A stretch of 64,000 nt of DNA, taken from the NCBI RefSeq assembly GCF_000019165.1, contig NC_010337.2, forward strand, positions 1,047,001-1,111,000, in the 5' to 3' direction. The translations under genes and the position numbers were made by a program. Under the pieces are notes generated by a model, which did no database searches, was not told the origin of the DNA, and saw only the letters and a list, made by a program, of their open reading frames with translations. Below, piece after piece: positions 1 through 64,000 of this stretch; positions within the stretch are counted from its first letter, which is position 1, and every line of letters starts with the position of its first letter. Source of the stretch: Heliomicrobium modesticaldum Ice1. GTDB lineage: Bacteria > Bacillota > Desulfitobacteriia > Heliobacteriales > Heliobacteriaceae.

Positions 1-679
1 AGAAGGCCAGATCTGCTCCATCGCCCATCTCGACGAGCCTCCGGCCATGGACAGTCTGCGCCATCAGCGGCGCCAGTTGATGCTGATTGAATTGGAACAA
101 CTGAAAGGCTGCAATAGCCAGCTCGTTGACGACAGCCGGGCGATTTTCCCAGATGTGGCCGAGGATTTTTCCGGCCGTAATGATGTCTTCCAGAGAAAAC
201 TGCCCTTGTGTTCCTGCGCATAAAATGACCAGGTCATCGGGATCGTCCCGGATGATCCGGTTTGCCACCGTCTCGCCGTTCAACAAGCTGCCCACCAACA
301 CCTGGGCGGCTTTTCGCGCTTTATGCAGGGCCACCGTGCCGTTGGTGGTGACGAGAAAAAGCGTCTTTCCGGCGACCACATCGGTTGTGTAGGCGCGAGG
401 GGAGTTGCCCAGAAAGACCCCGGGGAGCGGGCGTCCTTGCCCTTCTCCCCCCAGCAACACCTTGTCAGGATCCCAACTGGACGATAACACCTGTGCCTCA
501 TTCACGCTGGTCACCGGGAAGACCTGCTTGCAGCCGTTGGCCAGGGCGGTGACGATGGTGGAGGTGGCCCGCAGGGTATCGATGACCACCACGTACCTGC
601 CTTCCAACTCATCCGGTGTAACATGTTGATGGGTGGCGATCACCTCGACGTACAAGCGACTCCCCTCCGGTTCTACCAT
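1..679 (-). CDS. comB: 2-phosphosulfolactate phosphatase ComB (3' end beyond window)
   Basis: ComB removes phosphate from 2-phospho-3-sulfolactate to give 3-sulfolactate, the step after ComA. About 226 residues are visible and the C terminus lies beyond the left edge. Residues 32-49 read VIDTLRATSTIVTALANG, the D-x-L-R-A-T-S-T block of the family, followed by GEGQGRPLPG and LGNSP near residues 77-95 and TTNGT further on. The ATG at 679 follows an AGGAG and lies 12 bases after the comA stop, so the two genes form one operon. In methanogens the product feeds coenzyme M synthesis. Bacillus spores accumulate sulfolactate, and with spore germination genes just upstream that use is the better guess here. 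Confidence 0.9.
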   Translation of the reverse strand, partial: MVEPEGSRLYVEVIATHQHVTPDELEGRYVVVIDTLRATSTIVTALANGCKQVFPVTSVNEAQVLSSSWDPDKVLLGGEGQGRPLPGVFLGNSPRAYTTDVVAGKTLFLVTTNGTVALHKARKAAQVLVGSLLNGETVANRIIRDDPDDLVILCAGTQGQFSLEDIITAGKILGHIWENRPAVVNELAIAAFQLFQFNQHQLAPLMAQTVHGRRLVEMGDGADLAF

Positions 680-691
680 CGCGCTCCTGCT

Positions 692-1534
692 TTACAACCC
701 TGCCTCTTCCAGACCGGCCTCATCTTTTCCCCTAGCTTTTTCCGCCACAGCGGGCGCGAGCGTATCGGAACGAAGACCACGGCGCAAAGACTCCAAGGCG
801 ATCACCTCGGTGACCGGGATGTTGCCCAGGTTGACATTGACGCCGAAGCGCGCGATCAACGCCTGCTGTTGCTCTTTCAGCGGTGCCTCCCAGAGCAGCG
901 CCTGTACATTCCCTACCGCATCGACCATTCTCTCCAGGTCATCGTCCCGAATTTGCCCCTTGGCGTCGTAAAAATTGACCCCTTTTCCTGACTCCCGCCC
1001 CTCTACGATCACATAGGAGGCACCTTCGGACAGGTCCTCCCCGATCTGTTGAATGATCGCCGGAAGGGAGAGGAGCTGACGAGGATCTTTTTTGCCGACT
1101 TCTGTCAGCACCTGGAAGCCCAGGCCGATCGCTTTTCGGATCAAGGTACGCCGTTCCCGAGGGGTTATGTGGATGGTCCCGTCGGAAATCTCGACCCAGC
1201 GGATGTCGACACCCTTCAGGCTGGCCAGCAACTCGTCATAGCCCCCCTGCCAGTAGGCGATCTCACCGAGCGTTCCCCCTACATAGACCTCCACACCGTA
1301 GCGCCGGGCGATGTTCACCTTCTGCTCCAGGATCTCGGGGCGGTAGAGGGCCGCTGAACCAAAACCGAGCTTGATAAAATCGATATGCTCGGCGGCCATT
1401 TCGAGCAGCTCATGAAACGACACCAACCCGACTCCTTTGTCAAAGACCATGGTCACTCCCTGGAAACGGGGCTTTTCCTGGCGAAACCCCGTCGGCCACG
1501 ATACCGGCGGAAACCAGAGCGGCTTGCAGGTCAT
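692..1534 (-). CDS. comA: Phosphosulfolactate synthase ComA
   Basis: ComA adds sulfite to phosphoenolpyruvate to make 2-phospho-3-sulfolactate. The 280-residue product has the normal family length and shows FDKGVGL at 31-37, DFIKLGFGSAAL near 52-63, VGGTLGEIAYWQGG near 86-98, VEISDGT near 114-120, LTEVGKK and VEGRESG, the conserved loops of the TIM-barrel. I chose the ATG at 1534, preceded by AAGGTGAG. The reading frame stays open upstream to about 1927, but that extension has no family similarity and runs antisense-frame into the deacetylase gene. It heads a two-gene unit with comB. A sequence fitting a sigma-K promoter lies just upstream (1566-1592). The assignment is firm; the physiological role (spore sulfolactate or coenzyme M-like) is inferred. 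Confidence 0.92.
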   Translation of the reverse strand: MTCKPLWFPPVSWPTGFRQEKPRFQGVTMVFDKGVGLVSFHELLEMAAEHIDFIKLGFGSAALYRPEILEQKVNIARRYGVEVYVGGTLGEIAYWQGGYDELLASLKGVDIRWVEISDGTIHITPRERRTLIRKAIGLGFQVLTEVGKKDPRQLLSLPAIIQQIGEDLSEGASYVIVEGRESGKGVNFYDAKGQIRDDDLERMVDAVGNVQALLWEAPLKEQQQALIARFGVNVNLGNIPVTEVIALESLRRGLRSDTLAPAVAEKARGKDEAGLEEAGL

Positions 1535-1565
1535 TCTCTCACCTTCCCCAAGTTCTATCTCACCA

Positions 1566-1592
1566 TAGCCTATGAGAATCCCACGAGAAGGT
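1566..1592 (-). promoter_or_regulatory. Putative sigma-K-type promoter of comAB
   Basis: On the minus strand the sequence reads AC, 16 bases, then CATAGGCTA (1574-1566). This matches the known sigma-K consensus AC - 16/17 - CATAnnnTA exactly in spacing and core bases. Transcription would start around 1555, about 20 bases before the comA ATG. The motif is short and could occur by chance. Mother-cell expression late in sporulation would fit a spore sulfolactate role. Confidence 0.35.
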
Positions 1593-1622
1593 TTGTGAGA
1601 ATCTTCGGCATTGACAAAAATA

Positions 1623-2588
1623 TCACAAGAACTTGACTGCGTAGGCGCTTTTGCCCAGCACGTCGAAGCTGTATCCCTCATGCTGCAATCGCTCGATGAT
1701 CTCCGGCAGTGCCTCCACTGTCGTCTTTTTCGCCGGGCTGTCGTGAAAAAGCACGATGACGGCTTTTTGACCTGCCGACTGCCGCGCAACGGCATTGACG
1801 ATGAGGTCCTTGTCCGGGGTCGCCTTCGACGCATCCAAAGAATCCACATTCCAATCAAAGTACTGATACCCCGCCTCGACGACCCGTCGGGACAAGGCGA
1901 CCATGAAGCCCCTTCCCGGAGATACACGGTTGTTGGATCCGCCGGGAAATCGTAGGATGTCGGGACGGATGCCCGTCTCTTCCGCGATCAGTTCATCGAG
2001 CCGCCGCACATCCTCCATGAAGGCCTCGATGGAGGCATAGACCTTCCCGTAGAGGTGGCTGTAGGTGTGATTGCCCAGGGCATGTCCTTCCCGGGCGATG
2101 CGCCGGTAGGCGGCTCTGCCGAAGTCCGTGGCGTTGCCGTTGACAAAAAAGGTGGCTTTCACCTGATACTGCGCCAAGATGTCCAATACAGCCAAGGTAT
2201 TCTCGCTGGGACCGTCATCGAAGGTCAGATAGGCTGTTTTCTTTTCCGGCACGTTTTCTGTGATCAGGCCGTTGCGGTTCGGATATTGGACCGACCGCAA
2301 CCGTTCCTTCTCGCGCTGCAGCTGCTCCACCTGCTCGTTTAGTTGCCGGACCTGTCCCCGAAGGGTTTCGATCTCGCTTCGGTACCGGTTCTGCTGTTTC
2401 GTCAGCGCCTGGTTGACCAGCCCGGCTTGCCCCAGCAAGGCCAGCAGAGCGACGAGCGTAAAGAGCGCAAGCAGCTGCAGCGCCGTCGCCTTGTCCGCCA
2501 GCCGTTGCCCTCCCACAGGCTGACCGCCTCCGAGAGCCTCGGCAGATTCGTATCTCCCTTCCGCCGCAGCCAGCCCGTCCCCCTGCAT
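1623..2588 (-). CDS. Membrane-anchored polysaccharide deacetylase (NodB domain)
   Basis: Carbohydrate esterase 4 family protein that would remove N-acetyl groups from peptidoglycan or another amino-sugar polymer outside the cytoplasmic membrane. The 321 residues comprise a cytoplasmic N terminus, one membrane segment around residues 37-57, a coiled coil of about 45 residues rich in Gln, Glu and Arg, and then the NodB domain. The metal and catalytic motifs are intact: LTFDDGPSENT, HALGNHTYSH, RFPGGS, YFDWNVDS and VIVLFHD. The ATG at 2588 follows GAGGTGG. It lies between the sulfur-carrier gene and comA on the same strand. A spore-cortex or cell-wall modification role is plausible from the neighbours but is not shown by the sequence. 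Confidence 0.88.
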   Translation of the reverse strand: MQGDGLAAAEGRYESAEALGGGQPVGGQRLADKATALQLLALFTLVALLALLGQAGLVNQALTKQQNRYRSEIETLRGQVRQLNEQVEQLQREKERLRSVQYPNRNGLITENVPEKKTAYLTFDDGPSENTLAVLDILAQYQVKATFFVNGNATDFGRAAYRRIAREGHALGNHTYSHLYGKVYASIEAFMEDVRRLDELIAEETGIRPDILRFPGGSNNRVSPGRGFMVALSRRVVEAGYQYFDWNVDSLDASKATPDKDLIVNAVARQSAGQKAVIVLFHDSPAKKTTVEALPEIIERLQHEGYSFDVLGKSAYAVKFL

Positions 2589-2694
2589 TTCACACCACCT
2601 CGGTGTAAAGGAATTTCCCCTACACCTTATTAAGGGGAACCGAAAGATCTGCCCGCTCGATGATATTGCGCCTGTGGTAATTTATAGAAGCCGA

Positions 2695-2726
2695 ACGCCA
2701 CAGTTCATCTCATGGAACTGTGGCGT
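2695..2726 (-). terminator. 12-bp perfect hairpin after the sulfur-carrier gene
   Basis: ACGCCACAGTTC (2695-2706) pairs perfectly with GAACTGTGGCGT (2715-2726) around an 8-base loop, 25 bases after the MoaD-like stop codon. No clear T run follows on either strand, so it may be a processing or stability element rather than a classical rho-independent terminator. Confidence 0.5.
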
Positions 2727-2751
2727 CTGTGTAGGAAGCAAGCTTCGATTG

Positions 2752-3015
2752 TCAACCCCCGCCGACAGGGGGAAAGAGGGATAAGGTATCACCATCAGAA
2801 AGGATATGGTCGATTTCTTTCGAATGGCCGTTGACCATGCAGATGGCCACTTCCTGCTCAGGGATGGCCAGCGCTGAGAGGACCTCGCGAACAGTTGCGC
2901 CAAGGGGAACCGCCATATGGCCTGTCGAGAAGCGATTGACACGAAATGTAGCGAAGAGCTTGACAAAGACGGTGATGGACTCCGGCGCGACATTATCTCT
3001 TTGATGGTCGCTCAT
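2752..3015 (-). CDS. MoaD/ThiS-family sulfur carrier protein
   Basis: A small beta-grasp protein of 87 residues ending in FPPVGGG. The C-terminal Gly-Gly is the site that MoeB/ThiF-type enzymes adenylate and convert to thiocarboxylate for sulfur transfer. Residues 14-25 (ITVFVKLFATFR) form the first strand, and the DGDTLSLFPPV run before the tail is typical of MoaD and ThiS. The first 13 residues are a hydrophilic extension. The ATG at 3015 follows GGGGGG with six bases of spacing. It lies 58 bases after gerB, on the same strand, with no molybdopterin or thiamine gene in the window, so its partner and product cannot be named. A free-standing carrier for cysteine or another thiolation pathway is equally possible. 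Confidence 0.8.
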   Translation of the reverse strand: MSDHQRDNVAPESITVFVKLFATFRVNRFSTGHMAVPLGATVREVLSALAIPEQEVAICMVNGHSKEIDHILSDGDTLSLFPPVGGG

Positions 3016-3073
3016 AGCTATCCCCCCGTTTCTTACTCAAAAGTTTATCGGGTCAAAACCTTTTGCACAATAT

Positions 3074-4207
3074 TTAACCTTCATCCTTTTTTGCAGGCGC
3101 CCCCTTTTTCCCCTCTGCCCGCGCCTTAATTTCGGCGACGATCCAGATCAGAAGCGGCAGGAGCACCTGAAAGGGAAAGGCGTAGTAGGGGTAGATCGCA
3201 TCGGCCCAGCGGGCCATCTGCTTCGTGCTGCTGTATATATTCAACGCAAAGAGGAGCGACAGGAAGCCGACGGGCGTCACCAAAAATCGGTAATCGGCGA
3301 AGCCAAAGACATGGCAGATGCCCCTGCTGGCCCCCAGCAGGCAGACACAGATTTTGATAAAGCCGGCAAATAGGGTGATCAAAAAGATGACGACCTCTAA
3401 CCGCTGCAAGAAGTCGCCGATGCTGATTTTCTGAACTGCCAAAAAACCGGGGAAGTAATGGGCGCCATACTGTTCCGATCCGACGACGACCATCACAGTG
3501 GTGATGCTCGTGAAAACGGCGAAAAAACCGAGCAACAGCCCCAGCATATACTGCTTCACCACCGAAGCCTGCTTTGAAGAGGGCAGGAGCAACAGAAAAA
3601 GCACCATCTCCGCCAAGGGAAAGCTGAACAGATCTATGGCCGCCTGAAAGATTTTTTGGTGGTTTTGATACAGGATCGGATAGAAGCGCTGAATTTCAAA
3701 TTTCGGCGATAGGAGCAAGAAGGTGACTATGGCGGAGATGATGATCCAGGGAAAATAGATCTCCGCCATCCGCGCAATGACCTCTATGCCCTCTTTGACA
3801 GCCCAAATGGCCAATAAGATCAGAAAAAACATGATGACCAGCTTCGGCGTCTCCGGTATGGCCACCACGCTGATGAATTCTCCGAAATTGATGAGCACCA
3901 ATCCTGATAACGTGAAGGCATAAAAGGCATAGACAAGGATGATCGCCTTACCGATGATCGTTCCAAACAGGCGCGTTGCGATCTCAAGCAGATCCATCCC
4001 CGCGTTGAGCGATAAGATGCGCCCATAGACAACGACCATGGGCAAGGCGAAGACCAGCGCCAGCAAGGCGGCGATCCACAAATCCTGCTTGGCTTTGGCA
4101 CCGATCGGCAGGATCAGGCTGCTGCCGATGATGAACAAGACGATCAAGTATATGCCCTGCTTGAAGGAAACCTGCTCCTTGCCCTTCCCCCTGACCGGAC
4201 TCTTCAT
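3074..4207 (-). CDS. gerB: Spore germinant receptor B subunit (GerB/GerAB type permease)
   Basis: B subunit of a GerA-type nutrient receptor in the spore inner membrane, of the amino acid/polyamine/organocation transporter superfamily; in this family it binds the germinant. The 377 residues hold about ten hydrophobic segments, starting with GIYLIVLFIIGSSLILPIG after a short basic N terminus. I chose the ATG at 4207, which overlaps the stop of the small upstream gene in an ATGA, implying coupled translation. The C terminus is short and Lys-rich. It is the last gene of the order gerA-gerC-D-gerB. The germinant cannot be read from the sequence. Confidence 0.93.
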   Translation of the reverse strand: MKSPVRGKGKEQVSFKQGIYLIVLFIIGSSLILPIGAKAKQDLWIAALLALVFALPMVVVYGRILSLNAGMDLLEIATRLFGTIIGKAIILVYAFYAFTLSGLVLINFGEFISVVAIPETPKLVIMFFLILLAIWAVKEGIEVIARMAEIYFPWIIISAIVTFLLLSPKFEIQRFYPILYQNHQKIFQAAIDLFSFPLAEMVLFLLLLPSSKQASVVKQYMLGLLLGFFAVFTSITTVMVVVGSEQYGAHYFPGFLAVQKISIGDFLQRLEVVIFLITLFAGFIKICVCLLGASRGICHVFGFADYRFLVTPVGFLSLLFALNIYSSTKQMARWADAIYPYYAFPFQVLLPLLIWIVAEIKARAEGKKGAPAKKDEG

Positions 4208-4422
4208 TGATGCCCCACCAGCGACGCCAGCCCAAGCCATTGTTCCAGCACATCGGCGATGCTGATCATCGATTCCTGGAAGAGCATCAAGGCCATCCAC
4301 ACAAGGCCGGGGAAGAGGAAGGCGAGGTAAACAGCCAGTTCCTTCCTTCGTTTAGACCGGTTCAGATGCACGGCATCCACCAACCCGAAGAGGATGAAGA
4401 GGGACAGGACAAAAAACTTCAA
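4204..4422 (-). CDS. Small two-helix germination modulator ('D' protein of ger operons)
   Basis: A 72-residue protein with two hydrophobic helices, about residues 3-17 (FFVLSLFILFGLVDA) and 30-48 (LAVYLAFLFPGLVWM onward), separated by a basic turn HLNRSKRRKE. Small two-helix proteins encoded inside gerA-family operons of Bacillus species are known to modulate receptor activity, and position and topology match that class. It starts two bases after the gerC stop and its own stop overlaps the gerB start (ATGA), so all four genes are tightly coupled. The sequence itself is poorly conserved in this class, so the assignment rests on context and topology. Confidence 0.7.
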   Translation of the reverse strand: MKFFVLSLFILFGLVDAVHLNRSKRRKELAVYLAFLFPGLVWMALMLFQESMISIADVLEQWLGLASLVGHQ

Positions 4423-4424
4423 TC

Positions 4425-5594
4425 CTACTCACCGACTTTGGTAGGTTCTGACAAGAGAGCGCTGCCTTTGAGCTTGAAATTGACGATCGTCCGAACCTCC
4501 AGATCCGGAAAAAGTCGCCCCCATCCCGTCTGCTCGATGGCTTCCCATAAGTCCGGGCGTCTGCGATAAATCATCTGTCCAAAACCGAAGACATCTGTTT
4601 GATACTTCTCCTGAACCTCGCGGATCGTCTCTTGAAGCTCTCGTGCCAGTTGCTTGTTCGCTTTCTCTGTCAGTTCTTCTTTTTTTTCTAAGCTGATCAC
4701 ATCTTTTTCAGTCGATATCTCGGCAATATCGGCCAAAGGCTCCACAGTCAGCTCGATGACGGGACGATGGCCTTCCACATGTAACTGACGCTTCGTATCG
4801 CTCCGGTAGATTTCCAGGCTCACCTTTGTTTTCGGCTCTTCCGTGCTGATGGCGATCAGCCCTCCCCCTTTCATCCGATCCCGGATAAAGAGCAGGTTCC
4901 GCGTCTGATCGGCATCTAAGTATCCTACCAGCCGTTCGCCCCGAAACAAAGCGGTGCCCCCGATCTGAGGGATTTTATCACCGGCGTTTTCCGCCGTTTG
5001 CACGAGCGGAGCCGTCGCCCCAATACCGGGTGACTCCATTTCCTCCACGAAATCGCCGACCGTGCTGGATAATAGTTTCCCCGAGTTACTATATCTTCGC
5101 AATGCTTCCTCCAGTTGCATCGACACCGTGTCGAAGAGTTTTGACTTGGTCTTCAAAATGTCACTTGCCTTCTCGCCCCTCGTAACGAGGATCCATGTCT
5201 GTAGACGAACCTCGGCATCACGGTTGATCCAGTCGATGAGCTGGATCATGCCGTCTTTCGCCATTTCCTCGCTGACGATGAAGGCCTTCGCATGACTCCA
5301 GTAGAGCCTTTTTCCTGTCTTGGCGATCATGTTTCTGACCGCTTCAAAGACCGTTTTCCCGTAGCTCTCGAAACGCTGGGGACGAATCCCCAGCGTGCCG
5401 CTGCCTTCGGTTTTCTCCCCCGTTTTCGTGCTCATCAGTTCAACAGTCAGATGAATGCCTTCGTCCTGTTTATCAAAAGCGGCGCCGACGACGATGGCCA
5501 GTTCGCGGATCTCCCTGTAGTTCCAGCAGCCGGCCGACGGCAGGATGAGACACAGACAGACCACGAGAAGAAAGAGGCGCAGGCCTGCACTCAT
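4425..5594 (-). CDS. gerC: Spore germinant receptor C subunit (Ger(x)C lipoprotein)
   Basis: C subunit of the GerA-type receptor, a lipoprotein on the outer face of the spore inner membrane. The 389-residue precursor begins with a signal peptide ending in the lipobox LPSAGC, with Cys-23 the predicted lipidated residue, followed directly by WNYREI, a very common start of mature GerC proteins. The rest shows the family blocks GTALFRGERLVGYL and TEKANKQLARELQETI near the C terminus. The ATG at 5594 overlaps the gerA stop by four bases (ATGA). Confidence 0.94.
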   Translation of the reverse strand: MSAGLRLFLLVVCLCLILPSAGCWNYREIRELAIVVGAAFDKQDEGIHLTVELMSTKTGEKTEGSGTLGIRPQRFESYGKTVFEAVRNMIAKTGKRLYWSHAKAFIVSEEMAKDGMIQLIDWINRDAEVRLQTWILVTRGEKASDILKTKSKLFDTVSMQLEEALRRYSNSGKLLSSTVGDFVEEMESPGIGATAPLVQTAENAGDKIPQIGGTALFRGERLVGYLDADQTRNLLFIRDRMKGGGLIAISTEEPKTKVSLEIYRSDTKRQLHVEGHRPVIELTVEPLADIAEISTEKDVISLEKKEELTEKANKQLARELQETIREVQEKYQTDVFGFGQMIYRRRPDLWEAIEQTGWGRLFPDLEVRTIVNFKLKGSALLSEPTKVGE

Positions 5595-7135
5595 GGTTTC
5601 GGTCTCCCCGGATCGGCCAACCGCTTGTCATTGGGGGTGAGCAGCCGCGGGCGATAAGTCATCCACCACCAAGGGGCGCGGATGGCCGTGTCTTTCAGGT
5701 CTTGTAGCCGGATGGACGTGATGCTGTCTAGGTAATTGACACCGAAGCTGCGGATGCCGGCCAGGTGGATGGTCAAGGCGATTACGGCGAAGATATAGCC
5801 GAATAAGCCAAGAAAGGACGCGGCGAACAAAAAAAACAGGCTGAGCAAAAAGGCGACGCCGGGCATTTCAGGGACGATAAAACTGGTGATCCCCGTCACT
5901 GCCGCCACGATGACCATGGGCGCGCTGATGATCTTGGCCGTCACGGCCGCATCGCCCAGGACCAGGGCCCCGACGATGCTCACGGCCTGTCCGACCGGGG
6001 AGGGCAACCGTATCCCCGCCTCCCGAAGGATTTGAAAAGCCGTGAGCATCAAAAAGGCCTCGACCACCGTAGGAAAGGGCACGCCTTCTTTGGCGGCGGA
6101 GATGCTGAACAACAGCCGGGTCGGGATCATCTCCTGATGGAAAGCGGTCAGGGCTACGAATATGGCAGGCGTGCTTGTCGTCAAGAAGAAGCTCAGGTAG
6201 CGCAGCAGCCGGTTGACAGTGCTGTAATAAAAATTTTCGTAGTAATCTTTGTTTGCCTGGAAGTATTCGATGAAGAGGTAAGGCAGGGTGATGACGAAGG
6301 GGGAACCGTCGACGACGATGAGGATCCTGCCCTCCAATAGCTTTCCTACCGCCGTATCCGGCCGTTCTGTCGTCCCAAGCGTTTCAAAGGGGGAGAGCGG
6401 GGCGTCGCGGATCAGCTCAATGATGTACTCCGCCTCTAAGATGCCGTCCAGTTGCACCTTGTCCAGGCGGCGCTGAAGTTCTTCAAGCAACTCTTTTCGG
6501 CTCACGCCCTCCAGGTAAACGATGCAGATCTTTGTCTTCGTCCGCGTTCCGATCTCCCGGTAAACCATCTTCAGGTTTGGGTTGGGCACTTTGCGGCGAA
6601 TCATGGCCAGGTTGGTCACGATGTTCTCGATGAACCCTTCCCGAGGGCCCCGGACGACCCGTTCCGTCTCCGGTTCGCTGATGGCGCGCTTCTCCCAGCC
6701 CTTCGCTTCGATCTGGATGACAGCGTCGGCGCTGTCGAGGACCAAGAGCACATTGCCGTACAAGAGCGCCTGGATGGCCGGACGTACCTTCGCTACTGTG
6801 GTCACATTTCCGGCGCTGATGATTCGTTTCACGAACAGGGACAGCAGTTCGTCGTCAGGCACCTGCTGCCAGCGGACATCTTGCAGTCGCGTCAGCACAT
6901 TTTCATGGAGCAGATCGCTGTCCACCATACCGTCCACATAGACGACACAGCAGCGATGATTGTCTTGTCCTTCTAGCGTCAGCGGACGGTAGATGATCAG
7001 GTCATCGTTGGCGAGAATCTTTTTTAATATCCTCATATTCTCGTCGTAGGAACAGCTGAAGGTATCCGGTATCTGCAGTTGACCGGCTGAAGCCTGCAAA
7101 GACCGTCTGAGCCTCACCGTTCCCCTTTCATCCAC
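5591..7135 (-). CDS. gerA: Spore germinant receptor A subunit (GerA/GerKA type)
   Basis: A subunit of the GerA-type receptor. A large hydrophilic N-terminal domain (about residues 20-280) is followed by a membrane domain with several helices, including the SILMLTAFQILREAG-like region (here LMLTAFQILREAGIRLPSP) and GDAAVTAKIISAPMVIVAA, and a soluble tail ending in Arg/Pro-rich TPNDKRLADPGRPKP. I prefer the GTG at 7135, preceded by AAGGGGGG with good spacing. An upstream ATG at 7174 is in frame and would add 13 residues but has no clear ribosome site. First gene of the receptor operon; a tRNA-Sec terminator hairpin and group II introns lie directly upstream. Confidence 0.93.
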   Translation of the reverse strand: MDERGTVRLRRSLQASAGQLQIPDTFSCSYDENMRILKKILANDDLIIYRPLTLEGQDNHRCCVVYVDGMVDSDLLHENVLTRLQDVRWQQVPDDELLSLFVKRIISAGNVTTVAKVRPAIQALLYGNVLLVLDSADAVIQIEAKGWEKRAISEPETERVVRGPREGFIENIVTNLAMIRRKVPNPNLKMVYREIGTRTKTKICIVYLEGVSRKELLEELQRRLDKVQLDGILEAEYIIELIRDAPLSPFETLGTTERPDTAVGKLLEGRILIVVDGSPFVITLPYLFIEYFQANKDYYENFYYSTVNRLLRYLSFFLTTSTPAIFVALTAFHQEMIPTRLLFSISAAKEGVPFPTVVEAFLMLTAFQILREAGIRLPSPVGQAVSIVGALVLGDAAVTAKIISAPMVIVAAVTGITSFIVPEMPGVAFLLSLFFLFAASFLGLFGYIFAVIALTIHLAGIRSFGVNYLDSITSIRLQDLKDTAIRAPWWWMTYRPRLLTPNDKRLADPGRPKP

Positions 7136-7271
7136 GGGACGCCCCCCTTTCCCCGCTAGTGTACCCTCTGACATTGACTTTACTACAAGCTTTGCCTCTC
7201 GCTCATCCTTTCAGCAAGCCCGTCTCTTCGGAGAAACTGAAGACGGTTCTTCTCAAATGGACGGGAGAAAA

Positions 7272-7313
7272 AACAAGCTCGCCATTCACATCCCGATGTG
7301 AATGGCGCTTGTT
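7272..7313 (-). terminator. Rho-independent terminator of tRNA-Sec and group II intron target hairpin
   Basis: CGCCATTCACAT (7280-7291) pairs with ATGTGAATGGCG (7296-7307), extended by AACAAG/CTTGTT (7272-7277 with 7108-type partner at 7308-7313) after a two-base bulge. On the minus strand it is followed at once by six T residues, so it is a classical terminator for leftward transcripts. Without the introns it would lie about 50 bases after the tRNA-Sec gene. The group II intron begins two bases after the hairpin on the plus strand, the position expected for bacterial class C introns, which home to terminator hairpins. Confidence 0.85.
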
Positions 7314-7315
7314 CG

Positions 7316-9199
7316 GTGCGCCCGGCATGGGCGTTGTCTCTAGGGTGGAAGTCCCGAACGCCGAAGGTGGCAGTAGGCGTTAGCTTAAGGCAAGGGTGTC
7401 CGCCGCGAGGCGGAATCTGAAGGAAGCCAGCGGCAAACCTCCGGCCCGAGGACCACGAACCCCAGGTGAGGCTAGCGGCAGTTGGATGAGCTTGCCGAAC
7501 AAAGCGAAGTCCTTGTCACCGAAGGCTGCCGAGAGTAAATGGGGCGGGTAGATGGAGGGAAAGGCAACGTTCTTACCCGGGGAGGCCTGCCGGGGGACCA
7601 AGTAACTTGGGAAACCACGCCGAAAGGCGTGGCTGAACCGGCAGGAGTCAGCAGAGGTCATAGTAGGCTGGCCCGACGTCCGGCCAGATGAAGGACCGAA
7701 CATGATGGAAGGGGAAGCGACGATGCGTTCGCGTGACGCGCAGAGACAGCCGAATATCCCGAAAGGGAACTGCCAACGGGAGGAAGCGGTGAATCCGCAG
7801 GGGACCGGTGGAGTGCCGAGCGCGTTACCGGCACAAGAAGCGAAGCAACCCCGCGAAGAGACGTATGACCTGATGGAGAAAGTCGTCGAACGAGGGAACA
7901 TGACGGAAGCGTATAAGCGAGTCATGGCCAACAAAGGCGCGGCCGGAATCGACGGTATGGGGCTAGAATCCCTGCGCCCGTACCTAAAAGAGGAATGGTC
8001 GCGCATTAAACAGGAATTGTTGGAGGGGACCTATCGACCGCAACCGGTCCGGCGGGTTGAAATTCCCAAACCCCAAGGCGGAACACGGAAGCTGGGCATT
8101 CCCACTGTCGTCGATCGACTGATCCAACAGGCCCTGAACCAGATCCTGATGCCGATCTTCGACCCTGACTTTTCCACGAACAGCTACGGATTTCGTCCGG
8201 GAAAGAGTGCGCACCAAGCGGTGAAGAAAGCGAAGGAATACATCGCCGACGGCTACCGATGGGTGGTTGACATGGACCTGGCCCAGTTCTTTGATCGCGT
8301 CAATCACGACATTCTCATGGCGCGCGTAGCGCGCAAGGTGAAGGACAAACGAATCTTGAAGTTGATCCGAGAATACCTCAAGGCCGGGGTCATGCTCAAC
8401 GGGATTCGTGTGAAGAGCGAGGAAGGAACACCCCAGGGAGGTCCACTCAGCCCTTTGCTGGCGAACATCATCCTGGATGATTTGGATAAGGCACTGGAAA
8501 GCCGGGGACATCGCTTCTGCCGGTACGCCGACGACTGTAACGTCTACGTCCGCAGTCGACGGGCAGGGCAACGAGTGATGGAGGGTATGGCAAAGTTTCT
8601 GGAGGGGCGGTTAAAACTGCAGGTCAACTGGGAGAAAAGCGCAGTCGACCGACCCTGGAACCGAAAGTTTCTGGGGTTTTCATTTACGTGGCATAAGGCA
8701 GCAAAGATTCGGCTCGCCCCCCAAACGGTGAAACGGGTGAAAGAGAAGATCCGCCAGTTCACTGGGCGGAACCGAAGCATTGCGATGGAGGACCGACTGG
8801 TCACCCTCAACCAATACCTGAAAGGCTGGATGGGCTACTTTCGACTCATTGACACGCCAAGCGTACTTAAAGAGTTGGATGAGTGGCTTCGCCGACGACT
8901 GCGGATGTGCCTGCTCAAGCAATGGAAGCGCCCGAAGACACGAAGACGAAACTTAGTGGCGTTGGGGATCCCGGAGGAATGGGCATGCAACATCAGCGGC
9001 TCACGAAAAGGATATTGGCGTCTGTCCTTGACCCCGCAAATGAATAAAGCCCTTGGCCTCGCCTACTGGCGGGAACAGGGCTTAGTCAGTTTAGTCGAAA
9101 CATACCAATCTCATCGTCAACCAGCATGAACCGCCGTATACCGAACGGTACGTACGGTGGTGTGAGAGGACGGGGGTTAATCACCCCCTCCTACTCGAT
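7316..9199 (+). mobile_element. Group II intron, copy 1 (class C type)
   Basis: The 1884-bp element begins GTGCGCCCGG, fitting the GUGYG start of group II introns, and ends CTACTCGAT (final AY). Domain V lies at about 9127-9165 (ACCGCCGTATACC paired with GGTACGTACGGTGGT around GAAC), and domain VI at 9166-9199, with a GGGGG/CCCCC stem and a bulged A in CCTACTC as branch-point candidate. The encoded maturase lacks an HNH nuclease and the element sits next to a terminator hairpin, both features of class C introns. The structured part 7316-7701 before the reverse transcriptase gene is ribozyme domains I-IV. A second copy follows with no base between them. Confidence 0.92.
7702..9129 (+). CDS. 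ltrA: Group II intron reverse transcriptase/maturase, copy 1
   Basis: A 475-residue intron-encoded protein that helps the intron splice and copies it into DNA. After an N-terminal tail of about 50 residues come the reverse transcriptase blocks: NKGAAGIDGM, YGFRPGKSAHQA, VVDMDLAQFFDRVNHD, GTPQGGPLSPLLANI and the catalytic RYADDCNVYV. The maturase X domain follows (LNQYLKGWMGYFRLIDT), then a short basic C terminus (RRRLRMCLLKQWKRPKTRRR). No HNH endonuclease domain is present. The first ATG (7702) and the ATG at 7726, with GGGGAAG upstream, are both possible starts. It differs from copy 2 at four residues: S for I after FRPGK, N for S in TGRNRS, V for D in RLVTL and S for A in WRLSL. Confidence 0.95.
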   Translation: MMEGEATMRSRDAQRQPNIPKGNCQREEAVNPQGTGGVPSALPAQEAKQPREETYDLMEKVVERGNMTEAYKRVMANKGAAGIDGMGLESLRPYLKEEWSRIKQELLEGTYRPQPVRRVEIPKPQGGTRKLGIPTVVDRLIQQALNQILMPIFDPDFSTNSYGFRPGKSAHQAVKKAKEYIADGYRWVVDMDLAQFFDRVNHDILMARVARKVKDKRILKLIREYLKAGVMLNGIRVKSEEGTPQGGPLSPLLANIILDDLDKALESRGHRFCRYADDCNVYVRSRRAGQRVMEGMAKFLEGRLKLQVNWEKSAVDRPWNRKFLGFSFTWHKAAKIRLAPQTVKRVKEKIRQFTGRNRSIAMEDRLVTLNQYLKGWMGYFRLIDTPSVLKELDEWLRRRLRMCLLKQWKRPKTRRRNLVALGIPEEWACNISGSRKGYWRLSLTPQMNKALGLAYWREQGLVSLVETYQSHRQPA

Positions 9200-11084
9200 G
9201 TGCGCCCGGCATGGGCGTTGTCTCTAGGGTGGAAGTCCCGAACGCCGAAGGTGGCAGTAGGCGTTAGCTTAAGGCAAGGGTGTCCGCCGCGAGGCGGAAT
9301 CTGAAGGAAGCCAGCGGCAAACCTCCGGCCCGAGGACCACGAACCCCAGGTGAGGCTAGCGGCAGTTGGATGAGCTTGCCGAACAAAGCGAAGTCCTTGT
9401 CACCGAAGGCTGCCGAGAGTAAATGGGGCGGGTAGATGGAGGGAAAGGCAACGTTCTTACCCCGGGGAGGCCTGCCGGGGGACCAAGTAACTTGGGAAAC
9501 CACGCCGAAAGGCGTGGCTGAACCGGCAGGAGTCAGCAGAGGTCATAGTAGGCTGGCCCGACGTCCGGCCAGATGAAGGACCGAACATGATGGAAGGGGA
9601 AGCGACGATGCGTTCGCGTGACGCGCAGAGACAGCCGAATATCCCGAAAGGGAACTGCCAACGGGAGGAAGCGGTGAATCCGCAGGGGACCGGTGGAGTG
9701 CCGAGCGCGTTACCGGCACAAGAAGCGAAGCAACCCCGCGAAGAGACGTATGACCTGATGGAGAAAGTCGTCGAACGAGGGAACATGACGGAAGCGTATA
9801 AGCGAGTCATGGCCAACAAAGGCGCGGCCGGAATCGACGGTATGGGGCTAGAATCCCTGCGCCCGTACCTAAAAGAGGAATGGTCGCGCATTAAACAGGA
9901 ATTGTTGGAGGGGACCTATCGACCGCAACCGGTCCGGCGGGTTGAAATTCCCAAACCCCAAGGCGGAACACGGAAGCTGGGCATTCCCACTGTCGTCGAT
10001 CGACTGATCCAACAGGCCCTGAACCAGATCCTGATGCCGATCTTCGACCCTGACTTTTCCACGAACAGCTACGGATTTCGTCCGGGAAAGATTGCGCACC
10101 AAGCGGTGAAGAAAGCGAAGGAATACATCGCCGACGGCTACCGATGGGTGGTTGACATGGACCTGGCCCAGTTCTTTGATCGCGTCAATCACGACATTCT
10201 CATGGCGCGCGTAGCGCGCAAGGTGAAGGACAAACGAATCTTGAAGTTGATCCGAGAATACCTCAAGGCCGGGGTCATGCTCAACGGGATTCGTGTGAAG
10301 AGCGAGGAAGGAACACCCCAGGGAGGTCCACTCAGCCCTTTGCTGGCGAACATCATCCTGGATGATTTGGATAAGGCACTGGAAAGCCGGGGACATCGCT
10401 TCTGCCGGTACGCCGATGACTGTAACGTCTACGTCCGCAGTCGACGGGCAGGGCAACGAGTGATGGAGGGTATGGCGAAGTTTCTGGAAGGGCGTCTAAA
10501 ACTGCAGGTCAACTGGGAGAAAAGCGCAGTCGACCGACCCTGGAACCGAAAGTTTCTGGGGTTTTCATTTACGTGGCACAAGGCAGCAAAGATTCGGCTC
10601 GCCCCCCAAACGGTGAAACGGGTGAAAGAGAAGATTCGCCAGTTCACTGGGCGGAGTCGAAGCATCGCGATGGAGGACCGACTGGACACCCTCAACCAAT
10701 ACCTGAAAGGCTGGATGGGCTACTTTCGACTCATTGATACGCCAAGCGTACTTAAAGAGCTGGATGAGTGGCTTCGCCGACGACTGCGGATGTGCTTGCT
10801 CAAGCAATGGAAGCGCCCGAAGACACGAAGACGAAACTTAGTGGCGTTGGGCATTCCGGAGGAATGGGCATGCAACATCAGCGGCTCACGAAAAGGATAT
10901 TGGCGTCTGGCCTTGACCCCGCAAATGAATAAAGCCCTTGGCCTCGCCTACTGGCGGGAACAGGGCTTAGTCAGTTTAGTCGAAACATACCAATCTCATC
11001 GTCAACCAGCATGAACCGCCGTATACCGAACGGTACGTACGGTGGTGTGAGAGGACGGGGGTTAATCACCCCCTCCTACTCGAT
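9200..11084 (+). mobile_element. Group II intron, copy 2, directly abutting copy 1
   Basis: Starts with the same GTGCGCCCGG at the base after copy 1 ends and finishes with CTACTCGAT at 11084, followed by chromosomal CTTTCTTACAC. Its 1885 bases differ from copy 1 by about twenty substitutions and one inserted C in a C/G run near 9460. The most economical history is that copy 2 arrived first beside the terminator hairpin, and copy 1 later entered the same hairpin-proximal site, which the first insertion had left intact on its 5' side. Confidence 0.92.
9587..11014 (+). CDS. ltrA: Group II intron reverse transcriptase/maturase, copy 2
   Basis: 475 residues, same architecture as copy 1: N-terminal tail, reverse transcriptase blocks with intact RYADDCNVYV, X domain and a short basic C terminus without nuclease. 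The reading frame is complete, so this copy also looks able to make protein. It carries I, S, D and A at the four positions where copy 1 has S, N, V and S. The silent and replacement changes lie mainly in the second half of the gene. Confidence 0.95.
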   Translation: MMEGEATMRSRDAQRQPNIPKGNCQREEAVNPQGTGGVPSALPAQEAKQPREETYDLMEKVVERGNMTEAYKRVMANKGAAGIDGMGLESLRPYLKEEWSRIKQELLEGTYRPQPVRRVEIPKPQGGTRKLGIPTVVDRLIQQALNQILMPIFDPDFSTNSYGFRPGKIAHQAVKKAKEYIADGYRWVVDMDLAQFFDRVNHDILMARVARKVKDKRILKLIREYLKAGVMLNGIRVKSEEGTPQGGPLSPLLANIILDDLDKALESRGHRFCRYADDCNVYVRSRRAGQRVMEGMAKFLEGRLKLQVNWEKSAVDRPWNRKFLGFSFTWHKAAKIRLAPQTVKRVKEKIRQFTGRSRSIAMEDRLDTLNQYLKGWMGYFRLIDTPSVLKELDEWLRRRLRMCLLKQWKRPKTRRRNLVALGIPEEWACNISGSRKGYWRLALTPQMNKALGLAYWREQGLVSLVETYQSHRQPA

Positions 11085-11135
11085 CTTTCTTACACTACCT
11101 GGTTTTATGCTGTTTATGTCGGCGAATGCGTTGAT

Positions 11136-11233
11136 TGGCGGGAGTGGGTAGGAATCGAACCTACCGCGCCCGGGTTGGCCGCGCGCCACGTGGGTTTGAA
11201 GCCCAGGGAGGACACCAGTCCTCATTCACCCCC
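11136..11233 (-). tRNA. selC: Selenocysteine tRNA (anticodon UCA)
   Basis: A 98-base gene read leftward with the hallmarks of bacterial tRNA-Sec: a long acceptor stem starting GGGGGTGA and ending ACTCCCG with encoded CCA, a six-pair D stem (GAGGAC/GTCCTC around TGGT), anticodon loop CTTCAAA containing TCA, a long GC-rich variable arm, and T arm GTAGG-TTCGATT-CCTAC. The top pair of the anticodon stem is C-C and the eighth acceptor pair A-C, minor irregularities. It charges with serine, is converted to selenocysteine, and is delivered to UGA codons by SelB, whose gene lies at 23.5-25.5 kb. An IS element begins 18 bases upstream of the 5' end. Confidence 0.93.
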
Positions 11234-11406
11234 AAAAAACTCTATAACTAACTCAACTTTCGCAGTTGCGAATCTGTTGTTACCTGTGATAAGTTAAAAT
11301 TTTGACAAAAATAAAGCAAAGCATCCTTTCTATCAAGCCCCCTAATTGAATTTGAGCAAAGACCCCCTAGTGGGCTACAATGAGAACACATGGAGGGGTC
11401 AAGAAC

Positions 11407-11733
11407 ATGAGACGAAATCGATACCCAAAAGAACTGAAGGAACAGCTGATCCAAGAAGCCATGGAAGCGGGAAATGCAACACAAGTGGCCCGCCGACATG
11501 GGATCGATCCGAAACGGCTGTATTACTGGATTCGAGAATCACAGCACAAGGGCTTCCAAGAAGCACCGGCGGACGCAAAACAAATTGCTCCGTATGTGCC
11601 GTCCGCACAAGAATTTAAGCGATTGGAATCCGAAAACATAGCACTGAAAAAGCTACTCGGCGAAAAGACATTAGAAATCCAAATATTGCAAGATTTGATA
11701 AAAAAGAAGAACCCGAGCTATCGGAAAAATTAG
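11407..11733 (+). CDS. IS3-family transposase OrfA (helix-turn-helix)
   Basis: DNA-binding half of the IS3-type transposase, 108 residues. The helix-turn-helix is at about residues 8-45 (QEAMEAGNATQVARRHGI then RLYYWIRES), followed by a leucine-zipper-like segment FKRLESENIALKKLLGEKT. I chose the ATG at 11407, preceded by GGAGGGG; the frame is open 27 bases further upstream. The gene ends just after the slippery heptamer A AAA AAG at 11700-11706, where a -1 shift would join it to OrfB. Confidence 0.92.
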   Translation: MRRNRYPKELKEQLIQEAMEAGNATQVARRHGIDPKRLYYWIRESQHKGFQEAPADAKQIAPYVPSAQEFKRLESENIALKKLLGEKTLEIQILQDLIKKKNPSYRKN

Positions 11734-11760
11734 AAGTTGCCGATGAATGGGTAGCTCGGG
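11700..11760 (+). promoter_or_regulatory. Programmed -1 frameshift signal of the IS3-type transposase
   Basis: A AAA AAG at 11700-11706 is in the correct phase for OrfA (codons AAA, AAG). Nine-base arms CCCGAGCTA (11712-11720) and TAGCTCGGG (11752-11760) are perfectly complementary and can form a stimulatory stem starting five bases after the slip. OrfB is in the -1 frame. Heptamer plus downstream stem is the standard IS3-family arrangement for making the OrfAB fusion transposase. Confidence 0.85.
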
Positions 11761-11783
11761 AGGAAGCCAGCAATGCCTTTATC

Positions 11784-12668
11784 TTGCGTGTCATCGGCAT
11801 TCACGAAGCCACCTACTACGCTCGGCGCCAACGTCTACAGAGAGAACCGAAAGAGCGCACAAACAATGGCGGACGGCCGCAACCAGGGTATTCATGGACA
11901 CAAGACGGAAAGCGAATCAGCGATGAACAAATTAAGGAATACCTAATGGAACTCATCGCTGGCGAAGAAAGCATCTACGGATATCGAAAGCTGGGAATCT
12001 GCCTTCATAAACAGCATCAGTTGATCATCAACCATAAAAAAACCTATCGACTATGCAAAGAGTTAGACATCCTATCGCCACAACGCCAGATCAAGGCCAA
12101 ACATCCGCGCCGGATGGCGCGCAACCGAATCATTACCGCCTCCAACGAACTCTGGGAGATGGACATCAAATACGGCTACATCGCCGGTGAAGATCGCTTC
12201 TTCTATCTCATGTCGCTCATCGATGTCTATGATCGCTCTATTGTAGATTACCACATCGGGTTAAATTGTGAAGGTGCTGACGCAGCCAATACGCTGAAAC
12301 GGGCGTTGTGGAAACGAAACTGCTTTGAAAAAGAAAAGAAGCCAATTGTGCGAACCGACAATGGATCGCAGTTTATCAGCCGTGTGTTTGAGGAAACGTG
12401 CGAACAATACCAGGTTGAACACGAACGAATTCCCCCAAAGACGCCGAACAAAAACGCCCATATCGAATCGTTTCATGCAAATCTGGAACGCGAGTGCTAC
12501 ATCAAGCATACCTTTGAATCCTACCAAGACGCCTACCAAGTGGTTGGAGAATACATTGACTTTTATAACCAGAGGCGAATCCATGGCAGCCTCTACAATA
12601 TGTCCCCTGCGGAGTTTTGTCGACAGCTGGCGGATGGGAACGTACCCGCTTTTATTGTCACACTGTAG
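11784..12668 (+). CDS. IS3-family transposase OrfB (DDE integrase domain)
   Basis: Catalytic half of the transposase, 294 residues from the first ATG; made mainly as an OrfAB fusion after frameshifting. The HTH_21-like region (YGYRKLGICL) is followed by the retroviral-integrase core with DDE residues in WEMDIKYGY, VRTDNGSQF and NKNAHIESFHANLEREC. It ends with the typical YNQRRIHGSLYNMSPAEF. All catalytic residues are present and there is no internal stop, so the element looks intact. Confidence 0.93.
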   Translation: MRVIGIHEATYYARRQRLQREPKERTNNGGRPQPGYSWTQDGKRISDEQIKEYLMELIAGEESIYGYRKLGICLHKQHQLIINHKKTYRLCKELDILSPQRQIKAKHPRRMARNRIITASNELWEMDIKYGYIAGEDRFFYLMSLIDVYDRSIVDYHIGLNCEGADAANTLKRALWKRNCFEKEKKPIVRTDNGSQFISRVFEETCEQYQVEHERIPPKTPNKNAHIESFHANLERECYIKHTFESYQDAYQVVGEYIDFYNQRRIHGSLYNMSPAEFCRQLADGNVPAFIVTL

Positions 12669-12699
12669 CATAGGTGCCGCACTATAGACCAGGCAGGCT

Positions 12700-12840
12700 A
12701 AAGCGCAAAGCCCGACGTCAACCGCCTAATTGACGTTCCCTATACAGGCCGACGTCTGTCAAGGGACGCCGAAGGCGTGGCGAAGCCCTTGCCCTTGATA
12801 GACGTTGGTCTGTATAGGACCCTGTAAGAGGCGGTGACGG
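12700..12840 (+). ncRNA. Large structured hairpin/pseudoknot region in the IS3-type element tail
   Basis: 27-base arms at 12739-12765 and 12792-12818 pair along their full length; the only three non-Watson-Crick positions are all G-U in plus-strand RNA. The 26-base loop holds a small ACGCC-GAA-GGCGT stem. Just upstream GACGTCAA (12714-12721) pairs with TTGACGTT (12730-12737), and the loop of that hairpin (ACCGCCT, 12721-12727) can pair with AGGCGGT (12829-12835), a possible pseudoknot closing the whole fold. It lies between the transposase stop and the right end of the element. No known RNA family is recognised. Confidence 0.55.
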
Positions 12841-12994
12841 CAGCCCCCCGAATTAGCGCAATCGTCAATTTTGTGAGACTCTACGAAAAACAGCGAATAA
12901 GGGGTCTACGCTCTAGAATTAGGGGGTTGAACCGCTTTTCTCTGGCATAATGAGGTCACCACACCAAAATTATGAGAAAGGAAAGGTGCTTAGC

Positions 12995-14362
12995 TTGACC
13001 TCTAGTGTACCAGTTATCGGAGAAGAAAAGCAACAGGTATCAAGAATAACCCGCTTCATCCAACGTTTTGGAGTTATCGGTTTGTTACAAAAAGCCGGAA
13101 TTACTAAAACAAAAGGTTTTTCCGTGGAATGCGTTATAGATTTTCTCTTAACGTTGGTATTTATTCACAAAAACCTGTACCGGACCATGGTAGCACAAAA
13201 CAATATTCCTCCTTTTGCGAAAGACACAGCCTATCGTTTACTCAATGACCCGCGGTGGGAGTGGATCGGTTTTCTTTTGACGTTAGGGGCAACTATAACC
13301 GCATGGTTTAAAACGTTAACGTCTGAGCAACGAGTGAAAGCCATCATCTTTGACGACAGCGCCTACGTTCGAGATCGTAGCAAAAAAGTGGAACTGCTTG
13401 CGCGAGTCAAGGACCATGTGACAGGTCGTTATTTTAAGGGTTTTCGAATGTTAACGGCAGGGTGGACCGATGGTGCTTCCTTCGTTCCATTATCCTTTGC
13501 CCTGTTAAGTTCTTCGAGGGAGAAAAATCGACTGTATGAGCAAGGACCGGACGTCCCCAAAGGCTCACACGGTGAAACACGTCGGAAACAAGCGATTCAA
13601 CCGGCCACTGCAGTAATGCTGGAAATGTTTCAGCAAATTCTTACCCAAGTTCAGGACTTTCAGTATGTCCTTTTTGATAGTTGGTTTAGCTGGCCCGATG
13701 TGATTAAAGGCATTTGTCAGCATCAACGGCACGTAATCTGCATGTTAAAAGACATGCCTCATATCGTATACGGTTATGAAGGTAAGGAGTATCGTCTATC
13801 CGACTTGTATCAAGCGATCGGTCGGCAAACCCGAAATAAAGCATACATTTCATCCGTACTTGTCTCCTATTATGGATTACCGGCTCGTGTGGTATTTGTC
13901 CGAAACCGAAACGGCGGAAAACGGGAATGGTTGGCCCTTCTCACTACAGATACAGCGATTTCCGAAGAAGAAGTCATCCGAGTTTACGGACTCCGATGGG
14001 ACATTGAAGTCTTTTTCAAGGCGTGTAAGTCTTTTTTGGGTCTCGCAAAAGAATGTCAATCTCGAACCTATGACGCGATGGTGGCTCATACCGCGATGGT
14101 TTTCCTGCGTCATATGCTCCTCACTGTGGAAAACCGTGAACAGAACGATAGTCGTGCTCATGGCGAACTATTCTACCTGTACTGTGATGAAGTCGCCGAT
14201 CTGGAATTTTCACGTGCGTTTTTTATGATCATTGACTTGCTTACCCAGACGCTTAGAGAAAATCTCTTTCTTTCTGACGCCGTTATAGGTCAATTAATTG
14301 ATTCGTTTATGGATAAATTACCCTTATCGTTAAAAAATAGGTTATGCATTCGGGCCGCATGA
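12995..14362 (+). CDS. IS4-type transposase (DDE, YREK motif)
   Basis: Transposase of the outer element, about 455 residues. IFDDSAYVRDRSKK holds the first catalytic Asp, VLFDSWFSWPDVI the second, and YGLRWDIEVFFKACK fits the Y-(2)-R-(3)-E-(6)-K signature of the IS4 family with the catalytic Glu. I prefer the TTG at 12995, which follows GGAAAGGTG; an in-frame ATG at 12950 would add 15 residues but lacks a ribosome site. The nested IS3-type element ends about 20 bases before that ATG, so the native promoter of this gene has probably been separated from it. Confidence 0.9.
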   Translation: MTSSVPVIGEEKQQVSRITRFIQRFGVIGLLQKAGITKTKGFSVECVIDFLLTLVFIHKNLYRTMVAQNNIPPFAKDTAYRLLNDPRWEWIGFLLTLGATITAWFKTLTSEQRVKAIIFDDSAYVRDRSKKVELLARVKDHVTGRYFKGFRMLTAGWTDGASFVPLSFALLSSSREKNRLYEQGPDVPKGSHGETRRKQAIQPATAVMLEMFQQILTQVQDFQYVLFDSWFSWPDVIKGICQHQRHVICMLKDMPHIVYGYEGKEYRLSDLYQAIGRQTRNKAYISSVLVSYYGLPARVVFVRNRNGGKREWLALLTTDTAISEEEVIRVYGLRWDIEVFFKACKSFLGLAKECQSRTYDAMVAHTAMVFLRHMLLTVENREQNDSRAHGELFYLYCDEVADLEFSRAFFMIIDLLTQTLRENLFLSDAVIGQLIDSFMDKLPLSLKNRLCIRAA

Positions 14363-14394
14363 TTTTTCACTTTTGTCAACTGCGAAAGTTGAGT

Positions 14395-14858
14395 AACTAA
14401 AAATACTAAGTTTCTTCTTCTTATTATAACACTACTAAAAAAAATATAGCTGTTATCTTAAAACACAAAAGAAGGAATCGCTATTATCCTTCTTTTGTGT
14501 TTTAAATTCTTCTTAATATCGCTTATTATTAACTATCCTTTCATAAACTTCGAAACATACAAACCTTGATAAAACCCTGGGTGCAGTAAAATTCTTAAGT
14601 CTCTGTTAAACACAGATCTATCGTTTCTGATTATTGAGTACAGTTCCCGTTCCCTACAGAACCTACGCAATCGAAATAGCACCAAGCAAATGAGCGACCT
14701 CTTACGGTTAACCGATTTAATGGCGATACCAATTCTCTCTTTAAATGTTTAAATTATCCAGTCGACAGTTGCATTTATCCTACGCAAGTTTATGGAAAAA
14801 AACACCTTGTTTATACCAGTGCTTCGATAGGCAATCCCACCCTTTCACCCTTGGTCAG
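14395..14858. other. AT-rich intergenic stretch between two insertion sequences
   Basis: Contains the right target duplication of the IS4-type element (14395-14399), which was contiguous with the tRNA-Sec upstream region before insertion, and a strong hairpin (14460-14503). No open frame with a ribosome site or recognisable protein similarity is seen on either strand. The last 30 bases, from about 14829, may already be the left end of the next transposable element (AGGCAATCCC resembles AGGATTCCCG on the other side). Confidence 0.6.
14460..14503. terminator. 17-bp perfect hairpin with A/T flanks, bidirectional terminator
   Basis: AAAACACAAAAGAAGGA (14460-14476) pairs perfectly with TCCTTCTTTTGTGTTTT (14487-14503) around a 10-base loop. 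The stem base is A4/T4, so it could stop transcripts from either side. The gene it originally served is not evident. Confidence 0.65.
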
Positions 14859-16220
14859 CTAGGCAGTAGATAAGCCCCACTCCCAGACCCAACGATATAG
14901 ATGTAAAGATACCCACCTCGTCGCTTCGCGCATCTCATCAATGAGATATCGAAGCGGCACATCTCGATGACGAGAGGCAGGGAGGTGGTGAAAGAAAAAC
15001 AATCGCTTAAGATTAAAAGCCAGCACTTGAAATCCGATCATCGCTTTGATCGCCACCGAATCGTGCACGAAGCAGTGGTCCAAGGCGTTGAACGTCTTAA
15101 GGTTGCGAAATCCAATATTCTCAATATCCCAACGAGCGGCGGCAATTTGTGCGATCGTCTGGGTATCCGCTTTTTCGGATGAGCATGTGGTTGCTATCCA
15201 GCGCTCCACCACATCAGTGACAAAGACTTCTTTGTTTGCTTCGATGACTGTCTTGTTGGTATGACGAATGATTTTTACGATTCGCATGGGCACGCGAACT
15301 TGCGGCCATTGTGCCAATCCCTCTTCGTCCCAAGCTTGAACGTAAACGGTATTCCCTTTTCCATCTCTTTCTTCCCAAGTGGAGTCCGGAAGCCGGTTCG
15401 CAAAGCAGGCATTTGCCTCTTTCATTATCCGTCGACGTTCTTCTTTCATGCGAACAACTACATGAGCGCCTGCATCCAGAGCGGCATGAATGACGGGTGC
15501 TTTGGCAAACAGCGCGTCTAACGTGTATACATCCGTTATTTTTCCATAGGTCTCGGCCATACGTCGGATCAATCGTTGGGCGACGGTGGTTTCTCCTTCA
15601 TCCTTGTCCACCCCATCCTGAGGCTTTCGCATTTCCCAGTCATAAATCAGGTTCGCGTTGCCGCCAACCTGTTGAGCGACTACGACCGCATGATAATAGT
15701 CGGTGGTTTTGTCGCGGTGTTCGCGCGTAAGGCATTCGGGACAACGATAGGCCTTGGTGTGGAATAACTCCACGCCATCGATGGCAGTCACTCGCCAACC
15801 ATTGATGCTTTCCTTCTGCGGGCCGCGTTGCTCCTTATATCGCTGGATCACACAGTTATGCTGCTTTCGTTGCTCTTTTAGATCCCATTTCATCAAGGCT
15901 TGTCGCACCGTATCATGTGATGGCAATCGAATGTTTTTGGGAACCAATTGACGGAATACCCCGGTTTTTTGCCAACGGTCCATCTGCTCCATACTTTCCA
16001 TACAGAAAAAGGCGCCAAAAAAAGCGACGGTAAAAATGGCTGGGGCTTTGATACGGGGTTGTTTGCGACCATCCTTTGCTTGACGGACCATCTGCGAAAA
16101 GCCATATACCTTTGAGGCGTACTGCGTAAAATGTTGAATTAGTCGGCCCGCTTTTTTTCCACCAGGTGTTCTACAAAAAATTTTCTGGACTTCTTCGAGT
16201 GGCTGTGCTACGCTTTGCAC
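14859..16220 (-). CDS. DDE transposase of an IS4/IS1634-like element
   Basis: A 453-residue transposase read leftward. Catalytic blocks are recognisable: TAIDGVELFHTK (first Asp), VYTLDALFAKAPVI (second Asp) and AARWDIENIGFRNLKTF (Glu). A zinc-ribbon-like CPECLTREH lies near residue 180. The frame is intact. Element ends were not fixed: AGGCAATCCCACCCTTT near 14829 and the inverse of GGTAACGGGAATCCTTT near 16277-16293 are weakly similar and may be the terminal repeats. It lies between the AT-rich stretch and the ATPase gene. Confidence 0.85.
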   Translation of the reverse strand: MQSVAQPLEEVQKIFCRTPGGKKAGRLIQHFTQYASKVYGFSQMVRQAKDGRKQPRIKAPAIFTVAFFGAFFCMESMEQMDRWQKTGVFRQLVPKNIRLPSHDTVRQALMKWDLKEQRKQHNCVIQRYKEQRGPQKESINGWRVTAIDGVELFHTKAYRCPECLTREHRDKTTDYYHAVVVAQQVGGNANLIYDWEMRKPQDGVDKDEGETTVAQRLIRRMAETYGKITDVYTLDALFAKAPVIHAALDAGAHVVVRMKEERRRIMKEANACFANRLPDSTWEERDGKGNTVYVQAWDEEGLAQWPQVRVPMRIVKIIRHTNKTVIEANKEVFVTDVVERWIATTCSSEKADTQTIAQIAAARWDIENIGFRNLKTFNALDHCFVHDSVAIKAMIGFQVLAFNLKRLFFFHHLPASRHRDVPLRYLIDEMREATRWVSLHLYRWVWEWGLSTA

Positions 16221-16315
16221 TGAGGATTCCCCCTTTGTTCAGTGTTTTGCTTTGCAACCACTCACTTCGACAAAGGTAACGGGAATCCTTTAAAATTTTC
16301 TGGAAATTAATCTAA

Positions 16316-17809
16316 TTACATCCATTTTCCCGTGGGAATTGTCGCGTTTTCATGACAATTCTCCAACAGCGCCTCAGACAGGGGATTAGCAGACTTTTTT
16401 ATTAAAGATGCGTGGGTTCTGCGTTCCCTAGAACTATAATTAACATTTGCAATTAACCCAAAACTATATAATAACTTTAATAATTTTTCGGAATCCAGCA
16501 TTATTTCTCCCTCATAACGAGTGTACTTGGATTTGAAATCAGTAATAGAAAAGGTATTTCTACCAAATAACCTTAAGAGTTCATAAAGCGAATCTAAACT
16601 TTTTACTTTTGGAGACAATTCATTTGCTACTTCAGATAATAACCATAATGAATATTCTTTTTCTGCATTTAGTATTGTTCGATAATCCAATCTTTTGTTT
16701 TGGTTTAATTCTTGCTGAATTTTAATACAAAATTGCATAAAATCCCTAGGTCTATGAAAAGTTCTGTGAATAATATATTTAAACACCTGTTGTGCGTTTC
16801 CGTTTTCTAATATATAAATATTTTGTTGATTAAAAAAGTAATCACTAAATGCATTGGTGTTCTCTAATTTTGGAATGCTATTTGTAATTCTTTTGTTAAT
16901 CAATTGAAGTAGGCGAGGATTATTCCAGTCTGTTCTATTAACAATAGACCAATTTAAAAAGTATTTAAATTGGTCCCATCGGGCACTTTCCGCATCGTAG
17001 TTGTTAAATGAATTGAAAATATCAGACCTTAAATATGCAATGGCTTTGACTGGTATATCCATACCTCTAAAACTTTGGTCTATGTCATATATTGTTTTAA
17101 ATAAACTAATTAGAGCCTGAAAATAACTATCTGTGTTAGTGTACGCAGTGTAGTTATCATCTAATTGGTCAAATTGAACAATGTACCTATTAATTGAATT
17201 TACCTTTAAATAAGCAACAATTGTTTCATATAACATTCTATTTACCTTGGTAATATTATCAAATCCATCTGAGTAATTAATTTGCTCGGTTTTTTCATGC
17301 ATGTGTTCACCGTGGAATTTTAATCCATTTGCTGTCTTTGATGTGCCTAGCGTAATTTGCTTATGTACATCTTTAATGTCTTTCCCAAAAACATGGTCTA
17401 CATAATTTTTTATTTGTTTAAATGCAGTATCTACAATGCTTGTTGAATCCGTAACAATTTGTTTTGCAATTTCAGATAAAATTATATTTCTCCAAATACT
17501 TTGGTATTGATTTGGTTTTGAAAAATTATCATCACTTAATTTTAACAATTTTTCAAAAGGAAATTCCTTAAAAGACAAGTTTGATACTAACGCCCCTCTG
17601 TTACTTTGTTGTGAATAGATCCAATTATAGATAGCAGATTTACCAGTTCCTTTTCTTCCAATAACAAAAAAGACATCTTTTTCAACAATATTTTCCCAAT
17701 AGTTTTCATCTAAAAAATATCGATATAAATTTTTGTCGTATAATCCATCAATGTCTCCAAAATCAATAGTTGAAAACTCCTCAGATTTTGTCCTTGAATT
17801 AACAATCAT
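16316..17809 (-). CDS. P-loop ATPase, Sll1717-like (possible defence-type cargo)
   Basis: A 497-residue protein with Walker A VIGRKGTGKSAIYNWI at about residues 48-63 and a Walker B-like strand RYIVQFDQLDDNY near 208-220, followed by a helical C-terminal half without other recognisable domains. The start resembles P-loop ATPases of the Sll1717 type, whose function is unknown. Base use is strikingly AT-rich compared with the neighbouring chromosome, pointing to horizontal transfer. The ATG at 17809 follows GGGGGA and overlaps the stop of a 39-codon upstream frame (ATGA). Surrounded by insertion sequences; a phage-defence or other conflict role is a guess from that setting and from the ATPase type only. 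Confidence 0.75.
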   Translation of the reverse strand: MIVNSRTKSEEFSTIDFGDIDGLYDKNLYRYFLDENYWENIVEKDVFFVIGRKGTGKSAIYNWIYSQQSNRGALVSNLSFKEFPFEKLLKLSDDNFSKPNQYQSIWRNIILSEIAKQIVTDSTSIVDTAFKQIKNYVDHVFGKDIKDVHKQITLGTSKTANGLKFHGEHMHEKTEQINYSDGFDNITKVNRMLYETIVAYLKVNSINRYIVQFDQLDDNYTAYTNTDSYFQALISLFKTIYDIDQSFRGMDIPVKAIAYLRSDIFNSFNNYDAESARWDQFKYFLNWSIVNRTDWNNPRLLQLINKRITNSIPKLENTNAFSDYFFNQQNIYILENGNAQQVFKYIIHRTFHRPRDFMQFCIKIQQELNQNKRLDYRTILNAEKEYSLWLLSEVANELSPKVKSLDSLYELLRLFGRNTFSITDFKSKYTRYEGEIMLDSEKLLKLLYSFGLIANVNYSSRERRTHASLIKKSANPLSEALLENCHENATIPTGKWM

Positions 17810-17925
17810 TGATATTCCCCCAAATAAATTTGTTTTCTTATAATAACATGGATTTTAATGACTTCACGTCGAATTGTGTCGATTATAATTAATTTTACTG
17901 AGCTGAATACTATTTTTATTTCCAT
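17806..17925 (-). CDS. Possible 39-residue leader ORF overlapping the ATPase start
   Basis: ATG at 17925 preceded by AGGAGG (three bases of spacing, rather short), encoding MEIKIVFSSVKL and further mostly hydrophobic and basic residues to YLGEYQ. Its TGA shares bases with the ATPase ATG (ATGA), so reading it would deliver ribosomes to the ATPase start. No similarity is recognised. It may be a genuine small protein, a translational-coupling leader, or chance in AT-rich DNA. Confidence 0.35.
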   Translation of the reverse strand: MEIKIVFSSVKLIIIDTIRREVIKIHVIIRKQIYLGEYQ

Positions 17926-17971
17926 CGACCTCCTAGTGACAATCCCCGCTCTTTTGGGTAGAATACATTTT

Positions 17972-17988
17972 GCCGGAACGGTTCCGGC
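17972..17988. promoter_or_regulatory. 17-base palindrome upstream of the ATPase unit
   Basis: GCCGGAAC-G-GTTCCGGC is a perfect inverted repeat with a one-base centre, GC-rich within AT-rich surroundings, about 50 bases upstream of the mini-ORF start. It could be an operator for the ATPase transcript or a leftover of an earlier insertion. No regulator gene is adjacent. Confidence 0.4.
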
Positions 17989-18215
17989 GACACCTGCTGG
18001 GTGCGTTGCCGATTAATGTTTTCAATCGATAAGTTTTCAGGTTCCTCGCTATTTTGTGTGGGTTGGCAATTACAGAGAGTCTGTCTAAAAACCCCCTCAA
18101 GAGAGGGCAAAAAGCAAGACGTTTTTATATGGAAATTGGTGGAATTTAAAGGGAATTCGACTCTTCGCGTCGAAGGATATAGGTACAAAGACTGTTTATA
18201 GCGAGGCGATGTACC

Positions 18216-19838
18216 TTGTTTCGATTCGATGTGGACCCCCAAGTTAGCTTTTACGACTTTGCAGCCCTCTGGGACCAACTTGTGCCTGCCGATTCCGTCT
18301 TTCGCCTGTTTCGTGAATTGGCGCCCCTATTAATACAACCGGAGGATTTTACAGGTCTCTATTGCCTTGACAACGGACGTCCCAGTCATGCGGCCCGGCA
18401 GATGACGATGGCCTGCATGTTACAGGAAATGCTGGGCGAAACAGACCGGGGGATGGAAGCACAGACACGTGTGAACATCGAGGTCAAGTTTGCGTTAGGA
18501 ATGGCCCTCGATGAACCGGGCATTGATCACGCCAATTTTGGCGTCCACCGGCAACGGCTCATCCAAAAGGAACTTGATAAGGTCTATCTCGATCGCTTTA
18601 TCCGGTTGATGTACTACCTGGGCGTTTTGACAGGGAAAGAACCTTGGATAACGGACACGACCCATGTCATAGCTCCCATCAGTGCCCCCACGACCATCGA
18701 ACTGATCCGCCAAGCCATGCGCCTGTTGGTGCGTCTTTTGGCGAAGCAATACAGTGTTCCATGGCATGCAATCCCCCATGCCCCTCGGGCGGTACGTTAC
18801 CTGGAAACAGTGACGGAAGTGAAAGAGCATAACCTGGACGATAAGGCCAAAATGGAACGGCTTGTTGAAGTGGTCAGCGAGGCTGACGAACTGCTGGCCT
18901 ACGTGGAGTCATCGGAGGCTTCGTGGAAGAAGAAGCCCGATGTCATTCATTACGCCCTTTTGCTTTGCCGTATCCTCCGTGAACGAATCATTCGGAAAGA
19001 TGATGGAACTCTTGAGATAGCCCCCGGCGGTTCTGTCAAAGATATGATAGTTTCGGCTGTAGACAGCGAAGCCCGTTTCGGTTGTAAGGGCAAGACGAAA
19101 TGGCGCGGGTATAAGATGGCCATCGTCGAAGTCGGAAATTCCGGATTTATCGCCGCCGCCGAGGCCATGAAAGCCAACGACTATGACGGCTCCAGTCTGG
19201 TGCCGTTAGCGGATCAGCTTCCCACCGATTGTGTAGAAAACCCGACGATCATTGGAGATACCCACTATGGTGCGGGCGATGACCGTGTCACCCTCAAGGA
19301 AAAAGGCATTGACGTAGTGGCGCCACTTTCACCAAAGACAAAATGTGATATCCTCGCGGGCGAGGGATTTCAAGTTTCCGAAGACCAAACACAACTGATC
19401 TGCCCGAGAGGAAAAGTCATCACCACCTATTCGGAAGTGGCAGATGGGAAGAACTTCGTGCTTCGCGCCAAGGACCATGATTGCAAGCACTGCCCTCGTT
19501 ACACGACCTGTTTTAAAGAAAAGAAACATCGGCGCACGATTTTTATTCACAACGCCTATGGTGTCATGCTCGAGGCGGCAAAGCACTCCCAAACGAAAAT
19601 CTATAAGGAACAGATGCGTCTTCGCAGCCGCATCGAAGCCAAGCAAAATGAACTGGTCAACCGTTACGGACTGCGCCGGGTTCGCCGTATCGGAAAACGA
19701 AATCTGGCTTATGCCGCCCGGCTCAGCGCGTTAGCGGCGAACTTTCAAAAACTCAACCGTCTACGAAATGATAAGAATGCAACCATGGTGTTGGAGGTGA
19801 GTGCCTTACGCGGTGTTGCTTTCAAAAAAGCCGCATAA
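18216..19838 (+). CDS. IS1182-family transposase
   Basis: A 540-residue transposase with the family layout: N-terminal RPSHAARQMTMACMLQ region, helical FALGMALDEPGIDHANFGVHR, first catalytic Asp in WITDTTHVIAP, second near IIGDTHYGAGDDR, a Cys cluster HDCKHCPRYTTCF, and a C-terminal LRSRIEAKQNELVNRYGLRR with the Glu. It starts at a TTG (18216) with GAGG nine bases upstream. The frame is intact. Confidence 0.92.
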   Translation: MFRFDVDPQVSFYDFAALWDQLVPADSVFRLFRELAPLLIQPEDFTGLYCLDNGRPSHAARQMTMACMLQEMLGETDRGMEAQTRVNIEVKFALGMALDEPGIDHANFGVHRQRLIQKELDKVYLDRFIRLMYYLGVLTGKEPWITDTTHVIAPISAPTTIELIRQAMRLLVRLLAKQYSVPWHAIPHAPRAVRYLETVTEVKEHNLDDKAKMERLVEVVSEADELLAYVESSEASWKKKPDVIHYALLLCRILRERIIRKDDGTLEIAPGGSVKDMIVSAVDSEARFGCKGKTKWRGYKMAIVEVGNSGFIAAAEAMKANDYDGSSLVPLADQLPTDCVENPTIIGDTHYGAGDDRVTLKEKGIDVVAPLSPKTKCDILAGEGFQVSEDQTQLICPRGKVITTYSEVADGKNFVLRAKDHDCKHCPRYTTCFKEKKHRRTIFIHNAYGVMLEAAKHSQTKIYKEQMRLRSRIEAKQNELVNRYGLRRVRRIGKRNLAYAARLSALAANFQKLNRLRNDKNATMVLEVSALRGVAFKKAA

Positions 19839-19857
19839 GGTGCAAGGGGGAGATCTG

Positions 19858-19886
19858 CCCTTTTTGAGGAAAATCCTCAAAAAGGG
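19858..19886 (+). terminator. Hairpin after the IS1182-type transposase
   Basis: CCCTTTTTGAGGA (19858-19870) pairs with TCCTCAAAAAGGG (19874-19886) around AAA, 20 bases after the transposase stop. There is no T run after it, but the 13-bp stem is likely to end or stabilise the transcript. Confidence 0.5.
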
Positions 19887-20012
19887 CCGGTGAGACCGAT
19901 AAAAAGACTCTAGTTTTTTGCTGTTTGTATTAAAAAATCATGCTTTTGCAAGGGCTGGCTAGGGAATTTGCTTATTTTCTAGACGGCCTCACAGAAATGA
20001 TAAAATGGAGCT

Positions 20013-21239
20013 ATGAACAACAAAGATTTATTCCAATTAGCCCTCGGCTTAACCCCACCATGGTTTGTCTCTGAAGCCCGGTTTAACGCCGAGGCCCAAG
20101 AACTTCATATTACGATCGACTTCGTACCCGGAAGCTCATTTGCTTGCCCAGCTTGTGCTGAAGCTGGCTGCAAAGCCCACGATACAAAGGAGAGATCTTG
20201 GAGACACCTGAACTTCTTTCAGCACAAGACCTTTATCCATGCATCTGTTCCTCGAACGAAATGCGACCGATGCGGGGCAGTCCGTCAGGTAACGGTGCCG
20301 TGGAGTCGGCCGGGCAGTGGATTCACCCTGCTCTTTGAGGCCTATGTGATGACACTCATGAAAGAAATGCCTGTTAAATCAGTCGCGCGAATTGTTCACG
20401 AACATGACTCTCTACTGTGGCGAATCCTCCACCACTATGTTCATAAAGCTCGCCGAAAAGAAAACCTGTCGACCGTCGAGAAAATTAGCATCGACGAGAC
20501 GGCTCGGGCGAAAGGGCATAAGTACATCTCTATGGTTATTGATGCCGACACCCGGCGAGTGATATTCGCAACAGAGGGAAAAGGCGCTGATGTACTTCCT
20601 AAGTTCAAAGAAGATTTTCAATCCCACGGGGGTTGTACAGAGAATATTACCGATGTTTGCATGGACATGTCCCCGGCCTTTATTTCCGGAGTGGAAAACC
20701 ATCTCCCGGAAGCAGCGATAACCTTTGACAAGTTCCATGTGATCAAGCTAATCAACGAAGCGGTGGACCAAGTTCGACGTGAAGAGCAAAAGACAATGCC
20801 GGAATTAAAAGGAACTCGTTATATTTGGCTTAAAAACAAAAAGAATTTAACGATGAAGCAAAAAGCGATCATGGAGGATGTGCTGACCAAACGTAACTCA
20901 AAGACCGCCAAGGCATATCAGCTTCGACTTACCTTCCAAGAAATGTACGAAAAAGATCCTATGGACGCACCGATGTTCTTTAAGAAATGGTACTTCTGGG
21001 CCACCCATAGTCGGTTAGCGCCTATGAAAGAAGTCGCAAAGACCATGAAACGACATGAGAAGGGCATCCTGCGCTGGTTTGTCTCTAACATCACAAACGG
21101 ATTACAAGAAGGAATCAATAGCTTGATTCAAGCAGCCAAGCGTAAAGCGCGCGGGTACCGCTCAGTACGCAACTTTATCTCCATTATATACCTGGTTGCG
21201 GGTGGGCTTGATATTTCCGTAGCACCGGCGAACACTTGA
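20013..21239 (+). CDS. ISL3-family transposase
   Basis: A 408-residue transposase. N-terminal zinc-binding pairs FACPACAEAGC and PRTKCDRCGA are followed by the helix-turn-helix region and the DDE core: ISIDETARAKGHKY (Asp), DVCMDMSPAFISGV (Asp) and SNITNGLQEGINSLIQAAKRKARGYRS (Glu in QEGIN). The ending RGYRSVRNFISIIYLVAGG is typical for ISL3. The frame is intact from the ATG at 20013. Confidence 0.94.
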   Translation: MNNKDLFQLALGLTPPWFVSEARFNAEAQELHITIDFVPGSSFACPACAEAGCKAHDTKERSWRHLNFFQHKTFIHASVPRTKCDRCGAVRQVTVPWSRPGSGFTLLFEAYVMTLMKEMPVKSVARIVHEHDSLLWRILHHYVHKARRKENLSTVEKISIDETARAKGHKYISMVIDADTRRVIFATEGKGADVLPKFKEDFQSHGGCTENITDVCMDMSPAFISGVENHLPEAAITFDKFHVIKLINEAVDQVRREEQKTMPELKGTRYIWLKNKKNLTMKQKAIMEDVLTKRNSKTAKAYQLRLTFQEMYEKDPMDAPMFFKKWYFWATHSRLAPMKEVAKTMKRHEKGILRWFVSNITNGLQEGINSLIQAAKRKARGYRSVRNFISIIYLVAGGLDISVAPANT

Positions 21240-21458
21240 TACAATTTTAGCAAACAAATGTTCACCCACACAAAACAGCGAAGAGCCAGTTTTCATTACG
21301 GGAGCTGGATCATGCCGGTCGCTGTCATGCCCGCTGAGACGGGACGGCAAACGCTGGCGGCGAGGCGCCCACTTGCGAGTGCAAGGTTGGAAAACGTGTC
21401 GGTGACGGCCTTTGTGGGTCTACATACCCAGCCATGGCGACCTAATAGGGATCGAAAG

Positions 21459-21493
21459 AAAACCCTGAAGCAGTTCATTCGCTTCAGGGTTTT
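21459..21493 (-). terminator. Rho-independent terminator of spoIIR
   Basis: AAAACCCTGAAGC (21459-21471) and GCTTCAGGGTTTT (21481-21493) form a 13-bp perfect stem. Read leftward the stem ends in GGGTTTT, and the spoIIR stop codon lies inside its first arm. The A/T symmetry would allow it to act in both directions. Between it and the ISL3-type element, 21296-21458 contains no recognised gene. Confidence 0.75.
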
Positions 21494-22137
21494 TCTGTTC
21501 TTGTGATCATGTCCCAGAGCTTCGAGCGGACCTCGATGTTCGGTTCGCCGCCGTTGGGACTGACCGATTCGATGGCGTATATGGCCGGGGCAGTCGCAGC
21601 GTTCTCCGAGGCAACCGTGCCGGTGCGGTCGCTGAGGCAGAGGGGCGGATAGAGGACACACCACCAGTTGGCGCCTTGTCCACCGCCGATGACCACTCGC
21701 AGGGCTTCATACTCCCCGGCAGGGGCTTTCAGGTGGCCGTAGACCTTGGCCGGAAAGTGGAAGCGGCCCACCTCAGAGGTAACGGTGTAGTCATAGCCGG
21801 CTTGCGTGATGACCGATGCGGCGCATTTTTGGATCTCATCCAGGTGCGCCAGGACCTGTTCGCGCGATTCTTCGACTGAATGGCAGTCCGCCAGCAGGGG
21901 ATCGACATAAGCCAGGATCTCGTCGCGGACTTTCAGTTTGAGCGCTTGGTCTGCCGGGTCGTCCGAGGGGGCGACCACGTGCAGGCGCAACAGCGGCAGC
22001 GGCGAAGCTTCACGGGCCTCCAAGTGCGGTAGATAGAAGGCCACTCCGCCACAAAAGGCAACGAGGAGGGTGAAAAGGGTCAGGAGCCGGAAGGCAGGAG
22101 AAAAGGGCCTTCGAGCCAAGCGGTTCTCCTCCTTCAT
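21484..22137 (-). CDS. spoIIR: Stage II sporulation protein R
   Basis: SpoIIR is a secreted forespore signal protein that triggers SpoIIGA to process pro-sigma-E in the mother cell. The 217 residues start with a basic stretch and one membrane/signal segment (FRLLTLFTLLVAFCGGVAFYL), then the conserved RLHVVAPSDDPADQALKLKV, a helical region, and GGGQGANWWCVLYPPLC, the family signature with its two Cys. I prefer the ATG at 22137 with GGATGGA upstream. The frame is open to a GTG at 22200, which lacks a good ribosome site. Leftward, monocistronic by its own terminator. Confidence 0.93.
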   Translation of the reverse strand: MKEENRLARRPFSPAFRLLTLFTLLVAFCGGVAFYLPHLEAREASPLPLLRLHVVAPSDDPADQALKLKVRDEILAYVDPLLADCHSVEESREQVLAHLDEIQKCAASVITQAGYDYTVTSEVGRFHFPAKVYGHLKAPAGEYEALRVVIGGGQGANWWCVLYPPLCLSDRTGTVASENAATAPAIYAIESVSPNGGEPNIEVRSKLWDMITRTEKP

Positions 22138-22242
22138 GGATTGGTTCCATCCAGGAGGTAGTCTTGCCGGGTCGCGCCCTTCGATAAACATCCGATTCAC
22201 TTTTCGATACGGAAGTCACTTTAATTTTTCTCAGCGTCCTTC

Positions 22243-23409
22243 TCACTGCCCGGCGGGGATCACCTCGACGAGGCGCAGTTCCGGTTCCGTCTCCATGATC
22301 GCCATGGGCCGCAACGCGTACCGATCCTCGCTGATCTGCATCTGCCCGCCGGCAACTTGCCATCCGGCACCGGCCATCTGGCGGATCAGGGCGTCGGGGT
22401 TGGTGCGGACCTCGGGGGAGCGCAGACCCTTCAAGATCCCACGGGTGGCGTCATAGGCCCAGAGGGCCATCGGCTGGGGCAGTTCGCCGTAGCGGCGTTG
22501 ATAAGACTGGACAAAGGCGGCTGCTTCGCCGGTGGGGATGAAGTTGGGCGTCGTGTAGTAAAGACGCCACTGCCAGGCTTCTTTTCCTTTGCCGGCGATC
22601 TCCTTGGCCACCGACTCCAGCCCGTCGCCGCCGATGATCGGCGTCTGAAGGCCTTTCTGGCGGGCCTGCTGCAAAAAGGCCTTCCCTTCTTTTGCATAGC
22701 CGGGAAGGTAGATCACCTCGGGGTCTGCCTGGGTCAGTTGTTTCAAAAGGGCGCTGAAATCCTGCTGTCCCCGCTGGTAGGTCAGACTTTTGACTATCTT
22801 GCCGCCTTTGGCTTCATAGGCCTCCCGGAAGGACTTGGCCAGCGACTGAGCGTAGGCGCTCTTTTCCTCGACCACGAGGGCCGCCTTTTTGCTCCAGACG
22901 CGCGCCGCATAGTGGGCCGCCGCCGTCCCCTGCTGCCGGTCGTCATAGCTCCCTTGAAGCACCTTGTCGCCGAGGCTGGGCACGGAAGGCGCACTGGCCA
23001 GGCTGATCAAGGGGACCGACAGGCCGGCCTTGACGAGCGCCTCCGCCTTCGACGGCGTCACTGGGCCGATCACGGCGGCGACGCCCTTTTTTTGCGCCTG
23101 TTCGGAAAAGCCGGCCAACCCCGTACCATCGCTGGCGTCAACGGAGATGGTCTGAACGGGATGCCCTTCGATGCCTCCCTGGCTGTTCGCCTCGTCGACG
23201 GCCATCTGAATGCCTTTGAAGGCGGCCTGCCCCCAAGGGCCAACAGGACCAGACAATTCGACCGCCACGGCCAAAACGATAGGGGACGACCCCATTTTCG
23301 CCGTCGCCAGCGCGGCCATCGTTTTGATCCAACCGACATAGAGAAGCCCCGGGACGAGGAAGAGGAGTCCGAAGATGGTGATGATCGAACGGCGCGATAA
23401 AAAAAGCAT
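22243..23409 (-). CDS. Branched-chain amino-acid type ABC transporter substrate-binding protein
   Basis: A 388-residue type I periplasmic-binding protein of the LivJ/LivK family. One N-terminal hydrophobic segment (IITIFGLLFLVPGLLYVG) without a clear lipobox Cys would anchor it. The two-lobed domain shows GPVGPWGQAAFKGIQMAVDE, VQTISVDASDGT, AAVIGPVTPSKAEAL and DFSALLKQL blocks. The ATG at 23409 follows GGAGGG. No permease or ATPase gene accompanies it here; livF and livG at the right end of the window are 40 kb away on the same strand. It may be an orphan receptor or serve those components. Ligand unknown. Confidence 0.85.
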   Translation of the reverse strand: MLFLSRRSIITIFGLLFLVPGLLYVGWIKTMAALATAKMGSSPIVLAVAVELSGPVGPWGQAAFKGIQMAVDEANSQGGIEGHPVQTISVDASDGTGLAGFSEQAQKKGVAAVIGPVTPSKAEALVKAGLSVPLISLASAPSVPSLGDKVLQGSYDDRQQGTAAAHYAARVWSKKAALVVEEKSAYAQSLAKSFREAYEAKGGKIVKSLTYQRGQQDFSALLKQLTQADPEVIYLPGYAKEGKAFLQQARQKGLQTPIIGGDGLESVAKEIAGKGKEAWQWRLYYTTPNFIPTGEAAAFVQSYQRRYGELPQPMALWAYDATRGILKGLRSPEVRTNPDALIRQMAGAGWQVAGGQMQISEDRYALRPMAIMETEPELRLVEVIPAGQ

Positions 23410-23535
23410 GGGACAACCCTCCTTCTATGAATGAGGGTATGTCCCATCTCCTTGTGATATTACAGTATTTTCCATGTATTTGCCATAAGGGGCGCCTTTC
23501 TTGCGATCAACAAGCGCTTGCTCTGCAGGCTTGTC

Positions 23536-25455
23536 TTACCACAGGGAGCGTTTGTCGCCGACGCGTCTCGTCACCCGTTCCCGATCCAGCCACTCCAGCA
23601 GCGGCACCATGTACCGCCGAGAGCTCTTGGCGAGATCGCGCGCCTCAGCGACAGTCAGCTCCCTGCCATCGCGCAAGGCATTGACGATCATTTGACGAAA
23701 ATCAGCGAGGGCTTGGACGTGAAAGAGCAGATCATCGCCGATCTTGCGCAGCCTGTCCCGCTCGACAAGGCAGTTCAGGCACTCTTCGGCGCTCTCGGCG
23801 CTCAGCCCCTCCCGAACCAACCAGTCTCTCGCCTCCTTCGGCAAGGGCGGATGCAGACCGTCACGAAGAAACCAGTCCTCCAGCGCCGCCAACAGGCGAA
23901 CCACCTCCTTCGGCGGCTTGTCCTTCCGCTCAGCGAGAGCGACGGTCTTCCCATCGACAATGATGAGACCGCGTTGCTTCCACATCTCCAACAAGGCGCC
24001 ATAGGCTTTGGCGTTCCAGGCAGGAACGAGGCGGCTCTTCAGTTCCTCCTTCGGCATCCCCCGGCGAAGAGGATAGCGACGATGATAGGCATCCAGGTCG
24101 CAGCGTAAGCCCCTTTCCAAGGTTGTGACTTGCGCTGCATTGGCGAGATATTCAACACCGTCGCCGCCTAGGAGCGCAACAGAGGCGGAGCCTGCCAGCA
24201 CCGCTTCCACGCTGTCACGGTCAAATCCCGGCAGGTTCGCCGCTTCCGTCGGCGTCACCGGCAGGCCCGTTCGGGCCAGGTGCCAAGCGAGCCGTTCGGC
24301 AGGGCTTCCCTGTTCCAGCGCGAAGAGGTGGGCGATCACATCGGGCCGCTGTTTTTTCCACTTGCCCGCGGCAGGTTCAATCACCTGGCCACCACCGACC
24401 GTACGGGCCGGTGAATAGGTGCGGATGACAAAGGGATCGCCTTTGGCGACGACGACCGGTTCCTCCAGCAGGATCTGGGCGAGAGCCGATTCGCCCGGTT
24501 CGATCCTTTCCCTGTCGAGGAGGGACAGCCGCCCCAGCGTTTCCTTCGTGCCGGCATGAAAGCGGATGCGTTCCCGATCCTGCAGCGCCTTATCCTCTCG
24601 GTTGAGTCTCTGCAACCGGACGGTGACCCGATAGCCCGGCTGAAGGGATCCGGCGCTGGCGAGCACGTCGCCACGCGCCACCTGGCTTACTTCGACGCCC
24701 GACAGGTTGACAGCCACCCGCTGCCCGGCCCAGGCGGCGTCGACTTTTTCGCCGTGCACCTGCAATCCCCGGATGCGTGTCGGACGCTCGGAGGGATAGA
24801 TCGTCAAGGTATCGCCGGCGCGCAGCATCCCCGATGCCAGCGTACCGGTGACGATGACGCCGAATCCCTTCATGGCAAAGACGCGATCGATAGGCAGCCG
24901 GGCCGGACCGGCGAAGGGCCGACGAGGCAAATCCCCGACCAGGGATGTAAGCGCCTCCTTTAGGTCTGCGATCCCTCGCCCCTTGACAGCCGATACAGGC
25001 AGGATCGGCGATGCAGCCAAAGATGTTCCGGCCAGAAATTGGCCCACATCTTCGGTGATCATGGCCAGCCACTCGTCATCGACGAGGTCTGTCTTCGTCA
25101 ACACAGTGATGCCTCGGGGAACCTGAAGCAGTTCGATCACATCCAGATGTTCCCTTGTCTGGGGCATCACCCCTTCATCGGCGGCGATGACCAGGATCGC
25201 CACATCCATCCCGGTGACACCGGCCACCATATGCCGGATGAAACGCTCATGGCCCGGCACATCGACGATGCCGGCCCTCCGGCCGTCGCTAAGACGCAAG
25301 GGCGCAAATCCCAATTCGATGGAGATGCCCCGTTCCTTTTCTGCTTTCAGCCGATCCGTGTCGACGCCGGTCAGCGCCGCCACCAGCCGCGTTTTTCCAT
25401 GATCAATGTGACCAGCTGTTCCGATGATGGCATGAACGAGCCCCGGTGTTGACAT
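23536..25455 (-). CDS. selB: Selenocysteine-specific translation elongation factor SelB
   Basis: SelB delivers selenocysteyl-tRNA to UGA codons followed by a SECIS hairpin. The 639 residues contain the GTPase domain (AGHIDHGKTRLVAALTG as P-loop, DVPGHERF, TKTD), EF-Tu-like domains II and III, and a C-terminal half of winged helices (about residues 390-639) that bind the SECIS RNA. The length is normal. I prefer the ATG at 25455 to the GTG six bases upstream because GGAGGGG is then correctly spaced. The cognate tRNA-Sec lies 12 kb downstream across a mobile-element island. selA and selD are not in the window. Presence of SelB and tRNA-Sec implies selenoproteins elsewhere in the genome. Confidence 0.96.
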   Translation of the reverse strand: MSTPGLVHAIIGTAGHIDHGKTRLVAALTGVDTDRLKAEKERGISIELGFAPLRLSDGRRAGIVDVPGHERFIRHMVAGVTGMDVAILVIAADEGVMPQTREHLDVIELLQVPRGITVLTKTDLVDDEWLAMITEDVGQFLAGTSLAASPILPVSAVKGRGIADLKEALTSLVGDLPRRPFAGPARLPIDRVFAMKGFGVIVTGTLASGMLRAGDTLTIYPSERPTRIRGLQVHGEKVDAAWAGQRVAVNLSGVEVSQVARGDVLASAGSLQPGYRVTVRLQRLNREDKALQDRERIRFHAGTKETLGRLSLLDRERIEPGESALAQILLEEPVVVAKGDPFVIRTYSPARTVGGGQVIEPAAGKWKKQRPDVIAHLFALEQGSPAERLAWHLARTGLPVTPTEAANLPGFDRDSVEAVLAGSASVALLGGDGVEYLANAAQVTTLERGLRCDLDAYHRRYPLRRGMPKEELKSRLVPAWNAKAYGALLEMWKQRGLIIVDGKTVALAERKDKPPKEVVRLLAALEDWFLRDGLHPPLPKEARDWLVREGLSAESAEECLNCLVERDRLRKIGDDLLFHVQALADFRQMIVNALRDGRELTVAEARDLAKSSRRYMVPLLEWLDRERVTRRVGDKRSLW

Positions 25456-25568
25456 CTCCACCCCTCCACGCCTTTTCTGATCCGGCGGTATGTTCCATGA
25501 CTATGATTCTATTTTTTTAATCTGTTTTTATCAAGAAAACGATCACCCCTGCAGGCGCATAGGATACA

Positions 25569-26708
25569 TCACCGGTCAATGGTAAAAAATGGTTTTGACG
25601 TCGCCACACGCCGACCGATCTCCTTGATCGTCACCCAGACCACCGCCATGATCAAGGGTAAGCCGACATAGCCGAAAAAGGGGTACAAGGTGGCCACCAG
25701 ATCGGCGAAGGGAAGCATGGCAAAGGGGCAGACGGCCAGCACTGATCCGGTCAGGTTTTTCCGGAAGGCGGGCCCTTGGTCGCATTTGGCTAATCGAAGG
25801 GCGGCGCCGAAGGCGCTCCCCAAAGCGGCGGTGAACATGGCCAGCCAGAGGAGAAAGGCGTAGATCTGCCCGGTCCAGGGATGTAACGCGCCGGCGAGAA
25901 ACAGCATCGGCACCGGGTATGCAGCAATCTCCGGCACATAGCGCAGCATGGCTGTGGTCAGCAGGTAGGCAAAAAAGCCAAGGAGCACCCCGCCGGCTGC
26001 AGCGCCCGTATAACCGCCCCGGCGGCGTACCTGGGGAGCCAAAGCGACGAGGACCACCAACGACATGGTGATGTTGAAGGAGACATACAAAAAGGCGCTT
26101 AAGGCCGGTGAATCCGGCAGCAAGGCGCTGGGCTCTGTTGACGCCGGCTGGGGGTTCGCCCAGCCGGCCAGGCAGGTCAGCGCCGTCGGCACAACGGGTG
26201 TGTCCTCGATCGACGGCGTCCAGATGACGATGGCCAGGGCGACAGCCAGGCAGATGATCGATTTTAATGGAACCAGAAAGGTGTTGACCCAGATCAAGGA
26301 CTCGATTCCCCACCAGAGGGCGAGGAGGATCAGCGCCGTCGTACCGACCACACCAATCCAGGGCGGCCATCCCCACTGCTGGGACATGAGCGCGCCTGCG
26401 CCGGACAGCATGACCATCACCCCGACAAAGAGGGAAAAGATGATCAGGCCGTCCATGACTTTGCCGAAGGTTTCTCCGAAGAGCCCATTCAAGAGTTCTT
26501 GATAACGGCTAAATCCCCGGCTCCGGCAGACAAAAAAAATCGCCGGACCCAGTAGACCGAAGAGCAGGCCCGAGAGCATCACAGCTTGCAACCCTGCTTG
26601 GCCGTAGCGGACGAAGAATTGGAAGATCTCCTGACCGGAAGCGAAGCCGGCCCCTAGGACAGCGCCTATATAGACGGAAGCCACCTGTATCTGCCATAAA
26701 GCAGCCAT
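25569..26708 (-). CDS. YkvI-family membrane protein
   Basis: A 379-residue polytopic membrane protein with about ten hydrophobic helices, resembling the uncharacterised YkvI family distantly related to amino-acid/sodium symporters. It starts with IQVASVYIGAVLGAGFASGQEIFQFFVRYG, whose AGFASGQE is the family hallmark in the first helix. I chose the ATG at 26708, preceded by GGGGG at normal spacing; an in-frame ATG 18 bases upstream has no ribosome site. About 100 bases separate it from selB. Substrate unknown. Confidence 0.85.
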   Translation of the reverse strand: MAALWQIQVASVYIGAVLGAGFASGQEIFQFFVRYGQAGLQAVMLSGLLFGLLGPAIFFVCRSRGFSRYQELLNGLFGETFGKVMDGLIIFSLFVGVMVMLSGAGALMSQQWGWPPWIGVVGTTALILLALWWGIESLIWVNTFLVPLKSIICLAVALAIVIWTPSIEDTPVVPTALTCLAGWANPQPASTEPSALLPDSPALSAFLYVSFNITMSLVVLVALAPQVRRRGGYTGAAAGGVLLGFFAYLLTTAMLRYVPEIAAYPVPMLFLAGALHPWTGQIYAFLLWLAMFTAALGSAFGAALRLAKCDQGPAFRKNLTGSVLAVCPFAMLPFADLVATLYPFFGYVGLPLIMAVVWVTIKEIGRRVATSKPFFTIDR

Positions 26709-26795
26709 CGTCATCCCCCATTCCATAGCTAGAATGGTTTATTTTCCCTCATCTTGGGAATGCTGTTACTAAACTGTGGGCAAAGGAGTTTGGAC

Positions 26796-27458
26796 ATGGC
26801 AGAACAACGTGACTGGCAGCGCTTGCTGGCCGGAGAAAAACAATATTTTTTGTCAAACAGCCGGCAATGCGCCCATAGGCTCGGTGATGCCTTGGCTGAA
26901 CTCATCCTCTACCTGGATCCCACGTTGAGCCGCCCGCGCGTCGTCTTTTGCATCGGCACGGACCGTTCGACTGGCGATTGTCTGGGACCGCTGGTCGGTA
27001 CCCAACTGACGCCCCTGGCTTCCCATTACTATCATATCTACGGCACCCTCGATGAGCCCATTCACGCAACCAACCTCGCCGAGAAGAAAAAAGCCATTGA
27101 AGCGTTCCACCCCGGCGCCTTGATCATCGCCATCGACGCATCGCTCGGGCGCATCGATCAGGTGGGGCAGATCACCCTGTCCCTCGGCGGGTTGCGTCCC
27201 GGCGCAGGTGTAAAAAAAGATCTCCCGGAAATCGGAGATCTTCACATCACCGGCATTGTCAATGTCGGCGGATTTATGGAGTTTATGGTGCTGCAAAACA
27301 CCCGGCTCTCGGAAGTGATGAAACTCTCCAACCAGATCAGCCGCGGTCTCCTGTACGGCTATTACCAAGCGGCCCGCCGCAAACCGGTGGCCTCACTGAC
27401 CTTCCAGTCTTCCGCCACCGCGCTGGACGCCCAGAAGGTAGAGCCTGTCTGGCCGTAA
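26796..27458 (+). CDS. yyaC: Spore protein YyaC (putative sporulation protease-like)
   Basis: A 220-residue protein of the YyaC family, conserved in spore formers and related in fold to germination protease Gpr and hydrogenase-maturation peptidases. Characteristic blocks: VVFCIGTDRSTGDCLGPLVG near residues 48-67, IYGTLDEPIHATNL, ALIIAIDASLG and the glycine-rich ITLSLGGLRPGAGVKKDLP, then DLHITGIVNVGGFMEF. The ATG at 26796 follows AAAGGAG; an earlier ATG at 26754 is less likely. It is the only rightward gene between the ISL3-type element and dnaA. The exact role in sporulation is not established. Confidence 0.9.
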   Translation: MAEQRDWQRLLAGEKQYFLSNSRQCAHRLGDALAELILYLDPTLSRPRVVFCIGTDRSTGDCLGPLVGTQLTPLASHYYHIYGTLDEPIHATNLAEKKKAIEAFHPGALIIAIDASLGRIDQVGQITLSLGGLRPGAGVKKDLPEIGDLHITGIVNVGGFMEFMVLQNTRLSEVMKLSNQISRGLLYGYYQAARRKPVASLTFQSSATALDAQKVEPVWP

Positions 27459-27503
27459 GCGATCTCGTAAGTCTTGCGCAAAAAAATATTGAGCAGGCTC
27501 CTT

Positions 27504-27914
27504 CTACAGCGCCCTGTCGAGGACTTCCTCCTCGGCGTCGTCGACAGAACAGGCAGAGCGTGTTTCCGTCCGTGAGCTTCCGTGAAAGACAGCGCCTTCA
27601 TCGATGATCAGGCTGCTGGCCGTCAGGTCTCCATAGAGCCTTCCCGTCGTGGCGATTTCCAGGCGTCCGGAGGCATCGATGTTCCCATGGACTGTTCCGG
27701 CGATGATGATGTTGCGCCCTTCTACCGTCGCTTCGACACGACCGGTTTCCCCGATAATCACATCGCTTTTTCCGACTATTTCGCCACTAAACTGGCCGTC
27801 AATACGGACTGTTCCAGTGGCCTTTAATGTGCCGGTGAACAAAGATTCCTTGCCGATGACCGTATCGATGCGATCAACGGCAGTGTGGTTTGCTTCTTTT
27901 TTCCGGCCGAACAT
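27504..27914 (-). CDS. Bactofilin (polymer-forming cytoskeletal protein)
   Basis: Bactofilins assemble into filaments that localise cell-wall enzymes and shape cells. The 136 residues start MFGRKK and consist mostly of a right-handed beta-helix with repeated Gly/Val/Ile steps, such as GTVRIDGQFSGEI, GRNIIIAGTVHGNID and GRLYGDLTASSLII. Unstructured ends carry charged residues. The ATG at 27914 follows GGAGG, at ten bases slightly far. An M23 peptidase gene begins 90 bases upstream on the same strand, a pairing seen in many bacteria and suggesting joint work on the wall. Confidence 0.9.
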   Translation of the reverse strand: MFGRKKEANHTAVDRIDTVIGKESLFTGTLKATGTVRIDGQFSGEIVGKSDVIIGETGRVEATVEGRNIIIAGTVHGNIDASGRLEIATTGRLYGDLTASSLIIDEGAVFHGSSRTETRSACSVDDAEEEVLDRAL

Positions 27915-28004
27915 GGGCCATTCGCCTCCTTCACCCTGCCTCATCGAACAGGCAGGCTTTTTTCGGATTGCTTCTCGATGGATCAGCGACGGAGTTGATT
28001 GCTT

Positions 28005-29066
28005 TCAATGCAGAAGATAGCCTTCCGGATCCTGCAGTTTCCCCTGGTGATACACCATAAAGTGCAGATGCGGGCCGGTGCTTCGTCCGCTGTTTCCCAC
28101 TTTGCCCAGCATGTCGCCGCGTTCCAACACCTGATTGACTTTCACGGTGATCGCGGAAAGGTGGCAGTAGGCTGTTTGAAATCCATGACCATGGTCGATC
28201 TCGACGACCCTGCCCAAGCCTGGCTTCCATCCAGTGAAGACGACGTCACCTTTCGCCGCCGCGCGAACAGGTGTGCCGTAAGCAGCAGCCAAATCCAACC
28301 CGGAATGAAACTCCGTCGTTGCGCCAAAAGGGGAACGGCGGTTCCCAAAGGCAGAACTGACCGTTCCTCGTACGGGATAGGTCGAGGGGACAGAGGCCAA
28401 GTAGGCGAGCCGGTCTGTCACCTCTTTGTTCAGCCGCTGCAGTTGTTTTGCTTGCTCTTCTAATTCAGCATCCATTTGCCGGATCGTGGCAGACAAAAGT
28501 CGCAGTTGAGCCTGTTCTGCGCTGAACCGTTGCTTCAGCGTAGCGCCCATGCTTGTCCCTTGTTGGCTGTTGCTGCCCGATCGAGAAGGGATCGTCCGAA
28601 AAGCCTGCCCTATCTTTTTTCCCGATTCATTAACAGCGGAGCTTTGTTCCGGAAACTGTGAGGGCGCCTCCTCCGCTTCTTCCGCGCCGCCATCGATGCC
28701 GACCATGCGCCGGATCTGCCTGTCTAACGCTTTCACCCTGGTCAGTTTATCTTGAACGGTGACGGAAAAATCCTTTAATTCTTGGATTTGCTTGGCCTGC
28801 TCCTGGTTGACAGATCTCAACCGCTGCAACTCACCTAACTGAAACAAGACGTAGACGGATAGGATGACGATGATAAGCAAGAAACCACCGGCCATGGCGC
28901 CGCCGATCAGCAAGTGCCGCATGCGTTCCGGCGATAGGACGATAGTCCATGTGTTTTGGCCTGAACCTGGTGCAAAGATGATCGTATAGGGTTGTCGACG
29001 GGCGCGACGCGGTGATTCCTCTTTTGGGATGGGGCTCACCCCTCTTTTAAATTCCCTGATTGACAA
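28005..29066 (-). CDS. M23-family zinc metallopeptidase with coiled coil
   Basis: Membrane-anchored peptidoglycan endopeptidase of the LytM/M23 family, or a regulator of one. A basic N terminus is followed by one membrane helix (HLLIGGAMAGGFLLIIVILS), a coiled coil, a Ser-rich linker, a second helical stretch and the peptidase domain with zinc ligands HSGLDLAAAYG and HLHF plus the YCHLS motif, all intact. The start is uncertain: the frame is open to 29270 but overlaps DUF4446, and the only internal ATG is too late. I take the TTG at 29066 with GAAGAGG just upstream. Adjacent to a bactofilin. Confidence 0.88.
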   Translation of the reverse strand: MSIREFKRGVSPIPKEESPRRARRQPYTIIFAPGSGQNTWTIVLSPERMRHLLIGGAMAGGFLLIIVILSVYVLFQLGELQRLRSVNQEQAKQIQELKDFSVTVQDKLTRVKALDRQIRRMVGIDGGAEEAEEAPSQFPEQSSAVNESGKKIGQAFRTIPSRSGSNSQQGTSMGATLKQRFSAEQAQLRLLSATIRQMDAELEEQAKQLQRLNKEVTDRLAYLASVPSTYPVRGTVSSAFGNRRSPFGATTEFHSGLDLAAAYGTPVRAAAKGDVVFTGWKPGLGRVVEIDHGHGFQTAYCHLSAITVKVNQVLERGDMLGKVGNSGRSTGPHLHFMVYHQGKLQDPEGYLLH

Positions 29067-29151
29067 AAACCTCTTCGGTGAAGGTGCATATAAACCTCTT
29101 CGGTAAGGTACATATTTTTCCTGCTTTGCAATAGGGAATTTTAGGATTGAT

Positions 29152-29658
29152 TTATTTTTCCAAATCCGATAAAGCTTTTGCGATGGCCTCTTTTTCTTCA
29201 TCCGACAATAAGTATGAGGATGTTCCGTTTTGTATGGGCTTGGCATACACTTGGGACAGTTCTCGCCCATAGAGGCTGCTGATCACAACGCCGTTTCGTT
29301 GATCATTGAGCATCGCGACGGCAAAGCTCTGATCAGATCCGACGTTTTCAAAGGCGTTAAAGCGGACGATGCCCACATGACGAACTGTCTCCTTGCTGAT
29401 GGCCTCAAGTTGAGAAATGGAACGCTCCATTGTTTCGATCCGCTGTTGCAATGCTTTGGACAGTTCCATATTTTTTAGAAGCAGCGCTTCAAGGTTTTCT
29501 CCTTCTTGCCCTCTCAGCAAGGCCTGATACATGTCGGTGATCTTTTGCGATTTCACCAAGGCGATCAAGCCGATCACCATCATTGAGATGGTCAGTCCAA
29601 GACAGAGAATCGTCAAGCCAACGATATTTTCATTGGCCCATTCGATGATTTCCGGCAT
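29152..29658 (-). CDS. DUF4446 family protein
   Basis: A 168-residue protein with one N-terminal membrane helix (NIVGLTILCLGLTISMMVIG), a coiled-coil segment, and a conserved C-terminal domain (VGIVRFNAFENVGSDQSFAV, LNDQRNGVVISSLYGR), the DUF4446 signature. This family is regularly found near parAB in Firmicutes; its function is unknown. I chose the ATG at 29658, preceded by GGGGGG at nine bases. It lies directly upstream of the M23 peptidase gene on the same strand. Confidence 0.9.
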   Translation of the reverse strand: MPEIIEWANENIVGLTILCLGLTISMMVIGLIALVKSQKITDMYQALLRGQEGENLEALLLKNMELSKALQQRIETMERSISQLEAISKETVRHVGIVRFNAFENVGSDQSFAVAMLNDQRNGVVISSLYGRELSQVYAKPIQNGTSSYLLSDEEKEAIAKALSDLEK

Positions 29659-29881
29659 TACAAATACCCCCCCTTCGCCCGTCCATTTATTTTCCACGTA
29701 TCTGCCCTATTTCCTCTACCAGGTCGATATTTTTCAGAGGGCAACTTGGGCGCTTCTTGTGGAAAAGCGCGAAGGCATGGGTAGCCGCGATGCTTACACA
29801 AGTATTCCCATAAACGCTAAAAATTACGCCTGGTGTATCAAGGTTTAATTCCACTGTCGGCGTAGCGCCGACGGAGATCGC

Positions 29882-30565
29882 TCAACGGGGTGGAAAAAGC
29901 CCTGCACCGAAGACGGCAAAGAGTATTCCCGGCAGTAGGTTGCCCACCCGCAATCGGGTAACACCAAGTATGTTCGTTCCGATTCCCGTGATCAACAAAC
30001 CGCCCACGGCGGTCATCTCGGCGATCATCCCATGCTGGAGGAAAGGTTGTATATAGGAAGCGGTCATCGTGATGGCGCCTTGGTACACGAAGAGGGGAAG
30101 CGCTGAGAGGGCAACGCCGATTCCCAAGGTGGACGCCAAGATGATGGCGGTGATCCCGTCGAGCATCGCTTTCACAAAAAGCACGGAAGCGTCTCCGGTC
30201 AATCCGTCTTGGAGTGAACCCATGATGGCCATGGCGCCGACACAGTAAATCAGGCTGGCTGTGACAAAGGCCTTGGCCACGTCACCGTAGTGAGAACCCA
30301 CCTTGCTCTCCAGCCACTTACCGAACCGCTCCAGTTTGGCTTCAATGGCCACCGCTTCACCAAGGATGCCGCCGAGGACAAGTGAGGCGACAACGATGAG
30401 GGGGTTTTTAGATTGCAGCGCCATTTGCATACCGATCAGGCAGACCGACAGACCAATCCCCTGCATGACGGTCACTTTGAATCTTTCTGAAATCGCCTTT
30501 TGAAATACAGCTCCTACAACAGCGCCGCCGATGACCGCCACTGTGTTGACAATTGTTCCGATCAT
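29882..30565 (-). CDS. DUF554 family membrane protein
   Basis: A 227-residue polytopic protein with about seven helices starting MIGTIVNTVAVIGGAVVGAV. Further family blocks are ASLVLGGILGE, YCVGAMAIMGSLQDGLTGD and VGGLLITGIGTNILG. Annotated in many Firmicutes as a possible transporter, with no known substrate. Its ATG lies one base after the stop of the class V aminotransferase gene, so the two are co-translated. A short GC hairpin (29856-29872) follows its stop. Confidence 0.88.
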   Translation of the reverse strand: MIGTIVNTVAVIGGAVVGAVFQKAISERFKVTVMQGIGLSVCLIGMQMALQSKNPLIVVASLVLGGILGEAVAIEAKLERFGKWLESKVGSHYGDVAKAFVTASLIYCVGAMAIMGSLQDGLTGDASVLFVKAMLDGITAIILASTLGIGVALSALPLFVYQGAITMTASYIQPFLQHGMIAEMTAVGGLLITGIGTNILGVTRLRVGNLLPGILFAVFGAGLFPPR

Positions 30566-30566
30566 C

Positions 30567-31712
30567 TCATTTCGCCTCGTTCACCACCTGGGTGATCGAA
30601 GCCAATACCTCCTCGATCTCCGCTTTCGTCGTAAACACCCCCGGGCTGAGCCGGACTGTCCCAGTTGTCAAGGTGCCGCTTTTCCGGTGGGCCACCGGAG
30701 CGCAATGCAGTCCCGTCCGCACAGCGATATGGAAGGCTTTGTCTAACAGAAAACCTACTTCCTCAGACGCCATGCCGTCGACTGTGAAGGAGAGGACAGC
30801 GGCCCGCGCTTCTTCCACAGGTGGCCCGATCAGCCTCACGCCCTTTAATTCGGAGAGACCCTGCATCAGCGATTTGATGAGTCTCGTCTCATGGTCTTCA
30901 ATCTTTTCTCGCCCAATTTGGTGGATATAGTCGATACCGGCGGCAAGGCCGGCGATTCCCGGTGTATTGGGCGTGCCGCTTTCAAAACGGTCGGGCAAAC
31001 ACAAGGGTTGCGCTTCCGATTCGCTTTGGCTTCCTGTCCCGCCATAGCGCAAGGGCGCCAATTCAATGCCGGGCATGATGCAAAGGCCGCCCGTTCCTTG
31101 GGGACCCAGTAATCCCTTATGACCGGGAAAGGCCAGCAGATCGATACCCCAGGACGCCATAGAAATGGGAAATACGCCTGCTGTCTGGGCGGCGTCTACG
31201 ATCACGAACAGGTCGAGCGCTTTAGCAGCTTTGGCGATGGTCTCTAGATCCTGCATCGCCCCGGTGACATTAGATGCATGATTCAGAATCAGGGCTTTTG
31301 TATTGGCCTTCCGGTTTTTTTTCAGTTCCTCAGGACTTATCCTGCCGTATTCATCACCATCGAGGTAGGTCACTTCTACGCCTCTGCCCTGAAGGATCCA
31401 TAAAGGGCGCACAACAGCATTATGTTCCAACCGTGTCGTCAGCACATGGTCGCCTGGTTTGATCAAACCGAAAATGGCCAGGTTGAGGGCATCGGTGGCG
31501 TTTAGAGTAAAGATCACCCGCAGCGGATCAGGGAATTGAAACAGACGGGCAACGGCCACCCGTGCGTTGTAGATGGCCCTTCCTGCATCGATGGCCATCT
31601 GGTGACCTGCCCGTCCCGGATTAGCACCGATGTTTTTTCCGACATGCATCACCGCCTCCCAGACGGAATCCGGTTTAGGCCAGGAGGTCGCTGCATTGTC
31701 CAGATAAATCAA
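30567..31712 (-). CDS. Class V aminotransferase, cysteine desulfurase-like
   Basis: A 381-residue pyridoxal-phosphate enzyme of the cysteine desulfurase/selenocysteine lyase superfamily. YLDNAATSWPKP opens the protein, LEHNAVVRP and DAAQTAGV bind the cofactor, AFPGHKGLLGPQG holds the Schiff-base Lys, and RTGLHCAPVAH the active-site Cys. The short N terminus fits the subfamily of unproven function that includes EF2568. It starts at a TTG (31712) with a distant GAGGGG. Two parS sites lie just upstream. Sulfur or selenium mobilisation is possible given selB and tRNA-Sec in the region, but no partner is adjacent. Confidence 0.85.
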   Translation of the reverse strand: MIYLDNAATSWPKPDSVWEAVMHVGKNIGANPGRAGHQMAIDAGRAIYNARVAVARLFQFPDPLRVIFTLNATDALNLAIFGLIKPGDHVLTTRLEHNAVVRPLWILQGRGVEVTYLDGDEYGRISPEELKKNRKANTKALILNHASNVTGAMQDLETIAKAAKALDLFVIVDAAQTAGVFPISMASWGIDLLAFPGHKGLLGPQGTGGLCIMPGIELAPLRYGGTGSQSESEAQPLCLPDRFESGTPNTPGIAGLAAGIDYIHQIGREKIEDHETRLIKSLMQGLSELKGVRLIGPPVEEARAAVLSFTVDGMASEEVGFLLDKAFHIAVRTGLHCAPVAHRKSGTLTTGTVRLSPGVFTTKAEIEEVLASITQVVNEAK

Positions 31713-31744
31713 GGAAGGTTCAACCCCTCTCGACGTTCTCGTTA

Positions 31745-31760
31745 TGTTTCACGTGAAACA
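31745..31760. promoter_or_regulatory. parS site 1 (ParB binding)
   Basis: TGTTTCACGTGAAACA, an exact match to the bacterial parS palindrome. It lies 33 bases upstream of the aminotransferase start and so also in that gene's promoter region. Confidence 0.95.
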
Positions 31761-31803
31761 ATCACCTGCATTCGCGTCTCAAATGGATTATGCGTTGCCT
31801 TCC

Positions 31804-31819
31804 TGTTTCACGTGAAACA
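31804..31819. promoter_or_regulatory. parS site 2 (ParB binding)
   Basis: Exact TGTTTCACGTGAAACA, 14 bases after the parB stop codon and 43 bases from parS site 1. Confidence 0.95.
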
Positions 31820-31832
31820 AGGGATGCTATAT

Positions 31833-32810
31833 TTACGGTCCTTCATTCCCTAGCAGATGATCGCAAAGGCGCTGCAACTCATCAGAACTATAAAAACAAA
31901 GTTCAATAAAACCCATTGCACCATTGGCGCGGATGCGCACTTGTGTCTGCAATTTTGACCGCAGCCGTTCCTCCATGGCAGATATGTCGGGATTCACAGT
32001 AGGCGGTGTAGCTCTTAATCGAGGTTTTTCCTGAACAGGTACAGGGGTGATCTGATCATCTCGCTTATCGCTTTCATCATTCACCGCAACCGGTGCGTCG
32101 AAAATAAAGTCTTTTTTCGCCTCTTGGTTCCGCTGGCGAACCACTTCCTCCATCCTGCGAACAGACCAGTTTTCTTCCGCCGCCTTCAAAGCGAAAGTTT
32201 CTTGCACCGACGCATCGTCAATGGCAACGATCACCTTGGCGTGACCGGCAGTCAATTTTCCCGTCGACACCATGGCTTGTACAGGCGCAGGCAGAGAGAG
32301 CAGACGAAGGGCATTTGCGATATAAGAACGGCTCTTCCCGACTCGCTTGGCCAATTGCTCCTGTGTCATTTGATGATCATCGATCAGTGCGCGAAAAGCC
32401 TGAGCCTCCTCGATGGGGTTCAAGTTCTCCCGTTGAATGTTTTCGATTAATGCCACCTCTGCGACAGTCTTTTCATCCCAATCGCGTATAATGACCGGCA
32501 CCTTCGTCAAACCCAGCTGTCGACAAGCCCGCCACCGCCGCTCTCCTACGATCAACTGATAGCGATCCTTGCCTATTGGACGTACCACAAGCGGTTGGAT
32601 GACACCATGGGCAGCGATAGAACGGGCCAATTCTTCTAATGCCTCATGATCGAAATGTTTCCTTGGTTGGTCAAGGTTCGGTTCGATCTGATCCAGATCT
32701 ATCTCCATCGCGCTCTGACTATCATTCGACAATTCCTCATTTGTAGTGATACCCGGGATCAGCGCCTCTAAACCCTTGCCAAGGCCTCTTCCCATCCCTT
32801 TTTTAGCCAC
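31833..32810 (-). CDS. parB: Chromosome partitioning protein ParB (Spo0J)
   Basis: CTP-dependent clamp that loads at parS sites and spreads to recruit condensin near the origin. The 325 residues show a basic N terminus (KKGMGRGLGKGLEALIPG) that stimulates ParA, the CTP-binding region with LIVGERRWRACRQL and IENIQRENLNPIEEA, the helix-turn-helix QEQLAKRVGKSRSYIANALR, a linker, and a C-terminal dimer domain. The start is a GTG at 32810, overlapping the parA end by eight bases. Seven parS sites flank the operon. Confidence 0.96.
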   Translation of the reverse strand: MAKKGMGRGLGKGLEALIPGITTNEELSNDSQSAMEIDLDQIEPNLDQPRKHFDHEALEELARSIAAHGVIQPLVVRPIGKDRYQLIVGERRWRACRQLGLTKVPVIIRDWDEKTVAEVALIENIQRENLNPIEEAQAFRALIDDHQMTQEQLAKRVGKSRSYIANALRLLSLPAPVQAMVSTGKLTAGHAKVIVAIDDASVQETFALKAAEENWSVRRMEEVVRQRNQEAKKDFIFDAPVAVNDESDKRDDQITPVPVQEKPRLRATPPTVNPDISAMEERLRSKLQTQVRIRANGAMGFIELCFYSSDELQRLCDHLLGNEGP

Positions 32811-33585
32811 GTTCTAACACTTCCTTCGCCAATTCCCGATAGACCTCAGCGCCGCGTGAACGGGTATCATACACAATGATCGGTTGACCATGGCTGGGAG
32901 CCTCACTCAGGCGAACATTTCTCGGGATGATCGTTTTGAAAACCTTATCGTGGAAATGATTTTTTACTTCATCGACCACTTGGATGGCGAGATTCGTGCG
33001 CGCGTCAAACATGGTCAGCAAAACGCCCAAAATTGTAAGTTCACTGTTGAGGTGCTTCTGTACGAGTTTGATCGTGCTCATCAGCTGCCCCAGTCCCTCC
33101 AATGCATAATACTCACACTGAATGGGAATCAGCAGTTGATCGGCAGCGGTGAGTGAATTCAATGTCAGCAAGCCGAGGGATGGAGGACAATCGATAATGA
33201 TGTAATCAAATCGATTCCGCATAGGATCGAGGGCACGTCTCAATTTCACTTCACGAGAGATGGCGGAGACCAACTCGATTTCTGCCCCGGCCAGTTGTAT
33301 CGTAGCTGGCAAAACAAAAAAGCGCTCCCAATCCGTTTTCGTCAATATAGAAGTCGACGGTGCGCCGTTGATCAGCACATCATAAATACAATGACGGACG
33401 CGAAGCTTATCAATCCCAGATCCACTCGTGGCATTACCTTGTGGGTCCATATCGACCAACAACACATTTTTGCCAAGCTCAGCCAGACAGGCACTTACGT
33501 TAACAGCAGTCGTGGTCTTTGCGACACCGCCTTTTTGATTCGCTACGGCGATAACTTGAGCCAACGATTCCACCACCTTTGTCAT
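32803..33585 (-). CDS. parA: Chromosome partitioning ATPase ParA (Soj)
   Basis: Walker-type ATPase that moves origin regions apart and, in Bacillus, modulates DnaA. The 260 residues carry the deviant Walker A NQKGGVAKTTTAVN with signature Lys, VDMDPQGNATSG and IIIDCPPSLGLLTLNSL. I chose the ATG at 33585 behind GAGG; the frame is open to 33648 but the extension resembles no ParA. First gene of parAB, preceded by a 435-base intergenic region holding five parS sites. Confidence 0.96.
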   Translation of the reverse strand: MTKVVESLAQVIAVANQKGGVAKTTTAVNVSACLAELGKNVLLVDMDPQGNATSGSGIDKLRVRHCIYDVLINGAPSTSILTKTDWERFFVLPATIQLAGAEIELVSAISREVKLRRALDPMRNRFDYIIIDCPPSLGLLTLNSLTAADQLLIPIQCEYYALEGLGQLMSTIKLVQKHLNSELTILGVLLTMFDARTNLAIQVVDEVKNHFHDKVFKTIIPRNVRLSEAPSHGQPIIVYDTRSRGAEVYRELAKEVLERG

Positions 33586-33818
33586 TCGCCTCATTCGTCC
33601 TATTCTTTTCAACATGGGAAAGGGCAAGTCCTTCACAAGGCAAAACATAAAAAAGAGCTTATCTTGGAAAAAATATGATCATCGTGAAACACGAAAAAAG
33701 AGGCCAACAATCCGTTGACCCCCTCTTCAAAGGGTATCACCTTATCCCATTCATTTCAAAGCCCTATAGGGCAAAATAAAAAGGGAACATATTTTCGTTT
33801 TTTTTTAACAAAATCCAT

Positions 33819-33834
33819 TGTTTCACGTGGAACA
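33819..33834. promoter_or_regulatory. parS site 3 (one mismatch)
   Basis: TGTTTCACGTGGAACA, one base different from the parS consensus. It is the first site met upstream of parA. Confidence 0.88.
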
Positions 33835-33880
33835 CCTCTTACGGCTTCCAATTCTATTACGTGGCTAAGCTACTCCATAT

Positions 33881-33896
33881 TGTTTCACGTGAAACA
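33881..33896. promoter_or_regulatory. parS site 4
   Basis: Exact TGTTTCACGTGAAACA. Starts a short tandem array in which the next two sites recur every 37 bases. Confidence 0.95.
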
Positions 33897-33917
33897 TTTT
33901 ATCAAACCACTTCGAGT

Positions 33918-33933
33918 TGTTTCACGTGAAACA
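33918..33933. promoter_or_regulatory. parS site 5
   Basis: Exact parS palindrome, 37 bases after site 4. The spacer (TTTTATCAAACCACTTC and four more bases) is repeated after this site, showing a local tandem duplication of site plus spacer. Confidence 0.95.
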
Positions 33934-33954
33934 TTTTATCAAACCACTTCAGGT

Positions 33955-33970
33955 TGTTTCACGTGAAACA
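33955..33970. promoter_or_regulatory. parS site 6
   Basis: Exact parS palindrome, 37 bases after site 5 and the last unit of the tandem array. Confidence 0.95.
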
Positions 33971-34042
33971 TTCCAAAACCGCTCCCTGTTGTTTGCTTCC
34001 CGAACTGCTCCACGTTGTTTCACACACCGCATCACTTCATGA

Positions 34043-34058
34043 TGTTTCACGTGAAACA
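34043..34058. promoter_or_regulatory. parS site 7
   Basis: Exact parS palindrome located 26 bases past the rsmG stop codon. Together with sites 3-6 it fills the rsmG-parA gap (33586-34084), which contains no protein gene. Between sites 6 and 7 a half-site TTGTTTCAC near 34015 lacks its second arm. Confidence 0.95.
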
Positions 34059-34084
34059 TCATTCATCTACCGAAGGAGACGCTC

Positions 34085-34858
34085 TTACAGCAAAGGTTTA
34101 CGATTGGGAATTCCGGCTTTTCGTGGATATGCCGCATCTGTGGGCTTCTGCTTGCGGACAATGATCAGTGTACGCCGATCTCCCGAGAGCGGCAGAGCGA
34201 TCGACTTAACCTCTTCAAGGTCACCGCCCAGCAAAGGCAACGCCCTTTTAGCTTCCTCCACCTCAGCAGGGCCGTCAGGCCCTTTTAGGGCGATAAAACT
34301 CCCCCCCACGGTAACAAAAGGAAGACACAATTCCAAAAGTACTGGAAGTCGGGCGACAGCGCGGCTTACGACGATCGAATACTTATCCCGTAACAAGGGG
34401 TTGCGAGCACTGTCCTCCGCCCGACCGTGTAGAATCTGCACATTCGTCAATCCTAATCTCTCCGTTGTTTCACTTAAAAAGCGGCATCGCTTATTAAGTG
34501 AGTCCAAAAGGGTGACCCGCCATTGCGGCCTGATCAACGCAAGCGGTAAACCGGGAAACCCCGCCCCTGTCCCCACATCGATCGCGGTGACAGGCCCATT
34601 CGGTAGATTCAATAATAGGGGACTCAAAGAATCGACAAAGTGCTTCTCCGCCACACCATCCGGATCGGTGATCGCTGTGAGGTTCAAGTGGGCGTTCGTT
34701 GCCACCAAGGCCTCGGCATAGGTCGTACAGTGATCGATAAAATCCGGTAAAACAGCAATCCCCCAAGCTTGAAGACCCTTGTCCAACTGTTGACGGAAAC
34801 GAAAGACCTGTTCGCCATTCCACTGGGTGAACTTGACTACTTCCTTCGTTTCACTCAA
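34085..34858 (-). CDS. rsmG: 16S rRNA (guanine-527-N7) methyltransferase RsmG
   Basis: SAM-dependent methyltransferase (formerly GidB) that makes m7G527 in 16S rRNA. The 257 residues show the family blocks [37 protein letters not shown] (SAM binding), [22 protein letters not shown] and [14 protein letters not shown]. The start is a TTG at 34858 whose TTGA overlaps the mnmG stop, implying coupled translation. Loss of this enzyme is known to give low-level streptomycin resistance in other bacteria. Confidence 0.95.
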
Positions 34859-36768
34859 TCGACTCCCCCCTCCCCCGGCGCAAGACGGCGCTGTTGCTCC
34901 AAGTAAACCAATAAGATGGATATATCTGCAGGACTTACCCCAGAAATCCGCGAGGCCTGCCCGATGGAAACAGGCTTTCTGGCGATCAATTTTTGCCGAC
35001 CCTCATTCGAAAGACCGTGAACCCGTTTGTAATCGAGATCAGCGGGAAGGCGCTTGTTTTCCAATTTGTTAAACCGGTCCACCTGGGCTTGCTGCTTGAC
35101 CAGGTAACCTTCAAACTTAGCTGAAATCTCAACCTGTTCGGCCACCTCAGGGTCGATCGGCAGATCCTTCTCCCCGTCATTGCACAACGGGATAAGATCA
35201 TCATAGGTCAACTCAGGTCGTCGCAGCAGATCATAGAGAGAGACGCCTTTTGTCAGCGGCGCGCTCTTTTTTTCATCCAAGATCGCTTGGATTTTTTTAT
35301 TTCCCGGTGTCACGAAGGAAGATTTCCAACGGACAACTTCTTGTTCGAGGAGTTGCATTTTTTCACGAAACCGCCGGTAGCGGCGATCATCGACCAGTCC
35401 GATCGAACGGCCGATTTCTGTCAGCCGCTGATCGGCATTGTCCTGGCGCAGCAGCAATCTGTACTCGGCGCGAGATGTGAGCATCCGGTATGGTTCGTTG
35501 GTGCCTTTCGTCACCAGGTCATCGATAAGCACTCCGATATAGGCATCGGAACGCTTCAGGACAAGCGGTTCTTCACCCTTCACGAAGCGGGCGGCGTTGA
35601 TCCCTGCCATCAATCCCTGAGCGGCCGCCTCTTCATAACCAGAGGTGCCGTTGATCTGGCCGGCCGTGAACAACCCGCCGATTTCCTGATGTTCGAGAGA
35701 AAGACGCAACTGGGTCGGATCCACATAATCATACTCGATCGCGTAGCCGGGGCGGATGATCTTGACATCCTTCATCCCGATGATGGAACGAAGCATGGTC
35801 ACCTGCACGTCCTCGGGAAGACTCGTCGACATCCCTTGCACATACATCTCGTGGGTGCCCTCACCCTCCGGCTCAATAAAGACCTGATGGCTTTTCTTAT
35901 CGGCAAAGCGGACAACCTTGTCCTCGATAGAGGGGCAATAGCGCGGGCCAGTGCCCTCAATCACACCGGCATAGAGTGGGGAACGGTGCAGGTTGTCGCG
36001 GATGATCTGATGTGTCTCCTCTGTCGTATAGGTCAGCCAGCAAGAGATCTGTTTGCGCTCGATCCGCGGCGAGAGAAAAGAGAAGTTCAGCGGTTCCCTG
36101 TCGCCAGGCTGTTCCACCATCTGACTGAAATCAACGGTGCGACCATCGACGCGGGCCGGTGTGCCCGTTTTGAAACGGCCGAGCCGGACACCGATGTCAC
36201 GAAGTGACGCGGCCAAAGCGACAGATGGAAAATAACCGTTGGGACCACCAGGATAGTGGAGGTCACCGATGATGATCCGTCCCCGCAGGTATGTACCGGT
36301 TGTGATGACCAGGGCAGGGGCAGCAAAAAAAGCGCCCGTATTCGTACGAATCCCGCGCACACGTCCCTGTTCTACCACGACCGATTCCACCATCGCCTGC
36401 CGCACATCAAGGTTCTCCTGATGTTCGAGGACGCGGATCATCTCCCGCTGATAACGCTTTTTATCAGCCTGCGCGCGCAGGGCATGGACAGCCGGTCCCT
36501 TGCCCGTATTTAACAGGCGAATCTGAATACAGGTCTTATCAATGGTCAGACCCATCTGTCCACCCAGGGCGTCGATTTCCCGGACGAGATGGCCCTTCGC
36601 CGGACCTCCGATAGCCGGATTGCATGGCATCAGGGCGACGTTGTCCCAACTGATCGTCAGGATCAGCGTCTTCGCTCCGAGGCGGGCAGAGGCCAAAGCT
36701 GCTTCGCATCCGGCATGTCCTGCGCCGATGACGATCACATCATATTTCCCAGCTACATACTCGGTCAT
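34855..36768 (-). CDS. mnmG: tRNA uridine-5-carboxymethylaminomethyl modification enzyme MnmG
   Basis: FAD-dependent partner of MnmE that modifies the wobble uridine of several tRNAs. The 637 residues have the dinucleotide fold [21 protein letters not shown], the FAD motif [23 protein letters not shown] (quoted in part), GTPARVDG, the redox Cys region [10 protein letters not shown], and a C-terminal domain ending with a helical MnmE-binding part. The ATG at 36768 follows GAGGGTG. Leftward operon mnmE-mnmG-rsmG. Confidence 0.96.
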
Positions 36769-36810
36769 ATTACACCCTCATTCCGTCGCTAACCATGCCA
36801 GCGATACAAT

Positions 36811-38211
36811 CTATTTGCCGATGCAAAAAGATGAAAAAATCTTATCGAGAATGTCCTCACCGACCGTATCACCGGTAATCTCACCCAACGCCTCCCAAGC
36901 CGCTTTCAGATCGATCGTCAAAAAGTCGGGGCTGGCACCGTGAGCAACTGCGTCCAATGCCTGTCGCAGATGAGCATATGACCGTTCCAAGGCTTCACGG
37001 TGCCGTGCCTGGGTGACCAGCGCCAGCCGTCCCCCGTCGGGAGCATAACCAAGGCCGTCATCCCCATAGACCATGCGACGGATCAATTCCGTCAACTCCT
37101 TTAACCCCCAACCCTCTTTGGCTGACACCGAAATGATCGGCATCTCTCCCACAAGCGATCGCAGACGCTTCTCATCAAGACGCCGAACAGCGAGATCACT
37201 TTTGTTCACCAAGACGACAGCCGGACGACCAGCGAGAGACAGAAGCAGCGTTTCATCTTCTGCTGTCAACGAATCAGAACCATCGAGGACGACCAGCGCC
37301 AGATCCGCTTTTTCCAAGTACTCGCGGGTCTTCTCAACGCCGATCCGCTCCACCACATCCTCTGTCTCTCGGATGCCGGCCGTATCAACGATCCGCAGAG
37401 GGATGCCCCCCAGATCGATATACTCCTCGATCGCATCGCGCGTCGTCCCCGGGATCTCCGTCACGATCGCCCGCTGTTCATCGAGAAGGGCATTCATCAG
37501 GCTGGATTTTCCCACATTGGGACGACCGACGATCACGGTGCGCCAACCTTCCCGAAGGACACGCCCGGTCCGAGACCGTTCTAGCATGTCGCCGATCTGA
37601 CGCTGAATCTGCATCAAATCAGTGCAGATTCGCTCGCTCCCAATATCCGGCAGGTCTTCTTCCGGAAAATCGATCATCGCCTCCAGATGCGCCAAAAGGG
37701 CCAGTAGATCATCGCGGACCTTTCTGATCCGACGCGACAACTGCCCTTCCAGTTGCGAAACGGCAGCGCCAAGCCCATCGCGGGTCTTGGCGCGGATCAC
37801 TTCGATGATCGCCTCTGCCTGGGCCAGGTCGAGCCGCCCACCCAGAAAGGCGCGACGAGTAAACTCCCCCGGTTCGGCCAATCGGGCGCCTGCACGCAAA
37901 ACAGCACCCAAGGTCTCTCTCACCGGCACCGACCCGCCGTGACAGTGAAACTCGACGACGTCCTCTGTCGTAAAGGTACGCGGGGCAACCATCCAGGCAA
38001 CAAGGGCTTCGTCGATCACTCGATGGTCATCGGGATGGATGATCGTGCCCAGATGGAGCGTATGGGAAGCCCAGTCATCGACACCGCGCCCATAGCGCGG
38101 TCGGAAGACGGCCTTGAGCACATCTCGGGCGCCGGGACCGCTGACCCGCACGATGCCAATCCCGCCTTCTCCCGGAGGAGTAGCGACTGCTGCGATTGTG
38201 TCACCTACCAT
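36811..38211 (-). CDS. mnmE: tRNA modification GTPase MnmE
   Basis: GTPase that with MnmG adds the aminomethyl group to wobble U34. The 466 residues include the N-terminal folate-binding domain (DTIAAVATPPGEGGIGIVRV), a helical domain with the GTPase inserted (GRPNVGKSSLMNALL, DTAGIRETED, NKSD) and the C-terminal CIGK with the catalytic Cys. The ATG at 38211 follows GAGAGGATG. A terminator hairpin lies just upstream. Confidence 0.96.
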   Translation of the reverse strand: MVGDTIAAVATPPGEGGIGIVRVSGPGARDVLKAVFRPRYGRGVDDWASHTLHLGTIIHPDDHRVIDEALVAWMVAPRTFTTEDVVEFHCHGGSVPVRETLGAVLRAGARLAEPGEFTRRAFLGGRLDLAQAEAIIEVIRAKTRDGLGAAVSQLEGQLSRRIRKVRDDLLALLAHLEAMIDFPEEDLPDIGSERICTDLMQIQRQIGDMLERSRTGRVLREGWRTVIVGRPNVGKSSLMNALLDEQRAIVTEIPGTTRDAIEEYIDLGGIPLRIVDTAGIRETEDVVERIGVEKTREYLEKADLALVVLDGSDSLTAEDETLLLSLAGRPAVVLVNKSDLAVRRLDEKRLRSLVGEMPIISVSAKEGWGLKELTELIRRMVYGDDGLGYAPDGGRLALVTQARHREALERSYAHLRQALDAVAHGASPDFLTIDLKAAWEALGEITGDTVGEDILDKIFSSFCIGK

Positions 38212-38236
38212 CGAAACATCCTCTCCTCAATACAGG

Positions 38237-38261
38237 AAAAAAAGCGCCTAAGCGCTTTTTT
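38237..38261 (-). terminator. Rho-independent terminator between jag and mnmE
   Basis: AAAAAAGCGC and GCGCTTTTTT (38238-38261) form a hairpin with loop CTAA and an A/T tail on each side. It lies downstream of jag for leftward transcription and only 26 bases ahead of the mnmE start, so it separates the jag transcript from mnmE or acts as an attenuator. Confidence 0.75.
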
Positions 38262-38324
38262 ATTCTCCCCTGTGATTGTCCATTCATACCCTGCAGGGTT
38301 TTTCAATCATCATCCTGCTTATTT

Positions 38325-39239
38325 CTACTCTTTCGCGGTATCATCACCAAGGGAGTACAGGCGCGGACGGGGCTTGCCGAACCGTTGGTCTGCCACATTG
38401 CGCAGTTCCCGGTTATCGGCTACGCGATTGTCCGCCCAGTTCTCCCGTACAGCGCTGATCTCCCGTTGTTCTCGGATCTCCCGATTGTCATGATGATCTC
38501 GGCTATCGCGTTGCTCTCGGTTGTCCCGATTCTCCGGCCGAACAGCCCGCGGACGACGGTTATCTCCCCAGCGCGGCGCAGCGAATCCCTCCGTCCGCGG
38601 CCGTTTATTGTCTATTTTCGGACCGATCACCACTTTGCGAAAAGGCTCTTCCCCTTCCGAATAGGTGACGACTCGGGGATCGCCTTGCAAGGTCGTGTGA
38701 ATGATCCGCCGTTCCTGCGGGTTCATCGGCTCAAGGACAACCTTAACGCCCGTTCGTTTCACCTTTTCCGAAAGGCGTTTGGCCAACCGGACCAGCGTCT
38801 CTTCCCGCCGTTGCCGGTAATTCTCCACATCCAACAGGATCCGAACCCGTTCCGTACCCTGGCGGTTGACAGCCAGATTGACCAAGTACTGCAAGGAATC
38901 GAGGGTATCGCCGCGGCGACCGATCAGGATGCCCAGATCGTCGCCGGAAAAACCGATAAACAGGGTGGAATCGCGCCATTCCGGCTTGATCTCCGCCTGA
39001 ATCCCCATGACGCGGAAGATGTCCTGAATAAAACGAACGGCGTCGCGCATCGGATCCGGCTTGACCGTGATCCGGACACGGGCAGGACGGGTTCCGATCA
39101 GACCCAGAAAGCCCTTCGAAGGCTCTTCCAGAACGAAGACCTCCACATCCTTCTCTTCCAGTTCCAATTCCGTAAGGGCAGAGCGGAGGGCCTCTTCAAC
39201 CGTTTTTGCGGTTTTTTCCAATACTATCGGTTGGGACAT
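38325..39239 (-). CDS. jag: RNA-binding protein Jag (KhpB/SpoIIIJ-associated)
   Basis: Cytoplasmic RNA-binding partner of the membrane insertase, involved in cell elongation and sporulation in Firmicutes. The 304 residues hold the Jag-N domain (1-50), a KH domain with ILIGRRGDTLDSLQYLVN, and the R3H domain (PMNPQERRIIHTTLQGD). Odd: after R3H an extra tail of about 80 residues is low-complexity, dominated by Arg, Asn, Asp and Glu (RPENRDNREQRDSRDHHDNR and similar). The ATG at 39239 overlaps the yidC stop in a TAATG. The frame upstream to 39362 lies inside yidC and is ignored. Confidence 0.94.
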   Translation of the reverse strand: MSQPIVLEKTAKTVEEALRSALTELELEEKDVEVFVLEEPSKGFLGLIGTRPARVRITVKPDPMRDAVRFIQDIFRVMGIQAEIKPEWRDSTLFIGFSGDDLGILIGRRGDTLDSLQYLVNLAVNRQGTERVRILLDVENYRQRREETLVRLAKRLSEKVKRTGVKVVLEPMNPQERRIIHTTLQGDPRVVTYSEGEEPFRKVVIGPKIDNKRPRTEGFAAPRWGDNRRPRAVRPENRDNREQRDSRDHHDNREIREQREISAVRENWADNRVADNRELRNVADQRFGKPRPRLYSLGDDTAKE

Positions 39240-39916
39240 TACGCGGTACCTTCCTTCCGAACATTCAGACTGCGGTTCATATAGAGCTGCTGAAGGATAC
39301 CGACCGTGTTGAAGGTCACCCAGTAGAGGGACAGGCCTGCGGCAAAGCTGTGAGCCATCCAACCGATCAACAACGGCATCGAATACATCATGATCTTTTG
39401 CGTTTGTTCGGCTTGCGGGTTGCCGCCGGCGGAAGAAGGCGTCACTTTCATCTGGAGAAAGGTCGTGGCGGTTGCCAGCAACGGCAGGATGTAGGGATCG
39501 GGCGCCGACAGGTTAGCTACCCAGAGGAAAGTAGCATGGGCCTCGTTCAGATAAGGAAAGGCCATCAGACCGTTATAAAAAGCGATCAGGATCGGAAACT
39601 GAATCAACAAGGGCAGACAACCACTCAAGGGATTGACCCCATGTTCCTTATAAAGCTGCATCATTGCTTCCTGAGCTTTTTGGGGATCTTTTTTATACTT
39701 CTCCTGGAGCGCCTTCTGTTTTGGCGCTAATTCCGCCATGACCTTCATCGATTTCATCTGTTTGGCAGACAGTGGATACAGGAGCATTTTGATCACGATC
39801 GTGATCAGGATGATCGCCAGGCCGTAACTGGGAATTCCAATCTGTTGGGTGATGATGTAGAAAAAGTTGATCATCGAGGAAAATGCGTCAACCAGCATTT
39901 GCCACAAGGCAAGCAC
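39239..39916 (-). CDS. yidC: Membrane protein insertase YidC (Oxa1/SpoIIIJ)
   Basis: Inserts membrane proteins alone or with Sec. The 225 residues are shorter than many homologues and lack a signal peptide with lipobox. They contain five helices, with YGLAIILITIVIKMLLYPLS, the cytosolic charged hairpin (MKVMAELAPKQKALQEKYKK), GVNPLSGCLPLLIQFPILIAFY and LPLLIGWMAHSFAAGLSLYW. The start is unclear: GTG at 39916 is very close to AAGGAGG, while an in-frame TTG nine bases further in would be better spaced. Coupled to jag downstream. Confidence 0.93.
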   Translation of the reverse strand: MLALWQMLVDAFSSMINFFYIITQQIGIPSYGLAIILITIVIKMLLYPLSAKQMKSMKVMAELAPKQKALQEKYKKDPQKAQEAMMQLYKEHGVNPLSGCLPLLIQFPILIAFYNGLMAFPYLNEAHATFLWVANLSAPDPYILPLLATATTFLQMKVTPSSAGGNPQAEQTQKIMMYSMPLLIGWMAHSFAAGLSLYWVTFNTVGILQQLYMNRSLNVRKEGTA

Positions 39917-39947
39917 TCCTCCTTACTTATGTACCGACTCAAGGCGA

Positions 39948-40160
39948 TCAAGGGGGGTCATATCCCCCGGGATGAAAGGGGTGACAGCGCAACAAGCGTC
40001 CGACGGCCTTCCACAACCCCCGGAGCACGCCATACTTCTCCAAGGCCAAAATGGCGTAGGCGGAGCAGGTGGGCGCAAACCGACAGGTGGGTCCCCTGAG
40101 CGGCGAAAGATAGCGGCGATACCAACGGATCGGAACGATGAACACATCGACAACCCGCAT
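39948..40160 (-). CDS. yidD: Membrane protein insertion efficiency factor YidD
   Basis: A 70-residue protein assisting YidC-dependent insertion. It shows FIVPIRWYRRYLSPL followed by TCRFAPTCSAYAILALEKYG with the three conserved Cys and ends in CHPFHPGGYDPP. The ATG at 40160 lies one base after the rnpA stop, so the genes are coupled. Confidence 0.93.
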   Translation of the reverse strand: MRVVDVFIVPIRWYRRYLSPLRGPTCRFAPTCSAYAILALEKYGVLRGLWKAVGRLLRCHPFHPGGYDPP

Positions 40161-40161
40161 G

Positions 40162-40518
40162 TCATCCTCCCGGCCCCAGCTTGGCCCGTTTGAAGAGTTT
40201 GATGACATCTTGTTCGACTTGACGAAATGGAATTCCTTTTATTTTTGACCGGGCGATCAAAATTATGTCACTGCCATCATCGGCGCGAAGGCCGTGACGG
40301 CGGCAGATCTCCCGGAGCATTCGTTTCACCCGGTTGCGCACATTCGCCTTGCCAACCTTGCTGGAGACAGAAAAACCGAAGCGACGGCAGGAAGGGATGT
40401 CCGGGAGGCGAGGCTGTAACCGGTACAACACCACATATTGACCGCCGTAGGATTTTCCGCGCTTATAGACCTTTTGAAAATCCTCATTGCGACGCAAGCG
40501 ATAATGTCGCGCCAGCAT
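40162..40518 (-). CDS. rnpA: Ribonuclease P protein component
   Basis: Protein subunit of RNase P, which trims the 5' ends of tRNAs. The 118 residues start LARHYRLRRNEDFQKVYKRG and contain the family motif KANVRNRVKRMLREICRRH. Strongly basic. The ATG at 40518 follows GGGTGAACG. The gene lies 45 bases after rpmH. Confidence 0.95.
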   Translation of the reverse strand: MLARHYRLRRNEDFQKVYKRGKSYGGQYVVLYRLQPRLPDIPSCRRFGFSVSSKVGKANVRNRVKRMLREICRRHGLRADDGSDIILIARSKIKGIPFRQVEQDVIKLFKRAKLGPGG

Positions 40519-40544
40519 CAGCGTTCACCCCCCAAAAACAAAAG

Positions 40545-40564
40545 AAGGCCCCCGAAGCGGCCTT
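40545..40564 (-). terminator. Possible attenuator hairpin between rpmH and rnpA
   Basis: Read leftward, AAGGCC, an 8-base loop and GGCCTT are followed by CTTTTGTTTTT. It begins within the rpmH stop codon. The short stem and T-rich tail would let part of transcription stop after rpmH, giving more ribosomal protein than RNase P protein. Confidence 0.5.
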
Positions 40565-40697
40565 AAGCACTGAGTTTTTTCCTTCCTTTTGCACGACGCC
40601 GCTTGAGAACGTTACGTCCGTTCGGCGTGCTCATCCGGCTCAAGAAACCGTGAACGCGCTTATGTTTCCGATTTTTCGGCTGATAGGTGCGCTTCAA
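40563..40697 (-). CDS. rpmH: Ribosomal protein L34
   Basis: A 44-residue, very basic protein beginning [20 protein letters not shown] and ending AKGRKKLSA, the unmistakable bL34 of the large ribosomal subunit. The start is a TTG at 40697, eight bases after GGAGG; no ATG is available in frame at that point, so this gene is easily overlooked. First gene of the leftward origin-proximal run rpmH-rnpA-yidD-yidC-jag. Confidence 0.95.
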
Positions 40698-40859
40698 TGT
40701 CTACACCTCCTTATTATTGCCCAGATTTGTTGAATCTATCCGCGAAGAAAAAAGCCACGTATCCTGGCGGCTCGCGAGAACAAACAACTACAATTATAGG
40801 GACCTTCGCAAGGAAAGTCAAGAAAAAGAACATGATCGGGACAAAGGTCATTTTTTCAG

Positions 40860-41080
40860 GTTATCCCCTTGTGGATAACTTCGACGCAGGTTACAATTGG
40901 GGATGAATATTATCCACAGGTGGATAACTCGGGAAGGTTGACTTTTATCCCAAGAGTGATCCACATACTGTGGATAATTTGTGCGGTAACAAGCTTTTCA
41001 TCAACACCTTCGACGGGCGGCGAAGGCTTTTTTTCTCCCTGCATCGCCTTTTCCCCAAAAAAACTCATCCACACCCGTCA
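40860..41080. promoter_or_regulatory. oriC: oriC, left DnaA-box cluster (rpmH-dnaA gap)
   Basis: The 519-base gap between rpmH and dnaA contains DnaA boxes but no gene. Exact TTATCCACA occurs at 40910-40918 (+) and, inverted, at 40870-40878 and 40969-40977. Near matches are TTATCCCCT at 40861-40869, inverted TTATCCACC at 40919-40927 and TGATCCACA at 40957-40965. Further degenerate TCCACA copies follow to about 41130. Divergent promoters for rpmH and dnaA must also be here. Confidence 0.9.
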
Positions 41081-41216
41081 AAGCTGTGGACAATCGCGGG
41101 TGCTGTCCGCCTTTCTACATATAAACTATCTCTCCACAGCGCGTGAATATCCGTTCGAAAACAGGGGATAACCGTATCTCCACTTGTGAAAATGTTCAAA
41201 CTGGGGGTAGCCTGTG

Positions 41217-42548
41217 ATGACTTCACAGTTTGCCAGTCTGTGGCAACAATCTTTGGAGATATTGAAACAAGAACTGAAACCGGCCAGTTTTGACACATGG
41301 TTGAAAAACACGCAACTGGTGACGATACAAAACGGAGAGGCCCATATCGGCGTACCGAATGATCTGGCCCGCGACTGGCTGGAAAACCGGTACGCCACCC
41401 TGGTGAAAAACGCCCTCTCCGTCGTCCTTGGCGAATCGGTGGAAGTCCGCTTTTTTACACCGAGCGCCGATTCGCGCCGTTCCGAGCCTTCCCGCCGTCC
41501 TGTGGCGACCGAAGAGAGCAGCCCGCCGCTGTTAAATCCCAAGTACACCTTCGATACCTTCGTGGTGGGAAACTCCAACCGCTTTGCTCATGCTGCCGCA
41601 CTGGCTGTCGCCGAAGCGCCGGCCAAAGCCTACAACCCCCTCTTCGTCTACGGGGGCGTCGGTTTGGGGAAAACCCACCTGATGCAGGCCATCGGCCATT
41701 TTGTCATTGAGCAGCATCCCCAATCGAGGGTTGTCTACGTATCGTCCGAAAAATTCACCAATGAACTGATCAACGCTATCCGCGACGACAAGACGGTGGA
41801 GTTTCGCAACCGCTACCGCAACATCGATGTGCTGTTGATCGATGATATTCAATTCCTGGCTGGCAAAGAACGCACCCAGGAAGAATTTTTCCACACCTTC
41901 AACGCCCTTCATGAGTCGAGCAAGCAAATCATCATCTCCTCAGACCGGCCGCCAAAAGAGATCCCGACCTTGGAAGATCGGCTGCGCAGCCGCTTCGAAT
42001 GGGGTTTGATCACCGACATCAACCCACCCGACCTGGAGACACGGATCGCCATATTGCGCAAAAAAGCGATCCTGGAAAACCTGGACGTGCCCAATGAGGT
42101 CATGGTCTTTATCGCCAATATCATTCAGTCCAACATCCGCGAGTTGGAAGGCGCCTTGAACCGGGTCATCGCTTACGCCAACTTAAGCGGCAAGTCCCTC
42201 ACCTCGGAAGTGGCAGAAGAGGCCTTAAAAAATATCATCCCCTCCCACCGGGCCAAGGTGATCACCATCGCGCTCATTCAGGAGATCGTGGCGGAACATT
42301 ACAACATGCGGGTGGAAGATTTCAAAGCGAAAAAACGCACCCGCGATGTGGCCTTCCCGCGGCAGATCGCCATGTACCTATCCAGGGAGATGCTCGACGT
42401 GTCTCTCCCGAAGATTGGCGAAGAATTTGGCGGCCGGGATCACACCACCGTCATCCACGCCCATGAAAAAATTACGAAAGATATCGAAAAGGATCCCCAA
42501 CTGGAAATGACGATTCAAGTTTTAAAAGAAAAAATCCAGAGGGCTTAA
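41217..42548 (+). CDS. dnaA: Chromosomal replication initiator DnaA
   Basis: AAA+ initiator that binds DnaA boxes and melts oriC. The 443 residues show domain I ([22 protein letters not shown]), a short linker rich in Ser, Arg and Pro, the ATPase domain with [16 protein letters not shown] and [11 protein letters not shown], and domain IV with [15 protein letters not shown] for box recognition. I chose ATG at 41217; an adjacent GTG at 41214 is in frame, and GGGGG at nine bases favours the ATG. Boxes lie on both sides of the gene. Confidence 0.97.
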
Positions 42549-42551
42549 AAG

Positions 42552-42672
42552 TTATCCCCTGATTTACCCACTTATCCCCAGAGTTATCCACAACCTGATC
42601 CGAGCGAAACCCTGGCATTTAGCCACTTTTCCACATATCCCGCCTGATTACTATGACTACGATATAAAAAAG
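42552..42672. promoter_or_regulatory. oriC: oriC, right DnaA-box cluster with possible unwinding element
   Basis: Between dnaA and dnaN: exact TTATCCACA at 42584-42592, near matches TTATCCCCT (42552-42560), TTATCCCCA (42572-42580) and TTTTCCACA (42627-42635). After the last box come a short GC run (CCCGCC), the triplet-like TTACTATGACTACGA (42648-42662) and an A-rich run. This order resembles the box, GC cluster, DnaA-trio and AT-rich unwinding site of Bacillus subtilis. Confidence 0.75.
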
Positions 42673-42707
42673 GGTAAAAAGGCGCCAACCAAGGAGGTTT
42701 CCAGGCC

Positions 42708-43823
42708 ATGGAGTTTTCCTGTTCCCGGGTCGAGCTGCTGGAAGCAGTCAACGCAGTGTCGCGCGCCGTTTCCTCCAAAGCGACCACGCCGGTGTTGAGC
42801 GGCATCTACTTGGAGGCTCTTGACGAAGCGCTGCGTCTCGTCGCCACCGATATGGAACTGGGCATCGAATATACCATCCCTGTCCGTACAAAGCGGACAG
42901 GCAGCACTGTCGTCAACGCGCGCATTTTTAACGAGATGGCCCGCCGATTGCCGGAAGGACCGATCACTTTTTGTGTCAATGGGGACAATCCGGCCTTGAA
43001 AGTCCGCTATCATGGATCAGAATTGACCTTGAACACGATGAATCCGCAGGAATTTCCGCTACTGCCGGCGATCCTGGACGGGGATCGCCTGATCGTCAAT
43101 CAGGGGCAATTTAAGCAGATGACGCGCCTAGTCGCCTTCGCTGCCTCAAGCGATGAATCGCGTCCCTGGTTTACGGGGGTGCTCTGGGATATCCAGCCGG
43201 AAGAGATCCGCTGGGTGGCTACCGATACGCACCGTTTGGCCCTTTTATCCGGTCAGGCCGTAGAGATGCACGTCAACCAGCCACGACAGGTGATTCTCCA
43301 TGGCAAGACCCTCTCCGATGTGGCCCGTTTGCTGCCCGATGAAGAGGGGCCGCTGCAGATCACCCTGACTCGTTCCCAAGCGCTCCTGGAAACGGACCGA
43401 CTGCGCGTCATCCTGCGCATCATCGAAGGCCAGTATCCCAAATACCAGCAGGTGATACCGCGGGACCACAAGACCCGCCTGACGATTCCTGTCAGAGCCC
43501 TGGCAGAAGCGGTAGACCGAGCCTCCTTGGCCTCGATCGGTAAGGAAGGTTCCAACATCATCAAACTGTCGTCAGAGGGGAACCTGTTGACAATTCGCTC
43601 CAACTCGCCTGAGGTGGGTCATATCTATGAAGAGGTTTTTGTCGATATCGACGGCGATCCGATCCCCATCGCCTTTAACTTTCGCTACCTTCAGGATGTG
43701 CTGAAGGTGCTCGACACGGAACAGGTGCGGCTCGACTTGTTCGGAACGCTGGCGCCTGGACTCTTGCGGCCTGTCGGAGAAGATCACTACCTCTACCTGA
43801 TCGTGCCTGTCCGGACGATGTAA
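42708..43823 (+). CDS. dnaN: DNA polymerase III beta subunit (sliding clamp)
   Basis: Ring-shaped processivity clamp. The 371 residues have the usual three-domain length, starting MEFSCSRVELLEAVNAVSRAV and ending HYLYLIVPVRTM, with the clamp hallmark GLLRPVGEDHYLYLI at the C terminus. ATG at 42708 with AAGGAGG ten bases upstream. Downstream recF begins six bases after its stop. Confidence 0.97.
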   Translation: MEFSCSRVELLEAVNAVSRAVSSKATTPVLSGIYLEALDEALRLVATDMELGIEYTIPVRTKRTGSTVVNARIFNEMARRLPEGPITFCVNGDNPALKVRYHGSELTLNTMNPQEFPLLPAILDGDRLIVNQGQFKQMTRLVAFAASSDESRPWFTGVLWDIQPEEIRWVATDTHRLALLSGQAVEMHVNQPRQVILHGKTLSDVARLLPDEEGPLQITLTRSQALLETDRLRVILRIIEGQYPKYQQVIPRDHKTRLTIPVRALAEAVDRASLASIGKEGSNIIKLSSEGNLLTIRSNSPEVGHIYEEVFVDIDGDPIPIAFNFRYLQDVLKVLDTEQVRLDLFGTLAPGLLRPVGEDHYLYLIVPVRTM

Positions 43824-43828
43824 CACCT

Positions 43829-44947
43829 GTGCAAATCCAAGCGATTGAGTTGGCCCATTTTCGCAATTACCGGGGACTGCAGGTTGACTTTATGCCCGGC
43901 GTGAACATCTTCGTCGGAGCAAACGGCCAAGGCAAGACGAACCTCCTCGAATCGATCGCCCTTTTGAGCGGCGGCGGTTCCCATCGCGACGCCAGGGATG
44001 CTGAAATGGTCCAGTGGCAAGAAGCGTATTACCGGATCAAGGCCATGGGGACGGCGGATGGTCAGCCGGTCGTCATCGAACTCGCCTTTGGCGGTGAGCG
44101 GCGGAAGCTGGCCAAGGTCAATAACCGCAGATTGCGCCGCATCGCTGATCTGTCGGAAACGATGAATACGGTCGTCTTTTCGCCGGAAGACCTGTCGCTC
44201 GTCAAGGGTTCGCCGGCCCAGCGGCGGCGATATTTGGATCGCGAGTTATCGCAGGCATCGCCCGCCTACGGCGATGTCCTTTCCCGTTATGCCCGGGTGC
44301 TCACCCAGCGCAACAGTCTGCTGCGGCGACTGCGGGAGGGATCGGCGACAGCGGCCGAATTGGAACTGTGGGATGATCAACTGGCTCCATTGGCGGTGGA
44401 GACATTAGCCCGCCGTCTGGACGGCTTGGCTCGTATCGCTCCTTACGCACGGCAGATCTACCGCGGCCTCAGCCGTGACAAGGAGCAAATTGAACTCACC
44501 TATCGCTCCTCCTTTCCCTTGCCCGATGACCGGTCCCGTTGGCTGGAGGCTTACCGCAAGGCCTTACAGGAGCGGCGCGCCGAGGAGATCGCTCGGCAAG
44601 CGACCCTGACGGGACCGCATCGCGATGACCTGCAATTGTTCCTCAACGGGCGGGACGCCCGGATTTACGGATCTCAGGGGCAGCAGCGATCGATCGCCTT
44701 GTCGCTGAAACTGGCGGAGATCGCCTTTATCCACCAGATCAAGAAGGAGTATCCAATCGTCCTGCTTGATGACGTGATGAGTGAGCTTGATCCCGATCGA
44801 CGGCAGCAATTGCTCTCTGAATTAGAAAGTAAAAATATCCAGGTATTCATCACCACCACCCATTTGCACGCCTTTTCGCCGGAGCAATTGGGCCGGGCAG
44901 GCATCTACCGCATACAGGCGGGACAGCTTTCTCGAAGCAATGAATAG
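43829..44947 (+). CDS. recF: DNA repair and recombination ATPase RecF
   Basis: SMC-like ATPase that helps load RecA at gaps. The 372 residues contain Walker A VGANGQGKTNLLESIAL, the FSPEDLSLVKGSPAQRRRYLD signature region (quoted in part), YGSQGQQRSIALSLKLAE and Walker B PIVLLDDVMSELD. The start is a GTG at 43829 with weak ribosome site, five bases after dnaN, so translation is probably coupled. The S4-domain gene (yaaA) usual between dnaN and recF in Bacillus is absent. Confidence 0.96.
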   Translation: MQIQAIELAHFRNYRGLQVDFMPGVNIFVGANGQGKTNLLESIALLSGGGSHRDARDAEMVQWQEAYYRIKAMGTADGQPVVIELAFGGERRKLAKVNNRRLRRIADLSETMNTVVFSPEDLSLVKGSPAQRRRYLDRELSQASPAYGDVLSRYARVLTQRNSLLRRLREGSATAAELELWDDQLAPLAVETLARRLDGLARIAPYARQIYRGLSRDKEQIELTYRSSFPLPDDRSRWLEAYRKALQERRAEEIARQATLTGPHRDDLQLFLNGRDARIYGSQGQQRSIALSLKLAEIAFIHQIKKEYPIVLLDDVMSELDPDRRQQLLSELESKNIQVFITTTHLHAFSPEQLGRAGIYRIQAGQLSRSNE

Positions 44948-44958
44948 GAGGGCGCCCC

Positions 44959-45237
44959 ATGTTCCTGCATCTTGGCGGGGAGGTCATCGTCCCCAAAGAG
45001 GAGATCGTGGCCATCATCGATCTCGAATCGTCCAGCCAGGCGGTGACGACGAAGGAGTTTTTGCGCACCGTTCATGATGAAGGCTTCGTCAAGCGCATCT
45101 CGGAAGAGGGGAAAGAAAAGTCCTTCATTGTCACGACCAAATACATCTACCTGTCGCCCATCTCGTCGACGACCTTGATGAAAAGGGGCAACAATATCAA
45201 AGCGATGCTCAAAGCCTGGGAGGAAAGCCAGCGATAG
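44959..45237 (+). CDS. remB: Extracellular matrix regulator RemB (DUF370)
   Basis: A 92-residue protein of the YaaB/RemB family, which with RemA regulates biofilm genes in Bacillus subtilis. MFLHLGGEVIVPKEEIVAIIDLE is the family start, and FIVTTKYIYLSPISSTTLMKR the conserved end. The ATG follows GGAGG nine bases upstream and lies 11 bases after recF. Position between recF and gyrB matches Bacillus. Confidence 0.9.
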   Translation: MFLHLGGEVIVPKEEIVAIIDLESSSQAVTTKEFLRTVHDEGFVKRISEEGKEKSFIVTTKYIYLSPISSTTLMKRGNNIKAMLKAWEESQR

Positions 45238-45302
45238 CCGATTTGTGCGATTCGAAGGAATATGGTAAAATGTTCTTTTGGAAGCACCAGATCGGGGAAT
45301 GA

Positions 45303-47270
<1,968 letters not shown>

Positions 47271-47319
47271 CCTACACCAAAAGGACATCAAAGAAATCCC
47301 CCTATAGAAATATCGGTAG

Positions 47320-47353
47320 AAATATCGGTTGACAGAAAAGTCGACCGATATTT
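47320..47353 (+). terminator. Terminator after gyrB
   Basis: AAATATCGGTTGAC (47320-47333) pairs with GTCGACCGATATTT (47340-47353), a 14-bp stem with one G-T pair, followed by ATTTATTATTA. The first arm core is also repeated directly upstream (AGAAATATCGGT twice). It closes the replication gene cluster. Confidence 0.75.
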
Positions 47354-47374
47354 ATTTATTATTAATAGTCAGAA

Positions 47375-47415
47375 TTTTTTAAAATATCAGCAGGATTTTT
47401 GTTTTTTCTCCTCGA
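47375..47415 (+). promoter_or_regulatory. T-rich motif upstream of the first acyl-CoA dehydrogenase
   Basis: TTTTTTAAAATATC, AGCAGGATTTTTG (47389-47401) and TTTTTT run in series about 90 bases before the start codon. The same series occurs upstream of the thiolase at 53960-53995. Possible regulator site or promoter element common to both acyl-CoA transcripts. Confidence 0.45.
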
Positions 47416-47487
47416 AAGAAAAAGCAGATCTCTGGGCTATAAAAAAACGTACTTTTTCCACTGTGAAATGAATGAGGAGGCTTTGAC

Positions 47488-48627
47488 ATGATTTTTCGTC
47501 TTTCGGAAGAGCAAGAGATGCTGCGCCAGACGGTGCGTGATTTTGCTGAGTCGGAGATCGCCCCGAAGGCGGCCGAAATGGATGAGAAAGAGGATTATGA
47601 CCGCTCTTTATGGGATCGCATGGCCCAATTGGGGCTGACGGGGATCCCCTTTTCGGACAGCTATGGCGGCGCAGGGATGGACAACCTGAGCTATATCATC
47701 GCCGTCGAGGAGCTGAGCCGTGTCTGTGCCTCCTCTGGCGTGCTTCTTTCGGCTCATACATCGCTCTGCGCCTGGCCGATCGATGCTTTTGGCACGGAAG
47801 GGCAGAAACAAAAATACCTGAACCCTCTGGCGGAAGGTCGGTCGGTGGGCGCTTTCGGCCTTACAGAACCGGGCGCCGGTTCGGATGCCGGATCGCTCAA
47901 GACGATAGCCCGCCGTGACGGGGACGACTACATCCTCGATGGCACCAAGATCTTCATCACCAATGGTGAGTGGGCCGATATCTATGTGGTGATCGCTTCT
48001 ACAGATCCGGCGAAGAAACACCGCGGCACGACGGCCTTTATCGTGGAAAAAGGAACGCCGGGTTTCAGCTTCGGCAAGAAGGAACATAAGATGGGCATCC
48101 GCGCCTCTTACACCTATGAGCTGATCTTTGAAAACTGCCGCATCCCTGCTGAAAACCGGTTGGGTGAAGAAGGACAGGGGTTTAAGATCGCCATGATGAC
48201 CCTGGATGGCGGCCGCATCGGCATCGCCGCTCAGGCGCTGGGGATTGCCCAGGGTGCCTTCGATCAGGCCCTTGCCTACAGCAAGACACGGGAACAATTC
48301 GGCAAACCGATCAGTGCCAACCAGGGACTTCAGTGGATGCTGGCCGATATGGCCACCGCCATCGAGGCAGCTCGACTGCTCGTCTACCAGGCGGCTTACT
48401 TAAAAGACGCCGGACTGCCCTACAGCAAGCAGTCTGCGATGGCAAAGCTCTATGCCTCAGAGGTGGCCATGGCGGTGACGACCAAAGCGGTGCAGATCCA
48501 TGGCGGATACGGCTATACACGGGAGTATCCTGTCGAGCGGATGATGCGGGACGCCAAGATCACCGAGATCTACGAAGGCACCAGTGAGATTCAGCGCACC
48601 GTCATCGCTGCAGCGCTGTTGAAATAA
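47488..48627 (+). CDS. Acyl-CoA dehydrogenase (short-chain/butyryl type) 1
   Basis: Flavoprotein oxidising a short-chain acyl-CoA to the enoyl-CoA, or the reverse, with electrons passed to EtfAB. The 379 residues contain [18 protein letters not shown] and [16 protein letters not shown] (FAD and substrate loops), [19 protein letters not shown] and, near the end, [20 protein letters not shown] followed by [11 protein letters not shown] with the catalytic Glu. The ATG follows GAGGAGG. It precedes icmF by 21 bases, so the two are co-transcribed. That pairing suggests isobutyryl-CoA or butyryl-CoA as substrate, but specificity cannot be read reliably. Confidence 0.93.
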
Positions 48628-48648
48628 GGGAAGAGGACGGAGAAGAGC

Positions 48649-51600
48649 ATGACAGAACCGTACCGGCCGCGTCATGCCGTGCGCATCGTGACGGCGACGA
48701 GCCTCTTTGACGGCCATGATGCGTCGATCAATATCATGCGGCGTTTGATGCAGGCCAGCGGCGTCGAGGTGATCCACCTCGGTCACAACCGTTCTGTGGC
48801 GGAGATCGTCGATGCGGCGATTCAAGAAGATGCCCAGGCCATCGCCGTCACCTCTTACCAAGGCGGCCATATGGAGTTCTTCAAGTACATCATCGACATG
48901 CTCCGCGAACGGGGGGTCGCTCATATTCGCGTCTTCGGTGGCGGTGGCGGGGTGATCGTGCCTGCAGAGATTCGCGAACTGGAAGCCTATGGTGTCTGCA
49001 AGATCTTTTCTCCCGAAGATGGGCGACAGATGGGTTTGCAGGGCATGATCGACTACCTGGTCCGTCAGGCCGATTTTGATCCTGCTGAGGAAGAACCGGA
49101 GAACATAGAAAGGCTGTCGACGGCACAGCGCGATTGGCCTCAGGTAGCCCGCTGGATCACCTTAGCTGAGAGAAATGTGCAGGCGAACCGACCTGCCTTG
49201 TCTTCGCTCTTTGAAGGCTTGCGTCAAAGGGGCGTAAAGACGCCTGTCATCGGGGTGACAGGGACAGGCGGCGCCGGTAAAAGCTCGCTGATCGATGAGA
49301 TGGTGCGTTGCTTTTTAGCGGCCTATGAGGATAAGCGGCTGGCTTTGCTCTCAGTCGACCCGTCCAAATGGAAGACAGGCGGCGCCTTGTTGGGCGATCG
49401 CATCCGCATGAACGGGATCCATCATCCTCGTGTTTTCATGCGCTCATTGGCGACGCGCAATTCGCGGAGCGAACTGAGCCGCGCCATTGATGATGCCATC
49501 GCCGTCGTCAAGGCGGTCGGTTATGACCTTGTCATCGTGGAAACCTCCGGCATCGGTCAAGGGGACCATCAGATCATCGATGTCTGCGATGTTTCCGTCT
49601 ATGTGATGACCAGCGAATTCGGCGCCGCCACTCAGCTGGAGAAGATCGACATGATCGATCTAGCCGACGCCGTCGTCATCAACAAGTATGATCGGCGAGG
49701 CGCCGAAGACGCGCTGCGGGCCGTTCGCAAACAATGGCGGCGAAGCCGCAACAACTTCGCGATCGCCGATGATGCGATACCTGTCTTCGGCACCGTGGCC
49801 AGCCAGTTTGACGACCCGGGCGTCCAGGTTTTTTTTCACCGTTTGATGGCGATCGTGAAGGAGAAGACAGCAGGACGCTGGCCTTTGCCTGTGGCGCCGC
49901 ATAGCCCTTTGCCAGGCTCATCCCCTTCGATGGCATCGCCGTCAACGATGGCTTCGGCGAAAAGGGGCCGAACCTCTGCGAGCATCATCCCTGCGGAACG
50001 GGTCAATTACCTGGCTGAGATCGTTCATGTTGTCCGCGATTATCGCGCCTTTGTAGACGAACAGGTTCAGGTGGCTCGACGGCTCTATCAGTTGCAGGGA
50101 GCACGGCAATTGCTGGCGGAACAAAAGGATGATTCTGCCGAGGAGGCTAAAGCCGTCCGCGAATCCGCCTTGGCTTTGCTGGACGAAGAGATGCAAACTT
50201 GGCAGGCAAGGCTGCACCCTGATTGCCGGAAGATCCTGGATAACTGGGAGTGTCTCCGTGACGCCTACCGCCAGGAAAAATGGGTCACCAAGGTGCGTGA
50301 TCGGGAAATCGTCACCTCCCTCTTTACAACTACCCTGTCGGGAACAGCCATCCCGAAGGTGGCCCTTCCTCGTTTTGAAGATTGGGGGGAGATCCTGCGG
50401 TGGGCGCTCAAAGAAAATGTGCCGGGCCAGTTTCCCTTTACGGCAGGTGTTTTTCCCTTTAAGCGGGAAGGGGAGGATCCGCGGCGCCAGTTTGCAGGAG
50501 AAGGCACACCAGAGCGAACGAACCGGCGTTTTCACTATCTCTGCAAAGATGATCCGGCAGTCCGCTTGAGTACGGCTTTTGACAGCGTCACCCTCTATGG
50601 CGAGGACCCGGCGGAACGGCCGGACATCTATGGCAAGATCGGCAACAGCGGCGTCAATGTGTGCACGCTGGACGATATGAAGCGCCTCTATGCCGGTTTC
50701 GACCTTTGTGCGCCCAATACATCAGTTTCTATGACGATCAACGGCCCAGCGCCGATCCTGTTGGCCATGTTCTTGAACACCGCCATTGATCAGCAGATCG
50801 ACGCCTTTACCGAGCGGGAGGGACGCCTGCCGAATCCGGAGGAGTGGGCTTGCATCCGGGCAGAGACGCTGCAACGGGTGCGCGGCACTGTGCAGGCCGA
50901 TATCCTCAAGGAGGATCAGGGGCAGAACACCTGCATCTTCTCCACCGATTTTGCCCTCAAGATGATGGGCGACATTCAGGAGTATTTCATCCAAGAAAGG
51001 GTGCGCAACTACTACTCGGTCAGCATCTCTGGCTACCACATCGCCGAAGCGGGTGCCAACCCGATCACCCAGCTGGCCTTCACCTTGGCCAACGGCTTCA
51101 CCTATGTGGAATACTACCTGAGCCGGGGGATGAAGATCGATGATTTCGCCCCCAACCTGTCGTTCTTCTTCAGCAATGGCCTCGATCCGGAATACTCGGT
51201 GCTGGGACGGGTGGCCCGGCGCATCTGGGCGGTGGTGATGAGACAGAAGTACCGTGCCAATGAGCGCAGCCAAAAGCTCAAGTATCACATCCAGACATCG
51301 GGCCGCTCTCTCCATGCTCAGGAGATGGACTTCAACGACATCCGGACAACACTGCAGGCCTTGTCGGCTATTTATGATAACTGCAACTCTTTGCACACCA
51401 ACGCCTATGATGAAGCGATAACGACGCCGACAGAGGCGTCGGTAAGGCGAGCGATGGCCATCCAGCTGATCATCGGCAAAGAGTTTGGGCTGACCAAAAA
51501 TGAGAATCCTTTGCAAGGCGCCTTTATCATTGAGGAGCTGACCGATCTGGTCGAAGAGGCGGTCCTCTCCGAGTTTTTACGCCTCAATGCGCGCGGCGGT

Positions 51601-51981
51601 GTCCTCGGCGCGATGGAGACGCAGTACCAGCGGAACAAGATCCAAGAGGAGTCGCTGCTCTACGAGATGCGCAAGCATACAGGGGAACTGCCGATCATCG
51701 GTGTCAATACCTTCCTCAATCCCCAAGGTACCGAGATAGCCGATGAGATGGAATTGAGCCGCGCCACAGAGGCGGAAAAAAGACAGCAGATCGATCACCT
51801 GCGCCAATTTCACAGCAAACATCAAGCAGCGGCGACGCAGGCGCTGGCGCGCCTGAAAGCGGTCGTCCGCAGCGGCGGCAATATCTTTGCAGAGATGATG
51901 GAAACGGTCCGGGTGGCCAGCCTGGGACAGATCACGGCAGCCCTCTATGAGGTGGGCGGCAGGTACCGGCGGAACATGTGA
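48649..51981 (+). CDS. icmF: Fused isobutyryl-CoA mutase with G-protein chaperone (IcmF)
   Basis: Adenosylcobalamin enzyme interconverting isobutyryl-CoA and n-butyryl-CoA. The 1110 residues carry, in order, the B12-binding domain ([19 protein letters not shown] with the axial His, residues 10-140), a MeaB-type GTPase ([17 protein letters not shown] near 204-220, [13 protein letters not shown]) that protects and repairs the cofactor, a linker, and the substrate-binding TIM-barrel ([40 protein letters not shown]). This three-part fusion and length define IcmF; methylmalonyl-CoA mutase large subunits are built differently. ATG after GGAGAAG. Related mutases acting on pivalyl- or isovaleryl-CoA are an alternative. 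Confidence 0.95.
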
Positions 51982-51991
51982 ACAAGCAAAA

Positions 51992-52042
51992 GACCCCCTG
52001 GCAGGCGCTTCTCGGTGAGGTGGCGCTGCTCAGGGGCCTTTT
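51992..52042 (+). terminator. Terminator after icmF
   Basis: An imperfect long hairpin, ACCCCCTGGCAGGCGC against GCGCTGCTCAGGGGCC, followed by TTTTTAT, begins about 10 bases after the icmF stop. It lies between converging genes icmF and the acyl-CoA ligase. Confidence 0.7.
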
Positions 52043-52062
52043 TATCAGGTTGAGGTTTTTGC

Positions 52063-53703
52063 TCAGGCCTTGCGGTGATCCTGCCATTCGCGGTTGCGCA
52101 GTTCGACACGGCGGATCTTGCCGGAGACGGTCTTGGGCAGGGAAGGTGTGAATTCGATCAGGCGGGGATACTTGTAGGGAGCCGTCACTTTTTTGACGTG
52201 CTCCTTTAACTCATCGGCCAAATCATCAGAAGGCATGAATCCGGGGCGGAGCACGACAAAGGCCTTGACCACCTCGCCTCGGATCTCGTCCGGGCTGGAG
52301 ACGACTGCCGACTCGGCGACTGCCTCATGCTCTAAGAGGGCGCTCTCCACCTCAAAAGGACCGATTCGGTAGCCAGCCGAGAGGATCACGTCGTCAGCCC
52401 GGCCGACAAACCAGAAATAGCCATCTTCGTCGCGATAGGCCCGGTCGCCTGTAAGATACCAGTCGCCGCGAAAAACGGAAGCGGTCTTTTCCGGATCGCG
52501 CCAGTATTCTTTGAAAAGCCCGACGGGACGTTTCGGCTTGACGCGGACGGCAATGTCGCCTTCCTTGTTCGGCGGCAGGATATTGCCCTCATCGTCGATG
52601 ACCTGCACGTCAAAACCAGGCGCCGGCTTGCCCATGGAACCGATGCGCGGCTCCAAGCAAGGGAAGCTGCCGACGAGGAGAACCGATTCGGTCTGGCCGT
52701 AGCCGTCGCGGATGGTGAGGCCGGTGGCCTCCTTCCAGATGTCGATCACCTCGGGATTGAGCGGTTCTCCGGCGCCGACACAGTGGCGCAGGCGAGAGAA
52801 GCGATACTGTTTCAGATCTTCCAACACCAGCATGCGGTAGATGGTGGGCGCGCCGCAGAAGGTGGTGATGGGGTACTGATCGAGAAGTTCCAAAGTTCTC
52901 TTCGGATCGAAACGGTCGCTGTGATGGACAAAAATGGCAGCACCGCAGATCCAGGGCCCAAAAAAGCTGCTCCAGGCGGCTTTTGCCCAGCCTGTATCGC
53001 TCAGATTCCAGTGCAGGTCTTCTGAACGCAGGTCAAGCCAGTAGCGGCCTGTCACCGTGTGGCCGATGGGGTAGCTTGTATGGGTGTGGAGGGTCATCTT
53101 AGGATAGCCTGTCGTGCCAGAGGTGAAGTAGAGGATGGCGCTGTCATCGGCCGCTGTGTCAACAGTGGGAAAGCTGTCCGATGCCGTTGCCATGGCTTCA
53201 TGATAACGAAGCCAGCCTGCTCGTTCGCCGCCGATGAGAATGCGGCTTTGCAAGGTCGGACACTCTCCATAAATTTCATCGACCCGCTCAGCAATGGCGT
53301 CAGTGGTGATGATACAACGAGCATCTGCCATCTGCAGGCGGAATCGGATATCTTTAGCTGTCAATTGCATTGTTCCCGGACTGATCACAGCGCCCATGCG
53401 CAGGCAAGCGATGTTGATGACCCACCATTCGACGAGGCGTGGAAGGATAACGACGACCACATCGCCTTTGCCGATTCCCTGCTCACGAAGAACGTTGCAA
53501 AGGCGTTGCGAAGCATCGCTCAATTCACGGAAGGTTTTCTTGTCTTCATTCCCGTAGTCGTCGACCCACCACAGGGCGAGTCGGTCCGGGTCTAGGGCCC
53601 AACGGTCGATGACATCACGGGCAAAGTTGTACGATTCGGGGACTTCCCATTGAAACTCGGCAAAGGTCTGTTCGTAGTTGGTCATGTTGAACGAGTCGGG
53701 CAA
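52063..53703 (-). CDS. Acyl-CoA ligase (AMP-forming, medium/short-chain type)
   Basis: Activates a carboxylic acid to its CoA thioester through an acyl-adenylate. The 546 residues show the P-loop-like ILYFTSGTTGYPKMTLHTH, DGYGQTES (A5), WYLTGDRAYRDEDGYFWFVG (A7) and the C-terminal PKTVSGKIRRVELR with the catalytic Lys. It most resembles the acetyl-CoA synthetase-like medium-chain group (butyrate, isobutyrate or longer). The start is a TTG at 53703 with AGGAGGAGG eight bases upstream. It converges with icmF and diverges from the thiolase operon, so it probably feeds substrate into the pathway. Confidence 0.9.
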   Translation of the reverse strand: MPDSFNMTNYEQTFAEFQWEVPESYNFARDVIDRWALDPDRLALWWVDDYGNEDKKTFRELSDASQRLCNVLREQGIGKGDVVVVILPRLVEWWVINIACLRMGAVISPGTMQLTAKDIRFRLQMADARCIITTDAIAERVDEIYGECPTLQSRILIGGERAGWLRYHEAMATASDSFPTVDTAADDSAILYFTSGTTGYPKMTLHTHTSYPIGHTVTGRYWLDLRSEDLHWNLSDTGWAKAAWSSFFGPWICGAAIFVHHSDRFDPKRTLELLDQYPITTFCGAPTIYRMLVLEDLKQYRFSRLRHCVGAGEPLNPEVIDIWKEATGLTIRDGYGQTESVLLVGSFPCLEPRIGSMGKPAPGFDVQVIDDEGNILPPNKEGDIAVRVKPKRPVGLFKEYWRDPEKTASVFRGDWYLTGDRAYRDEDGYFWFVGRADDVILSAGYRIGPFEVESALLEHEAVAESAVVSSPDEIRGEVVKAFVVLRPGFMPSDDLADELKEHVKKVTAPYKYPRLIEFTPSLPKTVSGKIRRVELRNREWQDHRKA

Positions 53704-54061
53704 TGCAGATACCTCCTCCTGCGCGAAATGGTTGCCCGAGTGATCAAAGGCCCTTGTCTTGTCTGGCGATTGAAGATGTGCCGCTATAACTCAGGCAGGA
53801 ATATCCCTTCTCCATAAAGGACCATCTTCCTGCAAAAATAATCGGAATAATAAAAAAATTCTTAATCAAAAAACCCATATTGAGAAAAAGAACACAAAGT
53901 ACAATTAAAAAATCAATTTATTATTATTACAACAATTTAATTTTTCTAAATAAAGAGATTTTTTAGAATAATCGAGCAGGATTTTTGCTTTTTTTTGCGT
54001 AGCTATTACGTAACTGCGCGGTTCCTTTGCCGGCGACCGTAGAGAATGAGGAGTGGTTTTG
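53704..54061. promoter_or_regulatory. Divergent AT-rich control region between acyl-CoA ligase and thiolase
   Basis: A 358-base gap without a gene. The middle (53830-53970) is exceptionally AT-rich, with runs such as TTATTATTATTAC. At 53960-53995 it contains TTTTTTAGAATAATCG, AGCAGGATTTTTG (53975-53987) and a T run, matching the element upstream of the first acyl-CoA dehydrogenase. Promoters for both diverging genes must lie here; no sigma-54 motif was seen. Confidence 0.6.
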
Positions 54062-55240
54062 TTGCGTGAAGTGGTATTTGTCAGCGCAGTCCGGACGCCC
54101 TTTGGCAAGTTCGGCGGTGCTATGGCTTCCTTGAAGGCCGTCGACCTGGGTGCTGCTGCCATTCAGGGCGCCTTGCGGCAAGGCGGTGTCGAACCGGAGA
54201 TGGTGGAGTATGTCACCATGGGACAGGTGCTCCAAGGCGGCGCCGGTCAGATCCCATCCCGCCAGGCGGCACGCTTGGCAGGTATTCCTTGGGAGACGCC
54301 TTCTTTGACGGTCAATAAGGTCTGCGCCAGCGGCATGATCGCTGTCGCCTTGGCTGCGCGGATGATCGCCGCAGGCGAGATCGAGGCAGCAGTCGCCGGC
54401 GGCATGGAGAGCATGAGCCAAGCGCCTTATTTCCTCCCGGCGGCACGCTGGGGACAGCGCATGTTCAACTTCGAGGCTGTCGACTTGATGGTTCATGACG
54501 GGCTCTGGTGTCCCTTTTACAACCGCCATATGGCTCTGCACGGTGCTGACATGGCCCGTGAGTATGGCGTCAGCCGCGAAGAGCAGGATGAATGGGCTTT
54601 GCGCAGCCAAGAACGGGCGGCGGCCGCCATCGCCGGCGGTTACATGGCAGAGGAGATCGTGCCGGTGACGGTACCTCAGAAAAAAGGTGCGCCGACGGTG
54701 GTCAGTCAAGATGAGCAGCCTCGGCCCACCACCCGAGAGGGATTGGCGAAATTGGCGCCCATCTTCGATCCCCAGGGGACGATCACAGCCGGCAACGCGC
54801 CTAGCGTCAACGACGGCGCCGGCGCGCTCCTCTTGATGAGCCGGGAAAAAGCGGAGTCACTAGGAATTCGTCCTCTGGCCACCTTAATCGGCCATACAGA
54901 AGTGGCCCTCGAAGCGAGGGAGCTTGCCGCCGCACCGGGTCACGCCATCAACCGTCTGCTGGCCAAGACGGGAAAAAGACTGGATCAGGTTGACCTCTTT
55001 GAGGTCAATGAGGCCTTTGCCGCCGTTGTTCTCGTCAGCCAGAAAGTGGCCGGCTTTGACCTGGAAAAAGTCAATATCAACGGCGGCGCTGTCGCCTTCG
55101 GCCACCCCATCGGCGCCAGCGGCGCCCGCATCATCGCCACCCTCATTCACAGCTTGCGCCGGAAAGGCGGCGGCATCGGCATGGCAGCGATCTGCAGCGG
55201 CGCTGCCCAAGGGGATGCGCTCATGGTGCGTGTCGATTGA
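54062..55240 (+). CDS. thlA: Acetyl-CoA acetyltransferase (thiolase)
   Basis: Condenses two acetyl-CoA to acetoacetyl-CoA or cleaves it. The 392 residues have the nucleophilic Cys in [18 protein letters not shown], the GGMESMS block, NEAFAAVV, and the C-terminal [11 protein letters not shown] His and [12 protein letters not shown] Cys. I chose the TTG at 54062 ([15 protein letters not shown]), eight bases after GAGGAG, because it gives the usual thiolase N terminus; a GTG nine bases upstream is possible. First gene of a seven-gene unit to 62.1 kb. Confidence 0.94.
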
Positions 55241-55266
55241 TTCTGACTTCAGAAAGGATGAAGTAA

Positions 55267-56118
55267 ATGGAAATAAAAACTATCATGGTCATCGGCGCCG
55301 GACAGATGGGCAGCGGCATTGCCCAAGTGGCTGCTCAATCCGGTTTCACCACCATTCTCCATGACGTCAACAAAGAAGCGGTCCAAAGAGGGCTGCAAGG
55401 GATCCAAAAAAGTCTTGCCAAGTTTGTCGAAAAAGGTAAGCTTTCTGCCGAAGAAATGGAGGCCACACTGGGACGACTGCAGCCTTGCGACGATATGGCT
55501 GCTGCGGCCGATTGTCAAATCGCTATTGAAGCGGTCGTGGAGAATATGAACGTGAAGGCCAACATCTTCCGGGAACTGGACCGCCTTGCTCCTGCCGATG
55601 CCATCCTCGCTTCCAACACGTCTTCACTGCCGATCACTGAGATCGCTGCCGTCACCAGCCGGCCAGAACAGGTGATCGGCATGCACTTTATGAATCCGGT
55701 GCCGCTGATGAAATTGGTGGAGATCATTCGCGGCTTAGCCACATCGGACGAAACCTACGAGACCATCGAAGCGCTGAGTCGCCATCTCGGCAAGACGCCC
55801 GCTACCTGCCGCGATGTACCAGGTTTCATCTCCAACCGGGTGCTGCAGGTGATGATCAATGAGGCCGTCTGGTGCCTCTACGAAGGGGTAGCCACGGCTG
55901 AAGACATTGATATGATCATGAAGCTGGGCATGAATCATCCTATGGGCCCTCTGGCCTTGGCCGACCTGATCGGACTCGATACGGTGCTGGCCATTTTGGA
56001 AGTCCTTCAAGCGGGCTATGGCGATCCCAAGTACCGTCCCTGCCCGCTGCTTCGCCAGTATGTCAAAGCCGGTTGGCTCGGGCGCAAATCGGGACGCGGT
56101 TTTTACCGATACGGCTGA
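55267..56118 (+). CDS. hbd: 3-hydroxybutyryl-CoA dehydrogenase
   Basis: NAD(P)-dependent oxidoreductase between acetoacetyl-CoA and 3-hydroxybutyryl-CoA. The 283 residues show the Rossmann motif [32 protein letters not shown], the catalytic His in [17 protein letters not shown] and [16 protein letters not shown]. Normal length for the clostridial Hbd group. ATG after AAAGGATG, 26 bases after the thiolase. Confidence 0.95.
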
Positions 56119-56194
56119 TCACGAAAAGGCGGCGCAAGGCTGAGCCGGTTGTCGAGTCGGCACGTCAGATAAGAAAGGGTGACGGAGCGACCTT

Positions 56195-57337
56195 ATGGAT
56201 TTTACGTTGAATGAGGAACAAGAGCTGTTTTTGGAGATGGTACGCAAGTTTACCCGCAACGAAGTGGCTGCCGCCGCAGAGGGAGTCGATCGGGAGCATC
56301 GCTTTCCTCGCGAGACGATCGCCAAGATGGGCGAACTGGGGCTGCTGGGATTGACCATTCCCGAAGAATACGGCGGTTCTGGCGGCGATTATCTGTCCTA
56401 TGTGCTGATGATCGAAGAACTGGCCAAAGTCTGCGCCTCGACAGCGGTGATCGTGGCCGTCCATACAGGCCTTGCATGCACCAGCATCGCTTGCTTCGGT
56501 ACCGAAGCTCAGCGGGAAAAGTACCTGGCACCCCTGGCGGCTGGTGAGATTATCGGCGCCTATGCGCTGACAGAGCCGAACGCCGGCTCTGACGCGGCCA
56601 GTCTCACCTTGATGGCCTCTGATGAAGGCGAATATTGGCGGTTGAACGGCAATAAGGTCTTCATCACCAACGCCAGCGAGGCAGGCCTTTTCATCACCTT
56701 CGTGCGCACCGATCCGGCCAGCCGCGGTGCAGAGGGGATCACCTGCCTGATTGTCGAGAGAGATACGCCGGGCATGACGGTGTCACGGCCTGTCGAGAAG
56801 ATGGGGCTTAACGGCTCGGTCACCTGTGAGCTTCACTTCGACAACGCCCTGGTGCCGAAAGAGAACGTCCTCGGCGATGTGGGACAAGGCTTTAAGGTGG
56901 CCATGCAACTCCTCGACGGCGGCCGGATCGCCATTGCTGCCCAGGGTCTGGGCATCGCCGAGGGCGCTCTCGAGTATGCCCTTCGCTACATTCGGCAGCG
57001 TGAACAGTTCGGGCGCCCGATTGCAGCAAACCAGGGCATCCAGTGGATGGTCGCTGATTTGGCGACGGAGGTCGATGCCGCCCGCCTGCTCGTCTACCGG
57101 GCGGCTTGGCTGAAAACCATGGGCAAGCCCCATGGCAAAGAAGCAGCGATGGCCAAAAAATTTGCCACCGACACGGCCATGCGGGTGACCTCTGATTGTG
57201 TTCAATTGCTGGGCGGATACGGCTACACACGGGAATACCCGGTGGAACGGTATATGCGCGATGCCAAGGTGACCCAGATCTACGAGGGAACCAATCAGGT
57301 CCAACAGATGGTCATCGCCCGGCATCTGCTTCGCTGA
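56195..57337 (+). CDS. bcd: Acyl-CoA dehydrogenase (butyryl-CoA type) 2
   Basis: 380 residues, homologous to the first acyl-CoA dehydrogenase but clearly diverged. It has [73 protein letters not shown] and QIYEGTNQVQQ with the catalytic Glu. Its place between hbd and crotonase and ahead of etfBA, the usual order of clostridial butyrate operons apart from gene permutation, makes butyryl-CoA the likely substrate. ATG after GGAG. Confidence 0.93.
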   Translation: MDFTLNEEQELFLEMVRKFTRNEVAAAAEGVDREHRFPRETIAKMGELGLLGLTIPEEYGGSGGDYLSYVLMIEELAKVCASTAVIVAVHTGLACTSIACFGTEAQREKYLAPLAAGEIIGAYALTEPNAGSDAASLTLMASDEGEYWRLNGNKVFITNASEAGLFITFVRTDPASRGAEGITCLIVERDTPGMTVSRPVEKMGLNGSVTCELHFDNALVPKENVLGDVGQGFKVAMQLLDGGRIAIAAQGLGIAEGALEYALRYIRQREQFGRPIAANQGIQWMVADLATEVDAARLLVYRAAWLKTMGKPHGKEAAMAKKFATDTAMRVTSDCVQLLGGYGYTREYPVERYMRDAKVTQIYEGTNQVQQMVIARHLLR

Positions 57338-57424
57338 TGCTGACATGCTGAGCGGTCGGTATAAGGACATGATGTAGGAATTGCAATGTAGGAATATTTT
57401 TCCACGGAGAAAGGAACGGCGCTG

Positions 57425-58207
57425 ATGGAGTTTCAAAACCTGATTTACGAATCTTCTGGCGCTATCGCCGTTGTGACGATCAACCGCCCCAAAGTGCTCA
57501 ATGCGCTGAACAAGGCAGTGTTGCAGGAGTTGGACCAAGCCTTTGCCGCTATTGCCGAAATGCGGGAGATCGCCGTCGTCATCGTCACCGGCGCTGGAGA
57601 GAAAAGCTTTGTCGCCGGCGCCGACATCGCCGAGATGAGCGCTTATGGCATCGCTGAGGCGAGGGCCTTCTCTCGATTGGGCCAGCAGGTTTTCAACCGA
57701 ATTGAGGAACTGCCCCAGCCGGTGATCGCTGCGGTCAATGGCTATGCGCTGGGAGGCGGCTGTGAGCTGGCCATGGCCTGTGATTTTCGCATCGCCGCCC
57801 AAAATGCCCGCTTCGGCCAGCCGGAGGTTTCCCTTGGCGTCATCGCCGGCTTTGGCGGCACCCAGCGGCTGCCTCGCCTTGTCGGCCGCGGCATGGCCGC
57901 GCAGTTGTTGTACAGCGGCGACATGATCGGCAGCGATGAAGCGCTGCGCATCGGCTTGGTCAACAAGGTGGTTGCCGCCGAAGCGCTGATGGATGAGGCG
58001 AAAGCCATCGCCGGGCGCATCGCCGCCGCCGGCCCCCTCTCTGTCATCGCCTCTAAAGCGGCGTTGCGGGAAGGCAGCAACATGGATCTGAAGCGGGCCC
58101 TTGCCTATGAAAGGGAACTGTTTGCGGCAGGATTCGCCACGGCAGACCAAAAAGAAGGCATGGCCGCCTTCTTGCAAAAACGCAAAGCAAATTTTCAAGG
58201 CAGATAG
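57425..58207 (+). CDS. crt: Enoyl-CoA hydratase (crotonase)
   Basis: Interconverts 3-hydroxybutyryl-CoA and crotonyl-CoA. The 260 residues show the oxyanion-hole segments FVAGADIAEM and NGYALGGGCELAMACDFRIA and the catalytic Glu region ARFGQPEVSLGVIAGFGGTQ. Family-typical length. ATG follows AAAGGAACG. Upstream, 57338-57424 is an 87-base spacer without features. Confidence 0.94.
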   Translation: MEFQNLIYESSGAIAVVTINRPKVLNALNKAVLQELDQAFAAIAEMREIAVVIVTGAGEKSFVAGADIAEMSAYGIAEARAFSRLGQQVFNRIEELPQPVIAAVNGYALGGGCELAMACDFRIAAQNARFGQPEVSLGVIAGFGGTQRLPRLVGRGMAAQLLYSGDMIGSDEALRIGLVNKVVAAEALMDEAKAIAGRIAAAGPLSVIASKAALREGSNMDLKRALAYERELFAAGFATADQKEGMAAFLQKRKANFQGR

Positions 58208-58223
58208 AGGAGGTTAATAAAAG

Positions 58224-58988
58224 GTGAAAATTGCTGTATTGCTCAAACAGACCTTTGATACGGAAGATCGGATCGTTGTCAAAGATGGCGCTGTCGTGCC
58301 GGAAGGGGTCACCTACATCATCAACCCCTATGATGAGCTGGCTGTGGAAGAAGCCCTGCGGATCAAGGAAAAGGCCGGTCAGGGTGAAGTGGTCGTCATT
58401 TCCGCTGGCGATGGAAAGGTACAGGAGGCGCTGCGCAAGGCGCTGGCCATGGGGGCCGATCGGGCAGTGCGCGTCGATATGGAAGGCCTTGCTGTCGATG
58501 AAGCCATCGTAGCCACCGCCTTAGCCACAGTCATTCAAGAAGGGGGCTTTGATCTGGTGATCGGCGGCTGGCGGGCGATCGATGACGGTTCAGCCCAGGT
58601 CGCCGTCCGCGTGGCCGAACAGTTGAACCTGCCGCAACTCAATGTAGTGACGAAGCTCCAAATCGAAGGCGGCAAAGCGATCGCATGGCGGGAGATCGAC
58701 GGCGGCAGCGAGGTCATCGAAGCGCCCCTGCCGGCGCTGGTTACCGCCCAGCGTGGCCTCAATGATCCTCGTTACCCCAACATGAAAGGGATCATGCAAG
58801 CGAAGAAAAAAGAACTGAAGACGGTTTCGGCCAGCAGCCTGCTGCCGGCGGGCGCGACGGCAAAGGTGAAGGTTCTCGAGACCTTCCTTCCTCAAGCCAA
58901 GGCGGCCGGCAAGATCTTCAAAGACGATCCCGCTTCGGCTGTGCAAGCCTTAGTGAGCGCCTTGCGGGAAGAAGCTAAGGTGATCTAA
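58224..58988 (+). CDS. etfB: Electron transfer flavoprotein subunit beta
   Basis: Small subunit of EtfAB. The 254 residues start KIAVLLKQTFDTEDRIVV and contain INPYDELAVEEALRIKE, the family block DLVIGGWRAIDDGSAQVAVRV with AMP/FAD-binding residues, and PALVTAQRGLNDPRYPNMKGIMQAKK. Start is a GTG at 58224 with GAGGAGG upstream. Whether the complex is non-bifurcating cannot be decided here, but the following membrane oxidoreductase favours that. Confidence 0.95.
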   Translation: MKIAVLLKQTFDTEDRIVVKDGAVVPEGVTYIINPYDELAVEEALRIKEKAGQGEVVVISAGDGKVQEALRKALAMGADRAVRVDMEGLAVDEAIVATALATVIQEGGFDLVIGGWRAIDDGSAQVAVRVAEQLNLPQLNVVTKLQIEGGKAIAWREIDGGSEVIEAPLPALVTAQRGLNDPRYPNMKGIMQAKKKELKTVSASSLLPAGATAKVKVLETFLPQAKAAGKIFKDDPASAVQALVSALREEAKVI

Positions 58989-59046
58989 CGGCGCGCTGCA
59001 GGGCGAAGGCATAAAAAAGAACAAAAATAAGGGAGGAACCTTGGGC

Positions 59047-60012
59047 ATGGCAAAGGTCTGGGTCGTACCGGAAATACAGGACCAAAAACTGAAAAAAATC
59101 AGTCTTGAAATGATCAACCTGGCCCGCCGGTTGGGCGAGGTAGAGGCCTTCTTAATCGGAGATGGCGTCTCAGCCTTAGCAGCGGAACTAGGCAACTACG
59201 GCGTGAGCAAGGTGATTGTGGCCGAGCAGGCTGATTTGAAGACCTATACGACGGCCAAGTACGCCCGTGTGCTGGCCGAAGGGATCAAACGGGAACAACC
59301 GGAAATCGTCTTGATCGGCAACACAGCCACTGGTTTAGATCTGGCACCTCGGGTGGCCCAACGGGTCGGCGCCGGCCAGATCAGCGACGTCATCGACTAT
59401 GTGGAGGGGAACTTCATCCGCCCCATTTATGCCGGCAAGGCCTTTCAAAAAGTCAGCCCTGCTGCCTACCCGCTGATCGTGACGGTGCGGCCTAATGTCT
59501 TCCCCGTCGCCGAAGCGACAGGGGGAACGGCTGTCGTGGAAAAGGCAGAAGTATCGCTCACCTCAGATGACTTGCGGGTCCTCGTTCGTGAAGTGGTCCG
59601 TCAGGTTTCCAGCCGTCCGGAACTGACAGAAGCCGACATCATCGTTTCGGGCGGGCGGGCGATGAAGAGTGGAGAAAACTTCCGCATCCTTGAAGAACTG
59701 GCCGATGTGTTGGGCGCTGCCGTCGGCGCATCTCGGGCCGCCGTCGACGCCGGTTGGCGTCCTCATCAAGACCAGGTGGGGCAGACTGGGAAAACCGTCT
59801 CTCCGACGCTCTACATCGCTGCCGGCATCTCCGGAGCGATCCAACACCTGGCCGGGATGAGCGGATCCAAGGTGATCGTCGCCATCAACAAAGACCCGGA
59901 GGCCAACATCTTCAAAGTGGCTGACTATGGCATCGTAGGCGACCTTTTTGAGGTGATTCCCTTGCTGACAGCGGAGTGTAAGCGCCTTCGGAACGTGGAG
60001 CAGGCAGGATGA
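59047..60012 (+). CDS. etfA: Electron transfer flavoprotein subunit alpha
   Basis: FAD-binding large subunit of EtfAB, 321 residues. The C-terminal FAD domain is clear: [35 protein letters not shown], and [16 protein letters not shown] with [21 protein letters not shown] chose the ATG at 59047 (GGGAGG ten bases upstream); a TTG at 59041 is also possible. The stop overlaps the next gene's ATG by four bases. Confidence 0.95.
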
Positions 60013-62066
60013 ACGGAATCAACGCAGCGGCTTTTTGCGGCCTCCTCGCAGTCGTCGGCGGTTACACCTACTATGAGATCAGCCGCCGCTATCGCTACAC
60101 CCAGTTTGGCAAGGCGGAAGATCGCTGGGATCGTTCCAATGAGCGGTTACATGCGGTGTTCACTCATGTATTGGGGCAAAAAAAGGTGCTGCACGATCCG
60201 ATTTCCGGTGGTCTGCACCTGTTGATCATGTGGGGATTTCTCGTCCTCGGCCTCGGCGTGGTCAATATGGTGGTCGAAGGGTTTTTCTCCCACCCCCTTC
60301 CCGGGGTGGGAGACAACCCCGCCTATCTGTGGATCAAAGATCTCTTTCTTGTGCTCGTCGCTGTCGGCGTCATCGGCAGCCTTTTGCGGCGGACCGTCTT
60401 TAAGCCGGAGCGCTTGGAAAACAGCGGCGAGGCTTTTCTGATCCTGGCCTTTATCCTGATCATCGTCACCAGTGAAGCCCTATCGCATGGCGCTCAGTTT
60501 GTGGCGGGTGAAGGCGTCGAAAAAATGGCCTATGCGCCGGTGGCCGCCTTGGCGTCCAAACTCTTTGCCGGCTATGAACCGGAGCAGGCAGAAAAGGCTT
60601 TTTGGTTCTTCTGGTGGCTGCACTTTATCACCATGTTCGCTTTTGCCGTCCTGATTCCCCGATCCAAACATCTGCATCTCCTCTTTGCACCTCTAAATGT
60701 TTACTGGAAGTCTTTGGAGCCAAAAGGGGCTTTGCGCAAGGTCGACTTTGAAGACGAGTCGGTAGAATCCTATGGTGCGGTCAAAATGGAGGACTTCACT
60801 TGGAAAGAGCTTTTTGACGCCTACACCTGTGTCCAGTGCGGTCGCTGCACCGATCAGTGTCCTGCCTATCAGACAGGGAAACCGCTCAACCCGAAGGCGC
60901 TTCATGTGACGTTGCGCAGCCATATCGACGAAAAAGGCCCCTTGTTGGACAAGATTCATAAGCAAAGGTCGGCTGCCAAGGGCGTTGGGCAAGGAAGGGC
61001 AGGCGCTGAAGAGGTTGCAGCGGCAGCCGAGGGCGTCCTCACCGAGGGCGAGCAGGCGATTATGGAGAAAAAAGTGACCGGTGAGATCTTCAGCGAAGAT
61101 TTCTTTTGGAGCTGCACCACCTGCCGGGGCTGCATGGAGGCTTGCCCGGTCAGCAATGAGCATATCCCTAAACTGGTAGAGATGCGCCGCTACATGGTCC
61201 TGACGGAGAGCGACTTTCCTGAGGATGTGCAACGGACTTTTAACAACATGGAAAAACAAGGAAATCCTTGGGGCTTGCCTAAGGGACGACGCGGCGAATG
61301 GGCAGAGGGTCTGGGAGTGCCCACCTTGGACGAAGCGCCGGAGGCGGAATACCTCTTCTATGTAGGTTGTGCCGGCTCTTTTGACGATCGCGCCCGCAAG
61401 GTGACCTTGTCCCTTGCTCGCCTGTTGCAACGGGCCGGTCTATCCTTCGCCATTTTAGGCGGCGATGAGTGGTGCTGCGGCGAAACGGCTCGCCGGATGG
61501 GCAATGAGTATCTCTACCAGGAGATGGCCATGACCAATGTGGAGACTTGGAAAGAGTTGAAGGTCAGCAAGATCATCACCGCCTGCCCGCACTGCTACAA
61601 CACCATCAAAAACGAATACCCTCAATTTGGCGGAAATTTTGACGTGATCCATCACACGGTGCTGTTGGAGCAACTGGTACGGGAAGGAAAACTGAAACCG
61701 ACCAAGCCTGTCGATATGACGGTCACCTTTCATGACTCCTGTTACTTAGGCCGCTATAATGAGATCTATGGGCCGCCTCGCAACGTCCTTACCGCCATCG
61801 GCGGGATCAAGGTGGCGGAGATGCCGCGCAGTCTGGAAAAGTCCTTCTGCTGTGGCGCTGGCGGCGGCCGCATGTGGATGGAAGAACACCTGGGCAGCCG
61901 CATCAATGAAAACCGCACTGACGAAGCGCTGCAAACAGGGGCGGAAGTGATCTGCTCGGCTTGCCCCTACTGCTTGACTATGCTGACGGACGGCTGCAAA
62001 GCCCGGGAGGCGGAAGAACGGGTGCAGACGCTCGACCTGGTGGAGCTGCTGGAACGAAGTCTCTAG
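60009..62066 (+). CDS. Membrane Fe-S oxidoreductase, EtfAB:quinone oxidoreductase type
   Basis: A 685-residue fusion: about six N-terminal helices resembling the NarI/DsrM-type heme b membrane domain (residues 1-235), then two 4Fe-4S motifs, CVQCGRCTDQCP and CTTCRGCMEACP, and two cysteine-rich CCG domains (CCGETARRMGNEY and SFCCGAGGGRMWMEEHLG with HDSCYLGRYN). Such proteins next to etfAB, known from Syntrophomonas and related fatty-acid oxidisers, link EtfAB to membrane menaquinone. Translation is coupled to etfA (ATGA). This gene argues that the pathway is tied to the membrane rather than only to fermentation in the cytosol. Confidence 0.9.
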   Translation: MNGINAAAFCGLLAVVGGYTYYEISRRYRYTQFGKAEDRWDRSNERLHAVFTHVLGQKKVLHDPISGGLHLLIMWGFLVLGLGVVNMVVEGFFSHPLPGVGDNPAYLWIKDLFLVLVAVGVIGSLLRRTVFKPERLENSGEAFLILAFILIIVTSEALSHGAQFVAGEGVEKMAYAPVAALASKLFAGYEPEQAEKAFWFFWWLHFITMFAFAVLIPRSKHLHLLFAPLNVYWKSLEPKGALRKVDFEDESVESYGAVKMEDFTWKELFDAYTCVQCGRCTDQCPAYQTGKPLNPKALHVTLRSHIDEKGPLLDKIHKQRSAAKGVGQGRAGAEEVAAAAEGVLTEGEQAIMEKKVTGEIFSEDFFWSCTTCRGCMEACPVSNEHIPKLVEMRRYMVLTESDFPEDVQRTFNNMEKQGNPWGLPKGRRGEWAEGLGVPTLDEAPEAEYLFYVGCAGSFDDRARKVTLSLARLLQRAGLSFAILGGDEWCCGETARRMGNEYLYQEMAMTNVETWKELKVSKIITACPHCYNTIKNEYPQFGGNFDVIHHTVLLEQLVREGKLKPTKPVDMTVTFHDSCYLGRYNEIYGPPRNVLTAIGGIKVAEMPRSLEKSFCCGAGGGRMWMEEHLGSRINENRTDEALQTGAEVICSACPYCLTMLTDGCKAREAEERVQTLDLVELLERSL

Positions 62067-62123
62067 GCCTTATTTCAGCAAGACCGAAGTATGCATGAGA
62101 CTGAAGCATTCAATCAAATAGAG

Positions 62124-62157
62124 AGCGGAAGGCGATGCAAAGGCATCGCCTTCCGCT
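62124..62157. terminator. 15-bp perfect terminator hairpin, convergent
   Basis: AGCGGAAGGCGATGC (62124-62138) pairs with GCATCGCCTTCCGCT (62143-62157) around AAAG, followed by TTTG on the plus strand. It closes the acyl-CoA operon and may also stop the converging nitroreductase transcript. Confidence 0.8.
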
Positions 62158-62214
62158 TTGATCTCAGATCTTGAGTAATGGGAGATAAGGAAAAGGAGGA
62201 GTGATGAAAAAAAC

Positions 62215-62856
62215 CTATGCTTTCGCGGGATCACAGACGTCAAAGCCGAGCCATTCTACCCGTCCCGGCTTGCGTGGCGGCTTTGGCGGCGACTGATCGG
62301 GATAGCCGAGGGTGATCACGGCAACCAGTTCCTTGCCGGAGATGCCGAGGCGCTCATTCACCTCATCAGCCACATGGAGCGGTCCAGTCATCCAGCACGT
62401 TCCCAGACCTTCTGCGTGGGCGGCGAGCAGTATATTTTGGATCGCTGCAGCCACGCTCTGCAGGTTGGTGGCGTACTCGAAGTTGGCCACTCGCCGCTCT
62501 GACAGGGTCAGATCGCCCGACGGCGGCGCACAGGCTTCTGGACCGTAGCAGAAGATGAGAATCGGCGCTTTGCCCAGGTCTTGAAAAAAGTCTAGCGTAA
62601 ACTTGATCACCTTGGGCTTATCGGCAAAGATCCGTTCCAACTTAGGCAGGATCGCCTGGCCGGAGCGGCGGATCACCTCCAGCAGTTCTGCCCGCTTTTC
62701 TCCGCGGACGATGACGAAATGCCAAGGCTGCACATTCATGTTCGACGGCGCCCAAAGCCCTGCCGCGATGACCTTTTGCAGCACCGCTAAAGAAGGCTCT
62801 TCCGGCTTATATTTGCGGATGCTTCTTCTTTCTTCAATGGCTGACCACAGCTCCAT
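62215..62856 (-). CDS. Nitroreductase family FMN protein
   Basis: A 213-residue flavoprotein of the nitroreductase superfamily. ERRSIRKYKPEEPS at residues 9-22 binds FMN phosphate and WAPSNMNVQPWHFVIVRG follows. SVAAAIQNILLAAHAEGLGTCWM and ITLGYPDQSPP are the other hallmarks. An unusual Cys-rich stretch FCYGPEACAPPSGD lies in the middle. ATG at 62856. The substrate is unknown. Confidence 0.88.
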   Translation of the reverse strand: MELWSAIEERRSIRKYKPEEPSLAVLQKVIAAGLWAPSNMNVQPWHFVIVRGEKRAELLEVIRRSGQAILPKLERIFADKPKVIKFTLDFFQDLGKAPILIFCYGPEACAPPSGDLTLSERRVANFEYATNLQSVAAAIQNILLAAHAEGLGTCWMTGPLHVADEVNERLGISGKELVAVITLGYPDQSPPKPPRKPGRVEWLGFDVCDPAKA

Positions 62857-62968
62857 CGGTTGGCTCCCCCTCTGCCTTTTTTCTATCCCTTTCCCATGCC
62901 TGCTCTGCTCCCTGCTTGTGAAGCGCTATCTTCCCTCACTGGCTGCGAAGGGGATTTCTCTGAACTGT

Positions 62969-63685
62969 TTAAGCCCCCAAGTAGGCTTTGAGGACTTCCT
63001 CGCTGTGGAGAAGATTGATGCCTGTATCGGCGTGGGTGATCCGGCCGTTCTCCAGCACATAGCCGCGATCGGCAACCTTAAGGGCCTGTTTGGCATTCTG
63101 CTCCACCAGCAGTACGGTGATCCCGCGCTCACGAAGGGAGCGGATGATCGAGAAAATCTCGCCGATGACGATGGGCGCCAGTCCTAGGGAGGGTTCGTCC
63201 AGCATCATCACCTTCGGCCGAGCCATCAGGCCGCGCCCGATGGCCAGCATCTGTTGCTGCCCGCCGGAAAGGGTTCGAGCCGGCAAGCGGGCATGCTCTC
63301 GCAGGATCGGGAAGAGATTGTAGATCTTCTCCATATCCTCCTGAATCTCCTTCTCATCATCGCGGCAGTAGGCGCCCATGAGCAGGTTGTCTTCAACAGA
63401 CATGCGACCCAGGATAGCCCGGCCCTCGGGAACGTGGATCAGCCCCATCTTCACCCGCTCATGAGGCGGTTTCCGTCCGATATTTTCGCCAAAGAGCTCA
63501 ATTGTCCCCTCCCTCGGCTTCAAAAGGCCAGACAGCGTCTGCAGCAATGTCGTCTTTCCAGCGCCGTTGGCGCCGATCAGGGTCACCGTTTCTCCCTGGC
63601 GGACTTCTATGTCGATTCCCCGCAGCGCCTGGATAGGACCGTAAGACACAGACAGGTTGGACACCTTGATGATCGTCTCCATCAT
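62969..63685 (-). CDS. livF: Branched-chain amino-acid ABC transporter ATP-binding protein LivF
   Basis: ATPase of a LIV-type importer, 238 residues. Walker A LIGANGAGKTTLLQTLSG, signature LSGGQQQMLAIGRGLMARP, Walker B VMMLDEPSLGLAP and the H-loop region TVLLVEQNAKQAL are intact. The start ATG overlaps the livG stop (ATGA). The solute-binding protein at 22.2-23.4 kb is of the matching family but remote. Confidence 0.94.
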   Translation of the reverse strand: MMETIIKVSNLSVSYGPIQALRGIDIEVRQGETVTLIGANGAGKTTLLQTLSGLLKPREGTIELFGENIGRKPPHERVKMGLIHVPEGRAILGRMSVEDNLLMGAYCRDDEKEIQEDMEKIYNLFPILREHARLPARTLSGGQQQMLAIGRGLMARPKVMMLDEPSLGLAPIVIGEIFSIIRSLRERGITVLLVEQNAKQALKVADRGYVLENGRITHADTGINLLHSEEVLKAYLGA

Positions 63686-64000
63686 TCGTCATCCTTTCCC
63701 AGGTAGGCTTCGAGGACGAGCGGGTTTTGCTGCACCTCCGCCGGCGTCCCTTCAGCGATCTTTTCGCCGAAGTTGATCACGGCGACCCGGTCGGAGATCT
63801 TCATGACGACCGACATGTCATGTTCGATGAGCAGGATCGTATGCCCCTCGTCGCGGATTTTCAGGATGATCCGGTTCAGTTCTTGGCTTTCTTCGGGGTT
63901 TAGGCCGGCAGCCGGCTCATCGAGCAGGAGCAGCTTTGCGCCTGTGGCCATCGCTCGGGCGATCTCCAGCCGCCGCTGGTCACCGTAGGAGAGTTCGGCG
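63682..64000 (-). CDS. livG: Branched-chain amino-acid ABC transporter ATP-binding protein LivG (5' part beyond window)
   Basis: Only the last 105 codons are inside the window. They hold the ABC signature LSYGDQRRLEIARAMATG, Walker B LLLLDEPAAGLNPEE, the H-loop ILLIEHDMSVVM and the LivG-type ending INFGEKIAEGTPAEVQQNP. It overlaps livF, its usual partner. The permease genes are presumably further right. Confidence 0.93.
   Translation of the reverse strand, partial: AELSYGDQRRLEIARAMATGAKLLLLDEPAAGLNPEESQELNRIILKIRDEGHTILLIEHDMSVVMKISDRVAVINFGEKIAEGTPAEVQQNPLVLEAYLGKDDE

Follow-up and report, generated by a model that had tools for sequence, protein, structure and literature searches.

A folded, promoter-like module in the non-coding tails of unrelated Bacillota transposons as a candidate single-stranded-DNA promoter

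Why does an IS3-family insertion sequence of Heliomicrobium modesticaldum carry, behind its transposase gene, a long non-coding tail that folds into an almost perfect hairpin? The element lies at 11329..12935 (+) of the window, by which we mean the whole 64,000-nucleotide stretch analysed here; its left end, TCTATCAAGCCCCCTAATT, and right end, AATTAGGGGGTTGAACCG, were inferred by comparing the five near-identical copies in the 3,075,407-base host genome and are precise to a few bases. The transposase is encoded at 11380..12668 (+) by orfA (11380-11733), which contains HTH_Tnp_1, and orfB (11784-12668), which contains an rve transposase domain, and the IS3 assignment lies above the NCBIfam cut-off. 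Between the orfB stop at about 12668 and the right end at about 12935 lie 230-260 nt of non-coding DNA, and the extra tail on which the first-pass annotation had remarked is thus real. Antisense to orfB there is a 136-aa open frame (12261-12671, -), whose ATG lies shortly downstream of the expected path of a leftward transcript made on the folded strand of the tail; it is probably nothing other than an antisense frame of the transposase. Elsewhere in the window, two near-identical group II introns stand in direct tandem (7399-9129 and 9283-11014, +, about 1885 bp apart), both with Rfam domains D1-D4 and a 475-aa reverse transcriptase, and a tRNA-Sec gene (11136-11233, -) adjoins them.

The central helix of the tail, P2, is formed by arms at 12739..12765 and 12792..12818 (+), which pair over 27 nt with 24 Watson-Crick and three G-T pairs, as had been described. 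The 5' arm ends in the invariant TGTCAAGGG and the 3' arm begins with the invariant CCCTTGA. The core between them (12766..12791, +), delimited by the fold and the conserved pattern, consists of the hairpin ACGCC-GAA-GGCGT (12766-12778), the hairpin GGC-GAA-GCC (12779-12787) and the linker CTTG, and the loop, in which one further hairpin had been noted, thus holds two. The pseudoknot also proposed is unsupported; the flanks form a nested outer helix, P1, between 12716..12727 (+, CGTC-A-ACCGCCT) and 12829..12839 (+, AGGCGGTGACG), set apart from P2 by an open internal loop of 11 nt on the 5' side (12728..12738, +, from the DNA fold) and 10 nt on the 3' side (12819..12828, +). Folded as RNA, the segment 12680-12850 reaches -84.4 kcal/mol (z -7.9, with none of 200 shuffles as good), and the DNA fold of the module has a z of -8.4. 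No second hairpin of this type was found elsewhere in the 64 kb, on either strand.

The module is not confined to this element. The same genome contains two more copies (L006 and L007), whose 84% identity is limited to the module; both follow the AAA-ATPase gene in a transposon whose rve transposase is unrelated (labels read from sequence). Searches with blastn and a covariance model located the module in seven of the nine Heliobacteriaceae genomes, both as solo copies and in additional groups of IS3. In an alignment of 12 Heliobacteriaceae sequences, 94.7% of the pair cells hold, 24 cells are doubly changed, and the covariation score of 0.169 exceeds those of all 500 shuffles and of all slides, so that the covariation check proposed for the hairpin comes out in its favour. 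A wider search pattern built on the invariant core, TCAAGGG-(two small hairpins)-CCCTTGCCCTTGA, gave matches in 12 of 398 Bacillota genomes and a control pattern in none; a looser version of the core pattern was run in three classes. Almost every match with the asymmetric core follows a transposase gene, or what is left of one, at a distance of 20-300 nt. By Pfam and NCBIfam the carrier transposases belong to IS3, ISNCY (NF033594), IS256, IS110 and ISLre2, with one further carrier IS6-like below the cut-off, and the module has the same orientation as the transposase in IS3, IS256 and ISNCY and is antisense to it in IS110. It is present, too, in MITE-like elements made up solely of 22-bp GAGCCAC...CCGG end repeats and the module, without an ORF, which to judge by their ends may be IS21-like; two of these (L159 and L165) have 354 bp in common between unrelated flanks, and L170, L147, L154, L160 and L167 are their relatives. 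This presence in unrelated transposons rules out an IS3-specific sequence, and with it the earlier view of the module as a property of the IS3 element. Moreover, about 16 of some 29 IS3 relatives of the window orfB (50-77% identity) lack the module, the right end following almost directly after the stop or after a short unstructured tail, which implies that the module is dispensable and that transposition does not need it. The first-pass annotation had named relatives without the segment as grounds for abandoning its reading; they exist, and they show the module to be optional, not unreal.

The geometry of the module was compared over 27 elements, which are probably related modules and not independent inventions; owing to the shared core, counts over them are not fully independent, yet P1 and the outer part of P2 have completely diverged. 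The 5' strand of P1 ends about 32 nt ahead of TCAAGGG and its 3' strand begins about 30 nt past TTGA; the helix has sequences as diverse as ACCGCCT, CTGAACACCTC, CTCCGGCCC, CATCTCACCCTT, CCCTTAACCCC, TCCCGCTGGC and others, and its same-register pairing gives a summed score of 281.3 against 160.9±7.9 in 1000 partner permutations (maximum 185), so that P1 covaries in register across unrelated elements. On the strand with CCCTTGAC in the 3' arm, a -10-like hexamer lies 16-17 nt past TTGACN, in relatives GATAAT, TACAAT, TAGAAT, TAAAAT, TATCAT, TAAACT and the like. Hexamers of the form NANNNT stand at spacers 16 and 17 in 9/27 and 14/27 elements, as against 1 and 2 on the mirror strand, which bears the same TTGAC (Wilcoxon p 3e-6); one element, L240, entered this test in uncorrected orientation, an effect that works against the test. 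TTGAC was part of the search patterns, which accounts for some of the conservation of the -35; neither the -10 nor P1 was in them.

P2 pairing ends with the first base of the -10, at k ~18, and P1 starts (gap3 30.9±1.8) about 7 nt past its last base, at about the expected +1. Facing bases in the open loop are non-complementary no more often than expected by chance, with no active avoidance found, and pairing of the 5' side is at chance level across 21 elements. With the -35 in duplex, the stretch from -10 to -1 open and duplex again from +1, the folded strand resembles an open promoter complex, and the duplex-like promoter fold expected of a single-strand promoter is seen both in this common geometry and in the DNA folds of the window module and of L212, a consensus copy from IS256 (z -6.4). 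Proper -35/-10 spacing is found for the class. In the window, the -35-like hexamer TTGATA (12795..12800, +; TTGACA/G/T in relatives) and the -10-like hexamer GACCCT (12818..12823, +, spacer 17, 2/6 match) are both weak, the predicted start site falls at about 12830, and a consensus promoter scan of this copy found none; because of its weak -10, the activity of the window copy is the least certain. Position 2 A and position 6 T of the -10 are nevertheless retained across the Heliobacteriaceae elements.

L018 (G004:C9:104216-104350) is an internal-deletion copy of the window IS3 in which the start of orfA is fused directly to the first module bases, the module and right end being retained, and L140 (G006:C7:8-141 and 196-345) is a tandem pair of modules with about 55 nt between them at a contig end. 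L230 and L234 (both in G227) have their upstream sequence in common and diverge 3 nt after the -10, one retaining P1 and the other having lost it; the divergence point may be an element boundary inside the module. A viral or plasmid origin was rejected: a search of 2.9 million viral contigs gave six matches, each in coding or otherwise unrelated DNA and with neither P1 nor a -10, and plasmid records gave none at blastn sensitivity. An exact 17-mer scan of genome contigs was likewise set aside, its matches being mostly chance and coding; among them only repeats in Amycolatopsis and Kribbella had the architecture. These are multi-copy intergenic repeats of about 200 bp (L037, L043, L049, L051, L102 and L117 in Amycolatopsis sacchari; L053, L060, L075, L080, L081, L083 and L124 in Kribbella), which combine GTCAAGAG...CTCTTGAC hairpins with an outer helix and, in a similar register, -10-like hexamers. 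No adjoining transposase was seen, and the repeats may represent folded promoters of this kind in Actinomycetota.

Computationally, a conserved and covarying fold, a -35/-10 register on one strand and a P1 helix that begins at the predicted start recur across several IS families and MITE-like elements. We favour the view, whose chances we judge to be about even, that the module serves as a promoter or primer site of folded single-stranded DNA in non-coding transposon tails, akin to Frpo and sso. The same hexamers could instead form an ordinary outward promoter in double-stranded DNA, driving the transposase across the IR-IR junction of a transposon circle or activating neighbouring genes, with the hairpin incidental or regulatory. 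Canonical copies do have textbook hexamers at 16-17 nt, the module is oriented like the transposase in IS3, IS256 and ISNCY, and IS are known to have outward and junction promoters (PMC7780238). Such a promoter, however, has no need of P1, which covaries all the same; in IS110 it would point against the transposase, in the MITE-like copies it would have no gene to drive, and no consensus promoter was found in the window copy itself. A second topology also argues against it. Four IS3 relatives of the window orfB (L255, L256, L267 and L269), related to one another, have a different fold with TTGAC on the 5' arm, and in linear DNA the distance from TTGAC to TACAAT, TAAAAT or TATAAT is 20 nt. Four nucleotides of the 5' arm (GGGG or GTTA, at a conserved bulge position) are absent from the 3' arm, which brings the spacer of the folded duplex to 16 bp; the -10 lies opposite non-complementary bases, duplex begins 6-7 nt past it, and a linear promoter scan of L256 found none inside the module. 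We regard an ordinary outward promoter as unlikely.

A second alternative, close to that of the first-pass annotation, is that the transposase mRNA has a structured 3' UTR, which acts as a stabiliser, a regulator or a 6S-like decoy for RNA polymerase. It would account for the strong RNA fold and for the 6S-like shape of a duplex with an open central loop, and the excess of G-U over A-C from which selection for RNA had been argued is indeed pronounced in the Heliobacteriaceae set, where G-T and A-C mismatches on the folded strand stand at 22:1. Over the 27 diverse elements, however, the ratio is 21:18, so that the argument is valid locally but not class-wide, and as a general proof of RNA it is ruled out; in minimum-energy folds the G-U counts are 63 for the + strand and 76 for the - strand. 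The -35/-10 hexamers are DNA recognition signals, the IS110 copies are antisense to the transposase, and the suggested comparison with Rfam covariance models, 6S, HEARO and OLE included, gave no match to the module even at E up to 5. What stands is a single-strand structure under selection, with compensatory changes, but its reading as RNA specifically is unsupported, given that the class lacks a G-U bias and conserves, besides the fold, a DNA signal (sigma-A -35/-10 on one strand). We consider a 3' UTR RNA less likely still than an outward promoter. We judge it quite improbable that a DNA cruciform or hairpin serves for protein binding or for insertion/recombination, some other protein using the promoter-like bases: the near-perfect inverted repeat with its invariant core TGTCAAGGG/CCCTTGACA would suit it, but the one-sided -10 at 16-17 nt and the start of P1 at +1 would be left unexplained. 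A transcription terminator or insulator, suggested by a stable hairpin 70-130 nt past the stop codon, seems far-fetched, as it does not predict P1, -35 or -10, a T tract is absent, and a scan of the window copy and others gave no terminator-like site.

If the module is a single-stranded-DNA promoter, it would act when the + strand becomes single and P2 forms the duplex that bears the -35. The segment from -10 to -1 would be left open in the internal loop of about 11x10 nt, with P1 duplex resuming exactly from +1, and the folded strand would imitate an open RNA polymerase complex. RNA polymerase could then copy the + strand itself into a short RNA running in the direction of the transposase gene; this RNA would serve DNA polymerase as a primer, whose extension would convert the displaced, circularised strand of a copy-out-paste-in figure-eight to double-stranded DNA. 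IS3, IS21, IS256, IS110 and ISLre2 are on a published list of copy-out-paste-in families, in which the figure-eight is processed by host replication from a liberated 3'OH to yield a circle (PMC9333248; for ISCth4, PMC7780238); that list includes the carriers IS3, IS256, IS110 and ISLre2 but neither ISNCY nor the IS6-like carrier. Where the right end is the donor, we infer that the circularised strand would be both the coding and the folding strand in IS3, IS256 and ISNCY, although this choice of strand is not forced, as ISCth4 can use either end as donor (PMC7780238). Transposition may be the source of the single strand; conjugation or DNA uptake could possibly provide it as well. As a tentative extension, with somewhat less than an even chance, many copy-out-paste-in IS of Bacillota may carry an interchangeable, transposase-independent single-strand origin that primes the second strand of displaced or incoming ssDNA, some variants being promoters only when folded. 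If so, the range of single-stranded-DNA promoters would reach beyond plasmids to the most common mobile elements of bacteria, and long non-coding IS tails would have an explanation; in the literature covered, mostly outside subscription journals, we found no description of ssDNA promoters or conserved hairpins in IS.

Among known systems, IS junction promoters (IS911-type IR-IR) likewise place a promoter at the right end of copy-out-paste-in IS, but the promoter of the module is complete, 70-100 nt inside the IS and within a hairpin, and is not assembled across the junction. 6S RNA presents the same succession of duplex, open loop and duplex and is also an open-promoter mimic; it is, however, a cellular RNA, whereas the conserved letters of the module are DNA promoter hexamers, and the Rfam 6S models do not match it. 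The primary paper on Frpo is reportedly that of Masai and Arai from 1997. For both Frpo of F and the sso of rolling-circle plasmids, the promoter that host RNA polymerase uses is a folded single strand (PMC4595007, PMC5703833, PMC11541004). In ssoA and ssoU of rolling-circle plasmids and sso1 of ICEBs1, host RNA polymerase recognises the folded strand and makes the primer of the complementary strand (PMC4595007, PMC5703833); sso, whose conserved elements are RSB and CS-6, are like the module about 150 nt long, and orientation matters. They serve plasmid replication, whereas the module would serve transposition, and it is likened to them by fold, not by sequence. The Frpo/ssi of conjugative plasmids resemble it in that a folded single strand mimics a duplex promoter, with the -35 in the stem and the -10 near the stem end (PMC11541004). 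The module differs from them in its fixed core TCAAGGG...CCCTTGA and in the outer P1 helix from +1, and plasmid records searched at blastn sensitivity gave no match to it; Frpo/ssi lie in plasmid leading regions, the module in the tails of IS and MITE-like elements.
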